Shown: positions 1 through 64,000 of the stretch, one piece after another
How positions within the stretch are numbered: position 1 is the first letter of the stretch
How the letters are laid out: every line of letters begins with the position of its first letter
Assembly: GCA_947630025.1 (NCBI GenBank)
Contig: CANRFZ010000011.1
Location: forward strand, 1 to 64,000
Origin: an uncultured Lachnospiraceae bacterium
GTDB lineage: Bacteria; Bacillota; Clostridia; Lachnospirales; Lachnospiraceae
Direction: 5' to 3'
DNA: 64,000 nt
Position numbers and translations under genes: made by a program
Notes under the pieces: model-generated
What the model saw: only the letters and a program-made list of their open reading frames with translations
Databases searched by the model: none
Told to the model about the DNA's origin: nothing

Positions 1-89
1 TGGGATGATTCAAAAGTTATTTACCGCAGCGCAGATAAAAGCTGGCTGCTATGGATAAAAGTACGGAAACTCAAGAAGTTCCGTTTATC

Positions 90-117
90 TTGACAATTCC
101 GTGCTTTATGTTAATAT
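90..117 (+). promoter_or_regulatory. Promoter for abiF leader RNA / abiF (TTGACA-16-TAATAT)
   Basis: TTGACA at 90-95, TAATAT at 112-117, directly upstream of a hairpin RNA and the abiF ORF. Confidence 0.6.
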
Positions 118-123
118 ATAATT

Positions 124-180
124 AACATCTCCCTCAGGCCTCTGCGGAAACGTATGCACACTTGAGGGCGTTTTGTTTAT
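124..180 (+). ncRNA. Candidate structured leader ncRNA upstream of abiF (abiF-RNA-like)
   Basis: CCCTCA (131-136) pairs with TGAGGG (163-168); nested TGCG-GAAA-CGTA hairpin (143-154) with a GNRA loop; followed by a T-rich tract (171-178). Confidence 0.6.
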
Positions 181-196
181 TTAAGGAAAAGCGCTT

Positions 197-1078
197 ATGG
201 CAGATAAAGGTTTCAAAACGGTTGAAGAACAACTGAATATCCTCCGCTCCCGCGGCCTCACCATCAATGATGAAGCACAGGCTAGGGATTTTTTACTGCG
301 CAACAATTACTACCGCATCAGCGGATATTCCCTGACGCTGCGCAAAAATGATGTTTTCTCCAAATCTGCCACATTCCAGAACATCATCGATATCTACCAT
401 TTTGACCACGAACTCAGGCACATTCTTCTTCAATACCTTGAAGTGATAGAAGTGCAGATAAAATCCATATATGCTTACGAATTCACAAAAGTCCACGGTC
501 CTACCGGATACCTTGATGAAACATTCTTTACCAACCAAGCCAAACACCAAGAGATTATGAGCAAGGCAGAACAACAGAAAATCCAGCGGCTTCCCCACGA
601 AGCCTACCTGAAGCACTTTGTAAGTGACCTGCAGCAAGACATTCCTTTATGGGCATATGTTGATCTGCTGACTATATCCGATATCTCTTTTTTGTATTCT
701 ATTTCTGAGCAGCCCATAAAAGACTCCGTTGCCCGCGCTTTCGGCCTGACCATGAATAAGGGATCGGCCATCCTCGGAAGCTATATGCATAGCATGACGA
801 TCATCCGCAATTTGTGCGCACATGGGAGCAGAATCTATAACCGACTCTTTGAGCAGAAACCTTCTCTTAATAAAAAAGAAAAAATGCTGCTCAGAAAAAA
901 CAGTAACGGTGAAATCGACAACGCTCATTTTTATGGTTTTCTGCTTGTTATGAAACGGATTCTGCCGATGGATAAATTCAAGGAAATGAAAAACTCCATC
1001 GTTTCTCTGACCAAGAAATATCCATTTGTACGAATGGATTACTACGGTTTCCGCAACGACTGGCAGCAAAAACTGTAA
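197..1078 (+). CDS. AbiF/AbiD-like abortive infection protein (Abi_2 family, HEPN)
   Basis: N-terminal 'LRSRGLTI...LLRNNYYRISGYSL' typical of Abi_2; RNLCAH fits the HEPN R-X4-H motif. Confidence 0.85.
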   Translation: MADKGFKTVEEQLNILRSRGLTINDEAQARDFLLRNNYYRISGYSLTLRKNDVFSKSATFQNIIDIYHFDHELRHILLQYLEVIEVQIKSIYAYEFTKVHGPTGYLDETFFTNQAKHQEIMSKAEQQKIQRLPHEAYLKHFVSDLQQDIPLWAYVDLLTISDISFLYSISEQPIKDSVARAFGLTMNKGSAILGSYMHSMTIIRNLCAHGSRIYNRLFEQKPSLNKKEKMLLRKNSNGEIDNAHFYGFLLVMKRILPMDKFKEMKNSIVSLTKKYPFVRMDYYGFRNDWQQKL

Positions 1079-1156
1079 TCTTATTTCTTCATCTGCATAT
1101 ACTATTCAGGACTTCTCCCACGAGCCGATCTTAGGCGCAATACTGTGGGCGGTCTG

Positions 1157-1187
1157 GAGCCAGGGGAATTTTCTCTTGGCTCTTTTC
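1157..1187 (+). terminator. Intrinsic terminator after abiF
   Basis: GAGCCAGGGGAATTTTCTCTTGGCTC near-perfect hairpin followed by TTTT. Confidence 0.65.
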
Positions 1188-1238
1188 ATGCCTTTTATTC
1201 TGCATGACAGGCTGCTTTTCTTCAAAAGAATTTAGGTC

Positions 1239-2603
1239 TTAGGGAAACCGGTCGACCGTCTTTTTAAGTTTCATGTCTTCTTTCCGGCAGTACAGATAGA
1301 AGCCCACGCAGATCAGCGCGGAGAGGAGCGAACCCAGCGGCGCCGCCCATCCCATCGGGTAGAGGGAGTGCGGAAAATAGACGCTGGCCAGCCACGCGCC
1401 CGGAATGCGGACGAGCAGGATCGCCGTTATGTTGTGGACAAACGAGACCATCGACTTCTGATCGCCGCAGAAATAACCGCTGAAACAGAAGTGCACCGCG
1501 GCGAACACGCAGTCAAAGGCATAGGAGCGCAGATATTCGCAGCCTGCCGCCAGCACGCCGCCGTCTCTGGTAAAAAGCCCCACCAGCGTATGCGGCAGAA
1601 ATTGGCTATACACCGCGCACACAAGTCCCCAGCAGACCGTGACCGCAAGGCCGTAGTACAACGTCTGTCTTGCCCGTTTTTCCTGCTTTGCGCCCATATT
1701 CTGTGCCGTAATGGTAGAGATTGCGGACAGGAAAGCCGAGGGCACCAGAAACATAAACCCAATGAGCTTCTCCACGATTCCCACCGCAGCCGAGATCACC
1801 AGACCGCGGCTGTTGGCGATCACCGTAATCACGATAAAGGCGATCTGAATCAGGCCGTCCTGCAGCGCGATGGGCGCCCCCACCCTAAGAATCTGTCCCG
1901 CCGCATTCCTGTGCAGCCGGATATCGCGGCGTCCGATATGGATTCCCAGATCCCGCGTCCGCATCAGCGCCAGCGAGACGGCCACGCTCACCGCCTGCCC
2001 GCACACCGTTCCCAGCGCCGCGCCCGCCGCGCCCAGACCGCACCGGCCCACAAACACAAAATCCAGCGCCACATTGACCACGCACGCCACGGCCACGAAA
2101 TACATAGGACGTCTGGAGTCTCCTGCGCCCCGGAAAATACTGCTGATGACATTGTACGCCGTGATAAAAGGAATCCCCGCAAAGCAGATCGTGAGATAGT
2201 CAGACGCCTGCCCCACGGCCTCCGCCGGAGTCAGCATCACGCCCACAATCCCGCGGGTGCATAGCAGGAGCGCCGCCGTCAGCGCCGCCGCAAAGCCGCC
2301 GAAAAAGACGACGGACGTCCCTACCGTCTCTCTGGCCGCCTGCCTGTCTCCGGCGCCCACGCTGCGCCCGATGCGCACCGTCGTCCCCATCGCCATGCCG
2401 CTGATGACCAGCGTGATCATGTGCATCACCTGACTGCCGACGGAAACCGCCGAAGTAGCGTCGGAGCCGTTATAATAGCCGACCACAAACAGATCGACCA
2501 TGCCGTAAAACGTCTGCATAAAGCAGGAAAACAGATAGGGAAGCGCGAAGCAGACAAGATTCCTGCCCACGCTCCCTTTTGTCAGATCGTTATTCGCACC
2601 CAT
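1239..2603 (-). CDS. MATE family efflux transporter
   Basis: 454 aa polytopic protein; 'FALPYLFSCFMQTFYGMVDLFVVGYY' and 'GAGDSRRPMYF' typical of MATE. Confidence 0.85.
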   Translation of the reverse strand: MGANNDLTKGSVGRNLVCFALPYLFSCFMQTFYGMVDLFVVGYYNGSDATSAVSVGSQVMHMITLVISGMAMGTTVRIGRSVGAGDRQAARETVGTSVVFFGGFAAALTAALLLCTRGIVGVMLTPAEAVGQASDYLTICFAGIPFITAYNVISSIFRGAGDSRRPMYFVAVACVVNVALDFVFVGRCGLGAAGAALGTVCGQAVSVAVSLALMRTRDLGIHIGRRDIRLHRNAAGQILRVGAPIALQDGLIQIAFIVITVIANSRGLVISAAVGIVEKLIGFMFLVPSAFLSAISTITAQNMGAKQEKRARQTLYYGLAVTVCWGLVCAVYSQFLPHTLVGLFTRDGGVLAAGCEYLRSYAFDCVFAAVHFCFSGYFCGDQKSMVSFVHNITAILLVRIPGAWLASVYFPHSLYPMGWAAPLGSLLSALICVGFYLYCRKEDMKLKKTVDRFP

Positions 2604-2642
2604 CTTTCCCTGTCAGCCGTGCGCCGGGCCGCCCGGCGCGCG

Positions 2643-3767
2643 TTATCTTTCAAAATATGCCGCCACATCCTTGAGATGGCGGATGATCGGAAGATGCTGC
2701 GGGCACACCCGCTCGCACTGTCCGCAGGCGATACAGTCTCCCGCCCTGCCGAACTCCTCCGCCAGCCGCTCGTAATAGGTTCCCTGCGGCGTCCAGCCCT
2801 TTTCCCGCACTTCCTGTCTGTCCGCATTGTATAGCGAAAAGTATTTCGGGATCGCGATTTTCTTCGGGCAGCCTTCCGTACAGTAGGAGCATCCCGTACA
2901 GGGGATCGAGATATTGCCGTTGATGATATCCACCACCCGCGCCAGAAGCTCCCGCTCCTCCCCGTTTAACGGCTCAAACTCGGACATATAGCCGATATTG
3001 TCCGTAAGCTGCTCCATATTGCTCATGCCGCTCAGCACGACCTGCACGTTGTCGAGGCTGGCCGCGAAGCGGATCGCCCATGAGGAAATGCTCCTATCCG
3101 GATGGTACTGCCGCAGCAGCCGCTCCGCCGCCTCCGGCACCTGCGCCAGCGTGCCGCCCTTGACCGGTTCCATGACAAAGACGGGTACGCCGTGTTTCAC
3201 CGCCGTCTCATAGCAGAGCCGCGACTGGATGCTGGGGCTGTCCCAGTCCAGATAGTTGAGCTGAAGCTGCACGAACTCTGTCTCCGGGTGCTCCGTCAGC
3301 ACCTTATCCAGAAAGTCCGCCGTATCGTGGAACGAGAAGCCGATATGCCTTACTAGGCCCTGTTCCTTCTTCTCCCGTAGCCAGCCGAAACAGTCCAGAT
3401 CGGTCAGCTTCTGATAATGGCCCCGGCCCACGTCGTGCAGCAGATAGTAGTCAAAAAACGACACCCCTGTCTTTTCCATCTGGGCCTGAAAAATCCTGTC
3501 CCGGTCTTCCTTCGTGTCCACAAATCCCACGTGCAGCTTGGTGGCCAGTGTAAAACTGTCCCGTGGATGCCTGTCCACCAGACACTCTTTCGCGGCGTTT
3601 TCGCTCCTGAACCCGCAGTACATCCATGCGGTGTCAAAATAGGTAAAGCCATGCTCCAAAAAGGCGTCCACCATCTGTTTCGTCTTTTCCATATCGATGT
3701 CCGCCGCGTTGTTGGCATCCACCAGCGGCAGACGCATCAAGCCAAATCCCAGTTTTTTGTTTCCCAT
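2643..3767 (-). CDS. Aldo/keto reductase with C-terminal 4Fe-4S ferredoxin-like region
   Basis: 'LGFGLMRLPL', 'FDTAWMY' AKR motifs; CTGCSYCTEGCP and CIACGQCERVCP clusters. Start trimmed to MGNKKLGFG. Confidence 0.85.
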   Translation of the reverse strand: MGNKKLGFGLMRLPLVDANNAADIDMEKTKQMVDAFLEHGFTYFDTAWMYCGFRSENAAKECLVDRHPRDSFTLATKLHVGFVDTKEDRDRIFQAQMEKTGVSFFDYYLLHDVGRGHYQKLTDLDCFGWLREKKEQGLVRHIGFSFHDTADFLDKVLTEHPETEFVQLQLNYLDWDSPSIQSRLCYETAVKHGVPVFVMEPVKGGTLAQVPEAAERLLRQYHPDRSISSWAIRFAASLDNVQVVLSGMSNMEQLTDNIGYMSEFEPLNGEERELLARVVDIINGNISIPCTGCSYCTEGCPKKIAIPKYFSLYNADRQEVREKGWTPQGTYYERLAEEFGRAGDCIACGQCERVCPQHLPIIRHLKDVAAYFER

Positions 3768-3922
3768 GTTTCTTACCCTCTCCTCTTTCCTTTTCCTTCC
3801 CTTTCTCCTTTTCCCTTCTCCTGTTCTCTGCGGGATGCCCTGCGTCTCCCGCCCGCACTTTTCCGCCCGCCGCCCGGTTCTGCGCAGGCCCGCGGACTCT
3901 CTCATAGAGGCCCTGCCGGGCG

Positions 3923-4717
3923 CTATCCCAGCGCCACGTCCAGTATCATCATGATGACGAAGCCAAAGGCCACGCCCACCGTTCCGAGATTACTGTGCTC
4001 GCCCGCCTGCGACTCCGGAATCAGCTCCTCCACCACCACATAGATCATCGCGCCTGCGGCGAATGCGAGAAAATACGGCATCAGCGGCGTCACATGGCTG
4101 GCCAGCAGTATTGTCAGCGCCGCCCCGACGGGCTCCACGATCCCCGACAACGCGCCGTACACGAATGCTTTAAGCCGCGGTACGCCCTCACTCCTAAGCG
4201 GCATGGAGATAATGGCGCCCTCCGGGAAATTCTGGATCGCGATGCCGATCGCCAGCGCGAACGCGCCTGCAAACGTGATGCCCGCGCTGCCCGAAAGCGC
4301 CCCCGCAAACGTCACGCCCACGGACATTCCCTCGGGAATGTTGTGCAGCGTCACCGCCAGGACAAGCATTGTGGTTTTTTTTAAATTGGCCGGAAGGCCT
4401 TCCGGCTCCTCGCTCTCCACGTGCAGATGCGGAATCAGACTGTCCAGCAGAAGCAGGAAAAAGACGCCGCCCAGAAATCCCGCCGCAGCGGGAAACCATG
4501 CCGCGCCGCCCCGCGCACTGCCCATGTCAATGGCGGGAATGAGAAGCGACCACACGGACGCCGCGATCATGACGCCCGCGGCGAATCCCAGCAGCAGCTT
4601 CTCCAGCTTCCTGTTCATCTTATTTCCCATACAAAAGACCATCGCCGAGCCCAGCGCGGTGCCCGCAAACGGAATCAGCAATCCAAACAATAGCTGCATC
4701 TTGTTCCTCGATATCAT
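3923..4717 (-). CDS. ZIP family metal transporter
   Basis: 264 aa; 'HNIPEGMSVGV' and 'QNFPEGAIISMPL' ZIP signatures. Confidence 0.85.
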   Translation of the reverse strand: MISRNKMQLLFGLLIPFAGTALGSAMVFCMGNKMNRKLEKLLLGFAAGVMIAASVWSLLIPAIDMGSARGGAAWFPAAAGFLGGVFFLLLLDSLIPHLHVESEEPEGLPANLKKTTMLVLAVTLHNIPEGMSVGVTFAGALSGSAGITFAGAFALAIGIAIQNFPEGAIISMPLRSEGVPRLKAFVYGALSGIVEPVGAALTILLASHVTPLMPYFLAFAAGAMIYVVVEELIPESQAGEHSNLGTVGVAFGFVIMMILDVALG

Positions 4718-4726
4718 ATAAGCGTT

Positions 4727-5134
4727 TTATTTTTCCTGCATCAGATCCACGATGGAAATGCCGTCGAAGAAATCGTTCAACAACTGGGTAAACCTCCGCC
4801 ACATCGGATAGGTTCTGCACTCCGTCGTCCGCTCGCACGGCTTGGCGTCCTTTTCCAGACACGCCACCGGCGCCAGATCCCCTTCCGTGAGCCTGAGCAG
4901 CTCGCCCACCTTGTATTCCTCTAACGGACGTGTCAGCCGGTAGCCGCCGCCCTTGCCGTGGACGCCTTCGATCAGGCCGTTCTGCGTCAGCACGGGAACG
5001 ATTTTTTCTAAATATTTCAGGGAAATCTCCTGCCGCGCCGCGATATCTTTCATCGGCACATAGCCCTCGCCGCTATGCTCCGCCAGATCGATCATCACCC
5101 GCAGGACATACCTTCCCTTGCTGGAAATCATCAT
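4727..5134 (-). CDS. Rrf2/IscR family transcriptional regulator
   Basis: 'MMISSKGRYVLRVMIDLAEH...ISLKYLEKIVPVL...GVHGKGGGYRL' Rrf2 wHTH signature; adjacent to nifU/nifS. Confidence 0.9.
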   Translation of the reverse strand: MMISSKGRYVLRVMIDLAEHSGEGYVPMKDIAARQEISLKYLEKIVPVLTQNGLIEGVHGKGGGYRLTRPLEEYKVGELLRLTEGDLAPVACLEKDAKPCERTTECRTYPMWRRFTQLLNDFFDGISIVDLMQEK

Positions 5135-5168
5135 AGCTTTGTCCTCTCTGCGGCAGACCGCACCGCCG

Positions 5169-5600
5169 CTATACGCTGCAGTGTCCGCAGCTCTCGCAGT
5201 CGGGGAACTGCGCGTGGTCGTACTCGATGCCGTTTCTGTCGTAGTAGTCCTTCACCGCCGCCTTGATCGCTTCTTCCGCCAGCACAGAGCAGTGCATCTT
5301 GTGTGCCGGAAGGCCGTCCAGCGCCTCCGCCACCGCCTTGTTGGACAGTTCCAGCGCCTCGGAGACGGGCCTGCCCTTGATCAGCTCCGTGGCCATCGAA
5401 CTGGACGCGATGGCGCTGCCGCAGCCGAACGTTTCAAACTTCACATCGCTAATGATGTCATTGTCAATCTTTAAATAAATCTTCATAATATCGCCGCACT
5501 TGGCGTTTCCTACCTCCCCGACACCGTCCGCGTCCTCTATGACGCCGACGTTCCTCGGATTGCGGAAATGATCCATTACCTTGTCACTGTATAAAGCCAT
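5169..5600 (-). CDS. nifU: Fe-S cluster assembly scaffold NifU/IscU-like
   Basis: 'MALYSDKVMDHFRNPRNVGVIEDADGVGEVGNAKCGD' with conserved Cys residues. Confidence 0.92.
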   Translation of the reverse strand: MALYSDKVMDHFRNPRNVGVIEDADGVGEVGNAKCGDIMKIYLKIDNDIISDVKFETFGCGSAIASSSMATELIKGRPVSEALELSNKAVAEALDGLPAHKMHCSVLAEEAIKAAVKDYYDRNGIEYDHAQFPDCESCGHCSV

Positions 5601-5647
5601 TTTCTGTTTCCTCCGTTCTGCCTGTTCCTAATCTATGCCCGCGGCGC

Positions 5648-6838
5648 TTACGCCGTCACAAACTTGCTCTTGCCGCTCTCTAAGTCCCGCCATACGGGAG
5701 ACATACCGCGCAGATAAGACACCACTTCTTTGACCGCCCCGATCAGATAATCCACTTCCTCCTGCGTCGTCTCCTCGGAAATCGTCAGCCGCAGGGAGCC
5801 GTGGGCGATCTCGTGGGGCCTGCCGATGGCCAGCAGCACATGGCTGGGGTCCAGAGAACCCGACGTGCAGGCGGAGCCCGACGATGCGCATACCCCCTTG
5901 TCGTCCAGCAGAAGCAGCAGGGACTCGCCCTCTATCCCCTCGAAGCAGAAGTTCACGTTGCCCGGCAGCCGTTTCACGGCATCGCCGTTCAGGACGCCGT
6001 GAGGAATCTCCGAAAGTCCGGCGATCAGCCTGTCACGCAGCGCGGACACCTTCGCCGCGTTCTCGTCGATGCTGCCGCAGGCTTCCTCCAGCGCCGCCGC
6101 CATACCCATGATGGCGGGGATATTCTCCGTGCCGGCCCGCTTTCCTCTCTCCTGCGCGCCGCCCTCGATGAGGTTCGTGAGCGCGATGCCCTTTTTCACA
6201 TATAGCGCGCCGATGCCCTTAGGCCCGTGGAACTTGTGCGCCGAGAGCGAAAGCATATCGATATTCTGTTCTTTGACGTCAATGTGCAGATGCCCCGCGG
6301 CCTGCACCGCGTCCGTGTGGAACAACACGCCCTTGGCCCGGCATACCGCACCGATCTCCCCGATGGGCTGGATCGTGCCGATCTCGTTATTGGCATACAT
6401 AACCGTCACCAGACAGGTGTCCTCCCGGATCGCCTCCTCCACCTGCCTAGCCGTGACCAGCCCGTTCTCGTGTACGTCTAACAGCGTAACCTCGAACCCT
6501 TCTTTTTCCAGTTTGTTCAAGGTATGCAGCACCGCATGATGCTCAAAAGCCGTAGAAATAATGTGTTTTTTCCCTTTCCGCTCGCCGATGCGCGCCGCGG
6601 AAATAATGGCCTGATTGTCGGCCTCGCTTCCTCCTGATGTAAAGATGATCTCCCCCGCGTCGCACCCCAGACAGGCCGCCACCCGTCCCCGCGCCGAGGC
6701 AAGGGCTTCATTGGCCCGCTGGCCCACGGAATGCAGGCTGGACGGATTCCCGTAGATCTGATCCAGATACGGCAGCATCGCGTCCACCGCCGTTCTGCTC
6801 ATCTTGGTAGTCGCCGCATTGTCAGCGTATATATTCAT
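5648..6838 (-). CDS. nifS: Cysteine desulfurase NifS/IscS
   Basis: '[13 protein letters not shown]', '[16 protein letters not shown]' PLP-Lys motif, '[17 protein letters not shown]' active-site Cys loop. Confidence 0.95.
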
Positions 6839-6850
6839 GTCGCACCTCCA

Positions 6851-6907
6851 TTTACCAACCCTCTAGGTCGGTGGGTAAATAATATCATACATCGATACCG
6901 TTGTCAA
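6851..6907 (-). promoter_or_regulatory. nifS operon promoter with adjacent Rrf2-type operator-like palindrome
   Basis: Minus strand TTGACA (6907-6902), 17 nt, TATTAT (6884-6879), then TTTACCCACCGACCTAGAGGGTTGGTAAA (6879-6851), arms matching 9/10. Confidence 0.6.
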
Positions 6908-7084
6908 CAGATGCCGCACCGTTCATCCGGCCAGCTCATCCGGCCAGTCCATTCAGTCAGTCCAGCCGGTCCGTCTGGCCAGTCCGCCCGGTCGGATGGG
7001 GATGCCGAAAAAAATTTTGCAACCGTTACGCATTCTGTTACCATATCAGGGTAGAAGACTTCAGAGGAACAGGAGCGGACACCT

Positions 7085-7612
7085 ATGACCAAACAGGAAC
7101 TGGCATCGTATATCGAAACGTACGGCGGGGATCTCTATTCCTTCTGCAGATATCTCACCAGAGACCGGACGGAAGCGGACGAACTGTATCAGGACACATG
7201 GCTGAAAGTGCTGGAACTGTCCGGGCGTGTCGATTCCGACAGGAATATCAAAGGATACTGCCTTTCCGTGGCGCTGAAACTCTGGAAAAACAGGAAGCGC
7301 AAGTTTGCATGGCGAAAGCGCATCGCTCCTGTCCGGACGCTCTCGGACGAAGCGGACGCGGCATACCCAGACGGCGCTGCCTCCTCGGAGGACGCCGTGC
7401 TCCGCAGGGAGGAGATCTTCCTGATCAGGCAGGCGGTAAACGAACTGCCGGAAAAGCTCAAAACCGTGATACTGCTGCACTATATGGAAGAAATGAGTCT
7501 GGCGCAGATCGCAGAAATGACTCATGTGTCATATGGCACGGTAAAAAGCAGACTGTATCACGCGAGGCAGTATTTAAAAAAGAGATGGGAGGAAATGTCA
7601 GATGAAACATGA
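7085..7612 (+). CDS. ECF-type RNA polymerase sigma factor
   Basis: 175 aa; 'EADELYQDTWLKVLE', 'LPEKLKTVILLHYMEEMSLAQIAEMTHVSYGTVKSRLYHARQYLKK' sigma2/sigma4. Confidence 0.92.
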   Translation: MTKQELASYIETYGGDLYSFCRYLTRDRTEADELYQDTWLKVLELSGRVDSDRNIKGYCLSVALKLWKNRKRKFAWRKRIAPVRTLSDEADAAYPDGAASSEDAVLRREEIFLIRQAVNELPEKLKTVILLHYMEEMSLAQIAEMTHVSYGTVKSRLYHARQYLKKRWEEMSDET

Positions 7613-8801
7613 TAAGGATGAATGGGAAAACTTGTTAAGGCGCGCCCTCGCTCCGTCAGAGAAGCCTTCCGAAACGATCAACAGACGGATTCTGCAGCAA
7701 GCATCGGAGGAAAAACGAATGAGACAACACAAAACTTACAGGAAACTGATACCTGCGGCGGCTGCGGCGCTTATGCTGGCCGCCGGGTTCACGGCATATG
7801 CGGCGTGGAACTATCGGAACGCCGGCGAGATTGCCGGGCGCATAGGCGACGAGAAACTGAGCGGCGCTTTTGCCAAAGAAGACACCGCACGGAACGCGGA
7901 CGGCGTTTCCGCCGCAGAGAGCCAGACCTACGGCGGGTACACGGCCACATTCTTAGGGCTGCTCTCGGGAGATTCCCTGTCCGACTATGCGTTTACCGCC
8001 GGCGGTAAGCTCCATAGCGACAGAACCTACTGCGCCGTCGCCATCCAGCGCGCGGACGGCTCCGCGCTATCACAGGGCGAAGAAGACTTCTTCGTATCGC
8101 CGCTGATCGGCGGGCTCAATCCCGCCCTTTACAACGCCGCCTCTCTTTTTGGCAGCTACGCGGAGTTTGCGGAGGACGGCATCCTCTACCGCCTGCTGGA
8201 ATGCGACAACATCAGTTGTTTTGCCGACCATGCGCTATATCTGTGCGTGTCGGACACCGCCTTTTACGACGGCAGTCTGTACCGCTGGGACGAGGCTTCC
8301 GGAACCATCACGAGGAACACGGACTATCAAGGGCTGAACGCCCTGTTTACTCTGCATATCGATCCGGCACTGGCAGATCCTGTCAAAGCGCAGGAGCTTA
8401 TCGACGCCGCGGACACCGCTGCCAGGGAGCTATCGGAGACGCCCGCGCTGCCCTCGTCCGTGGAGGAGGCGATGGCATGGGCCGCCGCCCTGACGCCGGA
8501 GACGATCGCCGACAGTTGTGTCAGAATGGAAAACACCGTACAGACCTGCTCCGTGGATGCGGATGGCTGGTTTGCGCTGCAGCCGTGGCTTGTCAACGAA
8601 GCCGTCTCCGACACCCGGGGCGGCGGAGGCGTCAAAGCCCAGCTTTCGACCTGCTTTGACGGGCCCGGCACGGTCATCGAGGGGTACAACTGCTCGGAGG
8701 GTATGGAAGATCTGGTGATCACGACGCTGACGTTATCCGACGACAACACCGTGACGTTTGCCGCATGGGTGCCCAAGGACGTCAGCATCTATCTCCGCTA
8801 A
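7602..8801 (+). CDS. Membrane-anchored putative anti-sigma factor (DUF4179-like architecture)
   Basis: Overlaps the sigma gene by 11 nt; N-terminal cytoplasmic segment, one TM, large extracytoplasmic domain. Confidence 0.6.
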   Translation: MKHDKDEWENLLRRALAPSEKPSETINRRILQQASEEKRMRQHKTYRKLIPAAAAALMLAAGFTAYAAWNYRNAGEIAGRIGDEKLSGAFAKEDTARNADGVSAAESQTYGGYTATFLGLLSGDSLSDYAFTAGGKLHSDRTYCAVAIQRADGSALSQGEEDFFVSPLIGGLNPALYNAASLFGSYAEFAEDGILYRLLECDNISCFADHALYLCVSDTAFYDGSLYRWDEASGTITRNTDYQGLNALFTLHIDPALADPVKAQELIDAADTAARELSETPALPSSVEEAMAWAAALTPETIADSCVRMENTVQTCSVDADGWFALQPWLVNEAVSDTRGGGGVKAQLSTCFDGPGTVIEGYNCSEGMEDLVITTLTLSDDNTVTFAAWVPKDVSIYLR

Positions 8802-8887
8802 AGGCAACGCCGGGTGTACTCGGACATCATGGCACTCGCCGCCAGGCCCGGCGGCAGCTTTCCGATAAACCGATGCACTCGGACGCC

Positions 8888-10258
8888 TCAGGCGCCCCAC
8901 ACTTTGGCCAGCTTCTTTCGCACGATGACATAGCATACCAGATGCGCCAAAAAAGTCAGGAACCAGCTTGCCGGGTAGGTCAGATACAACGACTCTCTGG
9001 TGTGGAACATTTCCATCCGGAAAAACGTGAAGATCCAGACCAGACGGAGCCCGCAGGCGCCGATTAACGACACCACCATCGGCAGCACGGCATAGCCCAT
9101 GCCGCGCAGGGAGCCTACGACCACGTCCATCATACCACACAGTGCGTAAACGGAACAGATGATGCGCAGTCGGATCATCCCCGCGTCCACTACCTGCGCA
9201 CTATTGGTATAGAGGGCGAGCAGCGACCGCCCGAACAACACCGCCAGATTGCCCAATAGCAGTCCTACCACCAGCACACATCCCTCCGCGACATAGAGGA
9301 TTCTGTTGACTCTCTCATACTTCGCCCCGCCGATATTCTGCCCCGTAAACGAGATCGCCGCTTGATGGAAGGCGTTCATCGCCACATAGACAAAGCCCTC
9401 GATATTCGCCGCCGCGGAGTTGCCCGCCACGGTGATCGCGCCGAAAGAATTGACCGAGGACTGTATGATGACATTGGAAAAAGAAAAAATCATCCCCTGA
9501 AAGCTGGCAGGCAGACCGATCTGCAGAATCCGCCGGAACTTATCCATATTGATGCGAAGCAGGGAAAATTCCAGACGGATGCCGCCCTCCGCCTTCATCA
9601 TGCATCGGATAATCAGCAGCGCCGATATGCACTGCGAGATCACCGTCGCCAACGCGACGCCCGCCACATCCAGCTTAAAGACAATGACAAACACAAGGTT
9701 TAAAACGATGTTGATCACGCCCGCCACGGACAGATAGTACAGAGGCCGCTTCGTGTCTCCCACCGCACGCAGGATTGCGCTGCCGAAATTGTAGAGCATC
9801 GTCGCCGTGATGCCGCCGAAATAAATCCGCAGATACAACGCAGCGAGAGGAAGCACATCCTCCGGCGTCTGCATCCATTCCAGAATCTTGCCCGCGCCGA
9901 TGCAGCCGACCACCGTCAGGATGATGCCGCTATATACGCTGAGCAGCATCGCCGTATGTACCGTTTCCCGCTCCTCCTGCTCCTTCTTCGCGCCGCTGTA
10001 TCTGGCCACAAGCACGTTGGCGCCCACCGATAGCCCCAGAAAGAAGTTCGTCAGCAGATTGATCAGCGCCGAAGTGGAGCCCACCGCCGCCAGCGAATTG
10101 TCTCCCGCATAATTTCCCACTACGATAATATCCGCCGCGTTGAACAATAGCTGCAGGATGCTGGAGCACATAAGGGGCAGCGCAAACACCAGCATCTTGC
10201 TCAGAATCGGCCCGTTGCACATATCCATTTCATATTTCTTCTTTTTTTCCTTTTCCAT
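8888..10258 (-). CDS. MATE family efflux transporter
   Basis: About 456 aa; 'GPILSKMLVFALPLMCSSILQLLFNAADIIVVGNYAG'. Confidence 0.88.
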   Translation of the reverse strand: MEKEKKKKYEMDMCNGPILSKMLVFALPLMCSSILQLLFNAADIIVVGNYAGDNSLAAVGSTSALINLLTNFFLGLSVGANVLVARYSGAKKEQEERETVHTAMLLSVYSGIILTVVGCIGAGKILEWMQTPEDVLPLAALYLRIYFGGITATMLYNFGSAILRAVGDTKRPLYYLSVAGVINIVLNLVFVIVFKLDVAGVALATVISQCISALLIIRCMMKAEGGIRLEFSLLRINMDKFRRILQIGLPASFQGMIFSFSNVIIQSSVNSFGAITVAGNSAAANIEGFVYVAMNAFHQAAISFTGQNIGGAKYERVNRILYVAEGCVLVVGLLLGNLAVLFGRSLLALYTNSAQVVDAGMIRLRIICSVYALCGMMDVVVGSLRGMGYAVLPMVVSLIGACGLRLVWIFTFFRMEMFHTRESLYLTYPASWFLTFLAHLVCYVIVRKKLAKVWGA

Positions 10259-10273
10259 CGTCATCCCTCGTTA

Positions 10274-10500
10274 CTGGTTTTTGTTTTTGTTTTTGTTTTT
10301 GTTTTTGTTTTTGTTTTTGTTTTTGTTTTGGTTTTGTTTTGGTTTTGGTTTTTGCTTTAGTTTTTGCTTCTGCTTACGTTTTTGTTTCGGTTTTGTTTCG
10401 GTTTTGTTTCTGCTTCTGTTCCTGTTTCTATTTTTGTTTCTGTTTCTGCTTCTGTTTGGTTTTTGTTTCTGCTTCTGTTTTTGCTTCTGTTAGGTTTCTT
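10274..10500. repeat. Low-complexity (GTTTTT)n hexanucleotide-type tract with degenerate extension
   Basis: Perfect TTTTTG repeats at about 10278-10326, then degenerating G/T-rich units to about 10500. Confidence 0.95.
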
Positions 10501-10510
10501 TCTTTATTTG

Positions 10511-10804
10511 TTATGTGAAGTTATGTAAACTATTCAGCCATTTTTCTTTGTCTTCCTCATACCGGCAGTTCAACCACTCACGCGCCTGCTCCACGCCCTC
10601 CTTGGTCAGAGGCACTTCGATCGACTCTTTCAGCGACTCGTCCGTGCGCAGCAGATTGAGCGGCTCCGGCCAGATCGTCACGCGGATCACATCCTCCCCG
10701 CTGCCCGGCACACGCTTGAGCATATAGCGCATTCCCTCCATACTGCCGGAGTATTCTTCTTTTTTGATATAATTCAAAGGATGAAAGTCTTTTTTTTCCA
10801 GCAT
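10511..10804 (-). CDS. Conserved hypothetical protein
   Basis: About 97 aa from MLEKKDFHPLNYIKKEEYSGSMEGMRYMLKRV; plausible start after the N-terminal extension. Confidence 0.55.
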   Translation of the reverse strand: MLEKKDFHPLNYIKKEEYSGSMEGMRYMLKRVPGSGEDVIRVTIWPEPLNLLRTDESLKESIEVPLTKEGVEQAREWLNCRYEEDKEKWLNSLHNFT

Positions 10805-11064
10805 ACCGTTTCTCCCCGCGCCCTTTTCTTTCATTCTGCGATGTCACGCCGTTCCGCTGCAGCATTTCACTCTGCGATGTTTCACCGTTCCGTTCCGCTG
10901 CGGCATTTCACTCTATGCGTTTGGCGGCTCCGCTCCGTTCGTTCTGTTTTGCTTTTTTACTCTGTGATGTTCCGAACATATCCGATTGTAATACATTCCC
11001 CTCTGTCCAGTCAAGAACCCTGCGCGGTCTTGTGAAAAATAGAAACAGGGAGTACAATGAGAGC

Positions 11065-12426
11065 ATGAGTACACTGGACAGAATGAAAAAAATGATATGC
11101 CTGTGGCTTGCCGCCGCGCTGCTGCTTACCGGATGCGGGCGGACGGCCCTGCCGGAAAGCGGACAAACTGCGGAAGCCGTCGGCGCTGATACGCTGCAGG
11201 AGGCCGGCGGAACCGATGCGCTGCAGGAGGCCGGATATGCCGCGGCCTCCCCGATAGCCGACCAATCCGCCGAAAATGAAAATGCGGCAGCGGATACGAC
11301 ACCTGACGGGCAGCCTGCTGGCGCGGCAGACGCAGCGCTAGGCGGACAACTCTCTGATACGGCAGAGGAAGCTGCCGCCGAGCCGCCCTCTGTCTCGCTG
11401 GTGATGGTGGGCGATATCCTGCTGCACACACCGGTGGCGGAGAGCGGTCTGACCGAGGACGGCAGCTACGACTTCCATCCGCTTTTTGCACAGACAACAT
11501 CCCTGATCAGCGAAGCCGATCTCGCCCTCGTCAATCAGGAAGTGATTCTGGGCGGCGCCGAGCTGGGCGTGACGGGCTATCCCTGCTTCAACGCGCCTTA
11601 CGAACTGGGCGACGCGCTGGCGGACGCGGGATTTGACGTAGTGCTCCACGCCACCAACCACGCACTGGACAAAGGTGAAAAAGGACTCCGAAACTGTCTG
11701 GCTTTTTGGCAGGAACATTATCCCGAAATCGCCGTTCTGGGAATCCACGGTTCGGCGGAGGATCAGCAGGAGATTTATATCTATGAACAGGACGGAATGC
11801 GCATCGCCATTTTGAACGCCACCTACGGCACCAACGGGATTCCGCTGCCGGAGGATATGCCCTACGGCGTCGATCTGCTGGAGCAGGACAGACTGCGGGA
11901 GCAGCTAAAGGAAGCGGATCGGGAGGCGGATTTTGTGATCGTCTGTCCCCACTGGGGCACCGAATATCTTCTGGAAACTTCGGCGCAGCAGCAGAAATGG
12001 ACGCAGTTTTTTCTGGAAAACGGCGTCGATCTGGTACTGGGCACCCACCCGCACGTGATCGAACCTATCCGATGGGAGGAAGACGAGGAAGGACACCGGA
12101 TGCTGGTATATTATTCTCTGGGCAATTTTCTGAACTGGACTTCCGGAACGGGGCCCGGCGTCGCCAACCGGATGGTAGGCGGCATGGCGCAGATTACGCT
12201 CGTCAGGGACGAACAGGGCGATGTGGTCATCGGCGAATACGGCGTGGAGCCCGTGGTATGCCATCTGGCGGAGGGTTACGGCGGCGTGACCGTCTATCCG
12301 CTATGCGATTATACGGAAGAACTGGCGGACAGCAGTCTGATCCGCGGGCAGGACGACAGTTTCAGTCTGGAATACTGTGAAGAATTGTGCCGGCAGGTCT
12401 GGGGCTGGCAGCCGGCCTATGAGTAA
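11065..12426 (+). CDS. CapA-like (PgsA/CapA metallophosphatase-type) lipoprotein
   Basis: Lipobox LLLTGCG; 'VSLVMVGDILLH', 'HWGTEY', 'LGTHPHVIEPI', 'YYSLGNFL' motifs. Start trimmed to MSTLDRMKK. Confidence 0.85.
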   Translation: MSTLDRMKKMICLWLAAALLLTGCGRTALPESGQTAEAVGADTLQEAGGTDALQEAGYAAASPIADQSAENENAAADTTPDGQPAGAADAALGGQLSDTAEEAAAEPPSVSLVMVGDILLHTPVAESGLTEDGSYDFHPLFAQTTSLISEADLALVNQEVILGGAELGVTGYPCFNAPYELGDALADAGFDVVLHATNHALDKGEKGLRNCLAFWQEHYPEIAVLGIHGSAEDQQEIYIYEQDGMRIAILNATYGTNGIPLPEDMPYGVDLLEQDRLREQLKEADREADFVIVCPHWGTEYLLETSAQQQKWTQFFLENGVDLVLGTHPHVIEPIRWEEDEEGHRMLVYYSLGNFLNWTSGTGPGVANRMVGGMAQITLVRDEQGDVVIGEYGVEPVVCHLAEGYGGVTVYPLCDYTEELADSSLIRGQDDSFSLEYCEELCRQVWGWQPAYE

Positions 12427-12454
12427 ATTGCTGCGCAATTAACTCTAAAGAATT

Positions 12455-12567
12455 GCTCAGCAATTATTCCGGAAGGGTTTACTTTACCGGCATCAGAGAA
12501 TGTGATTAAAAAAGCAGGCTCAGCAATTCTTCCGGAATGATTTACTTTACTGGCATTAGAGAATATG
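12455..12567. repeat. Two-copy imperfect direct repeat (about 50 bp, 63-bp period)
   Basis: GCTCAGCAATTATTCCGGAAGGGTTTACTTTACCGGCATCAGAGAATGTG and GCTCAGCAATTCTTCCGGAATGATTTACTTTACTGGCATTAGAGAATATG. Confidence 0.9.
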
Positions 12568-12622
12568 GTATGATAATGATGTCATTTTTCTACTATTACA
12601 TTTTCTTATGGAGGAGAAAATC

Positions 12623-13039
12623 ATGGATAACAATTTGAACAATGTACCCAACAATGGTATGCCGAATAACGGCGTGCCGAATAATGGAATGCCCAACAAC
12701 GGGATGCCGAATAACGCCATGCCAAACAACGGAATGCCCTATAACGGGATGCCGAATAACGGGATGCCCAACAATAACGTCTATGTGCAGCCCGCAGTCT
12801 ATGCGGCGCCGCCTATTCCCGAGGAATACAAGCCGATCAGTATGTGGGGATATTTCGGATATGAAATCCTGTTCACGATCCCTTGTATCGGCTTTATTCT
12901 GCTGCTTATTTTCTCATTCGGCGGCACTAAGAACCTCAATGTGCGCAACTTCGCGCGCTCCTATTTCTGCTTCCTGATCATTGTGGCGGTTGTGGCGCTG
13001 CTCCTGATCGCAACCGGCGCGCTTGCCGCTTTTTCATAA
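12623..13039 (+). CDS. Membrane protein with N-terminal NNGMP pentapeptide repeats
   Basis: GGAGG 5' of ATG 12623; about ten NNGMP/NNGVP-type repeats, then two TM segments ('ILFTIPCIGFILLLIFSF'). Confidence 0.75.
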   Translation: MDNNLNNVPNNGMPNNGVPNNGMPNNGMPNNAMPNNGMPYNGMPNNGMPNNNVYVQPAVYAAPPIPEEYKPISMWGYFGYEILFTIPCIGFILLLIFSFGGTKNLNVRNFARSYFCFLIIVAVVALLLIATGALAAFS

Positions 13040-13073
13040 GCAGATAAAAGGCTGCTCAAACGAAAGACGAAAC

Positions 13074-13111
13074 AAAAAGGCTTTCGAGGGCATAACCCAG
13101 GAAGCCTTTTT
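13074..13111 (+). terminator. Intrinsic terminator
   Basis: AAAAAGGCTT ... AAGCCTTTTT inverted repeat after the 12623-13039 CDS. Confidence 0.7.
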
Positions 13112-13122
13112 AACAAAAAGCC

Positions 13123-13162
13123 AAACGCGGGAATGCCGTCAAAACAACATTCCCGCGTTTTC
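13123..13162. terminator. Bidirectional terminator (tRNA-Pro on minus strand)
   Basis: AAACGCGGGAATG ... CATTCCCGCGTTT perfect stem. Confidence 0.75.
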
Positions 13163-13167
13163 TTGCA

Positions 13168-13240
13168 TCGGAGTGACAAGACTTGAACTTGCGGCCTCTA
13201 CTTCCCTAAAGTAGCGCTCTACCACCTGAGCCACACCCCG
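13168..13240 (-). tRNA. tRNA-Pro (anticodon AGG)
   Basis: Cloverleaf: CGGGGTG/CACTCCG acceptor, GCTC/GAGC D stem, CTACT-TTAGGGA-AGTAG anticodon arm, GCAAG-TTCAAGT-CTTGT T arm. Confidence 0.9.
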
Positions 13241-13352
13241 AAAACAGTACCATTATACCGAATAACCACGAAAAAAGCAAGACCTATTTCTTTATGTTCT
13301 GCCGCCGCTTTTATCGTATCATTTCCCTTATAAGGAATCTATGACTGCTCTG

Positions 13353-14729
13353 TCAGTTACCGGATGTATTACCGGCTGCTTTTTCGGCGCTGTCCAGCAT
13401 CTGCTCGAACTGTTCCTGCGGAATCGGTTTGGAAAAATAGTAGCCCTGTTGGAGCTGGCAGCCGATCTCCTTCAGGTAGTCGCTCTGCTCCATCGTCTCC
13501 ACGCCCTCGCACAACGACACGATGCGCAGCTGCTTGGCCATGTCCACCATACAGGAAATCACGATCTTGTCGCTTTCGCTCAGAGAGTCGTCCTTCAGAA
13601 ATACTTTGTCCAGTTTGATGACGTCGATCGGCAGGCGGCTCAGCAGATTCAGGGACGAATAGCCCGATCCGAAGTCATCCATGGAAACTTTGACTCCCAT
13701 GTTATGTAAACCTTCTACCAGCATCAGCGCGCGCTCGGTGTTGTCCAGATAAATGCTTTCGGTCAGCTCAAACTCGATCAGATCCGGTGAGATAGGAAAT
13801 TCGGCAAACAACTTCTGCACATAACCGAGAATCTCCATCTTGGTCAGGTGTACGCGGGACACGTTCAGCGAAACCGGCACTACGTTTTTGCCCGCCGCGA
13901 TCCGCTCCGACAGGAATTGGAACACTTCGCGGTAGACATAGTAGTCCACGTCCACGATCTGTCCGCTGCGCTCGATAAACGGAATGAACTGATCGGGGAA
14001 GACGAAAGAACCGTCCGGCCTCTGCCAGCGCACCAGCGCCTCGGCGCCCGTAAGCTCCAGCGTCGCAGTCTCTATCTTGGGCTGGTAATACACTTTAAAT
14101 TCATGGTTGGAGATGGCTTTGGGAATCTGCGACGTGATCTCCACCTCACGTTTGATCCCCTCCATCATACTATTGTCAAAGAGTACGCAGCAGCCCTCCT
14201 CCAGCTCTTTGGCCACCTTGCGGGCGAGATTGGCGTTGGAAACTACCGTCTCCGCGTCCAGACTGCGGCTGTTCTTATCCACGATACTGATGCCGGTGCA
14301 GAACTGCAGGCGGCTGTTCAGATATTTCTCCCGATACCTTACCTCCCGTTCGTTATTTACCAGTTCGATAAAATCTTTAAACTGCTGGTTGGTAATGTCG
14401 TCGGGCAGAATATTGGCCGCGACAAAGTTGTCCGAGTACACTCTCGAACAACAGATCAGATCCCGGTTATCGTTCATGATATCTTTGACGAAATCGCGCA
14501 GCAGGGCGTCGCCCACCTGATAACCGTAGGTATCGTTGATATATTTAAAATGTCTGATATCAGTGTAAACGACGGAGACTTTCTTGTCCCCGATGTCATC
14601 CAGACATCTCTGCAGCTTTTTTAAAAAGACTTCGTACCGGTCAAGCCCGGTCAGCGAATCTTTCATGCCGCCCATATCTTTGGATGCCGGATCGTTGATC
14701 CTGATATGTCCCGAAAATAAATCGCTCAT
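13353..14729 (-). CDS. Diguanylate cyclase (degenerate GGDEF) / EAL phosphodiesterase
   Basis: GGDEF-domain fold with YSDNF at the signature position; intact EAL ('GAEALVRW', 'DDFGSGYSSL', 'IKLDKVFL'). Confidence 0.88.
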   Translation of the reverse strand: MSDLFSGHIRINDPASKDMGGMKDSLTGLDRYEVFLKKLQRCLDDIGDKKVSVVYTDIRHFKYINDTYGYQVGDALLRDFVKDIMNDNRDLICCSRVYSDNFVAANILPDDITNQQFKDFIELVNNEREVRYREKYLNSRLQFCTGISIVDKNSRSLDAETVVSNANLARKVAKELEEGCCVLFDNSMMEGIKREVEITSQIPKAISNHEFKVYYQPKIETATLELTGAEALVRWQRPDGSFVFPDQFIPFIERSGQIVDVDYYVYREVFQFLSERIAAGKNVVPVSLNVSRVHLTKMEILGYVQKLFAEFPISPDLIEFELTESIYLDNTERALMLVEGLHNMGVKVSMDDFGSGYSSLNLLSRLPIDVIKLDKVFLKDDSLSESDKIVISCMVDMAKQLRIVSLCEGVETMEQSDYLKEIGCQLQQGYYFSKPIPQEQFEQMLDSAEKAAGNTSGN

Positions 14730-14793
14730 CTTAACCTCATCCGGGTGTACTTATACCCTTTCTTATTGTACGCTGTCAGGCTGTCGCTGTCAA

Positions 14794-16284
14794 CTAAGCG
14801 CGCCGCTTTTTTCGGCTTTTTTCGGAAATGACGGCGACGAGATATTCCCAAGTCCTGCGGACGGAGATAATGTCCAGACTCTCCTCCGCCGTGTGCACGT
14901 CCGCCATATCCGGCCCTATCGATATACAGTCCAGCCCGTCGATTTTGGCCGCCAGTATGCCGCACTCCACGCCGGCGTGGATCGCCTGCAGCACGGGCTC
15001 TCTGCCGTACATCCGCCGGTAGACCTCCGCCGCCCTGTCCCTAAGCGGGGAATCTTTGCGGTAGGCCCAGCCCGGATAGGAATTTCTGACGCGCGCATCC
15101 GCGCCCCACTGCGCAGCGGTCTGTTCCATCCTGCAACAAAGCGCCTCCTTCTCGGCGTCCACCGAGCTCCGCACCGCGTAGGACAACTTCAGGCAGCCGT
15201 CCTGCAGCGCGGCAACGCCCAGATTCAGCGACGTTTCCACCAGTCCTTCCAGTTCCCTGCTCATAGCCGTCACGCCGTTTGGCAGGGCGCACAGGCAGCC
15301 CATGGCGCGCTTTATTTCCGCCGCGCCATAGCAGACCGCATCCGGCGGTAACGCCCCTTTCTTCCTGCACGCGACGTGCACGCCGGGATCGTTGTCACCC
15401 AGCCGCCGCCGTATCTGCGTCTCCTGCTGCCGCAGCCAGTCCATGATCTGCGTCTCTTTCTCGGCGTCGGCCACGATATCCGCCGCGGCCTGCCTCGGAA
15501 TGGCATTGTCCGCCACGCCGCCCGCAAAGGCCGCCAGCCCGATGCCGAACCGTTCCGCCAGCCCCGGCAGCAGCTCGCCCAGCAGTCTGTTGGCATTTCC
15601 CCGGCCCTTATCGATCTCGATGCCGGAATGTCCGCCCAGCAGCCCCGTTATCTCCACCTCCAGCAGCGCCTTCCGCGCCGTCTCCGGCGCGGGGAGTCTC
15701 TCCGGAGTGAGGGTGATACCGACATCCACTCTGGCGCCGCCGGCGCAGCTTGTGAGGATGACGCCTTCCTCCTCCTGATCCAGATTGATCAGGTTCTTTC
15801 CCTGCAGCATGGACAGATCGATCCCTCTGGCGCCGTCCATGCCCGTCTCCTCATCTACCGTCAGCACCGCTTCCAGCCGCGGGTGGGGAATGTGGTCGGC
15901 GTCCAGCAGGGCCATGATATACGCTGCCCCGATGCCGTCGTCGCCGCCCAGACTCGTATCTCTGGCCCGGATTCTGCCGTCCTTCACATAGAGCGCCAGC
16001 GGCTCTTTGGTCATGTCGATCCCGCTGCCCGGCCTGCTGACCGCCACCATGTCCATATGGCCCTGCAGGATCAGCGGCTCCTCCCGCTCGTACCCGGCGG
16101 AAGCCTCCTTGACGATGATGATATTATGCAGCGCATCCTGCACACAGTACAGGCCGCGCTCGTCTGCAAACTGTTTCAGATAATCGCTGATCCGCTCCAC
16201 ATGGCCCGATCCGTGGGGAATCGCGCAGATCTCCTCAAAAAACCGAAATACTTCCCGCGGCTGTAAATGTTCCAACGCTCCCAT
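14794..16284 (-). CDS. pepD: Aminoacyl-histidine dipeptidase (PepD, M20)
   Basis: 'ICAIPHGSGHVERISDYLKQFADERGL', 'LQGHMDMV', 'LGGDDGIGAAYIMALLD', 'DEETGMDGA', 'GLLGGHSGIEID'. Start trimmed. Confidence 0.93.
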   Translation of the reverse strand: MGALEHLQPREVFRFFEEICAIPHGSGHVERISDYLKQFADERGLYCVQDALHNIIIVKEASAGYEREEPLILQGHMDMVAVSRPGSGIDMTKEPLALYVKDGRIRARDTSLGGDDGIGAAYIMALLDADHIPHPRLEAVLTVDEETGMDGARGIDLSMLQGKNLINLDQEEEGVILTSCAGGARVDVGITLTPERLPAPETARKALLEVEITGLLGGHSGIEIDKGRGNANRLLGELLPGLAERFGIGLAAFAGGVADNAIPRQAAADIVADAEKETQIMDWLRQQETQIRRRLGDNDPGVHVACRKKGALPPDAVCYGAAEIKRAMGCLCALPNGVTAMSRELEGLVETSLNLGVAALQDGCLKLSYAVRSSVDAEKEALCCRMEQTAAQWGADARVRNSYPGWAYRKDSPLRDRAAEVYRRMYGREPVLQAIHAGVECGILAAKIDGLDCISIGPDMADVHTAEESLDIISVRRTWEYLVAVISEKSRKKRRA

Positions 16285-16468
16285 GCCTATGCCTCCGTCT
16301 GCCTTCTGCTTTCTGCCGTCCTCCTCCGGACGGATAACGCTCCGCCGTCCGGGGATGGAGAAAGGGACACGGTTGATCCATGTCCCTGCCTTATCTTTTA
16401 CGATCCTATGCTGATGCGATCCGCTCTTATCTATGCCCATCCGGTCGCACCTTAGTCATATACCGCTT

Positions 16469-16825
16469 TTATTTCAGATGTTCCTTGGCGATTCCTGCCA
16501 GCGTGGTAAATCCCTCGGCGTCGTTTACCGCCATCTCCGCCAGCATCTTTCTGTTGATGTCTACGCCCGCGTTTTTCAGGCCATACATAAATTTATTGTA
16601 GGGCAGTCCGTTCATTCTGGCCGCAGCGTTGATACGCGCGATCCACAACCGTCTGAACTGGCGCTTCCGCTGCTTTCTGCCTTCATAGGATGTAGCCAGC
16701 GCCCGCATCACGGACTGTTTCGCCACTCTATACTGTTTCGATCTTGCCCCTCTGTAACCTTTTGCAAGTTTCAATACCCTGTTATGTTTCTTTTTGGCGT
16801 TTACACCGCCTTTAATTCTTGCCAT
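16469..16825 (-). CDS. rplT: 50S ribosomal protein L20
   Basis: 'MARIKGGVNAKKKHNRVLKLAKGYRGARSKQYRVAKQSVMRALATSYEGRKQRKRQFRRLWIARINAA'. Confidence 0.99.
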   Translation of the reverse strand: MARIKGGVNAKKKHNRVLKLAKGYRGARSKQYRVAKQSVMRALATSYEGRKQRKRQFRRLWIARINAAARMNGLPYNKFMYGLKNAGVDINRKMLAEMAVNDAEGFTTLAGIAKEHLK

Positions 16826-16881
16826 GTCTGTTCTTCCTCCTTATGACCTATCACTTTGTCTTTCTTTCCCGCACCTGCACA

Positions 16882-17079
16882 TTACAGATAAGGTAAAATC
16901 TTCTTCATATTCTTAACGTTCGTCGGGTCTGTCATAGCAGGCTTTCTGAGGTTTCTCTTTGTCTTGGTGGTTTTCTTGGTTAAGATATGGCGTTTATAGG
17001 CTTTATTTCTCTTTAATTTACCCGTACCGGTCAACTTAAAACGCTTCGCAGCCGATCTGTTTGTCTTCATTTTTGGCAT
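16882..17079 (-). CDS. rpmI: 50S ribosomal protein L35
   Basis: '[36 protein letters not shown]'. Confidence 0.98.
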
Positions 17080-17151
17080 TTTCATATTCCTCCTGCATCT
17101 TTGATTGGTAAGGCGTCCCACCGCGGGAGCCCGTTTTATTTCAACTAAGAA

Positions 17152-17673
17152 CTATCGTTTCTCAGCTAAAAACATAGTCATGGTTCTGCCTTCCACCTTC
17201 GGCGCCTTGTCGACCACCGCGATATCGGCGACCGCCTCGGCGAAATCGTCCAGTATGTGCTTGCTATGGTTCATATGCGCCATCTCACGGCCCCGGAAAC
17301 GGAGCGTAATCTTCACTCTGTCGCCCTTGCCGATAAATTTTCTGGCGGCATTGATCTTCGTGTTCAGATCGTTGGTGTCAATGTTGGGCGAAAGACGGAT
17401 CTCTTTGATCTCCACGGTCTTCTGCTTCTTCTTGGCCTCTTTTTCCTTGCGTGTCTGTTCATACTTGAACTTGCCGTAATCAACGATCCTGCAGACAGGC
17501 GGTTTCGCCGTAGGTGCGATCTTTACCAGATCCACGCCCGCTTCCTCCGCCAGCTTCAGCGCGTCCCGAACCGGCATGATTCCAAGCTGCTCGCCGTCCT
17601 CGCCGATCACGCGCACTTCTTTGTCCCTGATCTGTTCGTTAATGAATAATTCGCTAATGATTCTTCCCTCCAT
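17152..17673 (-). CDS. infC: Translation initiation factor IF-3
   Basis: 'INEQIRDKEVRVIGEDGEQLGIMPVRDALKLAEEAGVDLVKIAPTAKPPVCRIVDYGKFKYEQTRKEKEAKK'. Start trimmed. Confidence 0.98.
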   Translation of the reverse strand: MEGRIISELFINEQIRDKEVRVIGEDGEQLGIMPVRDALKLAEEAGVDLVKIAPTAKPPVCRIVDYGKFKYEQTRKEKEAKKKQKTVEIKEIRLSPNIDTNDLNTKINAARKFIGKGDRVKITLRFRGREMAHMNHSKHILDDFAEAVADIAVVDKAPKVEGRTMTMFLAEKR

Positions 17674-17735
17674 ACGCCTTTTGGTCTGAGCGCCGCCCGC
17701 GCCGCCGGTTGAAGCACGTTGCGGGCTTTCCGCAT

Positions 17736-17763
17736 AAAAAAAGCGGATAACAGAATTATCCAC
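17736..17763 (-). promoter_or_regulatory. Leader terminator/attenuator upstream of infC (candidate L20-leader-type regulation)
   Basis: Minus strand GTGGATAA-TTCTG-TTATCCGC-TTTTTTT, about 60-90 nt 5' of the infC start. Confidence 0.6.
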
Positions 17764-18012
17764 CGTCCGACACCATACAAGCCCGGCTGCCACAGGCACA
17801 CACCGGCCAGAATGATGAATATAAACGCTTGCGAACCCATTCGTTGCAAGGTGAGAGCGGATACTCTGCTTGGTTATCATGCGCTGCCGCACATTGGTTA
17901 CTCTATCATAAGATCCGGAAACTGTCAACCGTTCTTTTTAAAACTTATCAAAAACTTATCGAAAATCATGAAAAGAATCGATAAATCTTTCTAAAAAATA
18001 ATCCAAAAATCC

Positions 18013-18486
18013 CTACAGTGAGATGTCTCCGAAAATACTGCTGCCCAGCAGACTGCCGGCAAGACCGCCGCCGGTGTAAGCAGATAACGGCGATACGCCA
18101 AACCCGTAGGCAGACAGGGCCGACGTCCCGCTCAGGCCGCCGTAATACCCGGACGAAAGCAGGCTCATCTGCGTCTGCATCTTCTGCTGGTTCTCATACA
18201 ACGCCGTCAGCGCGGCGCCCACATCCTTCCACTGCGGATCTGCCTCCAGCCGCTCCAGCGCCTCGCCCACCGCGGCGGATTCTTCCGTGTCGGTTCCGAA
18301 CAGTTTGTCATAAACCGCGCTCCGGCTCTCCACGGCGCTCTTTAATGCCGTCGGAAAAGACACATCGGATGACGACGACGCCCTGCGGACGGCATCCGCG
18401 CCGGACGATACGCCCTGTACCGCGTCCACGCCCAATGCCTGCTGCAGATTCGCCTCATCCCGCATACCGAGTCCATTGATATACAT
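18013..18486 (-). CDS. Hypothetical protein
   Basis: 157 aa ORF, 'MYINGLGMRDEANLQQALGVDAVQG'; no family recognised. Confidence 0.5.
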   Translation of the reverse strand: MYINGLGMRDEANLQQALGVDAVQGVSSGADAVRRASSSSDVSFPTALKSAVESRSAVYDKLFGTDTEESAAVGEALERLEADPQWKDVGAALTALYENQQKMQTQMSLLSSGYYGGLSGTSALSAYGFGVSPLSAYTGGGLAGSLLGSSIFGDISL

Positions 18487-18671
18487 ACGCTCTCTCCTGT
18501 CTGTACGCCGCCCGTTGTCCTGTCTGCCGCGTTACTGCTCTCTATGTTACCGCGCGCCGCCTGATGCACCGCACCGCGCTGCCCGCTGCCGTGCACGCCG
18601 ATTTCTGGTTATCTTCTGCCTTCTCTGCTATTCTACTGCAAAACGAAACCGTTGTCCATGAAAATGTCACA

Positions 18672-18715
18672 AAAAGCGGTATACCGCGCACGAAACGCAG
18701 TGATACCGCTTTTGC
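18672..18715. terminator. Intrinsic terminator hairpin
   Basis: AAAAAGCGGTAT ... ATACCGCTTTT inverted repeat. Confidence 0.6.
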
Positions 18716-18734
18716 ATGACTGCCCTATGAAAAT

Positions 18735-19049
18735 CTACGACTCCCGGAACGTGCCGCACTCGGTCTGCTCGCTGTCGCCCGCGCCTGCGCCCCTGATGTC
18801 CACGTGTTCCGCGTGGCATTTGTAATTGCTGTTATAGACGCATTTGTCCGCCTCGCAGTCGATACTGATGGTCCGGCAGGGATGATCCAGCGAGCTGGTG
18901 TAGGCTCCCTCCCTTTTCTGCGCAAAGCTCTCGCAGCAGGTGTCGGTGCAGCAGTCGGCGTGCCTGCCGCCCACCATGATGTCGCCCTTGCAGCAGAAGC
19001 AGTCCTGATTGTAGGTACAGTTGTCCACTCCGCATTTTAATTCAGCCAT
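18735..19049 (-). CDS. DUF1540-type Cys-rich protein
   Basis: 'MAELKCGVDNCTYNQDCFCCKGDIMVGG...DCEADKCVYNSNYKCHAEHVDI', two Cys-cluster repeats. Confidence 0.8.
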   Translation of the reverse strand: MAELKCGVDNCTYNQDCFCCKGDIMVGGRHADCCTDTCCESFAQKREGAYTSSLDHPCRTISIDCEADKCVYNSNYKCHAEHVDIRGAGAGDSEQTECGTFRES

Positions 19050-19174
19050 AATAACCTCCGTTCCCAAAGATCTGTGTTTACAGAAGTATTATTGCCCGAA
19101 AAATACGCCGCTATACAAAGGGGTTACGCCTGTTGTGCTGCCGACGGAGCGGTTCCCGGCGCCGGTTACGCCTG

Positions 19175-21133
19175 TTACGCCTGTTCCGGCTGCTCTTTGC
19201 GGATTTCCTTGGTTCTGATCTCCTCCGAGATCTGCCCGATAAAGTCGGACAGCGGCTTCACGCCCTCGTCGCCCGCGTAACGGCTTCTGACGGACACCGT
19301 GCCGTCCTCCGCCTCCTGCGCGCCCACAACGAGCATATAAGGCACCTTGGCCAGCCGCGCCTCGCGGATCTTGAAGCCGATCTTTTCGGAGCGGTTGTCC
19401 ACGGTCACGTCGATGTCGTTCCTCGCCAGCTCCTTTCTGACTTCCTCCGCATACGCCTCGTACTTCTCGGAGATCGGCAGCACGCGCACCTGCTCCGGAC
19501 ATAGCCATGTGGGGAATTTGCCGGCATATTTCTCGATCAGCCATGCCAGTGTCCTCTCATAGCAGCCCAGCGACGTTCTGTGGATAATATATGGGCGCAC
19601 CCTGTCGCCGTTCTGGTCGATATAGTACATATCGAACTGCTCCGCCAGCAGCGCATCCCACTGAATCGTAATCATCGTGTCCTCTTTGCCGTACACGTTC
19701 TTGGCGTTGATGTCCACCTTGGGGCCGTAGAAAGCGGCTTCCCCCACATCCTCCACGAACGGCAGGTCAAGCTCCGTCAGGATATCGCGGATATGCTGCT
19801 CCGTCTCGTTCCAGACCTCGGGCTCACCGATGTATTTGCCCGGATTCTCCGGGTCCCACTTGGACAGGTGCCATGTGATATCCTCCAGCAGCCCCAAGGT
19901 TGACATAACATATTTTGCCAGCGCGATGCAGCCCTTAAACTCCTCCACCATCTGATCCGGTCTGACGATCAGATGCCCCTCGGAAATCGTGAACTGCCGC
20001 ACACGTGTCAGACCGTGCATCTCGCCGGAATCCTCGTTTCTGAACAAGGTGGACGTCTCGCCGTAGCGGATCGGCAGATCGCGGTACGAATGCTGCGTGT
20101 TTTTGTAACAATAATACTGGAACGGACAGGTCATCGGGCGGAGGGCAAACACTTCCTTGTCCTTCTCCTCGTCGCCCAGCACGAACATACCGTCCTTGTA
20201 ATGATCCCAGTGGCCCGACATCTTATACAGGTCGCTCTTGGCCATCAGAGGCGTCTTCGTCCTCACATAGCCCCACTCTTTGTCTTCCAGATCCTCAATC
20301 CAGCGCTGCATCTTCATAATCATCTTTGTGCCCTTGGGAAGCAGCAGCGGCAGCCCCTGCCCGATCACGTCCACCGTGGCAAAAAGCTCCATCTCACGCC
20401 CCAGCTTGTTGTGGTCACGGCGCTTAATGTCCTCCAGATGCTCCAGATACGCCTCCAGTTCCTCCTTTTTCTGAAAAGCGGTGCCGTAGATACGCTGAAG
20501 CTGCGCCCGGTTGGAATCGCCCCGCCAGTACGCCATCGAAGAAGAAACCAGCTTAAACGCCTTGATATTCTTGGTGCTCATCAGGTGCGGCCCGGCGCAC
20601 AGATCGACGAAGCCGTCCTGATCGTAAAAAGAAATCTCCGCGTCTTCCGGCAGATCCTGAATTAACTCCACCTTGTAGGGCTCGCCCTTTTCCTCCATGA
20701 ACCGGATCGCCTCGGCCCGCGGCAGCGTGAACCGCTTCAGCTCGTGCCCTTCCTTTATGATCTTCTTCATCTCCGCTTCCAGCCTGTCCAGATCCTCTCT
20801 GGAAAAAGGCGCCGCGTCAAAATCGTAATAGAAGCCGTCGTCGATGGCGGGGCCGATCGTCACCTTGGCATCGGGAAAAAGACGTTTCACCGCCTCCGCC
20901 AGCACATGGGACGCCGTGTGGCGCACCACCCGCAGCCCCGCCGGATCGTTGGCGGTCAGGATGTTTAACGTGCAGTCATGATCCAGCACCGTGCGCAGGT
21001 CTTCCACCCTGCCGTCCACTTCGCCGGCGCAGGCTGCTCTGGCAAGCCCTTCCGAAATATCTTTGGCGATATCGATAATGCACATCGCCTGTCCGTATTC
21101 TTTTGTCGAGCCGTCCTTTAATGTGATCTTCAT
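19175..21133 (-). CDS. thrS: Threonyl-tRNA synthetase
   Basis: 652 aa; TGS start 'MKITLKDGSTKEYG', 'VRHTASHVLAEAV', 'MTCPFQYYCYKNTQHSYRDLPIRYGE'. Confidence 0.98.
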   Translation of the reverse strand: MKITLKDGSTKEYGQAMCIIDIAKDISEGLARAACAGEVDGRVEDLRTVLDHDCTLNILTANDPAGLRVVRHTASHVLAEAVKRLFPDAKVTIGPAIDDGFYYDFDAAPFSREDLDRLEAEMKKIIKEGHELKRFTLPRAEAIRFMEEKGEPYKVELIQDLPEDAEISFYDQDGFVDLCAGPHLMSTKNIKAFKLVSSSMAYWRGDSNRAQLQRIYGTAFQKKEELEAYLEHLEDIKRRDHNKLGREMELFATVDVIGQGLPLLLPKGTKMIMKMQRWIEDLEDKEWGYVRTKTPLMAKSDLYKMSGHWDHYKDGMFVLGDEEKDKEVFALRPMTCPFQYYCYKNTQHSYRDLPIRYGETSTLFRNEDSGEMHGLTRVRQFTISEGHLIVRPDQMVEEFKGCIALAKYVMSTLGLLEDITWHLSKWDPENPGKYIGEPEVWNETEQHIRDILTELDLPFVEDVGEAAFYGPKVDINAKNVYGKEDTMITIQWDALLAEQFDMYYIDQNGDRVRPYIIHRTSLGCYERTLAWLIEKYAGKFPTWLCPEQVRVLPISEKYEAYAEEVRKELARNDIDVTVDNRSEKIGFKIREARLAKVPYMLVVGAQEAEDGTVSVRSRYAGDEGVKPLSDFIGQISEEIRTKEIRKEQPEQA

Positions 21134-21324
21134 GATTTTCCTCCTCGCTTTTTTACTTAAATTTTATGTCTTCTTTTTATTAAATTTATTAATTTTTTGT
21201 CTTCTTTCATGATTGATAAATCATATCCATAATTATTTATAAATCATATCCATTCTTTATTCTGCCATAAAATATTCCGCCCTGCCGCTTTCTATCTTAA
21301 GTTTTTTCAAAAAAGGATTCCAAT

Positions 21325-21575
21325 AAAAAATCCCCTGCATTGTCGTTGTGACAGTGCAGAGGACGTAATGCTACGCGGTTCCACCTCGCTTGTTCCGCCC
21401 GCCTGCATCGGCCAAACGGAACCTCTCATTGGACTGTAACGTAAGTCAGCGGGCCGGATTGGGGCCACTCGGAGCCGGTTTTCAAATGGTTCCCGCAAAA
21501 GCGCTTTCAGCCCACGGCGCTTCTCTCTGGTGCGTTCCGCATTCTACTCGTCTCGTCAACGTATTGTCTATGGAT
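21325..21575 (-). ncRNA. T-box leader of thrS
   Basis: Minus strand GGTGGAACCGCG (21385-21374), downstream terminator CCTCTGCACTGTC...GACAATGCAGGGGATTTTTT, AGAGAG-type stem I elements, candidate ACC specifier in GAACCATTT. Confidence 0.88.
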
Positions 21576-21694
21576 TTGTCTTTTTGCTTACCTCTTATCT
21601 GTATTTTATGCCCTGCGCGCCGAAATGTAAAGCCCTTTTTGCCGCAGGCGCGAAACTGCGTTTCTCACCGGCCTGCCGCTCCGGTTCGACGAGG

Positions 21695-22201
21695 TTACGC
21701 CGTCCTGCCGCAGCACTTCTTATATTTCTTGCCGCTGCCGCAGGGACAGGGATCGTTCGGATAGACCTTCTGCTCCTTGCGGATGGTCGTAGACGACTTC
21801 TGCTCCTTGTAGAGCGCCTTCTGCGTCTCCTCGTCGAAGATGTCGTTCCACTCCTCCAGCCCATAGAGCCAGTCCGCACCGGCGGCTACCATATTTTTAT
21901 AGAGCAGCGCGTTGTCAAAGTCAAGGCTGACCTTTGTGTCCTCCTCCATCTCCTCGATCGGATTGGGCTTCTTCAGACTGTCGTTGATGCCGTCCAGAAA
22001 ACCCGTCATCGTCATGATGTCCACACCGAACTTTTCCGCCAGCTCTTTGACAGTGCCCTTCACCGCCTGATCGGGCGTCTTGAGCAGCTCTGCGTAAATC
22101 TCCTTTTCCTTTGCAAAATAATCTGACCAAAGCCTCTGCAGATCGCCTTTGTTGGCGGTCTCGGAATATGCCATATCACGCCACTGTTTCAATAATGCCA
22201 T
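21695..22201 (-). CDS. SEC-C metal-binding domain protein
   Basis: C-terminal '[20 protein letters not shown]'. Confidence 0.85.
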
Positions 22202-22373
22202 CGTCGTTTACCACCTTTTATCCTAGAATCCGGGCGGACACTTCCCCATATGATATGTATATGCGCACTGCGGCGCGCGCCACACAACGCACATCACATA
22301 AATCCCGCCCTTTCGCCCCTTAGTATATACCATTTCTGAAAAAATGTAAACACCAGTTCAGCCAGCCGACGTC

Positions 22374-22715
22374 TCAATCATTTTGTTGTATCCAGCGCTG
22401 CAGAATAAACTCCCAGTTCATCCCATCCTGCATCACGCGCAGAATCGTAACCTTTTTCTTCTGTTCATCTATGACATAAAACAATAGATATGTATCAGCC
22501 GGTTTCAAGTAGATTTCATATCCACGATAAACAAATCCGGCTTTCCCATGGCCTTGCGGGAATGTATCCAGCCCCAGAGCTGCCTTCTTTATCTTTCTTG
22601 AAAAATTTTCTCCTAACTCACGATATTTAAAATGATCCAAAATATATTTCTTGATATCTTTTACATCCTGTTTTCCACTCTCAGCAATCTCTACATGGTA
22701 CTGGCCATTTTTCAT
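22374..22715 (-). CDS. RelE/ParE-family toxin
   Basis: 'YHVEIAESGKQDVKDIKKYILDHF...KPADTYLLFYVIDEQKKKVTILRVMQDGMNW' ParE-like; preceded by a small antitoxin-like ORF. Confidence 0.75.
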   Translation of the reverse strand: MKNGQYHVEIAESGKQDVKDIKKYILDHFKYRELGENFSRKIKKAALGLDTFPQGHGKAGFVYRGYEIYLKPADTYLLFYVIDEQKKKVTILRVMQDGMNWEFILQRWIQQND

Positions 22716-22723
22716 ATGCACCT

Positions 22724-22891
22724 CTAAATTTTGTCTATTTCCTCCCACGCTTTTTCAATCGTCTGTGTTCTGCCCTGTTCCATATCATCAATTGCTTTAT
22801 CCAGTTTGGAAAAAAGAACCTTCATGGCATCGTCCACCGTCTGCATATTGCTCTGTCTGTTTACTGCATGAACAGTCTGCACTGTCTCCAT
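22724..22891 (-). CDS. Putative antitoxin of ParE/RelE-type module
   Basis: Small ORF (METVQTVHAVNRQSNMQTVDDAMKVLFSKLDKAIDDMEQGRTQTIEKAWEEIDKI) 8 nt upstream of the toxin. Confidence 0.65.
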   Translation of the reverse strand: METVQTVHAVNRQSNMQTVDDAMKVLFSKLDKAIDDMEQGRTQTIEKAWEEIDKI

Positions 22892-23148
22892 AAACTTCAC
22901 CCTTTCCAAATTTTTTATTATGAAGAAAGTATAACACACTTTTCAGGATTTCACTATGAATTTTTGTAATAGCCCGTTATCCACTCGTCGAACGGCGGGA
23001 ACGGCAAAGGGTGCGCCAGACGGCGAAATTCCCTGTAACGGTATTTCAGGCAAGAAGTGTTTTTGCAATCATATGTATAAAATCTCCGAAACCGGACATA
23101 ATGATACTAGTCAAAAGATAAGGAAATACTTATCCTCCCCTAACAGAG

Positions 23149-23190
23149 CAGGCAGACGGTTTTGATTGACAGACCGCCTGCCTGTTTTTC
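23149..23190 (+). terminator. Strong plus-strand intrinsic terminator with no assigned upstream gene
   Basis: CAGGCAGACGGT ... ACCGCCTGCCTG followed by TTTTT. Confidence 0.7.
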
Positions 23191-23236
23191 TGTGCACAAT
23201 GTCCGCGGCGGCAAATCGACCGGGCAGATAACCGCG

Positions 23237-24640
23237 CTATTCCTGCCGCAAATACTGCTCCACATCCAGCGTCTTCCGGTATGGCGCTCGTTCCTCCAGC
23301 AGACTTCTGTACCGTTCTTCATCCAGCGTACCGTCAGGGCCGCAGGCGAACTCGCGTATGCCGCTCCACGCGGCGAAATCGCACAGATAGATAGTGACGG
23401 ACGAAACATCCCGTCCGTAGACCGCAAACTGCTCTCCGTCTGCGCCCATGTCGAGCGGGCGGCCGTTCCGGTCAAGGACAACGGCGCAGGCGTCTTCCGC
23501 ACCGGAAGCGGCGGCGTGAACCGTTATCTCGGTGGGCGAAACTTCCACGGATTCCAAGCCCCATCCGTCAGGCGTTATATCGTTGATCCGGATCGCTGCG
23601 GCGCCCTGCACGCTCTGCCGGATCTCGACGGCAGCCGGGATCGTCCAATCTCCCCGCACCTGCACTTTCCCCGCTTCCTTATAATAAAACCGCACATTTT
23701 GTATGGCAAGCCGCATCGTAAAGGCATCCGGCACCTCATACTCGTCAAACCATTCGTCACGGTTTGCTGCGGTGACGGACGGCGGCTGCACCCCCGCTGC
23801 CTCCGCATCGGCCACGGCTGCGTCGTATCTTTCGGTATTCCATCGAATACTGTCATAGTCGATCCGCATCGCTCCCACAAAAGTACGTTCGTCCGCCAGC
23901 CTGCCCTCCAGATTTCTGACACCCGCCACCGTGCCGTCGTCCTCTCCGCGGAAACTGTAAGTCTCCTGCGTGGACAACTGCAGCAGCAGAGAATAAGGCT
24001 CCGCCAGCATACCCGCCATCTCTGGAAACGCTTCTTCGCTCTCTACCCGCACGCCGACGGTAATGCCCTGATTAGAGGCATAATACTCGGTCAGCGTAAA
24101 AGTAAGCCCCTGATCGGCAGCACTGTATTTCTGTTCTGCCGCCGCGCCGCCGTTTCCGGCAGTGGCCGTATCATCCAACGGAACAATCTCCTCCTCCGGA
24201 ACGCCGCTGAACGTAAATGCGCCTCTGATCCGTTCCAAAACGCTTCCCAGCACCGGAATCTCCCGCGCCAATGACGGATAAGCCGTCCCTACGCCCACAA
24301 CCGCCGCCAATATCGCTGCCGCCGCGCCAATGGCTGCGGCACATTTTACCATGCTGCTCTTTTCACTGTCTCTTTTTGCAGCCGCCTTTTTCGCACTGCC
24401 GCATTTTGCAGCGGCACGTTTCGCAGCGGCTCTTTTTGCGGCAGTTCTTTTTGCGGCAGTTCTTGTCTCAGCGGCTTTTTTTTCAGCGGTTTTTTCCGCC
24501 GGATAGCTCATGTCTGCCGTGCCGCGCCTGATGATTTCGTAAGCCTCCTCCAACTTTCTGTCTATGATGCCGTTTGGCCCTCTGTCCGCGCACAGAATCC
24601 GCCGCAGTTCTTCGTCCGTATAGCTTTTTCCCTGTTCCAT
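23237..24640 (-). CDS. DUF4179-type membrane protein (putative anti-sigma factor) with AAAKR repeats
   Basis: Follows an ECF sigma gene; N-terminal cytoplasmic helix, Ala/Lys-rich repeats, TM 'AAIGAAAAILAAVVGVG', extracytoplasmic domain. Confidence 0.7.
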   Translation of the reverse strand: MEQGKSYTDEELRRILCADRGPNGIIDRKLEEAYEIIRRGTADMSYPAEKTAEKKAAETRTAAKRTAAKRAAAKRAAAKCGSAKKAAAKRDSEKSSMVKCAAAIGAAAAILAAVVGVGTAYPSLAREIPVLGSVLERIRGAFTFSGVPEEEIVPLDDTATAGNGGAAAEQKYSAADQGLTFTLTEYYASNQGITVGVRVESEEAFPEMAGMLAEPYSLLLQLSTQETYSFRGEDDGTVAGVRNLEGRLADERTFVGAMRIDYDSIRWNTERYDAAVADAEAAGVQPPSVTAANRDEWFDEYEVPDAFTMRLAIQNVRFYYKEAGKVQVRGDWTIPAAVEIRQSVQGAAAIRINDITPDGWGLESVEVSPTEITVHAAASGAEDACAVVLDRNGRPLDMGADGEQFAVYGRDVSSVTIYLCDFAAWSGIREFACGPDGTLDEERYRSLLEERAPYRKTLDVEQYLRQE

Positions 24641-24687
24641 AACCTACTCCTTCCGTATCCGCTTTCGCTCCGGTATAGCTTGGCAGT

Positions 24688-25242
24688 TCAGATAGATTTT
24701 CTAAGCTGCTCTTTGCCGCGCCGCAGTCTGCTTTTCACCGTATTTTCATTAAGTTCCAGCAGATCGGCGATCTGTGCCGCCGTATACTGCTCGCCGAAAT
24801 AAAGCTGGAAAATCGGACGGCTCTCCCGGGGAAGCTGCTCCAGCAGATCCCAAAAGACGAGATCTCCCTCAGCCTGTGCCCCTACGCCTGCGCTATCCTG
24901 CGCCCGGACGCCATATGTCTCTTGCGCCGCTTCTGCACTGCTAGGCGCCGATCTCATGTTTTTGCGGTAAATATCCGTACAGTTATTGATGAGTATCCGC
25001 GTCAGCCATGTCTGGAAATACTCCGTTTTCTTCAAGTCATGGATATGCTCAAAGGCGTCCAGCACCGTGTCCTGCATCGCATCCGCCACGTCCTCCTCTT
25101 GCTTCAAATAGGAAAAAGCGATTCTTTTCATCTTCTCCTTGGACTGCTCCATCAACGTGATGAACGCCTCCGCATCGCCCTTTTGCGCCCTCTGTATCAG
25201 TTTCTTCTGTATCGGTTCTTTCTGTATTGATTCTTTTTGCAT
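24688..25242 (-). CDS. ECF-type sigma factor
   Basis: 'EEDVADAMQDTVLDAFEHIHDLKKTEYFQTWLTRILINNCTDIYRK', 'YTAAQIADLLELNENTVKSRLRRGKEQLRKSI'. Start trimmed. Confidence 0.9.
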   Translation of the reverse strand: MQKESIQKEPIQKKLIQRAQKGDAEAFITLMEQSKEKMKRIAFSYLKQEEDVADAMQDTVLDAFEHIHDLKKTEYFQTWLTRILINNCTDIYRKNMRSAPSSAEAAQETYGVRAQDSAGVGAQAEGDLVFWDLLEQLPRESRPIFQLYFGEQYTAAQIADLLELNENTVKSRLRRGKEQLRKSI

Positions 25243-25444
25243 TGGTTTCCTCTCCTGCCCTACACTTATTAGACGGACGACGGCAGGATTTCGTTGCATC
25301 AGTCCGCAGATTTTGTTGTCTACGCGCACAGATTTCACGCCTCCACGCACACAAAATATTGACACCGCTCCGGGAAAATTATAATATATTTTCGGTGTAT
25401 TTTATTTCGTAAAAATCTATTTTACAGTTTTATAGGAGGAGAAA

Positions 25445-26602
25445 ATGAAAAACATAACCGACGACATTTTTTATATCGGCGTGGACGACCACGACATCGA
25501 TCTCTTTGAGGGACAGTATGTTGTAGAAAACGGCATGGCCTACAATTCCTATGTGATTATGGATGATAAAATCGCCGTCATGGATACGGTGGACGGCAAT
25601 TTTGCGGAAGAATGGCTGGAGAAACTGGCGGAAGCGCTGGACGGACGCACGCCGGACTATCTGATCGTGCAGCACATGGAGCCGGACCACTCCGCCAACA
25701 TCGCCGCGCTGAGCGCCAAGTACCCCGCTGCCGTTATCGTTGCGTCCGCGCCCGCTTTTACCATGATGAAAAACTATTTCGGGAATGACTATGCCGACAG
25801 GCGGCTGGTGATCAAAGAAGGCGACACCCTTTCCCTCGGGGCGCACACACTGCAGTTCGTGGCCGCGCCGATGGTGCACTGGCCGGAAGTCATGGTGACT
25901 TACGATAGCCACGATAAAGTGTTGTTCTCCGCCGACGGCTTCGGTAAATTCGGCGCTCTTGACACAGACGAAGACTGGGCCTGCGAAGCCAGACGCTACT
26001 ATTTCGGTATCGTAGGGAAATACGGTATGCAGGTTCAGAATCTGCTGAAAAAAGCCGCCGCCCTGGACATTCAGATCATTTGTCCGCTCCACGGCCCGAT
26101 TTTGAAGGAAAACTTGGAATATTATGTAAACCTATATCAAATCTGGTCTTCCTACGGCGTAGAGTCTGAAGGCGTTATGATCGCCTACACCTCCGTGTAT
26201 GGCCATACGAAAGAGGCGGCGGAGCTTCTGGCGCAGAAACTGACCGACCGCGGCTGCCCGAAAGTCGTCGTGTCTGACCTTGCCAGAGACGATATGGCAG
26301 AGTGCGTCGAGGACGCTTTCCGCTACGGCAGACTGGTTCTGGCCACCACCACTTACAACACGGGAATCTTTCCTTTTATGCGGGAATTTATCGACGAACT
26401 GGCTGAACACAATTTCCAGAACCGCACCGTCGCCCTGATTGAAAACGGCAGTTGGGCGCCTATGGCCGCCAAAACGATGCGTGCTAAGCTGGAAACCTGC
26501 AAAGACATTACCTTTGCGGAAAATACCGTACAGATCAAAGGTGCGCTGAGTGAGGAAAACATCGCGCAGCTTGACGCGCTGGCAGAGGAGTTGTGCCGAT
26601 AA
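25445..26602 (+). CDS. fprA: FprA-family A-type flavoprotein (flavodiiron protein)
   Basis: 'HMEPDHSANIAAL', 'FSADGFGKFGAL', flavodoxin part 'IAYTSVYGHTKEAAELLAQKL'. Confidence 0.93.
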   Translation: MKNITDDIFYIGVDDHDIDLFEGQYVVENGMAYNSYVIMDDKIAVMDTVDGNFAEEWLEKLAEALDGRTPDYLIVQHMEPDHSANIAALSAKYPAAVIVASAPAFTMMKNYFGNDYADRRLVIKEGDTLSLGAHTLQFVAAPMVHWPEVMVTYDSHDKVLFSADGFGKFGALDTDEDWACEARRYYFGIVGKYGMQVQNLLKKAAALDIQIICPLHGPILKENLEYYVNLYQIWSSYGVESEGVMIAYTSVYGHTKEAAELLAQKLTDRGCPKVVVSDLARDDMAECVEDAFRYGRLVLATTTYNTGIFPFMREFIDELAEHNFQNRTVALIENGSWAPMAAKTMRAKLETCKDITFAENTVQIKGALSEENIAQLDALAEELCR

Positions 26603-26650
26603 GAATAATCGTAGGTATGTTCTTTGGAATAAACGATATTTCGTTTATTA

Positions 26651-26680
26651 TTGACAAGTATTGCGCTTGTGCTTTATAGT
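26651..26680 (+). promoter_or_regulatory. Promoter (TTGACA-18-TATAGT) of candidate type I toxin transcript
   Basis: TTGACA 26651-26656; TATAGT 26675-26680; GGGTGTTG leader starts at 26689. Confidence 0.55.
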
Positions 26681-26768
26681 ATAATCATGGGTGTTGTCCT
26701 AAAGCGGTAAGCGGTTCGCCTTTCGCCGGAACGAGTACGTTCTGAGACTTCCATCGCAAGAAGGGAGG

Positions 26769-26939
26769 ATGAAAGAATGGAAAATTCAAGAGAAAGGTCA
26801 GTATTTGGTGCTGGAAACGGTAATCGGTATCATCGGTATCGCCGTGACAGTGGTGAGTATCATTGTCACGGTTATCGGTATCCGGGATAACCGAAAGATA
26901 CATAAACATCAAAAAAGCAACCGCCCGTCACAAGGTTAA
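26769..26939 (+). CDS. Candidate small hydrophobic peptide (type I toxin/holin-like), 56 aa
   Basis: MKEWKIQEKGQYLVLETVIGIIGIAVTVVSIIVTVIGIRDNRKIHKHQKSNRPSQG: one TM plus basic tail. Below the ORF-track length cutoff; start codon uncertain. Confidence 0.5.
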   Translation: MKEWKIQEKGQYLVLETVIGIIGIAVTVVSIIVTVIGIRDNRKIHKHQKSNRPSQG

Positions 26940-26951
26940 GGTTGCTTTTTT
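26911..26951. terminator. Bidirectional terminator shared by convergent transcripts
   Basis: AAAAAAGCAACC (26911-26922) / GGTTGCTTTTTT (26940-26951), 12-bp stem with A/T tails on both sides. Confidence 0.8.
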
Positions 26952-27007
26952 GTAACCAATAACTAAGGCGAACCGCTTGCGTTACGGTCAACACCCTTTA
27001 TGGTTTT

Positions 27008-27035
27008 ATTATAGCAGGCAAAGGACAAAAGTCAA
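27008..27035 (-). promoter_or_regulatory. Convergent minus-strand promoter (candidate antisense RNA)
   Basis: Minus strand TTGACT (27035-27030), 16 nt, TATAAT (27013-27008). Confidence 0.55.
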
Positions 27036-27081
27036 GAATTAAATTTGTAAATGAAAGCAAACTTTTTAAATGAGAGCAAAC

Positions 27082-27108
27082 TTGAAGTCGCAATCTGCGA
27101 CATCAAGA
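27082..27108. promoter_or_regulatory. Upstream copy of 27-bp near-perfect palindrome
   Basis: CTTGAAGTCGCA-ATC-TGCGACATCAAG, arms 11/12 matched. Confidence 0.75.
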
Positions 27109-27133
27109 TCCCGGATGAAAGGGCGGTGCATTT

Positions 27134-28060
27134 ATGGCAGAAGAAATAAAAGAGGTTACAGTGCCGGCAGAAACGGTGAAAATACAGAATCTGATATATG
27201 TGATCAGAGGAAAACAGATTATGATAGATAGTGATCTCGCTATCCTCTATCAGGTGGAAACAAGGAGATTGAATGAGGCTGTAAAAAGAAACCGTTCCCG
27301 TTTTCCGGAGAGGTTCTGTTTCCAGCTTACAAAAGAGGAATATGAAAACTTGCAGTCGCAATCTGCGACATCAAGTTTGAATGAAAATACTCATGGCGGC
27401 AGAAGAAAGTTGCCTTTTGCGTTTACGGAACAAGGAATCGCGATGCTTTCTTCTGTATTGCGGAGTGAAGTTGCTATCCAGACGAGCATACGGATCATGG
27501 ATACCTTCGTTGAAATGCGAAAATATATGTCAAACGCTTCTTTATTGTACGAGAAGATGAATGCAATAGAAATACGCCAGATCGCCATGGAGGAAAAGAC
27601 GGAACGGCGGTTTGAACAGGTTTTTGACTATATTGAATCCCATAAACAAGATAACCAGAAAATCTTTTTCGATGGACAAATTTTTGATGCTTTCAGCCTT
27701 ATGACAAACTTGATCAGGCAGGCAGAAAATCATATTGTTCTGATAGACGGATATGTGGATGTATCTACTCTGAATATTCTGGCTAAAAGAAATCCGCAAT
27801 TCGCTATCTGTATTTATACACTTCCGAGTGCAAGGATAACTTCACAGGACATTCTAAATTTTAATGCCCAGTATCCTAGTCTAAAAGTAAAACGTACCAC
27901 TGCTTTCCATGACCGCTTTTTGATTTTAGATCATACGCAGGGATATCACATCGGCGCATCCATAAAAGATGCCGGGAAAAAGTGTTTTGGAATCAACAGG
28001 ATTGAGGATATGGGCGTAATCAATGACCTGATTCAGCGTGCTGAGATTACAAGCAGTTAG
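27134..28060 (+). CDS. ORF6N-domain DNA-binding protein with PLD-like C-terminal region
   Basis: 'IRGKQIMIDSDLAILYQVETRRLNEAVKRNRSRFPERFCFQLTKEEY...FAFTEQGIAMLSSVL' ORF6N; C-terminus 'FHDRFLILD'. Confidence 0.9.
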   Translation: MAEEIKEVTVPAETVKIQNLIYVIRGKQIMIDSDLAILYQVETRRLNEAVKRNRSRFPERFCFQLTKEEYENLQSQSATSSLNENTHGGRRKLPFAFTEQGIAMLSSVLRSEVAIQTSIRIMDTFVEMRKYMSNASLLYEKMNAIEIRQIAMEEKTERRFEQVFDYIESHKQDNQKIFFDGQIFDAFSLMTNLIRQAENHIVLIDGYVDVSTLNILAKRNPQFAICIYTLPSARITSQDILNFNAQYPSLKVKRTTAFHDRFLILDHTQGYHIGASIKDAGKKCFGINRIEDMGVINDLIQRAEITSS

Positions 28061-28099
28061 GATAAGAGCCATTTTCCCCGCTCCCCCCCCCAACATTCC

Positions 28100-28705
28100 T
28101 CACGCATCCACGCCCAGCTTTCGCAGTTCACGGACTGCCTGCTCCTTATCGGTAAAAAGGATCGTGTGGATGCCGAACTTCGCCGCGGCATCCAGATTGG
28201 CCGCCGTATCGTCCATGAAAACGCACTCCTCCGGCGTCAGGTGATAGCGCTCAATCAGGAGACGGTAGATCTCCGGCATGGGTTTGATGAGTTTTTCGCG
28301 GTAGGACATGATCCCACCGTCCAGATAGGGGATAAAATCCAGCGCGTAGGCGCACTCGGATTCGGCCTTTTCGCTGAAATTGGACAGATAGAGCAGGCGG
28401 TAGCCCTTCCGTTTCAGCTCCTGTATCCAAGGGATCGCGTAATCGTTACGGCTTATGATCGTCTTCACATTGGCAAAGACTTTGGCAAGCTCCGGCTCGA
28501 TCTCCGGATCGTTTCTGACAAATTCCCGGAAAATCTCATCATCCGTCATCTCCCCGCGGTCATACTCGTTCCAGACATCGCTGAGAATGGACGCCTTGGC
28601 AATCCGATCCACCATCGCCTCGTCGTAACCGAAGCTCTCAAAGTGCTGCCGCCATGTAAAATCCGCCAGTACATTTCCTATGTCAAAAATAATTGTTGTG
28701 ATCAT
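28100..28705 (-). CDS. HAD family hydrolase
   Basis: 'IIFDIGNVLADF', 'YLSNFSEKAE', 'ECVFMDDTAANLDAA'. Confidence 0.9.
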   Translation of the reverse strand: MITTIIFDIGNVLADFTWRQHFESFGYDEAMVDRIAKASILSDVWNEYDRGEMTDDEIFREFVRNDPEIEPELAKVFANVKTIISRNDYAIPWIQELKRKGYRLLYLSNFSEKAESECAYALDFIPYLDGGIMSYREKLIKPMPEIYRLLIERYHLTPEECVFMDDTAANLDAAAKFGIHTILFTDKEQAVRELRKLGVDA

Positions 28706-28731
28706 TTTTACCTCCATTCCGGCGCGTCACC

Positions 28732-29610
28732 TTACTCCAATAGCTCCACGAGGCTGCGCGCCGCCGCCGACAACGGGATCTTTTCGTTGGTGACGACACA
28801 GAAATGCCGCCGGGGAATAATCATGTTGAAGCGCAGTTCAAATAGCCTGCCGCTCTCCAGATATTCCTGCGCAAAATCCCGCACCACGCAGCCCACGCCG
28901 AGGTTTCTCAGCGCAAACTGCACGATCATGTCGCTGGTCGCCAGCTCAAACTCCGGCTGCACGTTCACGCGGTTTTTCTGCAGAAAGGCTTCCATATAGC
29001 TTCTGGTGCTGGTCACGCCCTCCAGAAAGATGAGCGGCATCTTTTCCAGCTCCTGCAGATCCAGCATCCGGTTTTTATACTGGATGAACTTTCTGCCTGC
29101 CACGAAGACATCCTCGATGTCGCGCACCTTGACCGCGCGCAGTCCCGGCTGCGTCTCAAAGGGCGTGCTGACCACGCCGAAATCAATCTTATTATCACTG
29201 AGATTATGCAGCGTTTCGGGTGTGGGCGCGTTGCTGACCACCACTTTGATATGGGGATATTTCTCATGAAAACGCTCTAAATAAGGCAGCAGATAAAACT
29301 GCAGCGTCATATCGCTGGCGCCGATGTGAACCTCGCCCAGTTCCAGATCGCGCATCTGTTCCAGTTTCTGCTCTCCCAGTTCTATCTGCTCATAGCCTTT
29401 GGCCACATAGCTATACAACAACTCGCCCTCGCCCGTCAGCCGCACGCCTTTGGCCGCCCTGACAAAGAGCTTCGCGCCCAGCGCACTCTCCAACTGTTTG
29501 ACGGACTGGCTCACGGCGGGCTGGGAGATATTCAGTTCTTTGGCGGCGACGGTCAGACTGCCGGCCCTCGCCGCATGGTAAAACACTTTGTAATATTCCA
29601 GATTGTTCAT
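28732..29610 (-). CDS. LysR family transcriptional regulator
   Basis: 'YYKVFYHAARAGSLTVAAKELNISQPAVSQSVKQLESALGAKLFVR'. Confidence 0.93.
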   Translation of the reverse strand: MNNLEYYKVFYHAARAGSLTVAAKELNISQPAVSQSVKQLESALGAKLFVRAAKGVRLTGEGELLYSYVAKGYEQIELGEQKLEQMRDLELGEVHIGASDMTLQFYLLPYLERFHEKYPHIKVVVSNAPTPETLHNLSDNKIDFGVVSTPFETQPGLRAVKVRDIEDVFVAGRKFIQYKNRMLDLQELEKMPLIFLEGVTSTRSYMEAFLQKNRVNVQPEFELATSDMIVQFALRNLGVGCVVRDFAQEYLESGRLFELRFNMIIPRRHFCVVTNEKIPLSAAARSLVELLE

Positions 29611-29699
29611 GGTTTACATAATGTAAATCTCAGGTTTTGCCTTTCGTCGAAAAATATTGTTAAAACGCTTTAATATATAAATTTTCAGGCAAAATATGT

Positions 29700-30995
29700 T
29701 TACATAACTTTAATGGGGCTCTCCCGGTAAATGATGTCCGATCTGCCCGGCCCGTTGGATACCATCGTGATCGGGTAGCCGATCTGCTGCTCGATAAACT
29801 CCACATAATTGCGGCAGTTTTCCGGAAGATCCTCGTATTTGCGGATTCCGCGGATCTCGCATTTCCAGCCGGGCAGCTTCTTTAACACCGGCTTCGCCTT
29901 TTCCAGCCTGCAGGTGACGGGAAATTCCGTCGTCACTTCGCCGTCGATCTCGTAGCCGACGCAGACGGGGATTTCGTCCAGATAACCCAGCACATCCAGC
30001 ACGGTAAACGCCACGTCCGTGGTGCCCTGCAGCCTGCAGCCGTACTTGGACGCCACGCAGTCAAACCAGCCCATGCGCCGGGGACGTCCCGTGGTCGCGC
30101 CGTATTCGCCGCCGTCGCCGCCGCGTCTGCGCAGTTCCTCCGCCTCGTCGCCAAAGATCTCCGACACGAACGCGCCCGCGCCCACCGCCGAAGAATACGC
30201 CTTGCAGACGGTAATAATCTGCTTGATCGCATGAGGCGGCAGTCCCGCGCCGATGGCGCCGTAAGCTGCCAGCGTAGAGGACGACGTTACCATCGGATAA
30301 ATGCCGTGGTCAGGGTCCTTCAGCGTGCCGAGCTGCCCTTCCAACAGAACAGTCTTGCCTTCTTTTAACGCCTGATCGAGATAGGACGACACATCGCACA
30401 CATAGGGCTCGATCATCGTCCTGTACTCATGCAGCGTATCGAGAAGCTGCGCGGGATCGATCGCGGGCTTGTGGTACAGATGCTCCAGCAGGACATTTTT
30501 CAGTTCGCAGACACGCGCCACCTTTTCCTGCAGAACCTCCTCGTCAAAAAGCTCGCTCACCTGAAAGCCGATCTTCGCATATTTATCGGAATAAAAAGGC
30601 GCGATGCCGGATTTCGTCGATCCGAACGACTTGCCGCCCAGACGCTCCTCCTCATACTGGTCAAACAGAATGTGATACGGCATCACGATCTGGCAGCGGT
30701 TGGACACCAGAATCTTGGGCATCGGCACGTTTCTGTCCGTGATGGATTTGATTTCGTTGAACAAAATCGGTATGTTCAGCGCCACGCCGTTGCCGATGAT
30801 GCTCGTCGTGTGTCCGTAAAAAACGCCCGACGGCAGCGTGTGGAGCGCGAATTTGCCGTAATTGTTCACGATCGTGTGTCCCGCGTTGGCGCCTCCCTGA
30901 AAACGCACGATAATGTCGGCTTTCTCCGCCAGCATATCCGTGATCTTGCCCTTGCCCTCGTCTCCCCAGTTTGCGCCTACAACTGCCTTAACCAT
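29700..30995 (-). CDS. purA: Adenylosuccinate synthetase
   Basis: 'VGANWGDEGKGKITDMLAEKADIIVRFQGGANAGHTI'. Confidence 0.97.
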   Translation of the reverse strand: MVKAVVGANWGDEGKGKITDMLAEKADIIVRFQGGANAGHTIVNNYGKFALHTLPSGVFYGHTTSIIGNGVALNIPILFNEIKSITDRNVPMPKILVSNRCQIVMPYHILFDQYEEERLGGKSFGSTKSGIAPFYSDKYAKIGFQVSELFDEEVLQEKVARVCELKNVLLEHLYHKPAIDPAQLLDTLHEYRTMIEPYVCDVSSYLDQALKEGKTVLLEGQLGTLKDPDHGIYPMVTSSSTLAAYGAIGAGLPPHAIKQIITVCKAYSSAVGAGAFVSEIFGDEAEELRRRGGDGGEYGATTGRPRRMGWFDCVASKYGCRLQGTTDVAFTVLDVLGYLDEIPVCVGYEIDGEVTTEFPVTCRLEKAKPVLKKLPGWKCEIRGIRKYEDLPENCRNYVEFIEQQIGYPITMVSNGPGRSDIIYRESPIKVM

Positions 30996-31022
30996 AACTA
31001 AATTCCTCCTTAAACATACGGA

Positions 31023-31048
31023 AAAGCGGGTTGTAAAAAACCCGCTTC
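31023..31048. terminator. Hairpin terminator upstream of purA / downstream of LRR gene
   Basis: AAGCGGGTTGTAAAAAACCCGCTT. Confidence 0.55.
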
Positions 31049-31150
31049 CCGTTTCTTACTTTATGATTATATACCATTTTATATCATAAGTAAAATCAAT
31101 ATTTATTATATTTGTTATAAGTTAGGTGAATGGTGCGTGGGTGAGGCATC

Positions 31151-32671
31151 TTACTGCAGGCCGTCCACGAGATCGTCCGCCTTGTAACCCTTGCCTGCAA
31201 TCGTGATGGACAGATTCTCTCCGCAGCCCGAAAATACGCTATCTCCTATGTCTATTGTTCCGTCTCCGACAACTACCGTTTCCAGCGCTTCACAGAATTG
31301 AAACGCCTGATCGTCAATGGTAATCTCATCGTCCGCCCCTGCGTCAGGGCATATCGCAACACTGACAAGATCCTCGCAGCCGTAGAAAGCACGTTCGCCC
31401 AGCGTTACCAGACTGCCGTCGATCGTTACCTCTGTCAAATCCTCGCAGCTTGAAAACACGCTATCTCCCATGACGACTTCCGATCCGGTAATGGTCAGGC
31501 TCTCCAGAGAGCTATACTGAAAAGCACAATCTTCCAATGTCAGAGAACAGTCTTTCATTTCGATAGCCACCGAATCTTCGCAGTTATAAAAAGCATATTT
31601 GTCCGCCGCCAGCGTACTGTCGGCAATCGTGATAGAATCAAGGCCTTCACAGGACGAAAAAGCGCTTTCTTCTATCTCCAGCTCGCAGCCGCTGATCGCT
31701 ATACTAATATAGTCCCCATACTGAAACACACATTTTCCAACCGTTCCCGTGCAGCCTGCAATCGTCAGTTCCGCGCCGTCTCCGCAGTTGTAAAAGGCAT
31801 AATCCTCCATTTCCAACACACTGTCCGACAACATAATCATAACGGCGTCTTCACACGAGGAAAACGCACTTTTCTCCATGCTCAGCTCACAGTTATTGAT
31901 TGTGATATTAGCGATATCGCCGTACTGAAAAGCAGATTCTCCGATCGTTCCGGTACAACTGTCGATTACCACACTCATATCCTTACCGCAGTTATAAAAG
32001 GCAGTGGCCTCCGTTTGAATATCGCAGCCGCTGATCGTAATCGTATTCAGATCTTCGCAGGAGGAAAACGCGCTCGCCTTTATCGTGGGCGTACCTCCGA
32101 CAATAGTTACCGCCGTAAATTCACCGTATTGAAAAGCGCATTCCCCGACTTCATAATTATAATTTACCAAAGTAACGCTTTCGACATCTTCCAGTGAATA
32201 CATCGCTAATTCATCGATCAGTGTAACCGTGTCTCCATCCGGGCTTTCCGTTGGAATGACGAGATCGGTGTCCGTGCAGGTTCCTATGCCGACAATCGTA
32301 CAGGTGCCGTCCCCATTACTTTCAAACGCTAACCCTTCTGAGGGAACCAGATCCTCCACTGCTATCTGGACCGCCGGGCTGCCCTGCGGTTTATCGCCAT
32401 CATCCGCGTTGTCCTCTGTATCCGCGTCATCTGCGTCATCCGCAGTTTCCGACGCATTTTCGTCCTGCCTTGCCGCTCCGCCGCTTTCCTTCTTTTTCTC
32501 GGCGCCGCTTTCTTCCTGCTTCCCGCCGTTTTCTTTGCTCTCTGCATCTGACGAAGCGCTCTCCTCTTTGGCTGGATCTTGATCGGCGTTTTGGTTTCCA
32601 CACCCCGAGCCGCATAGAACAAGACACATGATAAGGCATAACAAACTGATTTTTTTCTTTCTTGTATTCAT
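31151..32671 (-). CDS. Leucine-rich-repeat (BspA-like) lipoprotein
   Basis: Lipobox 'LVLCGSGCG'; tandem AFQYG / AFSSCED / AFYNCGD repeats of about 23 aa. Start trimmed to MNTRKKK. Confidence 0.85.
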   Translation of the reverse strand: MNTRKKKISLLCLIMCLVLCGSGCGNQNADQDPAKEESASSDAESKENGGKQEESGAEKKKESGGAARQDENASETADDADDADTEDNADDGDKPQGSPAVQIAVEDLVPSEGLAFESNGDGTCTIVGIGTCTDTDLVIPTESPDGDTVTLIDELAMYSLEDVESVTLVNYNYEVGECAFQYGEFTAVTIVGGTPTIKASAFSSCEDLNTITISGCDIQTEATAFYNCGKDMSVVIDSCTGTIGESAFQYGDIANITINNCELSMEKSAFSSCEDAVMIMLSDSVLEMEDYAFYNCGDGAELTIAGCTGTVGKCVFQYGDYISIAISGCELEIEESAFSSCEGLDSITIADSTLAADKYAFYNCEDSVAIEMKDCSLTLEDCAFQYSSLESLTITGSEVVMGDSVFSSCEDLTEVTIDGSLVTLGERAFYGCEDLVSVAICPDAGADDEITIDDQAFQFCEALETVVVGDGTIDIGDSVFSGCGENLSITIAGKGYKADDLVDGLQ

Positions 32672-32838
32672 AGATGATTCCTCCGCTTTTTCACTCCGGT
32701 ATTCCCGGTTTTTGCGCCCTGACACGCCTATACACAGGGCGGCTGCCGCTTTGTTCCGCCTCCTTCCCTAGTGCCGGCAGTTTCCCTGTGTGCGGCGTCA
32801 TGGACTGGTATTTATGAAACAGATATTTGTAAACCGGT

Positions 32839-33165
32839 TTAATTTTTAATCAGATCACATAGAATTTCGATCTGCCGCTGGATATGTTCTTTTTCCATTT
32901 TCAATTTACAGATCTGGTTTTCCAGTATCGGCTTGATGCTGACCCATGGCGCATCGATGATATCCTTTATTTCTTTTATGGAAAAGCCGGCCTCCTGATA
33001 CATTCTGACCATACCGATTCTCTCCTGTGCACTGTCGTCATACAGTAAGTGCCCCATCTTGTTTCTGCCGGTGGATTTCACGATTCCGGCTTTCTCATAT
33101 CCCTGTACTGCCCTTCTTGAAACCTTATACTTAGCACATACTTCGCGTAATGTTGCGTCCTGCAT
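32839..33165 (-). CDS. MerR family transcriptional regulator
   Basis: 'TLREVCAKYKVSRRAVQGYEKAGIV...ERIGMVRMYQEAGFSIKEIKDI'. Confidence 0.88.
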   Translation of the reverse strand: MQDATLREVCAKYKVSRRAVQGYEKAGIVKSTGRNKMGHLLYDDSAQERIGMVRMYQEAGFSIKEIKDIIDAPWVSIKPILENQICKLKMEKEHIQRQIEILCDLIKN

Positions 33166-33192
33166 ACATTTACCTCCTTACCAACGTAAAAT

Positions 33193-33212
33193 TGCACGTT
33201 ACGTGCAGTCAA
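33193..33212 (-). promoter_or_regulatory. MerR-type operator/promoter
   Basis: Palindrome TGCACGTTACGTGCA immediately downstream of TTGACT on the minus strand, 5' of the merR-like gene. Confidence 0.5.
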
Positions 33213-33297
33213 CTGTTTTTTCAAAAACGGGTTTAAATATCTGCTTCATATAAGGACATACTTTTCACGCGAATTTTGTGCCGCCGGATTTGGACAT

Positions 33298-33332
33298 AAA
33301 AAAACCTGCGGGATTGCTCCCACAGGTTTTTT
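33298..33332. terminator. Terminator at 3' end of dynamin-HerA-HNH operon
   Basis: AAAAAAACCTGCGGGATTGCTCCCACAGGTTTTTT. Confidence 0.8.
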
Positions 33333-33378
33333 CATTCTCTGCATTCTTACACGGCTGGTCAGCCTTTTTCACCGGACT

Positions 33379-33834
33379 CTATAATAAATAATCCTGCTCT
33401 TTGATACACACTTTGTCTTGGGACAATAAGATACATATTCCATGTTCTTCATCCCATGCACAGTCGCACAACCAGCCGAACTGTCCTTCCCTGTCAAAAT
33501 ATAACGTTTTGATTCTGATCAGTCTGGTAATAATTTCTCTATTGACGTTATCCCTGTTGATCTGCTCGGGAATATTGGCTTCTGATGCAATCGCATCATA
33601 ATGATCCAAATAATATTTCAGAAGGACGTCGGGTGTCTCCTTAATATAGTTGGCACAATCAGCCAGATACTTTTTATAGGAATCTCTCTGCACATCCAAA
33701 ATGTCCTGCCCCGTATATGCCTCCGCAACAATGCGCATTTTTACGGTTCTGCCAAACGCGCTCATTTCTTCGCGTTTCACCCATGAATGGTCATATTCCA
33801 TTCCGCCAAATACCGGATCGTTTATTTTATTCAT
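33379..33834 (-). CDS. Putative immunity-type protein (DUF6985-like)
   Basis: 'DPVFGGMEYDHSWVKREEMSAFGRTVKMRIVAEAY...SYKKYL'; overlaps the end of the HNH toxin gene by 8 nt. Confidence 0.5.
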   Translation of the reverse strand: MNKINDPVFGGMEYDHSWVKREEMSAFGRTVKMRIVAEAYTGQDILDVQRDSYKKYLADCANYIKETPDVLLKYYLDHYDAIASEANIPEQINRDNVNREIITRLIRIKTLYFDREGQFGWLCDCAWDEEHGICILLSQDKVCIKEQDYLL

Positions 33835-34498
33835 TTCGTAACCACTCCTCCATATTGATTTCTCGTTTCTTCTCAGAAATACCGCCAGAATGCGGCACAT
33901 TGTTATGTATGATCGACGGTACTTTATCCATCGTTTCACAGTCACGCCGTTCGTTCCATGTATAACGGTTTTCCTTCCGCCACTCCTTTACCTCCTCCGG
34001 AGAGCATCCACGTTTTTCGGCTATATATTCATCCGCCTGCTTAAAATTTTTATCTCTGTTATCCGTAAACTCTGCGATATGCGCTTCCCCTTTTGAAACT
34101 TCGCTAAAGTCAGGCTCGCCCTTATTAAATTTTATTCCTTCCATGTTATAGCTTTTCAGGATTTCGCCAAAAGTTTTTCCATCCGGATTGGACTTCTCCG
34201 GTATCTTGTCGGCATCGGGAATCCATAGCGAATCTCCTCTTTCGCCTTCCCACACGCCATCGGATTTGGGCAGAATTTCCCGGTGCGTTCCGTCACTTTT
34301 CAAAGCCCCGGTCTCTTTGAACGCTCCGCTGCTTTCCTGTGCCTTCGCCTCCTGCGCCGCCTTGTTCCATTCGTATTTGACGGCCTCGTTAAGTTCCTTT
34401 ACAGTCATCTCTTTTTCCGGCTTGATGCGTCTGAAATTTTCGACCGGCTGCTGCTTTGTTTCCATTATGTCTGTACGCGATAATTCTCCGCCTCTCAA
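33827..34498 (-). CDS. HNH-type nuclease toxin domain protein (polymorphic-toxin C-terminal-like)
   Basis: 'LWIPDADKIPEKSNPDGKTFGEIL...GEPDFSEVSKGEAHIAEFTDNRDKNFKQAD...YTWNERRDCETMDKVPSIIHNNVPHSGGIS'; TTG start with GGAGG about 9 nt upstream. Confidence 0.7.
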   Translation of the reverse strand: MRGGELSRTDIMETKQQPVENFRRIKPEKEMTVKELNEAVKYEWNKAAQEAKAQESSGAFKETGALKSDGTHREILPKSDGVWEGERGDSLWIPDADKIPEKSNPDGKTFGEILKSYNMEGIKFNKGEPDFSEVSKGEAHIAEFTDNRDKNFKQADEYIAEKRGCSPEEVKEWRKENRYTWNERRDCETMDKVPSIIHNNVPHSGGISEKKREINMEEWLRNE

Positions 34499-37400
34499 AA
34501 TACACCGCCTCCATTTCTGTATTCTTCTAAAAAGATGTTCAACATATTTTTATAAGAATTTTCTCTCATCATCTGTTCATTCAAAATAAGCAGAATTATA
34601 AGATCTACCTGCTTTTTTGAATATCCTTTGACGGAAGGTTCCAGTTTCTCAATGACTGCTTCTACCCATTCATGCACGTCTTTGTCTTTATAGTCCGCTG
34701 CGGCTTCGATGGCCTCTTTCGCCTTGAAGAAGTCATACATCAGACATCGAAATGTTTCTATTTCCATCTCACTTTCCGCTTCTATACAGTCAAGGAAATC
34801 TACCTTTACAAGCGAATTAAGCCTTGACCTGATGACCAGATTTTTCAATTCCCTCAGATCCTCTTTATCGCCTTTTTGAAACAGTCGCCGATCCGTAATG
34901 TACTGTAAGAGGGAGTCCATTAGTCTGTCATCTTTTTTAATAAACGCTTCATTCATTTTTGCATCAAAGGAATAACTGGCAAAATCTCCTTCATGCTTCT
35001 CAACCCTGCACAATACCGGCTGAATCCATTCGTTCTGATATACCGCACCGACGCCGCAGGGGAGTTTGGCAAGTTCTTTTATCTGATCCTCATTAAGATT
35101 TGCCGCCCGTCCTACCAATTCCCTGTCGCTTTGATCGGGCAGCCGCATGATAATTTTGGTATTCGTATTTCTTATGACAGACATATCCATCAAACCCGGC
35201 GCCTGATCTGCAATCATAAATCCTTCTCCGTAAGTTCTCATCTCCGCGATTGCGTTTGCGATCATCTCAACGCTCTTACCGAGAATATTGGCACTCTCCG
35301 TAGACTGCGCGGACGATGTGCGTCTCAGAAGATTATGCGCCTCCTCCAGAACCGTAATATGGCGCATATCCGCGTTCATGGGAATATCTCCGGCCATTCT
35401 GAATTCCTGCAGTTTGAGAACAAGCATACCCATCAGCAGCGACTTGGTTTCTGACGAACCGACCCGGCTCAAATCGATAATCACGTTTTGTTCAAACAGT
35501 TCTTCTCCCGACAGTTCATCCGCGGAGAACACCAGACCGTTGATTCCGGTCGTCAAAGACTGCAGCCTCGTCAGCAGGGAACCTTTATACGCCCCTTTGT
35601 TTTCGTTATCATACTCACTGCTTTCAATGATAATCTTGATATTCCGCGCCACATCAGAAAAATCAGGATACAGATTTTGATCATATTTATTGACGGAAGA
35701 CAACAGATCCCATCCGCAGTCAGTATACGCCTTTTCCACCGCACTTTTCAGTACTGCCGGCATCGCCGCATACATCGGCCAGCAGACGTTAAACAACTCC
35801 ACCAGTCTGTCCAGATGCTCCAATATATGTATCTTCTCCGGAAAACTGAACGGATTGATTCTGAGCAGCGGCGCCAAGCCGGGATTCGTGCCGTACACTC
35901 TGACGTCTTCGCCTTTTCCAAACACGTTCTTATATTCCCCTTTGGCCGGTTCCACGACGAGAAAATGTACGCCCGCCTCCCGCGCACTGGCCAGAATATG
36001 ATAAACGGTATTACTCTTGCCGGAACCGGTGCTGCCCGTAATAAATACGTGGGATTTCAAAGATTCCAGCGACAACTCCACCGGACTTTTTTCCACATGG
36101 TTCATATGGAAAATTCTGCCTAAAACAATCTTTCCGCCATTCTCATCCGTGCTGCCATAAGTAGATACATTACGGCCAAATCCCGCACATTCCAATACCG
36201 GAAGACCGGACACCGACTTCTGCGGAAAATTAAGCGAGTATGCGAGCTCTTTTCCCGACAGGCTTGTGGTGGCCGTCACTATAGAGGGATACTCGTTATA
36301 TTCCTCATCCGCTTCTATCACGCCGGGATTCAGCCCGAAAACAGGGTGCCGCAGCTCTCTGACATATGCGCTGATCACTTTTGCCGCATCCCTCTCCTCA
36401 TCGACGTTTCCACGCCATAGGTTAATCGCCGACTTAGACATATAGGACTCCTCTCCGAGAGTCAGCGCGAGATAAGAATGTGCGACATTATTGGCAATAT
36501 TCTGGTCTTCGCTCAAAACATATGCTGCAAAATCCCACATTCCGAGAGCCGTGCTTTGCTCCAGCCGCTTCATCTGCGACTCCAGCAGTTCCAGCGCGTG
36601 TTTTATATTATAGTTGGTAAACGATTGTGTAATACCTTCCGTTTTTCCGACCGTGGCCGTAACCGTCGATGCTCTGGCGAAATTCGCGCCAAAATTCGCA
36701 CCCAGATTTACGCCCTTGCTGCGTCCGGACGTTGCTGCCATCGCTTTGGTAACCGCTTTTCCCAACGTGTTCGCAACCGCCGTCCCCGTGGTCTTGGCCA
36801 CGCTATCGGAAACCGACTGTGTGAAGCCCCGGGTAAGCGTGTCCGTTGCGGTCTTTCCGAGAGCCCGGGCCGTGCTTTCTGTCCATCCGCTGCTCTGGGA
36901 TACCGCTTCGGATACATTCTGCATGGTGGAATCGCCTTTGGCGACACTGTTGTTTTCACCTTGGTTATACCCACCGCTAACTCCTATTGCTCCTCCTACT
37001 CCTACTCCGGCTCCTATCCCGAAAGGATGAAATGCAGCTTCTGTTTCAACGTTCAATCCAGCGTTTGCTCCGACATTCCAGCCGGAATATGTTCCCTTTG
37101 TTTTTGTGGTAGAATTGGTAGTTCCCTCAGTATTTGTCGTGCTGGTTCCCGACGTTCCGCTGGTGCCGTCCGTGGTAGTCTTGCTTTCGGATGTTCCCTC
37201 TGAGCGGGCTCTGCTGCCGGATTCCGAGGATGATGTGCCTTCCGTGACAGTGCCGCTCTGTGATTCCGTATCCGTCGTCGATGAACTGTCCGTCGTTCCC
37301 TCCGAATCCGTAACGGAATAGTTGGTGCCATTCTGCACACCTGCGCTGGCGCCGATGTTTACCCCTGCCGTTGCCGATGAGCCAAACGACCGATTATCAT

Positions 37401-38217
37401 TGAAGTGATAGTCTGTCTGCCACGTCGCATAAGGAGCCAGTCCGGAATAAAATTCTCCCAGCTTGAGTTTTCTCTCCTCCACATCTTTGATAGGCGTAGC
37501 CAGAAGCACTATCGTATATTCCGTCTTCTTGGAATCCGGCACAATCCCATCCAGCAGCTTTTCTATCGTCTGGCTGATGAATTTTTCTGATTTTTCCGTC
37601 GGTATATTGGAGGCCGTGGCGACAGAATATGCCCTGTCGTTATCCATGCAGGGAAGCACGCCCATGCCCTCATCCCGCCATTCCGCGCCCGGAAAATTTC
37701 CCCGGATCGCTTCGATCAGACGGCTCTTATAAATATCCGCATTGACGCTGCTATCATCATTCTGTGTATTGACGACTGCCAGATAAACATTGGTATTTGT
37801 CCGGGTTCTATGGAATACAAGCGCAATATTGCAGTCTTCATTCGACAGGACGGCATACACATTGACCAGCTTTTCAAGACTGTTCTCTTTGGCATCCACC
37901 ACCCATTTTGTAATATTGAAATATCTGATATTGTGTAATGTATCAAACGGCTTGTCATATTCTGCGGTTTGCTCAACCGGAAGATACAGTTCTTTGATCT
38001 GGGAGAGATACGCATTGAATATCTCAATACTGCTGGCGGCCATCATCCGCTCGGTGCGTCTGACGGCATTCTCATCCGTAGGATCGGGCTCCTCCAGAAG
38101 ATACTGCTCCCTCTGAAGCTGCACGTCTTCCAACTGCGCAGAACTCAGTTCCGCCAGCTTTGCGATGCGGTTCCCGGCACGGTCGCCAATACGTTTTACG
38201 ATATTTTTTACACCCAT
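34495..38217 (-). CDS. HerA/FtsK-like ATPase with Ser/Thr/Gly-rich insertion
   Basis: Walker A GSTGSGKSNT, Walker B HITVLEEAHNLL, 'RLPDQSDRELVGRAANL'; low-complexity S/T/G segment in the N-terminal third. Confidence 0.85.
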   Translation of the reverse strand: MGVKNIVKRIGDRAGNRIAKLAELSSAQLEDVQLQREQYLLEEPDPTDENAVRRTERMMAASSIEIFNAYLSQIKELYLPVEQTAEYDKPFDTLHNIRYFNITKWVVDAKENSLEKLVNVYAVLSNEDCNIALVFHRTRTNTNVYLAVVNTQNDDSSVNADIYKSRLIEAIRGNFPGAEWRDEGMGVLPCMDNDRAYSVATASNIPTEKSEKFISQTIEKLLDGIVPDSKKTEYTIVLLATPIKDVEERKLKLGEFYSGLAPYATWQTDYHFNDNRSFGSSATAGVNIGASAGVQNGTNYSVTDSEGTTDSSSTTDTESQSGTVTEGTSSSESGSRARSEGTSESKTTTDGTSGTSGTSTTNTEGTTNSTTKTKGTYSGWNVGANAGLNVETEAAFHPFGIGAGVGVGGAIGVSGGYNQGENNSVAKGDSTMQNVSEAVSQSSGWTESTARALGKTATDTLTRGFTQSVSDSVAKTTGTAVANTLGKAVTKAMAATSGRSKGVNLGANFGANFARASTVTATVGKTEGITQSFTNYNIKHALELLESQMKRLEQSTALGMWDFAAYVLSEDQNIANNVAHSYLALTLGEESYMSKSAINLWRGNVDEERDAAKVISAYVRELRHPVFGLNPGVIEADEEYNEYPSIVTATTSLSGKELAYSLNFPQKSVSGLPVLECAGFGRNVSTYGSTDENGGKIVLGRIFHMNHVEKSPVELSLESLKSHVFITGSTGSGKSNTVYHILASAREAGVHFLVVEPAKGEYKNVFGKGEDVRVYGTNPGLAPLLRINPFSFPEKIHILEHLDRLVELFNVCWPMYAAMPAVLKSAVEKAYTDCGWDLLSSVNKYDQNLYPDFSDVARNIKIIIESSEYDNENKGAYKGSLLTRLQSLTTGINGLVFSADELSGEELFEQNVIIDLSRVGSSETKSLLMGMLVLKLQEFRMAGDIPMNADMRHITVLEEAHNLLRRTSSAQSTESANILGKSVEMIANAIAEMRTYGEGFMIADQAPGLMDMSVIRNTNTKIIMRLPDQSDRELVGRAANLNEDQIKELAKLPCGVGAVYQNEWIQPVLCRVEKHEGDFASYSFDAKMNEAFIKKDDRLMDSLLQYITDRRLFQKGDKEDLRELKNLVIRSRLNSLVKVDFLDCIEAESEMEIETFRCLMYDFFKAKEAIEAAADYKDKDVHEWVEAVIEKLEPSVKGYSKKQVDLIILLILNEQMMRENSYKNMLNIFLEEYRNGGGVF

Positions 38218-38231
38218 ACACTCACCCCTGC

Positions 38232-40820
38232 CTATTCAAGTTCTTTCCACGACATCATGTGTTCCATGGTCTGAAAGGAATTCGATATTGTCTGCCGATT
38301 TGTCTGTAATTCAAGAATCCGTTCAGACTCCTCCCGTATAGACTCCGTGAGTTCTCTGAGCTCCGGATTGTAAATTGTTATGTTTTCTTCGATCAGCGCC
38401 TGCAGGTTTTTCTGCCACGCTTCAAAGCTCGAGAAACACCCTTTATTGATAAGCTGCGCCATCTCGCCGATATTATGCCGGATTTTCGTATTGTAGCTTG
38501 CCGCCAGTCTTGCGGTATTCAGGCGCTCCGATGCGACCAGCCTGATACCCAGGACATTTCCCCGAAGGAATTTGGCCTTGATAAATACCTTATCCGCACC
38601 GTCGTCATAACGAAAATCCTGATAACTCAGAATCACATTGGAAAGCTCGGCGCGCTGCTTTTCCGGCAAAGCATCCGAACCGTTGATAAGCCGGATCATT
38701 TCTTCTCGATACACCCGCTCATTTTCCTGCCAATGCTGCCTTGCCGCTTCTCCCAGCCGTTCCTGCGCGTCAACCATGTTTTTCCTAAATTCCTTGACTA
38801 CAAATTTAAGCAGGCGGTCAGATGTCTCCTTGTCTACATTCTGTCTGGTCATATCCATGCTTTCTTTCTTCCCCTGCATGGCTTTGGAATCCGACACCCA
38901 CTCTGTCGCAAGATCCCGAACCCGATCCGTAAAGTTTCCTTTGAGCAGATTCTGGCTATTTTCTATGAAATTCCTCCATCGGCTATCCTTTGCCCCTTCA
39001 TAATCCTTTTCAAATACGGCAAAACCGGCCTTCTGCTCGTTCTCCTCGGCGAACGACCTGTCTTTCTTTTCAATCTCCTCTGCGGTATATTCATATGCCT
39101 GCAGTTCTTTCGAGTCCTTCACATAAGTCTGCATAAATGTTTTGGACTCTTTTTCATATTTCTTTATCGAGTCCGTGGTACTCTTACGGATGTTTTCGAC
39201 AAGCTCAAACTTCTTTGCGTCAAGATCCTGTTCCCACTTCTGTTTCCTTTTTTGATAGGAAGCCGTCTTCTCCGCGATCTTCTGCTCGGCTTTATCGATA
39301 ACTCCCTGCAGAAACATATATACCATCTGACATTTATTGTAGGCCGCATATCTGCTTGCAAACTGCTCCATTTCCATTTCCACGCAGTAAAGGCCGCTGT
39401 TCGCATAAATGAGATTTTCGCAGGCCGCCGAATACTCTATAGCCCTGCGTTTCATCTGCTCCGGCATTATGTTATACTCATACAGTTTCTTATACGACCT
39501 CGCGGCAGGGTCAGAAAACTTCCTCTCCTTTTCTTCAAAAACATCCAGAATGTAATCGCTGACAATCCCCTCCGGATTTTTGGCGCCGAGCCCCATGACG
39601 GACGAAACGAAATAGATACCGCTTGAATACATTTTTTCAACCGACTCATATTCCATCAAATCGCTTATCGCTTCCCTGTCCAGACCGTTCTTGGGCAGTT
39701 CTACAGAATCGGCCTTATTGACTACGATCATGGTGAATCTCTTGTCCAAAGCGTCAATCTCGTATAACATATCACAAAGAGTGGAGTTGTCCACACTGTC
39801 GATGGAATCATACCCGGACACCCAGATAGGTATACCGTTGGAAAATTTCTCCAGCGCTTTCTTCAGCACTTCTTTATGATCCATATTGGTTTTGGAATTA
39901 GACCCCGGCGTGTCAAAAATCACAAATTCATTGTGGGACTGCCCCAGTCTGCCGTTCTCGCTGAAAGGAACTTCCACCCTGATCACATTACCGATAAGAG
40001 TTGTGGAGCGATCCTTCTTTTCAAAGGAATTGATGATATCAATCGTTTTATTGACCATATGAAACAAATCGGGGGCTTCCATCCGCTCGATGGCAGCCTG
40101 AATCTCTTGTATAAGATCTTTCTCTTTGTCACCCGCAAATACCCGGCAGGATTTATGGTCAAATTGCAATTCATATTCTTCACATTCTTCATGGGAACGA
40201 TATGCAAAAGATATTTTGGCTCTGTCCTCTTGTCCGGAACGTTTGATTTCATAAATTTTGGAAGTGATGGGATCGCCGCCGCTGGGTAATATTTCATATC
40301 CGATGAGCGCATTGATAAATGTTGATTTTCCCGCACTGTAATTGCCAAAAATACAGATCGGAATAATGTCCTTCAGGGCATCGGAAACTTTTTCCAGACC
40401 GTCGGTTATCGCGGCGTCATCTTTGACAATATTTTTTATAATGGGCTGCACCGTATCAAAGATTTCCTTGGCATGGTCCAGAATATCTCTTGCATTTTCC
40501 AGCACACGGGTGGATCGAAGCAGATGTACTTTATCTTTGTGGGCTTCGTCGCTGCATACATTCTCTATTTCTTCATACTCATCCTCAGTTCCCTCAAAGA
40601 TAAGTTCGACCTGACCGGTTCCGACATAATACTCCGAAACAATGGTGTCTACTATTTCTTTCACCTGAAAGGGCAGAAATATCTTCTCTCCATTGTTTTC
40701 GCGGAGACGGCTGTTAATACTGTCCTGCTCTATGTTTTCCCACGTGTCGGACTGTTTTTTGTAAATGTAATAAGTCAGACTGCGTTCATAGGGGTTGCTG
40801 ATCATTTTAATTTTGGCCAT
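38232..40820 (-). CDS. Dynamin-family large GTPase
   Basis: G1 GNYSAGKSTFINALIG, DTPG, NKAD motifs; about 862 aa with long coiled-coil C-terminal region. Confidence 0.88.
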   Translation of the reverse strand: MAKIKMISNPYERSLTYYIYKKQSDTWENIEQDSINSRLRENNGEKIFLPFQVKEIVDTIVSEYYVGTGQVELIFEGTEDEYEEIENVCSDEAHKDKVHLLRSTRVLENARDILDHAKEIFDTVQPIIKNIVKDDAAITDGLEKVSDALKDIIPICIFGNYSAGKSTFINALIGYEILPSGGDPITSKIYEIKRSGQEDRAKISFAYRSHEECEEYELQFDHKSCRVFAGDKEKDLIQEIQAAIERMEAPDLFHMVNKTIDIINSFEKKDRSTTLIGNVIRVEVPFSENGRLGQSHNEFVIFDTPGSNSKTNMDHKEVLKKALEKFSNGIPIWVSGYDSIDSVDNSTLCDMLYEIDALDKRFTMIVVNKADSVELPKNGLDREAISDLMEYESVEKMYSSGIYFVSSVMGLGAKNPEGIVSDYILDVFEEKERKFSDPAARSYKKLYEYNIMPEQMKRRAIEYSAACENLIYANSGLYCVEMEMEQFASRYAAYNKCQMVYMFLQGVIDKAEQKIAEKTASYQKRKQKWEQDLDAKKFELVENIRKSTTDSIKKYEKESKTFMQTYVKDSKELQAYEYTAEEIEKKDRSFAEENEQKAGFAVFEKDYEGAKDSRWRNFIENSQNLLKGNFTDRVRDLATEWVSDSKAMQGKKESMDMTRQNVDKETSDRLLKFVVKEFRKNMVDAQERLGEAARQHWQENERVYREEMIRLINGSDALPEKQRAELSNVILSYQDFRYDDGADKVFIKAKFLRGNVLGIRLVASERLNTARLAASYNTKIRHNIGEMAQLINKGCFSSFEAWQKNLQALIEENITIYNPELRELTESIREESERILELQTNRQTISNSFQTMEHMMSWKELE

Positions 40821-40889
40821 CTTTCGTAACCTCATTTCGTTTTTTTAATACTTGCATTTTTTTCAATAAATTACAAAAACCGACATCTC

Positions 40890-40919
40890 ATTATACGTCA
40901 ATTCGCTCCTGCTTGGCAA
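40890..40919 (-). promoter_or_regulatory. Promoter of dynamin-HerA-HNH operon
   Basis: Minus strand TTGCCA (40919-40914), 18 nt, TATAAT (40895-40890). Confidence 0.55.
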
Positions 40920-40956
40920 GGCTAAGATCATAATAAGATCCGCCTCCTGTTATTAT

Positions 40957-40991
40957 AAAAAAAGACTATGTGCTCCCACATAGCCTTTTCC
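40957..40991. terminator. Terminator after arsR-like gene
   Basis: AAAAAAAGACTATGTGCTCCCACATAGCCTTTT hairpin. Confidence 0.75.
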
Positions 40992-41001
40992 AGTCAAAAC
41001 C

Positions 41002-41376
41002 TCACCCCAGCGGACACGATATCCTGAACATTTCTTCACAGACGTGGTGTACGAGCTGCGCCTGCCGGGTGTCGGCCAGTCTGTAGTAGACCTCCTTGCC
41101 GTCGCGCCTGCTCACGATCAGGCCGCTTTTCCGCAGCAGCTTCAGATGGTGGGACACCGCCGGATCGCTCATCTCCATCGCCACCGCGATATTGCTGACG
41201 CATTCCTCGCAGTGGCACAATAGCCACAGAATCCGCAGGCGGCTGCCGTCGCTGATCTGCTTAAAAATCTCGGCTACCTGCATACAGTCCTCCTGGGAGG
41301 GCAGCTTCGCCAGCACGATATCGATATTGTCACTGTGATGATGCGGCAGCCGGATTTCCTTCTTATCGGTTGACAT
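41002..41376 (-). CDS. ArsR/SmtB family metalloregulator
   Basis: 'LRILWLLCHCEECVSNIAVAMEMSDPAVSHHLKLLRKSGLIVSRRDGKEVYYRLAD'. Confidence 0.92.
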   Translation of the reverse strand: MSTDKKEIRLPHHHSDNIDIVLAKLPSQEDCMQVAEIFKQISDGSRLRILWLLCHCEECVSNIAVAMEMSDPAVSHHLKLLRKSGLIVSRRDGKEVYYRLADTRQAQLVHHVCEEMFRISCPLG

Positions 41377-41416
41377 AACTTATCCCTCCGTGCCAGATAT
41401 TTTCAAGCCACAGTTC

Positions 41417-43288
41417 CTACTTCTTCCCGAACCGCAGCGCCCGCGTCGCGTTCAGCACCGCGATGATCATCACGCCCACGTCGGCAAAAATCGCCCACCA
41501 CATATTAAGCATCCCCACCGCGCCAAAGGCCAGACACCCGAACTTGACCGCCAGCGCAAACACGATGTTCTGGTGGACAATCCGCAGCGTCTTGCGAGAA
41601 ATGCCTATCGCGGTGGCGATCTTCTGCGGGTCGTCGTCCATCAGCACGATATCCGCCGCCTCGATCGCCGCGTCGGAGCCGAGGGCGCCCATCGCGATAC
41701 CCAGATCCGCTCTGGACAATACGGGGGCGTCGTTGATGCCATCCCCCACAAACGCAAGTTTTTCTTTTTTGCCCTTGGCGTCCAGCAGCTTCTCCACCTC
41801 CGCCACTTTATCGGCGGGAAGGAGTTCGCTTTTCACGACGTCCACGCCCAGTTCGTCCGCCACGGCCTGCGCCGTGCGCCGTGCGTCGCCTGTCAGCATC
41901 ACCACTTCTTTGACGCCGGATGCTTTCATGGCGGCTATCGCCTCCTTTGCGCCCGGTTTGACCACGTCGGAGATCAGGATGTAACCCGCGTATTTTCCGT
42001 CGATGGCCACGTGCACTTCCGTGCCGATGCCGTCCGGCTGGCTATAGGGGATTCCCAGACGCTCCATCAGTTTTCTGTTGCCTGCCGCCGTCCGATGTCC
42101 CTCTACCAGCGCCGTCACGCCGTGGCCGCTGATCTCCTCCACATCGCTGACCGCCTCGGCCTTCACCGGCTGCGCGTAAGCCTCTTTCAGGCTCCTGCTG
42201 ATGGGATGGTTGGAGTAGTGCTCGGCATAAGCCGCCGTCTTCAACAGTTGATCTTCCGTGACGTCTTCCTCGGGGCGGATAGCCGTCACCTCAAACACGC
42301 CTTTGGTGAGGGTTCCCGTTTTGTCGCAGACGACATAGGCCGTCTCGGACAGAGCTTCCAGATAGTTGGAGCCTTTGACCAGAATCCCTTTTGCAGAGGC
42401 GCCGCCGATCCCCCCGAAGAAGCTCAGCGGGATGGAAATGACCAGCGCGCAGGGGCAGCTGATAACCAGCGTCGTAAGCGCCCGGATGAGCCACTGCGAC
42501 CAGCACGCTTCATACCCCGCCGCCATCCTGACCATGGGCGGCACGACGGCCAGCGCCAGCGCGCCGAAGCAGACTGCCGGCGTGTAGTATCTGGCAAACC
42601 GCGTGATGAAATTTTCGGAACGGGACTTTTTCATGCTGGAGCTCTCCACCAATTCCAGAATCTTGGACGCGGTGGACTCCCCAAATTCTTTGGTCGTCCT
42701 GATGCGGAGCACGCCGGACATATTGACGCAGCCGCTGATCACTTCGCTCCCCACCGCCGCTTCTCTGGGAAGGCTCTCCCCGGTCAGCGCGCTCGTGTTC
42801 AGGGTGGAACTGCCGCTTACGACGATTCCGTCTATCGGCACTTTCTCACCGGGCTGCACCGTGATCACCGTGCCTATCTCCACTTCGTCCGGATCAGTCT
42901 GTACCAGCTCACCGTCTTTTTCCACATTGGCATAGTCGGGGCGGATATCCATCAGCTCCGTGATATTTTTGCGGCTCTTGCCCACCGCATAGCTCTGGAA
43001 CAACTCCCCGATCTGATAGAAAAGCATGACCGCCGTGCCTTCCAGATACTCTCCCAGCGCGATGGCGCCCACGGTGGCCACCGCCATCAAAAAATTCTCG
43101 TCGAAAACCTCTCCGTGCACGATTCCCAGAACCGCCTTTTTCAGAATGTCATACCCGATGATCAGATACGGCACCAGAAAAAGCGCCAGTTTCAACTGCG
43201 GATTCTGCACCGGCACGAACTGCAGGCCCAGCACCAGCACGGCAGAAACAATGATGCGGATCAATACTTTCTTTTGCTTTCTCGTCAT
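41417..43288 (-). CDS. Heavy-metal translocating P1B-type ATPase (Zn/Cd type)
   Basis: 'CPCAL' motif, 'DKTGTLTKG', 'HGV', 'GDGINDAPVLSRADLGIAMG'. Confidence 0.93.
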   Translation of the reverse strand: MTRKQKKVLIRIIVSAVLVLGLQFVPVQNPQLKLALFLVPYLIIGYDILKKAVLGIVHGEVFDENFLMAVATVGAIALGEYLEGTAVMLFYQIGELFQSYAVGKSRKNITELMDIRPDYANVEKDGELVQTDPDEVEIGTVITVQPGEKVPIDGIVVSGSSTLNTSALTGESLPREAAVGSEVISGCVNMSGVLRIRTTKEFGESTASKILELVESSSMKKSRSENFITRFARYYTPAVCFGALALAVVPPMVRMAAGYEACWSQWLIRALTTLVISCPCALVISIPLSFFGGIGGASAKGILVKGSNYLEALSETAYVVCDKTGTLTKGVFEVTAIRPEEDVTEDQLLKTAAYAEHYSNHPISRSLKEAYAQPVKAEAVSDVEEISGHGVTALVEGHRTAAGNRKLMERLGIPYSQPDGIGTEVHVAIDGKYAGYILISDVVKPGAKEAIAAMKASGVKEVVMLTGDARRTAQAVADELGVDVVKSELLPADKVAEVEKLLDAKGKKEKLAFVGDGINDAPVLSRADLGIAMGALGSDAAIEAADIVLMDDDPQKIATAIGISRKTLRIVHQNIVFALAVKFGCLAFGAVGMLNMWWAIFADVGVMIIAVLNATRALRFGKK

Positions 43289-43425
43289 GGCAATCTCCGT
43301 TCCGATATGTTTATAAAAACAAATCTTATTATTTTATTTTTATATGAACATTTAAGCACTTATTTAATTGTTTGTCAAGAATTTTTTGAGGGTTCAATTC
43401 TTTTTTTATACGGAACGGTGCGGAT

Positions 43426-44352
43426 TCACGCCGGATTCACGTGCACCATGATATGCTTGACTTTGGGAAAATTCTGCTCGATGGCGTTGTGCACGCGCTC
43501 GGCGATGCCGTGGGAATCCCGCAGCTTCATCTCGCCGTCCACACGGATCTCGATGTCCACGTAGATCTTGTTGCCAAAAACGCGGGTGTGCAGCAGATCT
43601 ACGCCCTGCACGCCGTCCTGCGCCAGCGCGCACTCCCGAAGGGCCTGCTCCACCTGTTCGTCGCACGCTTTGTCCACCATTTTGTCCACCGCATCCATAA
43701 AAATATCATAAGCGGCTTTTTCGATAAAAATACAGATGACCAGACTGGCCGCCGGGTCCAAGATCGGAACGCCCAGCCGTGCGCCGGCGATACCGATCAG
43801 CGCGCCCACTGAGGAAAAAGAATCCGAACGGTGGTGCCACGCATCCGCCATCAGGGAACCGGAATCGATCTTGCGGGCGTAGTGGCGGGTGTAATGGTAC
43901 ATCCCCTCTTTGACGGCGATGGAAACCACCGCCGCGATCAGCGCCAGAAGCCCCGGCACCGCAAGCTGCTCATAGCTGCCGCCGGCGATCTTATGTACCG
44001 CGGTGTACCCGATGGCCGCGCCCGTTCCCGCCAGAACCGTGGCCAGCACGATGGCCGCGACGCATTCCAGCCGCTCATGTCCGTAAGGGTGGTCTTTGTC
44101 CGACGCCTTGGCAGAAATCCTGATCCCGATGATCACGATAACCGTGCTGAACACATCCGAAGCGGAATGCACCGCGTCCGATATCATGGCGCCCGAATGG
44201 GCGATCACGCCTGCCAGCAGCTTAAAAACCGTCAGCAGCAGATTGGCCGCGATACTGACACGCGACACTCTGAGGGCAGTCGCCTCATAATCCGCGCCGT
44301 TGTCCCGGCCCTGTATTGTGATATCTATAGGAGAATCCGTCTGTTTGCTCAT
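43426..44352 (-). CDS. Cation diffusion facilitator transporter
   Basis: 'MISDAVHSASDVFSTVIVIIG', 'DAWHHRSDSFSSVGALIG'. Confidence 0.92.
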   Translation of the reverse strand: MSKQTDSPIDITIQGRDNGADYEATALRVSRVSIAANLLLTVFKLLAGVIAHSGAMISDAVHSASDVFSTVIVIIGIRISAKASDKDHPYGHERLECVAAIVLATVLAGTGAAIGYTAVHKIAGGSYEQLAVPGLLALIAAVVSIAVKEGMYHYTRHYARKIDSGSLMADAWHHRSDSFSSVGALIGIAGARLGVPILDPAASLVICIFIEKAAYDIFMDAVDKMVDKACDEQVEQALRECALAQDGVQGVDLLHTRVFGNKIYVDIEIRVDGEMKLRDSHGIAERVHNAIEQNFPKVKHIMVHVNPA

Positions 44353-44423
44353 ATCTGTCCGCACTTCCGTTTCCGATAGGTCTAATTCCCTAAAGTATAT
44401 GCAGACTTTTGGAGATTGTGTCT

Positions 44424-45191
44424 TCACTCCCCGCCCGTCACGATGCGGGCGATCTGCTCCTCGTCGGCATCCGCGGGAATCGAGAACGTGCCCGTCCGCA
44501 ACCGCTTGTCATAGCCGTGGCCGCAGAGGTAAGTATCGTAGGCGGAGGCGGAGGCAACGACACCCAGATCCTCCAGCTTCTTTGCAACCGTATAGGAACT
44601 GTCTCCGCCCCGGATGGTGATCACGACGGAACCCGTCTCGGAGGCGTCTCCTGCTGCCGCCGCGTCGTCTACAGTGCTGCCATCTGTCTGCCCCTCGGCA
44701 GCATCATCTGCCATCGTATCGTCTGCGATCTCTGCGTTATCGCCTGCCGCCGCGTCGTCTACGGTGCTATCGTCTTCTGTGTCTCTGCCTTGTTCTTCCT
44801 CGGCAGCGGTGTTGTCTGCCGTACTGCCGCCCGCTTCGTCCTGCTCCTGCGTCGTCCCGGCGGCATCCGTCTGTTTCCCGGCAGTGTTATCCTCTGCTGC
44901 CGTATCTCTTGCTGCCGCCGCGTCGTCTGCCGCCCCTGTGTTATCGGCGGCGGCATCTCCATCCGCTGCACCCTCGACATTGGCATTTTCACCCTCGGCG
45001 GCGTCTCCACTCTCCGCATCCCCGGCGGCTTCCTCGGACAGAAGCGTATTCTCCACCATACCCAGTTCTTTGGCCCGGGCGATAATCTGCTCGTCCGTCA
45101 TACTCCGGCGGCCCGACAACGCCACGCCCATGATGACCGCCGTAACGACGATCCCCAGCCCGAGGCCCCTCAAATAATATTTCCGTTCCAT
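44424..45191 (-). CDS. Membrane protein with acidic Ala/Asp-rich repeats and C-terminal MltG/YceG-like LysM-type domain
   Basis: N-terminal TM; long D/A/E repeats; C-term 'DSSYTVAKKLEDLGVVASASAYDTYLCGHGYDKRLRTGTFSIP'. Confidence 0.65.
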   Translation of the reverse strand: MERKYYLRGLGLGIVVTAVIMGVALSGRRSMTDEQIIARAKELGMVENTLLSEEAAGDAESGDAAEGENANVEGAADGDAAADNTGAADDAAAARDTAAEDNTAGKQTDAAGTTQEQDEAGGSTADNTAAEEEQGRDTEDDSTVDDAAAGDNAEIADDTMADDAAEGQTDGSTVDDAAAAGDASETGSVVITIRGGDSSYTVAKKLEDLGVVASASAYDTYLCGHGYDKRLRTGTFSIPADADEEQIARIVTGGE

Positions 45192-45239
45192 CCCAATCTC
45201 CATCCCGCGGCGCTTCGCGCCCGGAAGCATATCCGAATG

Positions 45240-46391
45240 CTACATTCCTTCAAACAGGTCGATGACCAGCTTCACTTCGCCTAAGCCCAGCCCCAGCTCC
45301 TTGGCGATCGCCATGTTGGATTTGCCCGCCTTGTGAAGCTCCAGTATCCGCTCGTTGCTGTTGCGCCCGCGCTTTTTGCCGTGGTCGAACCGCAGTTCCA
45401 CACCGGGGGCGTTTTCGTTTTCGTTTTCATTCTCAATTTCATTTTCGTCCGCCCGCGCCTGCGCTTTTCTGGCGGCGTTCTTCCTGCCTCTGGTCTTCCT
45501 GCCGCCGCCTTCCGCTTTATCCGCTTTGTCCTCGCCGGGATGAAAGAATCCCATGCTGGCAAAGGCTTCGCTGGTGGACATATCTTCCTCGTCCGGCGCG
45601 GCATAGTCGCCGTCCTCCCGATGGATGATCTCCACCCGTCTGGGCGCGATGGGCTTAAAGATATTCTGTTCCTCCGGCGCTTCCTCGGGCGCTTCCTCAG
45701 ACACGATGGCCGGCCCTGCCTCGGCTCCGGCGTCCTCCGCCGCCGCGGTCTGTTCGGGATAACGGCTGCTGCCTTCTCCCAGCAGCTCCGCAGACGTTAC
45801 CTGCAGGGGCGCACTGTCTGCGTCGCCATAGGCCGCCCTGCCGTCGTCCCAGTCTCTGTCCGCCGCATCCTGCCGGTAGGCGGCGTCAGCGTAAGCGGCC
45901 AGACTGTCTCTGGCGTCCTCGATCTCTTGGAGGGCGCTGTGCGCGGTGTTCTGCGCTTCCGCAGCGGTGATCTCCGCGTCCTTGGCCGTCTGCTTGATCT
46001 GATCCGCCGTCACGGTGGCCTCGTTGATCGTTGTCATCAGATTGTCGTGCTTGTCGTTCAGCATATCGTAGAGAAAGACCACTTCTTTGTGATTCTTGTT
46101 GATCTCCTCCAGCACCGTGTCGGAATACTCGCCGACGGCCATGACTTTTTCGTTGGCCACGCGCTCCATGGCGCGCTCGGCGCGTTCGATGGAATAGTTC
46201 ACGGTTTCGTCCACGATATCTTCTATGCGGCCCTTGGCCCGCTCTATTTCCGTATCGACCATCTTGCTGATCTCACCCTCGCCGATGGCCTGCGCTTCTT
46301 CGCCCGTATCTTTCCTGCCGGCAGGCATCAGATAACCCAGCAGAAAGATCACCGCGCCGATCACGATCAGAATAATCTCCGTTGCACTCAT
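45240..46391 (-). CDS. Membrane-anchored protein with C-terminal HTH-like segment (DUF6115-like)
   Basis: N-terminal TM, coiled-coil, 'NSNERILELHKAGKSNMAIAKELGLGLGEVKLVIDL' at C-terminus; located at the flagellar cluster. Confidence 0.6.
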   Translation of the reverse strand: MSATEIILIVIGAVIFLLGYLMPAGRKDTGEEAQAIGEGEISKMVDTEIERAKGRIEDIVDETVNYSIERAERAMERVANEKVMAVGEYSDTVLEEINKNHKEVVFLYDMLNDKHDNLMTTINEATVTADQIKQTAKDAEITAAEAQNTAHSALQEIEDARDSLAAYADAAYRQDAADRDWDDGRAAYGDADSAPLQVTSAELLGEGSSRYPEQTAAAEDAGAEAGPAIVSEEAPEEAPEEQNIFKPIAPRRVEIIHREDGDYAAPDEEDMSTSEAFASMGFFHPGEDKADKAEGGGRKTRGRKNAARKAQARADENEIENENENENAPGVELRFDHGKKRGRNSNERILELHKAGKSNMAIAKELGLGLGEVKLVIDLFEGM

Positions 46392-46425
46392 CTCGGTCGT
46401 TCTCCGTTCTCTGTCCGAATCTCAC

Positions 46426-46740
46426 CTATACGGTAAAGTCTATCGTCTTCTTCAGCAGCACCTTGCCGTCTGGATTTTCGCCGGGCTTCCTTTTGCGGGA
46501 ACGGCCTCCGTCGCCGTTGTACTCGTTGCTGCCCTTGTCCTTGGCGTCAAAGTGTTTCTCATGATACTCCGGCTGGTCGCCTTTGTTGACTCTGTTGACC
46601 TGACGCTCGATCTGCCGCGTCATCTGCTGCCCCACGTTGGCCTGCTCCACCATTCCCTTGGAATCGTCGTTGTGTTTGAGCGTGGTGAAATCCTGCGCCC
46701 TCGTAATCTGCCCCTGCATTTCCACAAATCCTATCGCCAT
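46426..46740 (-). CDS. Conserved hypothetical protein in flagellar cluster
   Basis: 104 aa, 'MAIGFVEMQGQITRAQDFTTLKHNDDSKGMVEQANV'. Confidence 0.6.
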   Translation of the reverse strand: MAIGFVEMQGQITRAQDFTTLKHNDDSKGMVEQANVGQQMTRQIERQVNRVNKGDQPEYHEKHFDAKDKGSNEYNGDGGRSRKRKPGENPDGKVLLKKTIDFTV

Positions 46741-46841
46741 GCAAACGCCTCCTGTCCTGTGACATTACCTTTGGTTTTTCTCTGTAATATTTTTCTGTAA
46801 TATTGCTCTGCGATCTTTCCTTATGATTTTTCCGCTATTTC

Positions 46842-48431
46842 CTAATACGGCGCCGTCTTTACGTCGCCGCGCTCTTTGATAAATCTGCAGTAATGGGTAT
46901 CTTTCTGTACCGTCATGGATACGTCGTCGATGCAGATCTTCGTGCCGGGATAGACCATCCCCCTGACTTTGATCTGCGCCTGCGTGCCGCCGCCGATCTG
47001 CTCCTCCAGCTCGTCAAGCTCCGTCTGGCTCTCTTTGATGGCCGCGCTTTTCTGCGCCGCCGCCGTATTCAGCGACTGGATATATTTGACCTGTTCGGGG
47101 CTCAGTTTCACGCCTTGGGCGATCTTCTGTCTGGTGGACGCCAGCACGGGCATGATCGACTGCAGCGTCTTATTGTCTTCCTCGATCTGCTTCTGGAGCT
47201 GCGCGATGCGGTTCTTTACCTTGGGATCGGCTCCCACTTCTACGACCGTATCCGCTCCCATCTCGGAGCCCAGCGTCTTGACGTTGATGCCGCCCGCCGC
47301 GCACACGCGCCCGCCGGTGATAAACCCGCGCTTGCCGTCTACGTTGACCTCGCCGCCTGCCATGATCCTGCTGTGCAGGATAGACTCGGAAGCCACATAG
47401 CCGTCCGCCTGCGCGGTAGTGTTTTCCAAGAATTTGGCGATGATGTTGCCGCCTGCCTTTAGCGTGCCCTTTCCCATGCCGTTCATACCGCGGGCGATGA
47501 CGATATTGCCGTCCGCCTGCAGCTCGGCGCCTTCCACAACGCCTTTGACGATGATGTCGCCGTGGGCCGTCACGGAAAAATTCGTGGACACGTTGCCGTT
47601 GATCTGCACGGTGCCCTCATACTCAATATTTCCGGTGGAATTGTCCACGTTCTCCACTTCCAGCATATCCGAGACGAAAACCTGACCGTCCACCAGCTCC
47701 ACATGGCCGTTTACGAGAGTCGTCAGCGTCAGCCCGTCCTCGGACAGTTCGATATGATTGCCGAATCGGAATGTCTCTTTCTTGACTTCCGCGGGTTTGA
47801 GCGGCTCGCCAAAGACATTCTCGCCGTCCTCGCCCGGCACTTCGGGGTGGAGCACCGCCAGCACGTCTCCTTTGTTACAGTGGTTCAGAATATTCAGATG
47901 AAAGAAATCCACGCTGCCGTCTTCATTTAATGTGGGCTTCGCTTTTTTGTCCGTATTGAAGTAATATTCGATATAGGCGTCCTGCCCCTGCACCGGAGGC
48001 GTGCCCTCCGCGACCAGAATGTCCTCGCAGTACTGCCGCTGCCGCACGAACTGTTCTATGGCGTCATGCCTGATGCCGTACCGCACCCCTTTGGCCTGCA
48101 GGTCGCCGGCGATCTCCTCGGCGGACATCTCCTCCCCGCCCTCGGACGCCGCGTAGAACTTCGCGTATACGCTCATCTTATCCGGCGCTATGGTGAGCTT
48201 GCAGCACCCGCGCTCTTTGTAATGCCCCATCTGCTCCAGCAGCAGGACGTTCTCCGTCTCCGCCGCCTTCTCCACCGCACGCCGCAGCGTCGGCAGATCG
48301 CAGGCATAATTTTTCATCGTCATGTATTCCACGACGTCGTTAATGTCAAGCGGCTTATCTCCGTCCGTCGGCGGAATCAGCTTAATGCTCGTCTTGTCCG
48401 CATCGTTTACCAGTCTGAAATATCCGTTCAT
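46842..48431 (-). CDS. FapA/DUF342 family protein
   Basis: 529 aa; 'VQINGNVSTNFSVTAHGDIIVKGVVEGAELQADGNIVIARGMNG'. Confidence 0.88.
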   Translation of the reverse strand: MNGYFRLVNDADKTSIKLIPPTDGDKPLDINDVVEYMTMKNYACDLPTLRRAVEKAAETENVLLLEQMGHYKERGCCKLTIAPDKMSVYAKFYAASEGGEEMSAEEIAGDLQAKGVRYGIRHDAIEQFVRQRQYCEDILVAEGTPPVQGQDAYIEYYFNTDKKAKPTLNEDGSVDFFHLNILNHCNKGDVLAVLHPEVPGEDGENVFGEPLKPAEVKKETFRFGNHIELSEDGLTLTTLVNGHVELVDGQVFVSDMLEVENVDNSTGNIEYEGTVQINGNVSTNFSVTAHGDIIVKGVVEGAELQADGNIVIARGMNGMGKGTLKAGGNIIAKFLENTTAQADGYVASESILHSRIMAGGEVNVDGKRGFITGGRVCAAGGINVKTLGSEMGADTVVEVGADPKVKNRIAQLQKQIEEDNKTLQSIMPVLASTRQKIAQGVKLSPEQVKYIQSLNTAAAQKSAAIKESQTELDELEEQIGGGTQAQIKVRGMVYPGTKICIDDVSMTVQKDTHYCRFIKERGDVKTAPY

Positions 48432-48467
48432 GGTGCCCTTATCTTCCCCTCTGTCCGTACCGGCCCT

Positions 48468-49250
48468 CTACCGGTCTCCCGTTTCCGTCAGAATGCCGAT
48501 ATAATTTCCCAGTTTTCCCTTCATCTTCTGCAGCGCCCTCGTATGGAGCTGCGATATTCTGGACTCCGACACTTCCAGAATATTGCTGACTTCCTTCAAT
48601 GTCAGCTCCTCGTAATAGTACAGGACGATGACTTTGCGCTCCTTCTCCGTCAGGATCTCCAGCGCCTCGGCCAGCTTCTTCTTCAGTTCATCCCGCTCCA
48701 GCACTTCCTCCGGACTGTCGAACTGCGCACTGTGGGTGTGGCTCGCCTCGTTGGACACTTCCGTCCCCTGCTCCAGAAACTCGTTGAGCGAAACGACGTT
48801 GGTGACTTTCATCTGGGACTGCCAATCCAGATACTCGTCGCCGGTGATGCCCAGCCCCTCCGCGATCTCGTCGTCCGTGGCGCTCCTGCCGCAGCGTCCC
48901 TCGATCTCCTTGATTACGGAATCGATCTTTTTCTGCTTCTGCCGGATCGTCCGCGGTATCCAGTCCATCTTGCGGATCTGATCCAGAATCGCGCCCCTGA
49001 TGCGGAGACTCGCGTAAGTTTCAAACTTGACGTCCTTGAGGAAATCAAACTTGTCGATGGCGTCGATCAGCCCGAAGATACCGTAGCTCACCAGATCGTC
49101 ATATTCCACGTTGTAGCCCAGATACATACTCAGACGGCCCGCCACCACTTTGACGAGCGGCGCATACTCCAATATGATCTTTTCCCTGAGTTCGGGCGAC
49201 TTCGACTTCGCGTAGTCCTCCCAGAGCCTCTTTCTGCCTGCCTCATCCAT
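48468..49250 (-). CDS. fliA: Flagellar/motility sigma factor (FliA/WhiG/SigD)
   Basis: 'NVEYDDLVSYGIFGLIDAIDKFDFLKDVKFETYASLRIRGAILDQIRKMDWIPRTIRQ'. Confidence 0.95.
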   Translation of the reverse strand: MDEAGRKRLWEDYAKSKSPELREKIILEYAPLVKVVAGRLSMYLGYNVEYDDLVSYGIFGLIDAIDKFDFLKDVKFETYASLRIRGAILDQIRKMDWIPRTIRQKQKKIDSVIKEIEGRCGRSATDDEIAEGLGITGDEYLDWQSQMKVTNVVSLNEFLEQGTEVSNEASHTHSAQFDSPEEVLERDELKKKLAEALEILTEKERKVIVLYYYEELTLKEVSNILEVSESRISQLHTRALQKMKGKLGNYIGILTETGDR

Positions 49251-49283
49251 ATGCGTTATTCATCCTTCTGTCCGCTTCGGAGA

Positions 49284-49700
49284 TTATTGCTGATCTTCTT
49301 CCGCGAGTTCCTTCTCGATGACTTCGCCTTCCTCCATGCCGGCTTCCTCGATCTGTTTTTCAAACTGATCGAACATATACTTGATTACGCAGCCCGCCAT
49401 ATAAAAACCCACCAGAACACACAACAGGATCATCAGCATCGTCTTCGTCTCATAGTGGAAGATATGCATCGTGATGCTGGCCGCCGCGCCCGCCAGAAGC
49501 ATGACAAAAGGCGGAATCAGCCTGCGCTTTTTGGCCCGCAGCTCCCGCTCTTTTGCTTCCCGTTCTTCTCTGGCCTTTCGTTCTTGGGCCGTTTCCGCTT
49601 CTATTTCGGCAGTTTCTTCCTCGCCGTCCTGTTCTGTTGTCTGTGCGCCGGGTTTCTGTTCCTCGTCCTTATCCCCGGTGTCCACTGTCTCGTAATCCAC
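49284..49700 (-). CDS. Hypothetical membrane protein
   Basis: 138 aa, charged N-term, two TM segments; within che/fla operon. Confidence 0.6.
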   Translation of the reverse strand: MDYETVDTGDKDEEQKPGAQTTEQDGEEETAEIEAETAQERKAREEREAKERELRAKKRRLIPPFVMLLAGAAASITMHIFHYETKTMLMILLCVLVGFYMAGCVIKYMFDQFEKQIEEAGMEEGEVIEKELAEEDQQ

Positions 49701-49732
49701 TTGCCAAACCCCTTCGTCCTGTCATCCGCCGG

Positions 49733-50218
49733 TCAGATCACGCTCTCCGGTTTTCCTACCGCCCGGATCACGAAATCCCCCGTCTCCGGATAGAAAATAA
49801 CGGTTCTTCCATAATTCTTGCCGGTGTCCTCCGCCAGAATCGGGATTTTGAGCTGCGCCAGCTTCGCCTTGGTCGCCTGCACATTCCGCTCGCCCACACG
49901 AACCATGTCGCTCTTATTCTGAAAAGCAAACATCTGCGCGCCGCCCGCGATCTTGGCTACCAGCCGCGATCTGTTCGCCCCTTTTGCCACTACCTGTTTC
50001 ACCAGTTCTTCTATGCCCGTATCCGCAAACTTCGGAATGTTCGTATTGTTGCGGATCGAGGTACTGTCCGGAAGCATGATATGCGCCAGACCGCCGATCT
50101 TCGTCACCGGATCGCGGACCGCAATACCGACACAGGAACCGAGCCCCAGCGTCGTAATGCTGTCAGGACTGACGCACACGTTCAAATCAGCCATACCGAC
50201 CTTTATCAAATTGCCCAT
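49733..50218 (-). CDS. cheD: Chemoreceptor glutamine deamidase CheD
   Basis: 'ITTLGLGSCVGIAVRDPVTKIGGLAHIMLPDS'. Confidence 0.95.
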   Translation of the reverse strand: MGNLIKVGMADLNVCVSPDSITTLGLGSCVGIAVRDPVTKIGGLAHIMLPDSTSIRNNTNIPKFADTGIEELVKQVVAKGANRSRLVAKIAGGAQMFAFQNKSDMVRVGERNVQATKAKLAQLKIPILAEDTGKNYGRTVIFYPETGDFVIRAVGKPESVI

Positions 50219-50265
50219 GTTAGACCTCTCCTGTTTACACTTGCTAAATCTTCCGACGCGCGTCG

Positions 50266-50880
50266 TTATGCCAGTCCCAGTGCCATCAGTATTTTACTGT
50301 AGGAATCCAGATCGGGAACCAGTATAAAATAACCGTCCAGCACCCTCTCGTCAAAGAACTGCGTCTGAATCAGCAGCATTTTGTCCCCCAGCGCGCCGAA
50401 CTGGATCGCGGGCACGCTCAGGATAGCGCCCGCCATATCCACCGTCAGGTCCGGGACGGATGGATATATGACAAGATTGGTCAGTGCTGACAACGAATTG
50501 AGGTACGCGCCGGTAATGATATTTCCTACCTCCTTTAACGCCGAGAACTCCATCTCGGAGAACTCGTCGCCCTCCATCTCCATTCCCATCAGCTTGTTGA
50601 CCAGATACCGCGCCGCCTGTTTCTCCAGCAGGAACATGATACTGCCGGTGATATCGCCCTCGATACCCAGATAAATGCCGGCCATGATGGTTTCCTCGCC
50701 GCCCATCATCTCGCCCAGTTCCTTGAACTCCAGCAGCTTTACCTGCGGAACCGCCATGTCCACCTTGCACTGCATCATCTGCGCCAGCGCTGTGGTGGCG
50801 TTGCCGGCGCCGATATTTCCCAACTCTTTCAAAACGTCGATATACTCGTTCGACATCTTTTCCAAGGATATGTCACTCAC
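50266..50880 (-). CDS. cheC: Chemotaxis protein CheC
   Basis: 'DVLKELGNIGAGNATTALAQMM...ALKEVGNIITGAYLNSLSAL'. Confidence 0.94.
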   Translation of the reverse strand: MSDISLEKMSNEYIDVLKELGNIGAGNATTALAQMMQCKVDMAVPQVKLLEFKELGEMMGGEETIMAGIYLGIEGDITGSIMFLLEKQAARYLVNKLMGMEMEGDEFSEMEFSALKEVGNIITGAYLNSLSALTNLVIYPSVPDLTVDMAGAILSVPAIQFGALGDKMLLIQTQFFDERVLDGYFILVPDLDSYSKILMALGLA

Positions 50881-50890
50881 CGTAAACCTC

Positions 50891-51340
50891 CTACACGTTT
50901 TCCATCACTACGGCGTTCAGATCCAGCAGGGAGATCAGCCCTCCCTCGCATTTGCCGATTCCGCACAGGAAATTGTTTTTGTCGTCTTTGGAATCATACG
51001 CCATCCGCTCGATCTGATCGTTGTCCAGCGTGACGACTTCCTTCACCTCGTCCACGATCACGCCGATCGTACCCTGCTGCTCCAGCTTCAGGATGATGAT
51101 CCGGCTGGACTTCGTCTCCACATCCGGCTCCAGGCCCATCTTGATGCGGATGCTCATGACCGGAATGACCTCGCCGCGCAGATTGATGACGCCCTTCAAG
51201 TAGCTGTCCACCTTGGGCACTCTCGTGATATGCTGCATCCTGACAATATTGTCAATAAACTTGATATCGATTCCGTACTGCTCATCACCAAGTTTGATCA
51301 CTATGAACTGTGTGGTTTCAACTGTTTTTAATTCTTCCAT
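50891..51340 (-). CDS. cheW: Chemotaxis protein CheW
   Basis: 'FIVIKLGDEQYGIDIKFIDNIVRMQHITRVPKVDSYLKGVINLRGEVIPVMSIRIKMGL'. Confidence 0.96.
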   Translation of the reverse strand: MEELKTVETTQFIVIKLGDEQYGIDIKFIDNIVRMQHITRVPKVDSYLKGVINLRGEVIPVMSIRIKMGLEPDVETKSSRIIILKLEQQGTIGVIVDEVKEVVTLDNDQIERMAYDSKDDKNNFLCGIGKCEGGLISLLDLNAVVMENV

Positions 51341-51359
51341 GTCACGGTTCCTCCTCTGC

Positions 51360-53504
51360 TTAAATCAACGTATTGGCGTCAAGGATCAGCGCAACCTCGC
51401 CGTCGCCGAGGACGGTAGCGCCGCTGATGATCTTGCACTTGCTGATGTATTTGCCCAGAGACTTGATGACGATCTCCTGCTGGCCGATCAGCTCATCCAC
51501 AACCAGACCTGCCTGCCTGTCGCCCTTCTTGACGACGACGACGACCAGATTCTCGGCGGGATCTTTCTTGCTCTCCACATCCAGAATCTGATTTAAGCGG
51601 ATCAGCGGAATAACGTCCGTCCGAAGCTGGATCACTTCCTTGTTCTGCACCAGCTTGACGTCGTCGGGCGAAATATCCTCGATCGTCTGGATGGAGCCGA
51701 GCGAAATAGCGTATTTCTCGTTGCCGATGTCTACCATCAGCGCCTGAATGATGGCCAGCGTCAGCGGCAGCCTGATGATCCACGAACTGCCCTCGCCGAG
51801 CTTGCTCTTGACTTCCACCTCGCCGCTGAGCGCCTCGATCTTGGACTTCACGACGTCCAGACCGACGCCGCGGCCCGACACGTCGGATACGACCTTGGCC
51901 GTGGAGAAGCCCGCGTGGAACAACAGGTCGATGCTCTCCTTCTCGCTCATATTTTCCGCCTGCTCCGGCGTGATAATGCCTTTCTCTATCGCTTTGGCAC
52001 GGACGGCCTGCGTATCGATGCCGTTACCGTCGTCCCTGACCTCGATCACAACGTTATTGCCGTCCTGATAAGCGTCTAAGAAGATGGAGCCCACCTCCGG
52101 CTTGCCTCTCTCCTTGCGGACTTCCGCCGACTCCAAGCCGTGATCTGCGGAGTTGCGCAGCAGGTGCATCAGCGGATCGCCGATCTCGTCCACCACGGTG
52201 CGGTCCAGCTCGGTCTCCTCACCGGTCATATACAGTTCCATCTTCTTACCCAGCGTTTTCTGCAGGTCGCGCACCATACGCGGGAACTTGCTGACGGTGC
52301 TCTCGATGGGCACCATGCGCACTTTCATGACGGACTCGTGCAGCGAAGTGGTGACGCTCTCCAGATACTCGATCTGCTCGTTCACCGCCGTCGTGGATGT
52401 GCCGGAGGCCGCAGACGCGGCTACCAGAGAGTTCTTGGCGATGATCAGCTCGCTCACCAGATTCATCAGCGTGTCCAGTTTCTCGATATCCACCCTGACG
52501 GTTCTGTTGACCACCGGCTTATTGCCCGCAGGCTTATTACCCGCCGGCTTCTTGTCGTCGGCCTTCTTCTTGGCGGGCGCTGCGGATGCCGCAGGAGCAG
52601 CCGCCGCGGGAGCCGCAGACGCCGATGCCGCAGGAGCTTCTTTCTGAACCGGGGCCGCTGCCGCCGCCGCGCCGGACTCGTCCTCCGCTGCCGCCACATC
52701 GATATGGTCGGGATCGATCACGCCGCCCTGCACATCCTCGATCTCGGATACGCTCTTGGCCGCGCCGACCACCTGATCCAGCGTGCCGTCGGAGATTACG
52801 ACGAGGCTGAAATCCAGTTCAAACTTCTCGTCCTCGATATCCTGCGCCGAGGGGCTGGATACCACGATCTCGCCGACTTCCTCTATGGCCTTGAATACCA
52901 GAAACGCCCTTGCCGCCTTCAGGATGCAGGATTCCTGCACCTTGACGGTCAGGCCGTACACTTTCTTGCCCTGAGACACCGCTTCCTTGAGAACATTCTG
53001 CTCCGTCTCGCCCAGCTTGACAGCTTTCCACTTCTCGCCGCCGGATGCGGTATCGGCTGCCTGTGTGGGCGCCTCCTGTGCCGCGGGAGCCTCGTTTCCG
53101 CCGTCGTCCTCTCCGCCTTCCTCGCCTTTCAGGATATCGTTGAGCTGCTTGATCAGCGGTTCGTTGTCGTTGGTGCCCTCATCTGCGTTGTTGCGGATAT
53201 TGGTCGTGTATTCTTCCAGCGCGTCGAGGCACTGGAACAGTACGTCGATCATTTCCGCCTTGACCGTGATGTTGCCGTTGCGGACTTCCGAGAATACATT
53301 TTCCATGTCATGCGTCAGGTTCTGCATTCTCTTGTAGCCCATCGTGCCCGCCATGCCCTTCAGCGAGTGGGCCGCACGGAAGATCTCGTTGATCGTGTCC
53401 ATGTTGCCCGGCTCCTGCTCCAGCGAGAGGATCTGGGTGTTCAGATTCTGCAAATGTTCGTTCGTTTCATCAAGGAAAATTTCGAGATACTGGCTTACAT
53501 CCAT
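51360..53504 (-). CDS. cheA: Chemotaxis histidine kinase CheA
   Basis: HPt 'RAAHSLKGMAGTMGY', 'LMHLLRNSADHGLES', 'GRGVGLDVVKSKIE'. Confidence 0.97.
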   Translation of the reverse strand: MDVSQYLEIFLDETNEHLQNLNTQILSLEQEPGNMDTINEIFRAAHSLKGMAGTMGYKRMQNLTHDMENVFSEVRNGNITVKAEMIDVLFQCLDALEEYTTNIRNNADEGTNDNEPLIKQLNDILKGEEGGEDDGGNEAPAAQEAPTQAADTASGGEKWKAVKLGETEQNVLKEAVSQGKKVYGLTVKVQESCILKAARAFLVFKAIEEVGEIVVSSPSAQDIEDEKFELDFSLVVISDGTLDQVVGAAKSVSEIEDVQGGVIDPDHIDVAAAEDESGAAAAAAPVQKEAPAASASAAPAAAAPAASAAPAKKKADDKKPAGNKPAGNKPVVNRTVRVDIEKLDTLMNLVSELIIAKNSLVAASAASGTSTTAVNEQIEYLESVTTSLHESVMKVRMVPIESTVSKFPRMVRDLQKTLGKKMELYMTGEETELDRTVVDEIGDPLMHLLRNSADHGLESAEVRKERGKPEVGSIFLDAYQDGNNVVIEVRDDGNGIDTQAVRAKAIEKGIITPEQAENMSEKESIDLLFHAGFSTAKVVSDVSGRGVGLDVVKSKIEALSGEVEVKSKLGEGSSWIIRLPLTLAIIQALMVDIGNEKYAISLGSIQTIEDISPDDVKLVQNKEVIQLRTDVIPLIRLNQILDVESKKDPAENLVVVVVKKGDRQAGLVVDELIGQQEIVIKSLGKYISKCKIISGATVLGDGEVALILDANTLI

Positions 53505-53505
53505 G

Positions 53506-54576
53506 TTATTTTACCCCCACGTTCATTATGATTTCCTGTGCAATCTGGTCAAGCGGTACGACCTGGTCGGAGAGGCCCGCGTTCACGACGCTCTTGGGCA
53601 TTCCGTACACCGCGCACGTGCTTGCTTCCTGCGCGATTACATGAATCTTTTTCTTGGTTTTGAGATTGATGATTCCTTCCGTGCCGTCGGCGCCCATGCC
53701 GGTCATCACCACGCAGACCACCTGATCGTACCCGCTGTTCATCAGCGACTCGTACATATAGTTGGCGCACGGCCTGACGCCCTCCCTCGTCGGCTCGTCC
53801 GTGTAGTGCACCGTGCTCCTGCCGCCGCTCGTGGACACGTTCATATGCCTGCCGCCCATCGCGATGTAGACGGTGCCCGCCTCGATCACGTCTCCCTCGG
53901 CGGCCTCCTTCACGTGCACTTCGCTGAGGGAATCCAGCCGCTCCGCCAGCGACGCCGTAAAGCCCGCGGGCATATGCTGGACGATCATGACAGGCGCTTT
54001 CAGGTTTTTAGGCAGTCTCGGAATGACGGACTGCAGCGCCTTGGGGCCTCCCGTGGAGCTCGCCAGCGCCACGATCCGGTTGCCCGTGACGGCGGAGGCG
54101 TGTTTGCTCACCAGCTCCACCATCTTCTTGGAGGTCTTGAGCTCCTCCATCGTGAACGTCCTGCCGAAAGACGGCGCCTTGGATTCCGCCACGACCGCCA
54201 GTATCCGCATCATTCTCGCCTTGAACGAGTCGGTACGGCAGTCCATCGCGTTGTTGGGCTTGTGGATAAAGTCCAGCGCGCCCAGCTCCAGCGCGTCCAG
54301 CGTCGTCTTGGCGCCTTCCTTCGTGTCGGTGCTGGCCATCATGACTCTCGCGGAGATCTTGCGCTTCTGCAGCTCTTTCAGAAGCTCCAGCCCGTTCATC
54401 TGCGGCATATTGACATCCAGCACTACCGCGTCATACGTCTTGCGGCTGAGCAGATCCAGCGCTTCCACGCCGTTTACGGCGCGATCCTCCACACGGAATC
54501 TATCATCGCTTTCTATTATATCACAGAGCACCCTTCTCATGAGTGCAGAGTCGTCAACTACTAATATTTTTTTCAT
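53506..54576 (-). CDS. cheB: Protein-glutamate methylesterase CheB
   Basis: Receiver 'ILVVDDSALMRRVLCDIIE'; catalytic 'ALASSTGGPKALQSVIPRLP', 'MTGMGADGTEGI'. Confidence 0.96.
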   Translation of the reverse strand: MKKILVVDDSALMRRVLCDIIESDDRFRVEDRAVNGVEALDLLSRKTYDAVVLDVNMPQMNGLELLKELQKRKISARVMMASTDTKEGAKTTLDALELGALDFIHKPNNAMDCRTDSFKARMMRILAVVAESKAPSFGRTFTMEELKTSKKMVELVSKHASAVTGNRIVALASSTGGPKALQSVIPRLPKNLKAPVMIVQHMPAGFTASLAERLDSLSEVHVKEAAEGDVIEAGTVYIAMGGRHMNVSTSGGRSTVHYTDEPTREGVRPCANYMYESLMNSGYDQVVCVVMTGMGADGTEGIINLKTKKKIHVIAQEASTCAVYGMPKSVVNAGLSDQVVPLDQIAQEIIMNVGVK

Positions 54577-54645
54577 TTTCCTCTCCAATCCGCGCCGCTG
54601 CCCGCGCTCCGTTTTATTCTGCTTTCTGCGCAGCTTCCCCGATCC

Positions 54646-55383
54646 CTATTCACCGTTCTGGTTTTTCAGAATCTTGCGCTCCTCGTCAAAGATATATTTG
54701 ATGATCTCCTCGCGCTCCGTGGGATTCACCTTCACATACTGTACCCGGTGCTCGTAGACGCCCTTGCGGTTGTCCAGCTCCCGGACGCTGAGCACCTTGC
54801 CCACCAGATTGTACTCCTTGCTCTCCCCGCCGACCATCAGGTGGTACCGGCACAGGATGAGGTTATCCACCTCGTAGGCGTAGTTGGCCACAAACCGGAG
54901 GCCGCCGCCGCTGATATCGACGATGACGCTGCTTTTCAGCGGAAGCTGCGGCTCCAGATCCAGCTCCCCATTGTCCTCGGCCAGCACTTCCTCCTCCTGC
55001 AGCGGTCTGGAATTCATTTCCAGCGCGCAGCTGAAGCGGTAGTATTCCCGGCGCTGGTGCTTGCGCAGATTGCTGATCAGGTCAAGGACCAGCACGTACA
55101 TACTGTTGTTCCGGTAGCGGTCAACCACCCGCGCATAGCACTGGTACAGGCCGCTCTCGGAGTAGAAGTACAGATCGAACTCTCCGTCCACGGGCAGAAG
55201 CACCAGTCTTGTTTTTTCCATCGGCATGGAAATCTCCACGCGGTCTTCGGAGAGGACGTCTATCACCTGACTCTGGTAGACCTTGCGCGTCTCGCCCTCC
55301 GCCCCAGCGTCCTTAAAGCGGTCGATGGACTGCAGATCCACCCGGCAGCCCGGTATCACATATTTGGATAAAAGATTCGCCAT
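54646..55383 (-). CDS. PilZ/YcgR-type flagellar brake protein
   Basis: 'RKHQRREYYRFSCAL' and 'VDISGGGLRFVANYAYEVDNLILC'. Confidence 0.88.
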   Translation of the reverse strand: MANLLSKYVIPGCRVDLQSIDRFKDAGAEGETRKVYQSQVIDVLSEDRVEISMPMEKTRLVLLPVDGEFDLYFYSESGLYQCYARVVDRYRNNSMYVLVLDLISNLRKHQRREYYRFSCALEMNSRPLQEEEVLAEDNGELDLEPQLPLKSSVIVDISGGGLRFVANYAYEVDNLILCRYHLMVGGESKEYNLVGKVLSVRELDNRKGVYEHRVQYVKVNPTEREEIIKYIFDEERKILKNQNGE

Positions 55384-55416
55384 AATTTCCTCCATGTCAG
55401 AACAGGCCGCGCCGTC

Positions 55417-56292
55417 CTATCTCTTAGATATAATATGAGAGAAAAACGCCGCCATGCCACGTTTCGGCAGATTCGCGCTGAGCTCTTTGTTCATCAGTCT
55501 GGCGGCGATCTTCTCGAAAGCCACCGCGGAGCGCGCCCGCGGATTGTCCAGCGAGACGGGCATCTGCTGCATCACCGCCTTGGCCAGCTGGGTGTCCTGC
55601 GGCACCATTCCCAGATAGCTGATCGGCACTTTCAGATACCGCCCGACGACGGCCTCCAGCTTCGCATAGAGCGCCTCCGCCTCGGCGTCGCCGAACACCT
55701 TGTTGGCGATCACCTTGATCTGGGACGCCTCCGGCGAATAGCGGGGGTGCCGGTTCAGCGCCTTTAGCAGCGAATAAGAATCCGTGATGGACGTGGGCTC
55801 CGGCGTCGTCACCAGCAGGATCTCGCCGCTGGCCACCAGAAATTCCAGCACCGCGTCGGAGATGCCCGCGCCGGTGTCCACGATGATGATGTCCGCCATC
55901 TCGTCCAGCTCCACCAGATTCTGAATGATATAATTCAGGTAGTCCCTGCTTAAGTTGGACATCCCCGCGATTCCGGAGCCGCCGGAGATAAATCCCACCT
56001 CCATGGGCCCCCAGGTGATGATGTCCCGTATGTTTTTGCCCTGATAAATCAGATCGCAGAGATTATGCTTCGGCACCGCGCCGAACATGATCTCGATATT
56101 GGCCAGCCCGAAATCGGCGTCCAGTATGATAACCCGCTGGTTCATCTTGCGGAACTGAATCGCCAGATTGATCGCCGTATTGGATTTGCCGACGCCGCCC
56201 TTGCCGCTGGTCACGGTAATCACTCTCGCAAGAGGGCGCTGCGGCTGGCTGCTGGCTTTTATGATATTTCGTAGTTGTTCAGCCTGATCCAT
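55417..56292 (-). CDS. flhG: MinD/ParA-like ATPase FlhG (YlxH)
   Basis: 'VITVTSGKGGVGKSNTAINLAIQF', 'DADFGLANIEIMFG'. Confidence 0.93.
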   Translation of the reverse strand: MDQAEQLRNIIKASSQPQRPLARVITVTSGKGGVGKSNTAINLAIQFRKMNQRVIILDADFGLANIEIMFGAVPKHNLCDLIYQGKNIRDIITWGPMEVGFISGGSGIAGMSNLSRDYLNYIIQNLVELDEMADIIIVDTGAGISDAVLEFLVASGEILLVTTPEPTSITDSYSLLKALNRHPRYSPEASQIKVIANKVFGDAEAEALYAKLEAVVGRYLKVPISYLGMVPQDTQLAKAVMQQMPVSLDNPRARSAVAFEKIAARLMNKELSANLPKRGMAAFFSHIISKR

Positions 56293-56304
56293 TCGCTCTC
56301 CTCC

Positions 56305-57528
56305 TTAGTGCTTACCTCCCAATAGCTGCTTCACGGTGCTCTGCGGGTTAAATTCCTCGATATCGTCCGGCACATTCTGTCCGTAGGTCACATAGGACAG
56401 GGAAGCGCCCGTATACAGCCTCAGATTGAGCAGGCTCCCTAACGTCGTCGTCTCGTCCAGCTTGGTAAAGATCAGCTTGAAGTCCGTCATCTCCTTGTAG
56501 GCGTCGGCGATGCTGATCAGATCCCGGTATTTCGTCGTGGCGCTGAGCACCAGATAGACTTCCTTCTCCGCCTTGCCGTCCACGGAGTGGATAAAGGTGC
56601 TCATGCTCTCCTTCTGCGTCGTATTCTGGTGGGAATGCCCCGCCGTGTCCACGAGGATATAGTCGTAGTCGCGGAAATCCTCCATGGCCTTCTCGATCTC
56701 CTCCACCGTGTAGATAATCCGAAACGGCACTTCCAGAATGTTGGCGTAGGTGCGAAGCTGCTCCGCCGCCGCGATCCGGTACGTGTCCGCCGTCAGAAGC
56801 GCCACTTTCTTTTTCATGTCCACGCGGAAGATGGAGGCGATCTTGGCGATCGTCGTCGTCTTGCCTACGCCCGTGGGCCCGATGAAAAATACCATCTTGA
56901 TGCCCTTGGACGCCGGCGTGATGCAGTCCGGCATACCGAATTTCAGTATCATCTTCTGGTAGATATTGGCCAGCGCATAGTCAATCGGCATATTGGGCTT
57001 GTTCGCCTGCGCGATCTCGTCCAGTATCTCCGTCGCGTATTGGTCGTCCACTTCGTTGTTGCGCATCGTGTCGTGGAGAAGCCGCATGAACTTGTCGATC
57101 TCCGACTCCTCTTTCGGCTCCTGCTCCTCGTCTTTCTTCTCCGCCCGGTTCTCGTCGGGCTTCTGGAGCTGCTGCTCCAGCAGGGACTGCAGGCTGTCCA
57201 GCTTCTCCTCGATGGCGCTGCTCTCCCTGCGCTCCGGCTGCTCCCCGGCACGCTCCGCGCCGCCCTGCTGCGCGCTCTGCGGCTGCTGAGCCTCCTTATT
57301 CTGGCTCGTGGCGAGGACGTTATTGATGGCGGTCACCGCCGCGGAGTAGCGCTCACTCTCCTCCTCCAGCGCCACCGTCACTTCCGTCAGATGGGGCTTT
57401 AAGAACGAGAAGAAGCCCTTAGCCTTCACGTCCCTGACGTTCATGACGACCACGCCTTCCCCCAGTTCCTTTCTGGCGGTATCCATCGCCTCTTTCTCTG
57501 TTTTGCCGGTAAATTTTTTGATTATCAT
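56305..57528 (-). CDS. flhF: Flagellar SRP-like GTPase FlhF
   Basis: 'GPTGVGKTTTIAKIASIF', 'ADTYRIAAAEQLRTYANILEVPF', 'DTAGHSHQNTTQ'. Confidence 0.95.
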   Translation of the reverse strand: MIIKKFTGKTEKEAMDTARKELGEGVVVMNVRDVKAKGFFSFLKPHLTEVTVALEEESERYSAAVTAINNVLATSQNKEAQQPQSAQQGGAERAGEQPERRESSAIEEKLDSLQSLLEQQLQKPDENRAEKKDEEQEPKEESEIDKFMRLLHDTMRNNEVDDQYATEILDEIAQANKPNMPIDYALANIYQKMILKFGMPDCITPASKGIKMVFFIGPTGVGKTTTIAKIASIFRVDMKKKVALLTADTYRIAAAEQLRTYANILEVPFRIIYTVEEIEKAMEDFRDYDYILVDTAGHSHQNTTQKESMSTFIHSVDGKAEKEVYLVLSATTKYRDLISIADAYKEMTDFKLIFTKLDETTTLGSLLNLRLYTGASLSYVTYGQNVPDDIEEFNPQSTVKQLLGGKH

Positions 57529-59570
57529 TATGCTGTCACCATCCCAACAGACTGTAATTCAATGTTGGACTCCACTTCGTTGTAGGACACAACGACCAGA
57601 TCCTTGTAGTAATCTTCCGTGAGTTTTCTGAAGTACGCCCGGACGATCGGCGAGGTGATCACGATGGGCATTTTGCCCAGATCCTCCAGCTTCTTGACCT
57701 CCGCCGCCACGGAATCCATGATCGCCTTGGTCTTGGCGGGGTCCAGCGTCAGATAAGCGCCCTGCTCCGTCTGCTTCACGCTGGCCATAATCTCCTGCTC
57801 CAGCTTCGGGTCCAGCGTCACCACGCTGGTCGTCTCGTTGGCCGCAAAGAACTTATTGGAGATCGCCCGTTTGAGGCTCTGGCGCACATACTCCGTCAGG
57901 ATATCGGTATCCCGCGTCGTCGTGGCATAGTCGGCCAGCGTCTCGAAGATCGTCAGCAGATCCCGGATCGAAACGCCCTCTTTCAACAGATTCTGCAGTA
58001 CCTTCTGGATCTCGCCGATCCCTAACAGCTTAGGCACCAGCTCCTCCACCAGAGACGGATTGGACTCACGCAGGTTGTCCACCAGATGCTGCACATCCTG
58101 TCTGGTCAGCAGCTCCGCGATATACTGCCTGATGATCTCCGTTAAGTGCGTCGCGATGATGGACGGCGGATCGACTACCGTGTAGCCCATGCTCTCCGCG
58201 CGCTCCCGCTGGCCCTCCGTAATCCAGATCGCCGGCAGATGGAACGAAGGCTCGAACGTGGGAATACCCGTGATCTCCTCCTCCACATAGCCGGGATTCA
58301 TCGCCATGTAGTGGTCAAAGAGGATCTCGCCCTCGCTGACCTGTACCCCTTTTATTTTAATAATATATTGGTTCGGATTCAACTGTATGTTATCCCGCAG
58401 ACGGATAATCGGTACGACAGTACCAAGCTCCAGCGCGATCTGCCGCCTGATCATGACGACGCGGTCCAGCAGGTCGCCGCCCTGATTGACGTCCGCCAGC
58501 GGTATGATGCCGTAGCCGAACTCCAGCTCGATGGGGTCCACCTGTAACAGCGAGGTGACGTTCTCCGGCTGCCGGATTTCCTCGGCGGCGGCCTCCTCCT
58601 CGTCCGCCGCGTGTTCGATCTCCGCCGTCTCGATGGTGCCGGCCATCACCCGGCCGACCACGATAAAGACGATGCCCAGTCCCACGAACACAATTGTGTT
58701 GAGCGGCGTGACAATCCCCAGTCCCGCAATCACCGCTCCCACCAGATAGAGCACCTTCGGCGTCCCGAACAACTGGCTGATCAGCACCGTGCCGAAATCC
58801 GCGTCCTTGGAGCCCTTCGTCACCAGAATACCTGTGGAGAGTGAGATCAGCAGGGACGGAATCTGGCTCACCAGACCGTCGCCGATGGTCAGGATCGTAT
58901 ACTGCGTGAGGGCGGAATTGATGTCCATGCCGCGCCGCCACATTCCCATCGCGATACCGCCGATGATGTTGACAAAGGTGATAATCAGGCCCGCCGTGGC
59001 GTCTCCCTTGACGTACTTCACGGCACCGTCCATGGAGCCGAAGAAGCTGGCTTCTTCCTGAATCCTGTCACGCCGCTGCTTCGCCTCGACGTCGTTGATC
59101 GCGCCGGTGTTTAAGTCCGCGTCGATGGCCATCTGCTTACCGGGCATGGCGTCCAGCGTAAATCTCGCCGTTACCTCGGCCACACGCTCGGAACCTTTGT
59201 TGATAATCATAAACTGCACCAGAATCAGGATGATAAAGACGATGACGCCGATGACCAGATCGCCGCCGCCCACATACTGCCCGAAAGTGCGGACCACGTT
59301 GCCGGGATCGCCCGTCGTCAGAATCAGTCTCGTCGAGGAGACGTTCAGCGCGATCCTGAAAATCGTCGTAAAGAGGAGGATGGTCGGGAAATAGGACATT
59401 TTCAGCACATCCTCGGCGAACATACAACCGAACATAACCGTGAACGCCACGGCGATGTTGCACGCGAGAAGCACGTCGAGAAGCCCCGAGGAGATCGGCA
59501 CGATCAGCATGATAAACGCCGCGAGCACATACGCGGTGACGCCTATATCGGCTTTTTTCAGGTTTCCCAT
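57528..59570 (-). CDS. flhA: Flagellar export component FlhA
   Basis: 'FPTILLFTTIFRIALNVSSTRLIL', 'ARFTLDAMPGKQMAIDADLNTGAI'. Confidence 0.97.
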   Translation of the reverse strand: MGNLKKADIGVTAYVLAAFIMLIVPISSGLLDVLLACNIAVAFTVMFGCMFAEDVLKMSYFPTILLFTTIFRIALNVSSTRLILTTGDPGNVVRTFGQYVGGGDLVIGVIVFIILILVQFMIINKGSERVAEVTARFTLDAMPGKQMAIDADLNTGAINDVEAKQRRDRIQEEASFFGSMDGAVKYVKGDATAGLIITFVNIIGGIAMGMWRRGMDINSALTQYTILTIGDGLVSQIPSLLISLSTGILVTKGSKDADFGTVLISQLFGTPKVLYLVGAVIAGLGIVTPLNTIVFVGLGIVFIVVGRVMAGTIETAEIEHAADEEEAAAEEIRQPENVTSLLQVDPIELEFGYGIIPLADVNQGGDLLDRVVMIRRQIALELGTVVPIIRLRDNIQLNPNQYIIKIKGVQVSEGEILFDHYMAMNPGYVEEEITGIPTFEPSFHLPAIWITEGQRERAESMGYTVVDPPSIIATHLTEIIRQYIAELLTRQDVQHLVDNLRESNPSLVEELVPKLLGIGEIQKVLQNLLKEGVSIRDLLTIFETLADYATTTRDTDILTEYVRQSLKRAISNKFFAANETTSVVTLDPKLEQEIMASVKQTEQGAYLTLDPAKTKAIMDSVAAEVKKLEDLGKMPIVITSPIVRAYFRKLTEDYYKDLVVVSYNEVESNIELQSVGMVTA

Positions 59571-59617
59571 GCGCTTCTCCTCCTTTCCTCCAGGTTACTG
59601 CCCGCAATCCGCTCCGG

Positions 59618-60730
59618 TTATACTTTGCCCTGCAGATGATATACGAACGCCAGCACCTCCGCCACCGCCTGATAGAGCTCCGGCGGCACCACGCTGCCGA
59701 TGTCCACATTGGCGTACAGCATACGTGCCAGAGGCTTGTTCTCCACGATCTCGATATGATGCTCCTTCGCTTCTTCCTTGATCTTCTGCGCCAGATAGTC
59801 GGCGCCCTTGGCGATCACATAGGGAGCGTCGTAGAGCTCGGGATCGTACTTGATGGCCACCGCATAATGCGTCGGGTTCGTGATGACCACGTCCGCCTGC
59901 GGGAGCTGCTGCATCATACGCCTGCGGGAAGCCTCCTGCATCCGCTGGCGCTGCTTGCTCTTGATCTGGGGATCTCCCTCTTGGTTCTTGTACTCGTCCT
60001 TGACTTCCTGCTTCGTCATCTTCATGTCGTTCTTGAACTTTACCTTCTGGTAAATATAGTCCAGCAGCGCGATGATGACATAGAAAGCCGATATCCTGAG
60101 CCCTAAGTTGACTACCAGCGTGCCGATCAGCATGATCCCCTGATTCAGCGGCAGATCGTAAAACTGGTAGATGGGCGGCATATTCTTTCGCAGGTAGGAG
60201 TAGACCACATATCCCACCAGTGCGATCTTTAGCAGCGATTTGAGCAGCTCCACCAGCGAGTTGACGGATAAGAACCGCTTAAACCCGTTCACCGGATTCA
60301 GCTTGCTGAACTTGGGCTGCAGCGGCTTGGTGGTAGGCTTCCACTTCACCTGCGCCACGTCCGCCACGACGCACACCAGCACGCCGACCAGCAGAAACGG
60401 CGCCATAATCAGCAGAATCCGCAGCAGGGCGCTGATAAAAAGCGTGCTGATCGTCTGCTCCTGTATGTGTCCGTCGTACAACTTGATATACTCCGGTATC
60501 TGCGAGTAGATGTCGTACATATTTCCCACAAAAAACGTGGCCATATATCTGGTCCAGAGGTAGACTAACGAGAAGAACGCCAGCAGCTCCAGCGCGTTGC
60601 TGATCTCCTTGCTCTTGGCCACCTGGCCTTCCTTGCGGGCGTCGTCCAGCTTCTTGGCGGTAGGCTCCTCGGTCTTCTCACCGCCGGGCCCGTCCTTGGC
60701 AAAGAACTGGAGATTGTATGCTAAGATCAC
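59618..60730 (-). CDS. flhB: Flagellar export component FlhB
   Basis: 'EKTEEPTAKKLDDARKEGQVAKSKE', autocleavage 'VVITNPTHYAVAI'. Confidence 0.97.
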   Translation of the reverse strand: MILAYNLQFFAKDGPGGEKTEEPTAKKLDDARKEGQVAKSKEISNALELLAFFSLVYLWTRYMATFFVGNMYDIYSQIPEYIKLYDGHIQEQTISTLFISALLRILLIMAPFLLVGVLVCVVADVAQVKWKPTTKPLQPKFSKLNPVNGFKRFLSVNSLVELLKSLLKIALVGYVVYSYLRKNMPPIYQFYDLPLNQGIMLIGTLVVNLGLRISAFYVIIALLDYIYQKVKFKNDMKMTKQEVKDEYKNQEGDPQIKSKQRQRMQEASRRRMMQQLPQADVVITNPTHYAVAIKYDPELYDAPYVIAKGADYLAQKIKEEAKEHHIEIVENKPLARMLYANVDIGSVVPPELYQAVAEVLAFVYHLQGKV

Positions 60731-61506
60731 GTCATCCCCTCCATAAAGGATACGATCATTTCCTTCATCTCCCGAAACACATAATCCGCCGCGCCGGGCA
60801 GGATGCGCACTGTCAGGAACAGAATCCCCAGCCCGACCAGCACTTTCATCTGCATTCCCACCGCAAACATATTCATCTGCGGCGAGATCTTGGCCAGAAT
60901 GCCGAGCACCGCGTTGAGCAGCAGCATCGTGCAGAAGATCGGCAGGATAATGCGGAATCCCATCGTGATATAGTCGCCCAGAAACTTGATCACGGAGCCG
61001 ATCAGCGATTCCGAGTCAAACACCGCGCCGTTGACGGGGATCAGCGTGAAACTGTCCACCAGCGCGCTGAGCAGATATTGGTACATCCCCGTGACGATCA
61101 TAAAAAGCGTGAAGATATACTGGTAAAACACGCCGGTAAAAGTCGCCTGCTCTCTGGTCGCCGGGTCCACCAGCGAGACCATCGACACGCCGATCTCCAT
61201 ATCGGCGATGCTGCCCGCAAAGGACGTGACCGCCACACAGATCTGCGCGCCCCAGCCGATCAGAAACCCCGTCAGCGCCTCCTTCATCACCACCACCGCA
61301 TAGCCCAGAAGCGTACTGTATACGACGTCGCTCCGATCCACCGACATATAGACCAGATAGGACAGGAAGATACTGAACACGATCTTGACGCTCCGGGGGA
61401 CGCCGTTTAACGAGAAAAAAGGCGCCACAAACACGAAACAGGAAATCCTCACCAGCACCAGCAGAAAATATTCAAGGTCCGCATAGGTAAAGGTCACATC
61501 GATCAT
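60727..61506 (-). CDS. fliR: Flagellar export component FliR
   Basis: Position between flhB and fliQ; 'RISCFVFVAPFFSLNGVPRSVKI'; overlaps flhB by 4 nt. Confidence 0.94.
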   Translation of the reverse strand: MIDVTFTYADLEYFLLVLVRISCFVFVAPFFSLNGVPRSVKIVFSIFLSYLVYMSVDRSDVVYSTLLGYAVVVMKEALTGFLIGWGAQICVAVTSFAGSIADMEIGVSMVSLVDPATREQATFTGVFYQYIFTLFMIVTGMYQYLLSALVDSFTLIPVNGAVFDSESLIGSVIKFLGDYITMGFRIILPIFCTMLLLNAVLGILAKISPQMNMFAVGMQMKVLVGLGILFLTVRILPGAADYVFREMKEMIVSFMEGMT

Positions 61507-61519
61507 ACCGACTCACGCC

Positions 61520-61795
61520 TCATCTGATATAATTGCCGAAGCTGCTCCACAGGCTGGTCATATACTCCACCATGTTGTTCATGATCCAGTGTCCCAGCAG
61601 GATCAGCGTCAGAAAAATGGCAAGAATCTTAGGCACAAACGTCAGCGTCTGCTCCTGAATCGACGTGACCGTCTGAAAGATGCTGACGATCAGGCCCACG
61701 CACAACGATACGAGCAGAAGCGGCGCCGCGCATTTAATGATCGTAAAGATTGCCTCCTGCGCAATCGCAGTGACGTCATCAATAACCATACTCAT
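61520..61795 (-). CDS. fliQ: Flagellar export component FliQ
   Basis: 91 aa, 'LVSLCVGLIVSIFQTVTSIQEQTLTFVPKI'. Confidence 0.96.
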   Translation of the reverse strand: MSMVIDDVTAIAQEAIFTIIKCAAPLLLVSLCVGLIVSIFQTVTSIQEQTLTFVPKILAIFLTLILLGHWIMNNMVEYMTSLWSSFGNYIR

Positions 61796-61801
61796 CCTCC
61801 G

Positions 61802-62683
61802 CTAAATATAAAAGCTCTCCACCAGACTCTTGATGATCAGGTACCAGCCGTCCGCCAGCACAAAGAGCAGGATCTTGAACGGCATCGAAATCGTCGTCGG
61901 CGGCAGCATCATCATACCCATGCTCATCAGCGTGGACGCCACCACCATATCTATCACGATGAACGGAATATAAATCAAAAAGCCGATGATAAACGCATAC
62001 CGCAGCTCGCTGATGATATAGCTGGGGATCAGCACGCTCATCGGAATCTCGTCCAGCTCGCCGTTCCACTCCAGCCTGTCGATGGCCATAAAGAGGCTGA
62101 CGTCCTTCTTCTGCGTCTGCTTATACAGATGCTCCCTGATCGGAACCGACGCCTTCTCCAGAGCTTCCTCCTGCGTCAGCTCCCCCGCCTCGAACGGCAC
62201 CACGGCCTCCGTGTAGACGGCGGTCAGCGTGGGCTGCATGATAAAAAACGTCAAAAAGAGCGCGATGCCTATCAGTACCGTGTTAGGCGGCGCCGTCTGC
62301 GTGTTCAGCGCCTGCCTCGTAAAGTGCAGGACGATGATGATCCGGGTAAACGAGGTCATCGTGACGATCAGCGTCGGCGCGATGGCGATCAGCGTCAGTA
62401 TGATCAGAATGCGCAGCGCGCCGTTGATACTGCCGTTGCCGTCTCCGTACGTGATCGTAAACGTGTTGCCGATATTCAGTTCCGCAAGTTCGTCGGCGTC
62501 CTGCGACTCCCCCGGTTCCCGCAGATTCGTCTGGTCATCCGTCACGCCGGTGAGGTTGGAATCGCGGTAGGGCGTGTCGGCAGTCGCATATACCGTCAGC
62601 TTACTGTTTAGACACAATATGCCTGCCAGTAACAGCAGGCACATCATTTTCGCCAAATGATATACGGAAAAGTATTTCTTCAT
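61802..62683 (-). CDS. fliP: Flagellar export component FliP
   Basis: 'SFTRIIIVLHFTRQALNTQTAPPNTVLIGIALFLTFF', 'GMMMLPPTTISMPFKILLFVLADGW'. Confidence 0.97.
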   Translation of the reverse strand: MKKYFSVYHLAKMMCLLLLAGILCLNSKLTVYATADTPYRDSNLTGVTDDQTNLREPGESQDADELAELNIGNTFTITYGDGNGSINGALRILIILTLIAIAPTLIVTMTSFTRIIIVLHFTRQALNTQTAPPNTVLIGIALFLTFFIMQPTLTAVYTEAVVPFEAGELTQEEALEKASVPIREHLYKQTQKKDVSLFMAIDRLEWNGELDEIPMSVLIPSYIISELRYAFIIGFLIYIPFIVIDMVVASTLMSMGMMMLPPTTISMPFKILLFVLADGWYLIIKSLVESFYI

Positions 62684-63066
62684 TCGTCTCGCCCATCTTC
62701 GTTTCCCGAAGAATCCTTTTGCTGAAGTTTCCCGAGAATCTCTTTAAAATTAAGCGTCTGCGGCGCGTCCGTGCCGGACAGTGCCAGATCCTGCTCAGGT
62801 ATCTCTGTCAACATTGTAACAGTATCCTTGCAGATTGCCACGGCCAAATATTTCCTGCCGACTCTGACGATCTGGATGTACTTATTGCTGCCCGGCAGAC
62901 GGATCATGTCCAGCGTCTCCAGATTGGCGTTGGTATTCTTGGTCTTCTGGTAGCCCGCCGTCCATTTCGTAACCCAATAAGTAACAAGCAGTACGAATAC
63001 AAAGATGATCAGTACCGTTATAAACTGTATATAGGAATCGGTTCTGGCCGACACCGTGAGCAGCAT
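62680..63066 (-). CDS. fliO: FliO-like flagellar biosynthesis protein
   Basis: Single TM then 'LDMIRLPGSNKYIQIVRVGRKYLAVAICKDTVTMLTEI'; ATG overlaps the cheY stop (TAATG). Confidence 0.8.
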   Translation of the reverse strand: MLLTVSARTDSYIQFITVLIIFVFVLLVTYWVTKWTAGYQKTKNTNANLETLDMIRLPGSNKYIQIVRVGRKYLAVAICKDTVTMLTEIPEQDLALSGTDAPQTLNFKEILGKLQQKDSSGNEDGRDE

Positions 63067-63428
63067 TACCCCACTACCTTTTTGACGGCTTCCAGCACGC
63101 GGTCCGCCTGGAAAGGCTTTACGATAAAGTCCTTTGCGCCCGACTGGATGGACTCGATAACCATCGCCTGCTGGCCCATCGCGGAGCACATGATGATCAT
63201 CGCGCCCGGATCGGACTCCTTGATCTTTTTGAGCGCCTGAATACCGTCCATCTCGGGCATCGTGATGTCCATCAGCACCAGATCGGGTTTCAGCTCGTTG
63301 TACTTCTCGACAGCCTTAGCGCCGTTCTCCGCTTCGCCCGCAACATTGTACCCGTTCTTGGTCAGGATGTCTTTGATCATCATCCGCATGAATGCTGCAT
63401 CGTCACATATCAAAATATTCTTTGCCAT
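63066..63428 (-). CDS. cheY: Response regulator CheY
   Basis: 'ILICDDAAFMRMMIKDILTKNGY', 'LVLMDITMPEMDGIQALKKI', 'KPF'. Confidence 0.95.
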   Translation of the reverse strand: MAKNILICDDAAFMRMMIKDILTKNGYNVAGEAENGAKAVEKYNELKPDLVLMDITMPEMDGIQALKKIKESDPGAMIIMCSAMGQQAMVIESIQSGAKDFIVKPFQADRVLEAVKKVVG

Positions 63429-63448
63429 CTTTTCTCTCCTATCGCTCT

Positions 63449-64000
63449 TTATTTGATGATTTCGGTTACTCTAACGCCAAAACTCTCCTCGATTACTACG
63501 ACCTCGCCCTTGGCAACGAACTTGCCGTTGACCAGTACGTCGATCGGTTCACCGGCTATCTTATCCAGCTCGATGATCGTGCCGGGTGAGAAATCCAAAA
63601 TATCCGATATGGATTTTGATGTCCTTCCGAGTTCCACCGTGACTTCCAGCGGCACATCCCGTATCAGGCCGATGTTCTCCTGAATCTGCGCCGGGTTGAA
63701 ATCGTTGGAAAAGCTCTGGAACTGGGCCGGCTGAATGTTCATGTTCGCCTGCGGCATCATCTGCATCATAGGCATCTGCATCTGCGGCATTCCCATGCCC
63801 ATGCCCATATTCATGTTCATCTGGCTCATGTCCATCTGCGGAGCCATCTGGGGCGCCATCTGTGGAGCCATCTGAGGGGCCATCTGGGGCGCGGCCTGTG
63901 CCGCCGGAGCGGGTGCGGGCGCCGGTGTGGGAGCCGCCGCGGGTGCGGGTGCAGGCGCGGGTTCCGGTTCGGCATCGCCCATCTGGTTCTGCAGGAACGT
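63449..64000 (-). CDS. Flagellar motor switch protein FliY/FliN (5' end outside window)
   Basis: FliN C-terminal '[69 protein letters not shown]'; frame stays open to the window edge. Confidence 0.92.

Follow-up and report, generated by a model that had tools for sequence, protein, structure and literature searches.

The locus at 26651-27035 of the window, by which we mean the whole stretch of 64,000 nucleotides that was analysed, is probably a chromosomal type I-like toxin-antitoxin module, which would belong to an undescribed family with a logic near that of par/Fst. The module spans about 400 bases and recurs along the chromosomes of gut Lachnospiraceae; it is predicted to pair the gene of a very small membrane protein with a gene for an antisense RNA on the opposite strand. 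An earlier note on this DNA had put the locus forward as a candidate type I system; this proposal is supported by a conserved transmembrane (TM) protein, selection, convergent promoters, a shared terminator, multi-copy chromosomal spread and one-sided decay.

Layout of the module

The features of the module, in window coordinates, are as follows (SD, Shine-Dalgarno sequence).

26651-26680, + strand: predicted toxin promoter, TTGACA-18-TATAGT; hexamers match at 11 of 12 positions; position conserved among homologues
26689-26699, + strand: 5' arm of the toxin leader, GGGTGTTGTCC; co-evolves with its counterpart in the antitoxin leader
26709-26722, + strand: toxin leader 3' arm, AAGCGGTTCGCCTT; conserved in 103 loci, mostly fixed by the search pattern
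26718-26726, + strand: GCCTTTCGC, in the consensus fold the predicted partner of GAGAAAGGT (26790-26798) in the region of the toxin SD
26727-26744, + strand: 5'UTR hairpin CGGAACG-AGTA-CGTTCTG, supported by covariation
26763-26768, + strand: strong SD GGGAGG, serving the leader ORF; GGAGG conserved in 103 loci
26777-26890, + strand: leader ORF beginning ATGGAAAAT, 37 codons in the window; overlaps the toxin start, out of the toxin frame; ATGGAAAAT near-invariant in 103 loci
26792-26798, + strand: toxin SD GAAAGGT, within the leader ORF; AAaGGt conserved
26805-26939, + strand: toxin ORF, 44 aa from TTG (MVLETVIGIIGIAVTVVSIIVTVIGIRDNRKIHKHQKSNRPSQG), placed by homologue start positions
26909-27001, - strand: predicted antitoxin RNA of about 92 nt, a 5' hairpin followed by the terminator (consensus fold of 101 sequences and single fold)
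26910-26952, both strands: shared bidirectional terminator, formed by a perfect inverted repeat of 13 bp (26910-26922/26940-26952) and flanked by A and T tails; conserved in full loci
26965-26978, - strand: antitoxin leader 3' arm, AAGCGGTTCGCCTT; inverted repeat with 26709-26722
26986-26996, - strand: antitoxin leader 5' arm, GGGTGTTGACC; pairs with the antitoxin 3' arm
27008-27035, - strand: predicted antitoxin promoter, TTGACT-16-TATAAT; hexamers match at 11 of 12 positions; TTGAC conserved at 0.85-0.99 in 103 loci

Both promoters were exactly as described in the earlier note, and across the loci both exceeded the shuffled control (mean matches 9.1 and 9.8 of 12 vs 7.35). The antitoxin promoter was the closer to consensus in 45 loci and the toxin promoter in 12. 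The toxin RNA would start near 26687, and the ends of the antitoxin RNA are those suggested by the positions of its promoter and terminator. The predicted antitoxin RNA and toxin mRNA overlap in antisense over about 44 nt, at their 3' ends only. The shared terminator with its A and T tails, which had been given as a 12-bp stem, is real and has a perfect repeat of 13 bp; the C-terminus and the stop codon of the toxin are encoded within it.

The probable toxin ORF and an overlapping leader ORF

Type I toxins are recognised as small peptides (<60 aa) with a single TM helix and a charged C-terminus. The protein of the module has these traits, which are conserved in its homologues: its 44 aa comprise one TM helix and a basic tail, with a peak hydropathy of 2.9 and a pI of 11. 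Purifying selection was seen only in the toxin frame, where the median dN/dS was 0.36 (1434 pairs); for the two remaining frames it was 1.06 and 1.07.

The ORF had earlier been read as 56 aa (26769-26939). The TM helix and the basic tail of this reading stand, but its start was misplaced. The ATG at 26769 directly abuts the SD at 26763-26768 and is CTG in the closest paralogues (contig 3). In homologues the toxin mostly starts 28-33 nt downstream of the near-invariant ATGGAAAAT, a spacing that places the start in the window at TTG 26805. The toxin proper is thus probably the 44-aa product from this TTG, with an SD of its own.

The spacing of the SD at 26763-26768 fits ATG 26777, the start of a leader ORF (26777-26890) that overlaps the toxin and had been missed. 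In many loci the leader ORF has 14 codons, and its TGA overlaps an ATG in the toxin frame. It is usually out of frame with the toxin, but the frame differs between loci (50/27/16) and in 16 of them the two ORFs are fused in frame, so that any coupling between them would not be uniform.

Predicted RNA folds and probable masking of the toxin Shine-Dalgarno sequence

The consensus fold of 88 toxin leaders masks the toxin SD in a helix of GCCUUUYGC and GUGAAAGGU that encloses a hairpin with an AGUA loop. A covariation check of the leader in relatives had been suggested beforehand. In 33 diverse leaders the 5'UTR hairpin indeed covaries, with 99.1% of cells paired and three pairs changed on both sides, and the SD-masking helix is paired in 87.9% of cells with one fully compensated pair only; the slid controls for the leader helices gave 29-55%. 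The 5' hairpin of the antitoxin RNA is formed by its two shared arms and is paired in 96.8% of cells with no two-sided changes.

Two matched leaders

The near-identical leaders that had been noticed on the two predicted transcripts were confirmed. AAGCGGTTCGCCTT forms a perfect 14/14 inverted repeat between 26709-26722 and 26965-26978, each copy is preceded on its own strand by GGGTGTTG(T/A)CC, and the 5' arms are GGGTGTTGTCC and GGGTGTTGACC. A natural variant of the leader arm has GCGCTCC for GTGTTACC. In the genome of the window the leader 12-mer occurs at seven module loci, and solo leaders were not found there: the three further matches are coincidences inside coding sequence. The layout is conserved in 103 loci and the arm is confined to the seven toxin-antitoxin loci, apart from these coincidences, which makes the twin leader more than a product of chance. 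The earlier note had held that repeats scattered through the genome independently of the ORF would speak against a module; the leader is instead confined to module loci, and the ORF is conserved and under selection.

The same conclusion follows from the co-evolution of the two 5' arms. Within loci the arms are alike, with a mean edit distance of 1.13 (distinct pairs) against 2.45 after shuffling, where the minimum was 1.97. On a tree built from the rest of the sequence, with branch lengths ignored, changes in the toxin arm and the antitoxin arm fell on the same branch 10 times vs 1.9 expected, and seven of the 10 led to the same state. By these comparisons the two leaders are evolutionarily linked within loci. 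The remark that leaders which are identical, not complementary, are unusual also holds. The 9-10 nt between the arms stay toxin-type or antitoxin-type, and these middle segments differ consistently.

Two other explanations concern the twin leader only. In the first, which we regard as unlikely, each promoter has the leader as a DNA operator, through which one transcription factor coordinates the transcription of toxin and antitoxin. In favour of this, the near-identical sequence lies immediately downstream of both promoters, the leaders co-evolve within a locus and AAGCGGTTCGCCTT is partly palindromic; yet the middle segments are consistently different, each leader has a separate conserved RNA fold, and no linked regulator gene was seen. 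In the second, somewhat doubtful but deserving more weight, the identity is a functionless by-product of gene conversion between the inverted copies. The arms do match within a locus, and at one locus (L108, 2456 and 2901) tandem copies have identical cores and diverged promoters, which suggests gene conversion limited to the transcribed part. The tracts would nevertheless have to be very short, since only the arms match and the nucleotides between them stay type-specific. Direct pairing of leader with leader as the antitoxin contact was considered and rejected: cognate pairs had no advantage and the co-folds kept mostly their intramolecular hairpins, so the identical leaders are not obvious RNA-RNA contact sites.

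Distribution and dispersal

The genome of the window (2.64 Mb, 82% complete) carries seven full copies, the highest number in any genome searched, and three of them lie within 4.5 kb on one contig. Matches to the protein were found in 17 of 61 relatives, all of the same genus, and in the wider samples of the family (17/397), the order (16/392) and the phylum (2/399). A cultured strain, Lachnospiraceae bacterium GAM79 (L193), has one such match. A leader-pattern search of genome contigs gave 115 stretches, nearly all assigned by title to Lachnospiraceae or its genera, and one viral contig (IMG/VR). The full layout was present in 103 of 116 extracted sequences, almost all from Lachnospiraceae; the other 13 comprise four apparent chance matches in unrelated phyla, L017, which is complete with base changes, L049, which carries an insertion, and seven more. 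The conservation of the 3'-arm columns is partly due to selection of the loci, because the search pattern and filter fixed part of each 3' arm; promoters, hairpin, SD, leader ORF, toxin and terminator lie outside this selection.

The copies occupy chromosomal intergenic sites beside housekeeping genes. Near-identical cores are set in unrelated flanks, and homology typically ends on each side about 70-85 nt past the leader arms, just beyond the -35 boxes. By these edges the unit is dispersed together with its promoters. A plasmid- or phage-borne origin was not supported: tblastn gave no matches in the plasmid and phage collections, and the leader pattern gave the one IMG/VR contig, on which a copy (L184, 2573-3001) lies between apparent head-tail genes.

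The copies are discrete, about 400 bp long and scattered, their homology breaks off sharply, and one lies within a phage head-tail gene cluster. This could recall a miniature transposable element whose terminal inverted repeats are the leaders and for which the ORF is incidental cargo. We consider this highly improbable. The leader repeats are internal, with homology running past the arms to take in both promoters; neither terminal repeats nor target-site duplications were seen by eye at the unit edges; and the ORF is under purifying selection.

Several neighbouring elements were recorded. On one contig (L185, 4150-8800, contig C3), three copies and a decayed remnant, which has an antitoxin-type promoter and terminator and lacks a leader, surround an IS605 OrfB/TnpB gene. 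In Hungatella effluvii (L194, about 1237-1600) a palindromic insertion of about 150-190 bp separates leader and toxin. In the window, an ORF6N-domain phage-type regulator gene (27134-28060, + strand) adjoins the module, and a sequence of about 21 bp, GTCGCAATCTGCGACATCAAG, occurs once upstream of this gene (near 27090) and once inside it (near 27356). A ParE-family type II toxin (PF05016, E 3.5e-8) is encoded at 22374-22939 on the - strand, and the overlapping 71-aa ORF preceding it is probably its antitoxin.

One-sided decay

Decay was scored in 50 loci detected by the protein alone and away from contig edges. Both halves were present in 41, including L017 and L196, whose antitoxin leaders proved on inspection to be base variants. 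In the other nine the toxin leader region was lost or separated by an insertion, and one of these (L031) also lacked the antisense promoter region. Thus the toxin promoter or leader alone was lost or separated in eight loci and the antitoxin alone in none (two-sided sign probability 0.008, the loci being not fully independent). This asymmetry is what a toxin and its antitoxin would give; by genomic inference, the toxin is not maintained without its antitoxin. Among leader-model matches that had no protein match, two (L224 and L226) have the toxin ORF deleted and both leaders kept, and one (L225) has lost toxin and antitoxin.

The protein might instead be harmless, a regulator or stress peptide whose expression is adjusted by an antisense RNA, an explanation to which we give a low probability. 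It would suit the intergenic chromosomal positions beside housekeeping genes and a protein of predicted toxicity that matches no known family. The 8 vs 0 decay, the tandem multi-copy arrays and the masked SDs are, on the contrary, traits of type I toxins.

Comparison with known systems

No Rfam family matched the module (best E 0.52), no family in Pfam, NCBIfam, PHROGs or PADLOC reached threshold, and no description of the module family was found in titles and abstracts of the open-licence literature. In Bacillus subtilis the antitoxin RNAs of txpA/RatA and bsrG/SR4 are convergent with their toxin mRNAs and overlap them at the 3' end. The predicted RNAs of the module would share this arrangement, and searches of Pfam, NCBIfam and Rfam gave no sequence relation to these two systems. 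In hok/mok/sok, Sok pairs in the leader; in the module the two predicted RNAs overlap at the 3' terminator instead, and no sequence relation was found. The module resembles hok/mok/sok in the predicted masking of its toxin SD and in its overlapping upstream ORF, which in that system (mok) is coupled to toxin translation (cited in PMC11228461).

A close likeness is to par/Fst (pAD1 RNA I-RNA II; Fst/Ldr), which has convergent promoters, a shared bidirectional terminator and a small hydrophobic peptide with a charged tail, and in which 5' structures mask the SD and the 5' end (PMC7472228). Unlike par, where direct DNA repeats (DRa/DRb) give complementary RNAs at the toxin start, the module has inverted repeats that give identical leaders, and it has a leader ORF. 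Homology to Fst/Ldr was not detected: no Fst match was found in Pfam or NCBIfam, and the PXXXG(C) motif was absent from the inspected alignment.

In Clostridioides difficile, the pairs CD2517.1-RCd8, CD2907.1-RCd9 and CD0956.2-RCd10 likewise consist of a toxin RNA and a convergent, 3'-overlapping antisense RNA; their toxins, also from a member of the Clostridia, have 50-53 aa and a TM segment (PMC6563280). One of 16 module members matched NCBIfam CD_typeI_toxin, below threshold only (E 0.034), and the word 'inverted' is absent from the text of that review. Homology searches with known type I toxins reportedly yield little in most Clostridia (PMC6563280).

Proposed mechanism and implications

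The layout, its conservation, the coding selection, the covarying hairpin, the one-sided decay and the leader co-evolution are computational findings; transcription, toxicity, the kissing contact, translational coupling and what the matched leaders do are inferred. In the mechanism that we propose, the + strand would give an mRNA of about 265 nt encoding the toxin, a 44-aa single-TM basic peptide, and the - strand an antitoxin RNA of about 92 nt. The full-length toxin mRNA would probably be translationally quiet, with its leader (GCCUUUCGC) pairing with the toxin SD; CUUCC/UUCC could in addition cover the SD or the start that lies upstream. Toxin translation would probably be opened by ribosomes on the overlapping leader ORF, which crosses the SD-masking strand. 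Given about 44 bp of perfect complementarity at the 3' end of the toxin mRNA, covering the terminator and the last codons, first contact between the RNAs would be a kissing interaction of their complementary terminator loops, and a duplex would follow. Through the matched leaders, both RNAs may carry one and the same element for stabilisation or binding, or like hairpins may exchange strands.

We propose, tentatively and with less than even confidence, that the module requires the same 5' element, in matched copies, on its toxin mRNA and its antitoxin RNA. Both RNAs might, for instance, be bound by a single factor for stability or processing, or the antitoxin copy might take the 5' arm of the toxin leader and push the toxin GCCUUU strand onto the SD. 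If true, control would here depend on likeness of sequence and not on complementarity.

The module family, which has no match in the libraries searched, is dispersed in Lachnospiraceae, a major family of the gut. It offers test cases for the question of what maintains numerous paralogous type I loci on a chromosome, and for whether an identical, not complementary, leader can link a toxin and its antisense RNA.

Follow-up and report, generated by a model that had tools for sequence, protein, structure and literature searches.

Organization of the Operon

Four adjacent genes in an uncultured Lachnospiraceae bacterium raise the question of what a membrane-remodelling GTPase and a motor ATPase are doing beside a toxin and its apparent immunity protein. 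The genes lie on the minus strand of a 64,000-nucleotide window, by which we mean the whole stretch of DNA analysed here. An initial annotation, made from the sequence letters, had placed four open reading frames (ORFs) there, and all four were found. Its domain calls (dynamin, HerA, HNH, immunity-like) were likewise borne out when each protein was searched against Pfam profiles.

The first gene (38232–40835) encodes a dynamin-like GTPase of the BDLP/mitofusin-like kind (Dynamin_N, E = 2.9e-17). Its start is more likely the ATG at 40820 (MAKIKMISNPY...), which has GAGG before it and is where the relatives begin. The second (34495–38217) encodes a 1240-aa HerA/VirB4-type ATPase (DUF87/HerA, E = 2.1e-13); these two are the constant machine genes of the system. 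The toxin ORF (33827–34498, TTG start) is of the WHH/colicin-DNase HNH type. Its nuclease domain (33872–34123) matches PF14414 and PF12639 above their curated cut-offs (WHH, E = 2.9e-11; Colicin-DNase, E = 3.2e-09). The toxin's N-terminal tag (34319–34498, IKPE...FW type), supported by a tag HMM and a recombination breakpoint, is a proposed docking or recruitment region. The last gene (33379–33834) encodes a DUF6985 protein (PF22481, E = 3.8e-17), the proposed cognate immunity protein.

The genes are packed as first described. A 14-nt gap separates GTPase and ATPase, the TTG of the toxin overlaps the ATPase stop (34498/34495), and the toxin and DUF6985 ORFs overlap by 8 nt (33834/33827); the ATPase length had also been given correctly. 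The claimed sigma-70-like promoter, TTGCCA-18-TATAAT (40890–40919, minus strand), is the best of 22 such sites in the region at 11/12 consensus positions, as judged by consensus match alone. The intrinsic terminator given as the operon end (33298–33332, minus strand) is visible in the sequence as a hairpin followed by a T-run, although it is absent from the output of the automatic scan.

Structural Features of the GTPase and the ATPase

The structure model of the GTPase (mean pLDDT 86) has its best structural matches in BDLP, SynDLP and mitofusin. It predicts a dynamin G domain joined to a helical neck and trunk, which would make the protein a bacterial dynamin-like protein. The ATPase belongs to the HerA/VirB4 superfamily by its fold and by its Walker A (residues 728–735) and Walker B (953–961) motifs, within which G728, T730, G731, G733, K734 and E958, E959, A960, H961 are invariant in 70 ATPase sequences. 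Its core matches VirB4, DndH, HerA and TrwB (Z ~25–33). It also carries a Ser/Thr/Gly/Asn-rich insert at about residues 269–529, where AlphaFold pLDDT falls below 40. The ATPase is a relative of the NCBIfam "serine-rich protein" family NF033849 that includes the Ser-rich region, scoring 116 bits against a family cut-off of 650. The NF033849 entry assigns that family no function.

We found no strong transmembrane segment in the window's four proteins and recognised no signal peptide in them by eye, so no envelope-crossing conduit is visible.

The Operon Lies in an Island between arsR and purA

In the three congeners sampled (G028, G030 and G049), arsR directly adjoins purA at a distance of 83–175 bp; about 9.9 kb has therefore been inserted in the window's genome. 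From this comparison and from GC content, we place a horizontally acquired island in the arsR–purA interval at 31121–41001 (ends approximate). GC is about 0.41–0.52 within the island and 0.53–0.62 in the arsR-side flank. Among genus relatives, a metal-type P-ATPase gene and purA stay near each other. The operon had been described as a discrete cassette. The inserted unit is real and is larger than claimed, since genes for a MerR protein and an LRR lipoprotein lie within it; neither is a companion of the system elsewhere (1/80 loci each).

A close ATPase relative occurs in 5/77 genus genomes, the window's own counted, a pattern expected for a mobile element. No second DUF6985 or WHH copy was found in the window's own genome.

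Gene Order Is Conserved across Phyla

We scanned about 85,000 species genomes with the ATPase alignment alone and obtained at least 554 ATPase relatives. The architecture counts that follow rest on the best 80 of these, with ATPase identities of 47–76%. They come from Lachnospiraceae, Ruminococcus, Streptococcus, Carnobacterium, Coriobacteriia, Bifidobacterium and one Bacteroidales MAG. In nearly all 80, the order is dynamin-like protein, ATPase, toxin of about 220 aa and partner of about 125 aa on one strand, with median intergenic gaps of 12, −4 and −4 nt. Because this order recurs in nearly all loci picked by ATPase similarity alone, it is far beyond chance. The island does hold unrelated MerR and LRR genes, as a fortuitous gathering of four functionally unconnected neighbours in an accessory region might, but the recurrence of order and tight spacing across several phyla leaves that explanation a negligible probability, and we reject it.

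The initial annotation had suggested asking whether variation is confined to the last two genes, with the first two constant; in the survey, it is. The genes do not seldom co-occur, nor was a match to a named system found, either of which would have counted against the proposal.

Departures from the core were few among the 80 loci. In two, the upstream gene is shortened, retaining the N-terminal region but not the GTPase motifs; in two more, it is of full length and no GTPase motifs can be recognised. Distant relatives vary more. Those on E. coli, Lactococcus and Treponema plasmids have two dynamins and extra small proteins, one of which, in the E. coli and Treponema forms, has a hydrophobic C-terminal segment; others have different upstream partners, such as Hsp70-like proteins. 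At high identity, the E. coli plasmid version was found in 1/5426 genomes. The Lactococcus plasmid version resides in a food-grade host. Of the eight viral-contig matches, most are likewise followed by a gene resembling a nuclease or peptidase, an assignment that in some cases was made by eye only.

Toxin–Partner Cassettes Are Exchanged behind a Constant Machine

Toxins of the WHH/colicin-DNase type account for 31/77, Endonuclease_NS_2 matches for 19 and LHH for 4. DAHH-type and HHMP-type nucleases, Ntox15, PoNe-like toxins and a metallopeptidase also occur. Partners are DUF6985 (21) or YezG-like (18), with SUKH, PoNi and Tdi1 besides. Toxin and partner covary: across 70 loci, their mutual information is 2.24 bits, where shuffling gives at most 0.97, and the window's DUF6985 cluster is paired with the window's toxin cluster in 21 loci. 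We infer from this pairing that the fourth gene encodes an immunity protein, and the immunity-like role first suggested for it thus holds up at the level of toxin and partner families. The cassette families NucA/YezG, LHH/SUKH, PoNe/PoNi, Ntox15/Tdi1 and WHH/SUKH are all known as antibacterial toxin–immunity pairs.

A second cassette is present in 17 loci. It encodes a HELRHAYQ-type metallopeptidase in 16 of them, usually with a partner of about 98 aa; in the remaining one (L074), the order is reversed, with a WHH pair following the peptidase.

The clearest case of exchange is a pair of closely related loci, L050 and L052. Their DNA is 95–97% identical over the machine genes, about 90% over the tag and 86–89% downstream, whereas the toxin and partner stretch between is unrelated (alignment noise), being NucA/YezG in one and WHH/DUF6985 in the other. 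By this alignment, the pair represents a clean exchange of toxin plus immunity cassette, one breakpoint of which lies immediately after the tag. Over the ATPase clades, there are at least 33 changes of toxin type, and the types are spread over all three. Taken together, the aligned loci show a constant GTPase and ATPase module followed by an exchangeable tagged toxin with its matched partner, in which the cassettes recombine right behind the tag.

The window's own toxin reads W-N-E where pattern-matched relatives of the same type have a mid-motif His (WH[HE]). With Asn in place of that His, the protein may have lost its activity.

ATPase Clades Have Their Own N-Terminal Toxin Tags

The first toxins and the unrelated second-cassette metallopeptidases have an N-terminal tag in common, F..IKPE.gMT..EA..FW. 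A tag HMM recovers the first effectors, the second-cassette peptidases and the held-out loci L030 and L031. The IKPE tag is present in 34/37 members of one ATPase clade and 0 elsewhere, an FDPDKR-repeat tag in at least 21/34 of a second clade, and a PKEIGE tag in 5/6 of a third. Counts for the latter two are descriptive, since their rules were written post hoc and miss some evident cases. Tag type changes 11 times over the ATPase clades, versus 36 when shuffled, with tag types defined after the sequences had been viewed and the IKPE HMM trained on members of one clade. Within these limits, toxin tags are shown by sequence comparison to track ATPase clade rather than toxin type, and machine and toxin therefore probably act jointly.

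In 77 genus genomes, strong IKPE-tag matches occur only at ATPase loci. No convincing orphan tagged toxin was found there; after three ATPase loci, the next best match has E = 0.076.

Comparison with Known Systems

Toxins of the type VIIb secretion system (T7SSb; LXG/EsaD with EsaG/YezG) likewise have a short N-terminal delivery region, a variable C-terminal nuclease and an adjacent immunity gene. That system also uses an FtsK/HerA-class motor, and NucA/YezG pairs occur in both. It differs in having EssC, in place of the dynamin-like GTPase and the HerA/VirB4-like ATPase with a Ser-rich insert found here. EssA and YukC/EssB were undetected in the window's own genome (82% complete), while the B. 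subtilis control was positive, and there is thus no obvious reason to regard the toxin as T7SS cargo. No LXG- or WXG100-like N-terminal domain was found on it; Pfam gives WHH and Colicin-DNase only. Type IV secretion resembles the present system in that VirB4 and TrwB give good alignments to the ATPase core and the cargo has a recruitment signal. Unlike there, other T4SS components are missing from the operon and the tag is N-terminal.

None of the named systems in PADLOC matched. Its HerA systems gave only generic HerA and mad8 similarity, with no match for toxin or partner. For MADS, the ATPase matches mad8 at 70 bits and the other three proteins have no strong mad match. SIR2-HerA and DUF4297-HerA similarly place a HerA-type ATPase core beside an effector enzyme; here, by contrast, a polymorphic toxin serves as effector and is matched by a partner protein, and a dynamin and a Ser-rich insert are present. 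Eleos/LeoABC shares a dynamin-like GTPase within an operon. Its assignment calls for LeoA plus LeoBC, and we found a weak LeoBC match (19.7 bits) covering part of the GTPase only. To our knowledge, Eleos/LeoABC has no HerA ATPase or toxin–immunity pair.

The four-component combination had been called undescribed, and PADLOC and the literature found (subscription journals and preprints lay mostly outside the search) offered nothing to contradict this. The same search yielded no paper joining dynamin with polymorphic toxins, and the available part of a polymorphic-toxin survey lists no dynamin–HerA trafficking mode (PMC3482391). The toxins and partners are thus of known kinds; the machine pairing and the tags are apparently new.

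A Proposed Machine-Linked Polymorphic Toxin System

Two hallmarks of polymorphic toxins are present at these loci: a constant N-terminal region with variable C-terminal toxin domains, and an adjacent partner gene that covaries with the toxin at the level of pairing. The reading that we favour, with a probability of roughly 55%, is that this is a polymorphic toxin system linked to its own machine, whose toxins would be delivered to neighbouring bacteria. It is favoured because the cassettes are of intercellular antibacterial kinds and because unrelated enzymes share a tag specific to the clade, which resembles a cargo signal. The resemblance of the ATPase core to VirB4, the coupling protein TrwB and HerA also speaks for delivery. 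The initial annotation had left the choice between an anti-phage defence system and a toxin-translocation machine; of the two, the polymorphic-toxin option is the better supported by cassette swapping, the shared tag and the toxin families, with export as our proposal.

Under this proposal, the partner would act as the immunity protein that holds the toxin inactive in the producer. The tag would dock the toxin onto the ATPase, whose ring would capture and thread it, so unfolding or freeing it. The membrane-remodelling GTPase could couple this step to a membrane site or vesicle. The toxin would then reach neighbouring cells without the matching immunity, where nuclease toxins would cut nucleic acid and the peptidase variant would cut protein.

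Several observations count against delivery, among them the invisible conduit and the possible inactivity of the window's own toxin. The same core occurs in monoderms and diderms, which is odd for a secretion apparatus without an envelope-specific part and counts for an intracellular role. Bacterial dynamins, like HerA ATPases, are also found in anti-phage systems. The main competitor is accordingly intracellular defence, in which the GTPase and ATPase would sense infection or membrane damage and free the toxin from its immunity protein, leading to abortive infection with destruction of phage or the cell's own nucleic acid; cassette swapping would then reflect an arms race with phage inhibitors. 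HerA-family ATPases act in the SIR2-HerA and DUF4297-HerA defence complexes, which are among the closest structural matches of our ATPase. What keeps this explanation in play is the work of HerA ATPases in such complexes, together with the lack of a visible export route. It gains from the unrecognised export signal, from the patchy, plasmid-borne and mobile distribution, and from the often defence-linked WYL regulators that adjoin some versions. We nevertheless regard it as distinctly less probable than delivery. The cognate families are intercellular toxin families, several unrelated toxins share a tag as recruited cargo would, and no PADLOC system matches. In addition, the 140 flanking genes of the 80 loci, counted without a matched control, are of mixed content and give no clear defence-island signal.

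It is improbable that the toxin–immunity pair serves addiction or competition by stabilising an island or plasmid, with ATPase and GTPase performing the element's DNA or partition functions. Location on conjugative plasmids and in an island would fit, as would an ATPase core resembling DNA translocases, but a simple pair needs neither a 1240-aa ATPase nor an 860-aa GTPase, and the constant toxin tag tracks the ATPase clade.

Returning to toxin delivery, there is a real chance that the system represents a new class of delivery machine. The fuller statement, that the GTPase, the HerA/VirB4-like motor and the tagged toxins make up a new protein-delivery machine that operates in monoderms and diderms without a known secretion apparatus, we hold tentatively, at somewhat short of even odds. 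The 554 or more ATPase relatives suggest that the system, or a relative of it, is present in hundreds of bacteria of gut, rumen, oral and dairy origin. Because the tag matches the machine, cargo recognition can be put to a direct test. If the toxins are exported, a membrane-remodelling GTPase and a HerA-type motor would together serve these bacteria as a secretion route; if the system is instead defensive, it would be a case of polymorphic toxins turned inward.

Toxin and neighbouring gene

In the WHH (colicin-DNase-like HNH) toxin of the operon, encoded at 33827–34498 on the minus strand, an Asn replaces the His of matched relatives, and because of this substitution the window copy may be catalytically dead. 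The island between arsR and purA that contains the system also carries a gene for a BspA-type LRR lipoprotein (31151–32725, minus strand; LRR_5, E = 8.7e-50), which did not travel with the system at other loci.

Variants around the ATPase

At four other loci with ATPase relatives, the product of the gene preceding the ATPase is 504 aa (L122 and L124) or 845 aa (L118 and L119) long; it retains the 'SNPY' N-terminal region, and GTPase motifs are not recognisable in it. Locus L060 has a second, 32%-identical ATPase on the opposite strand, directly adjoining the system, and L059 is another copy in the same genome.

On a viral contig (L150:9018-13372), the genes after a relative of the ATPase encode several short proteins, which resemble one another at their N-termini, as well as a DAHH nuclease with its partner. 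Beside distant ATPase relatives at L151, L152 and L036, Hsp70-like genes were found in place of the dynamins, and at the first two of these loci HEGRHAYQ metallopeptidase-like genes come after the ATPase relative. These three loci perhaps point to a wider family of motor-plus-effector systems.
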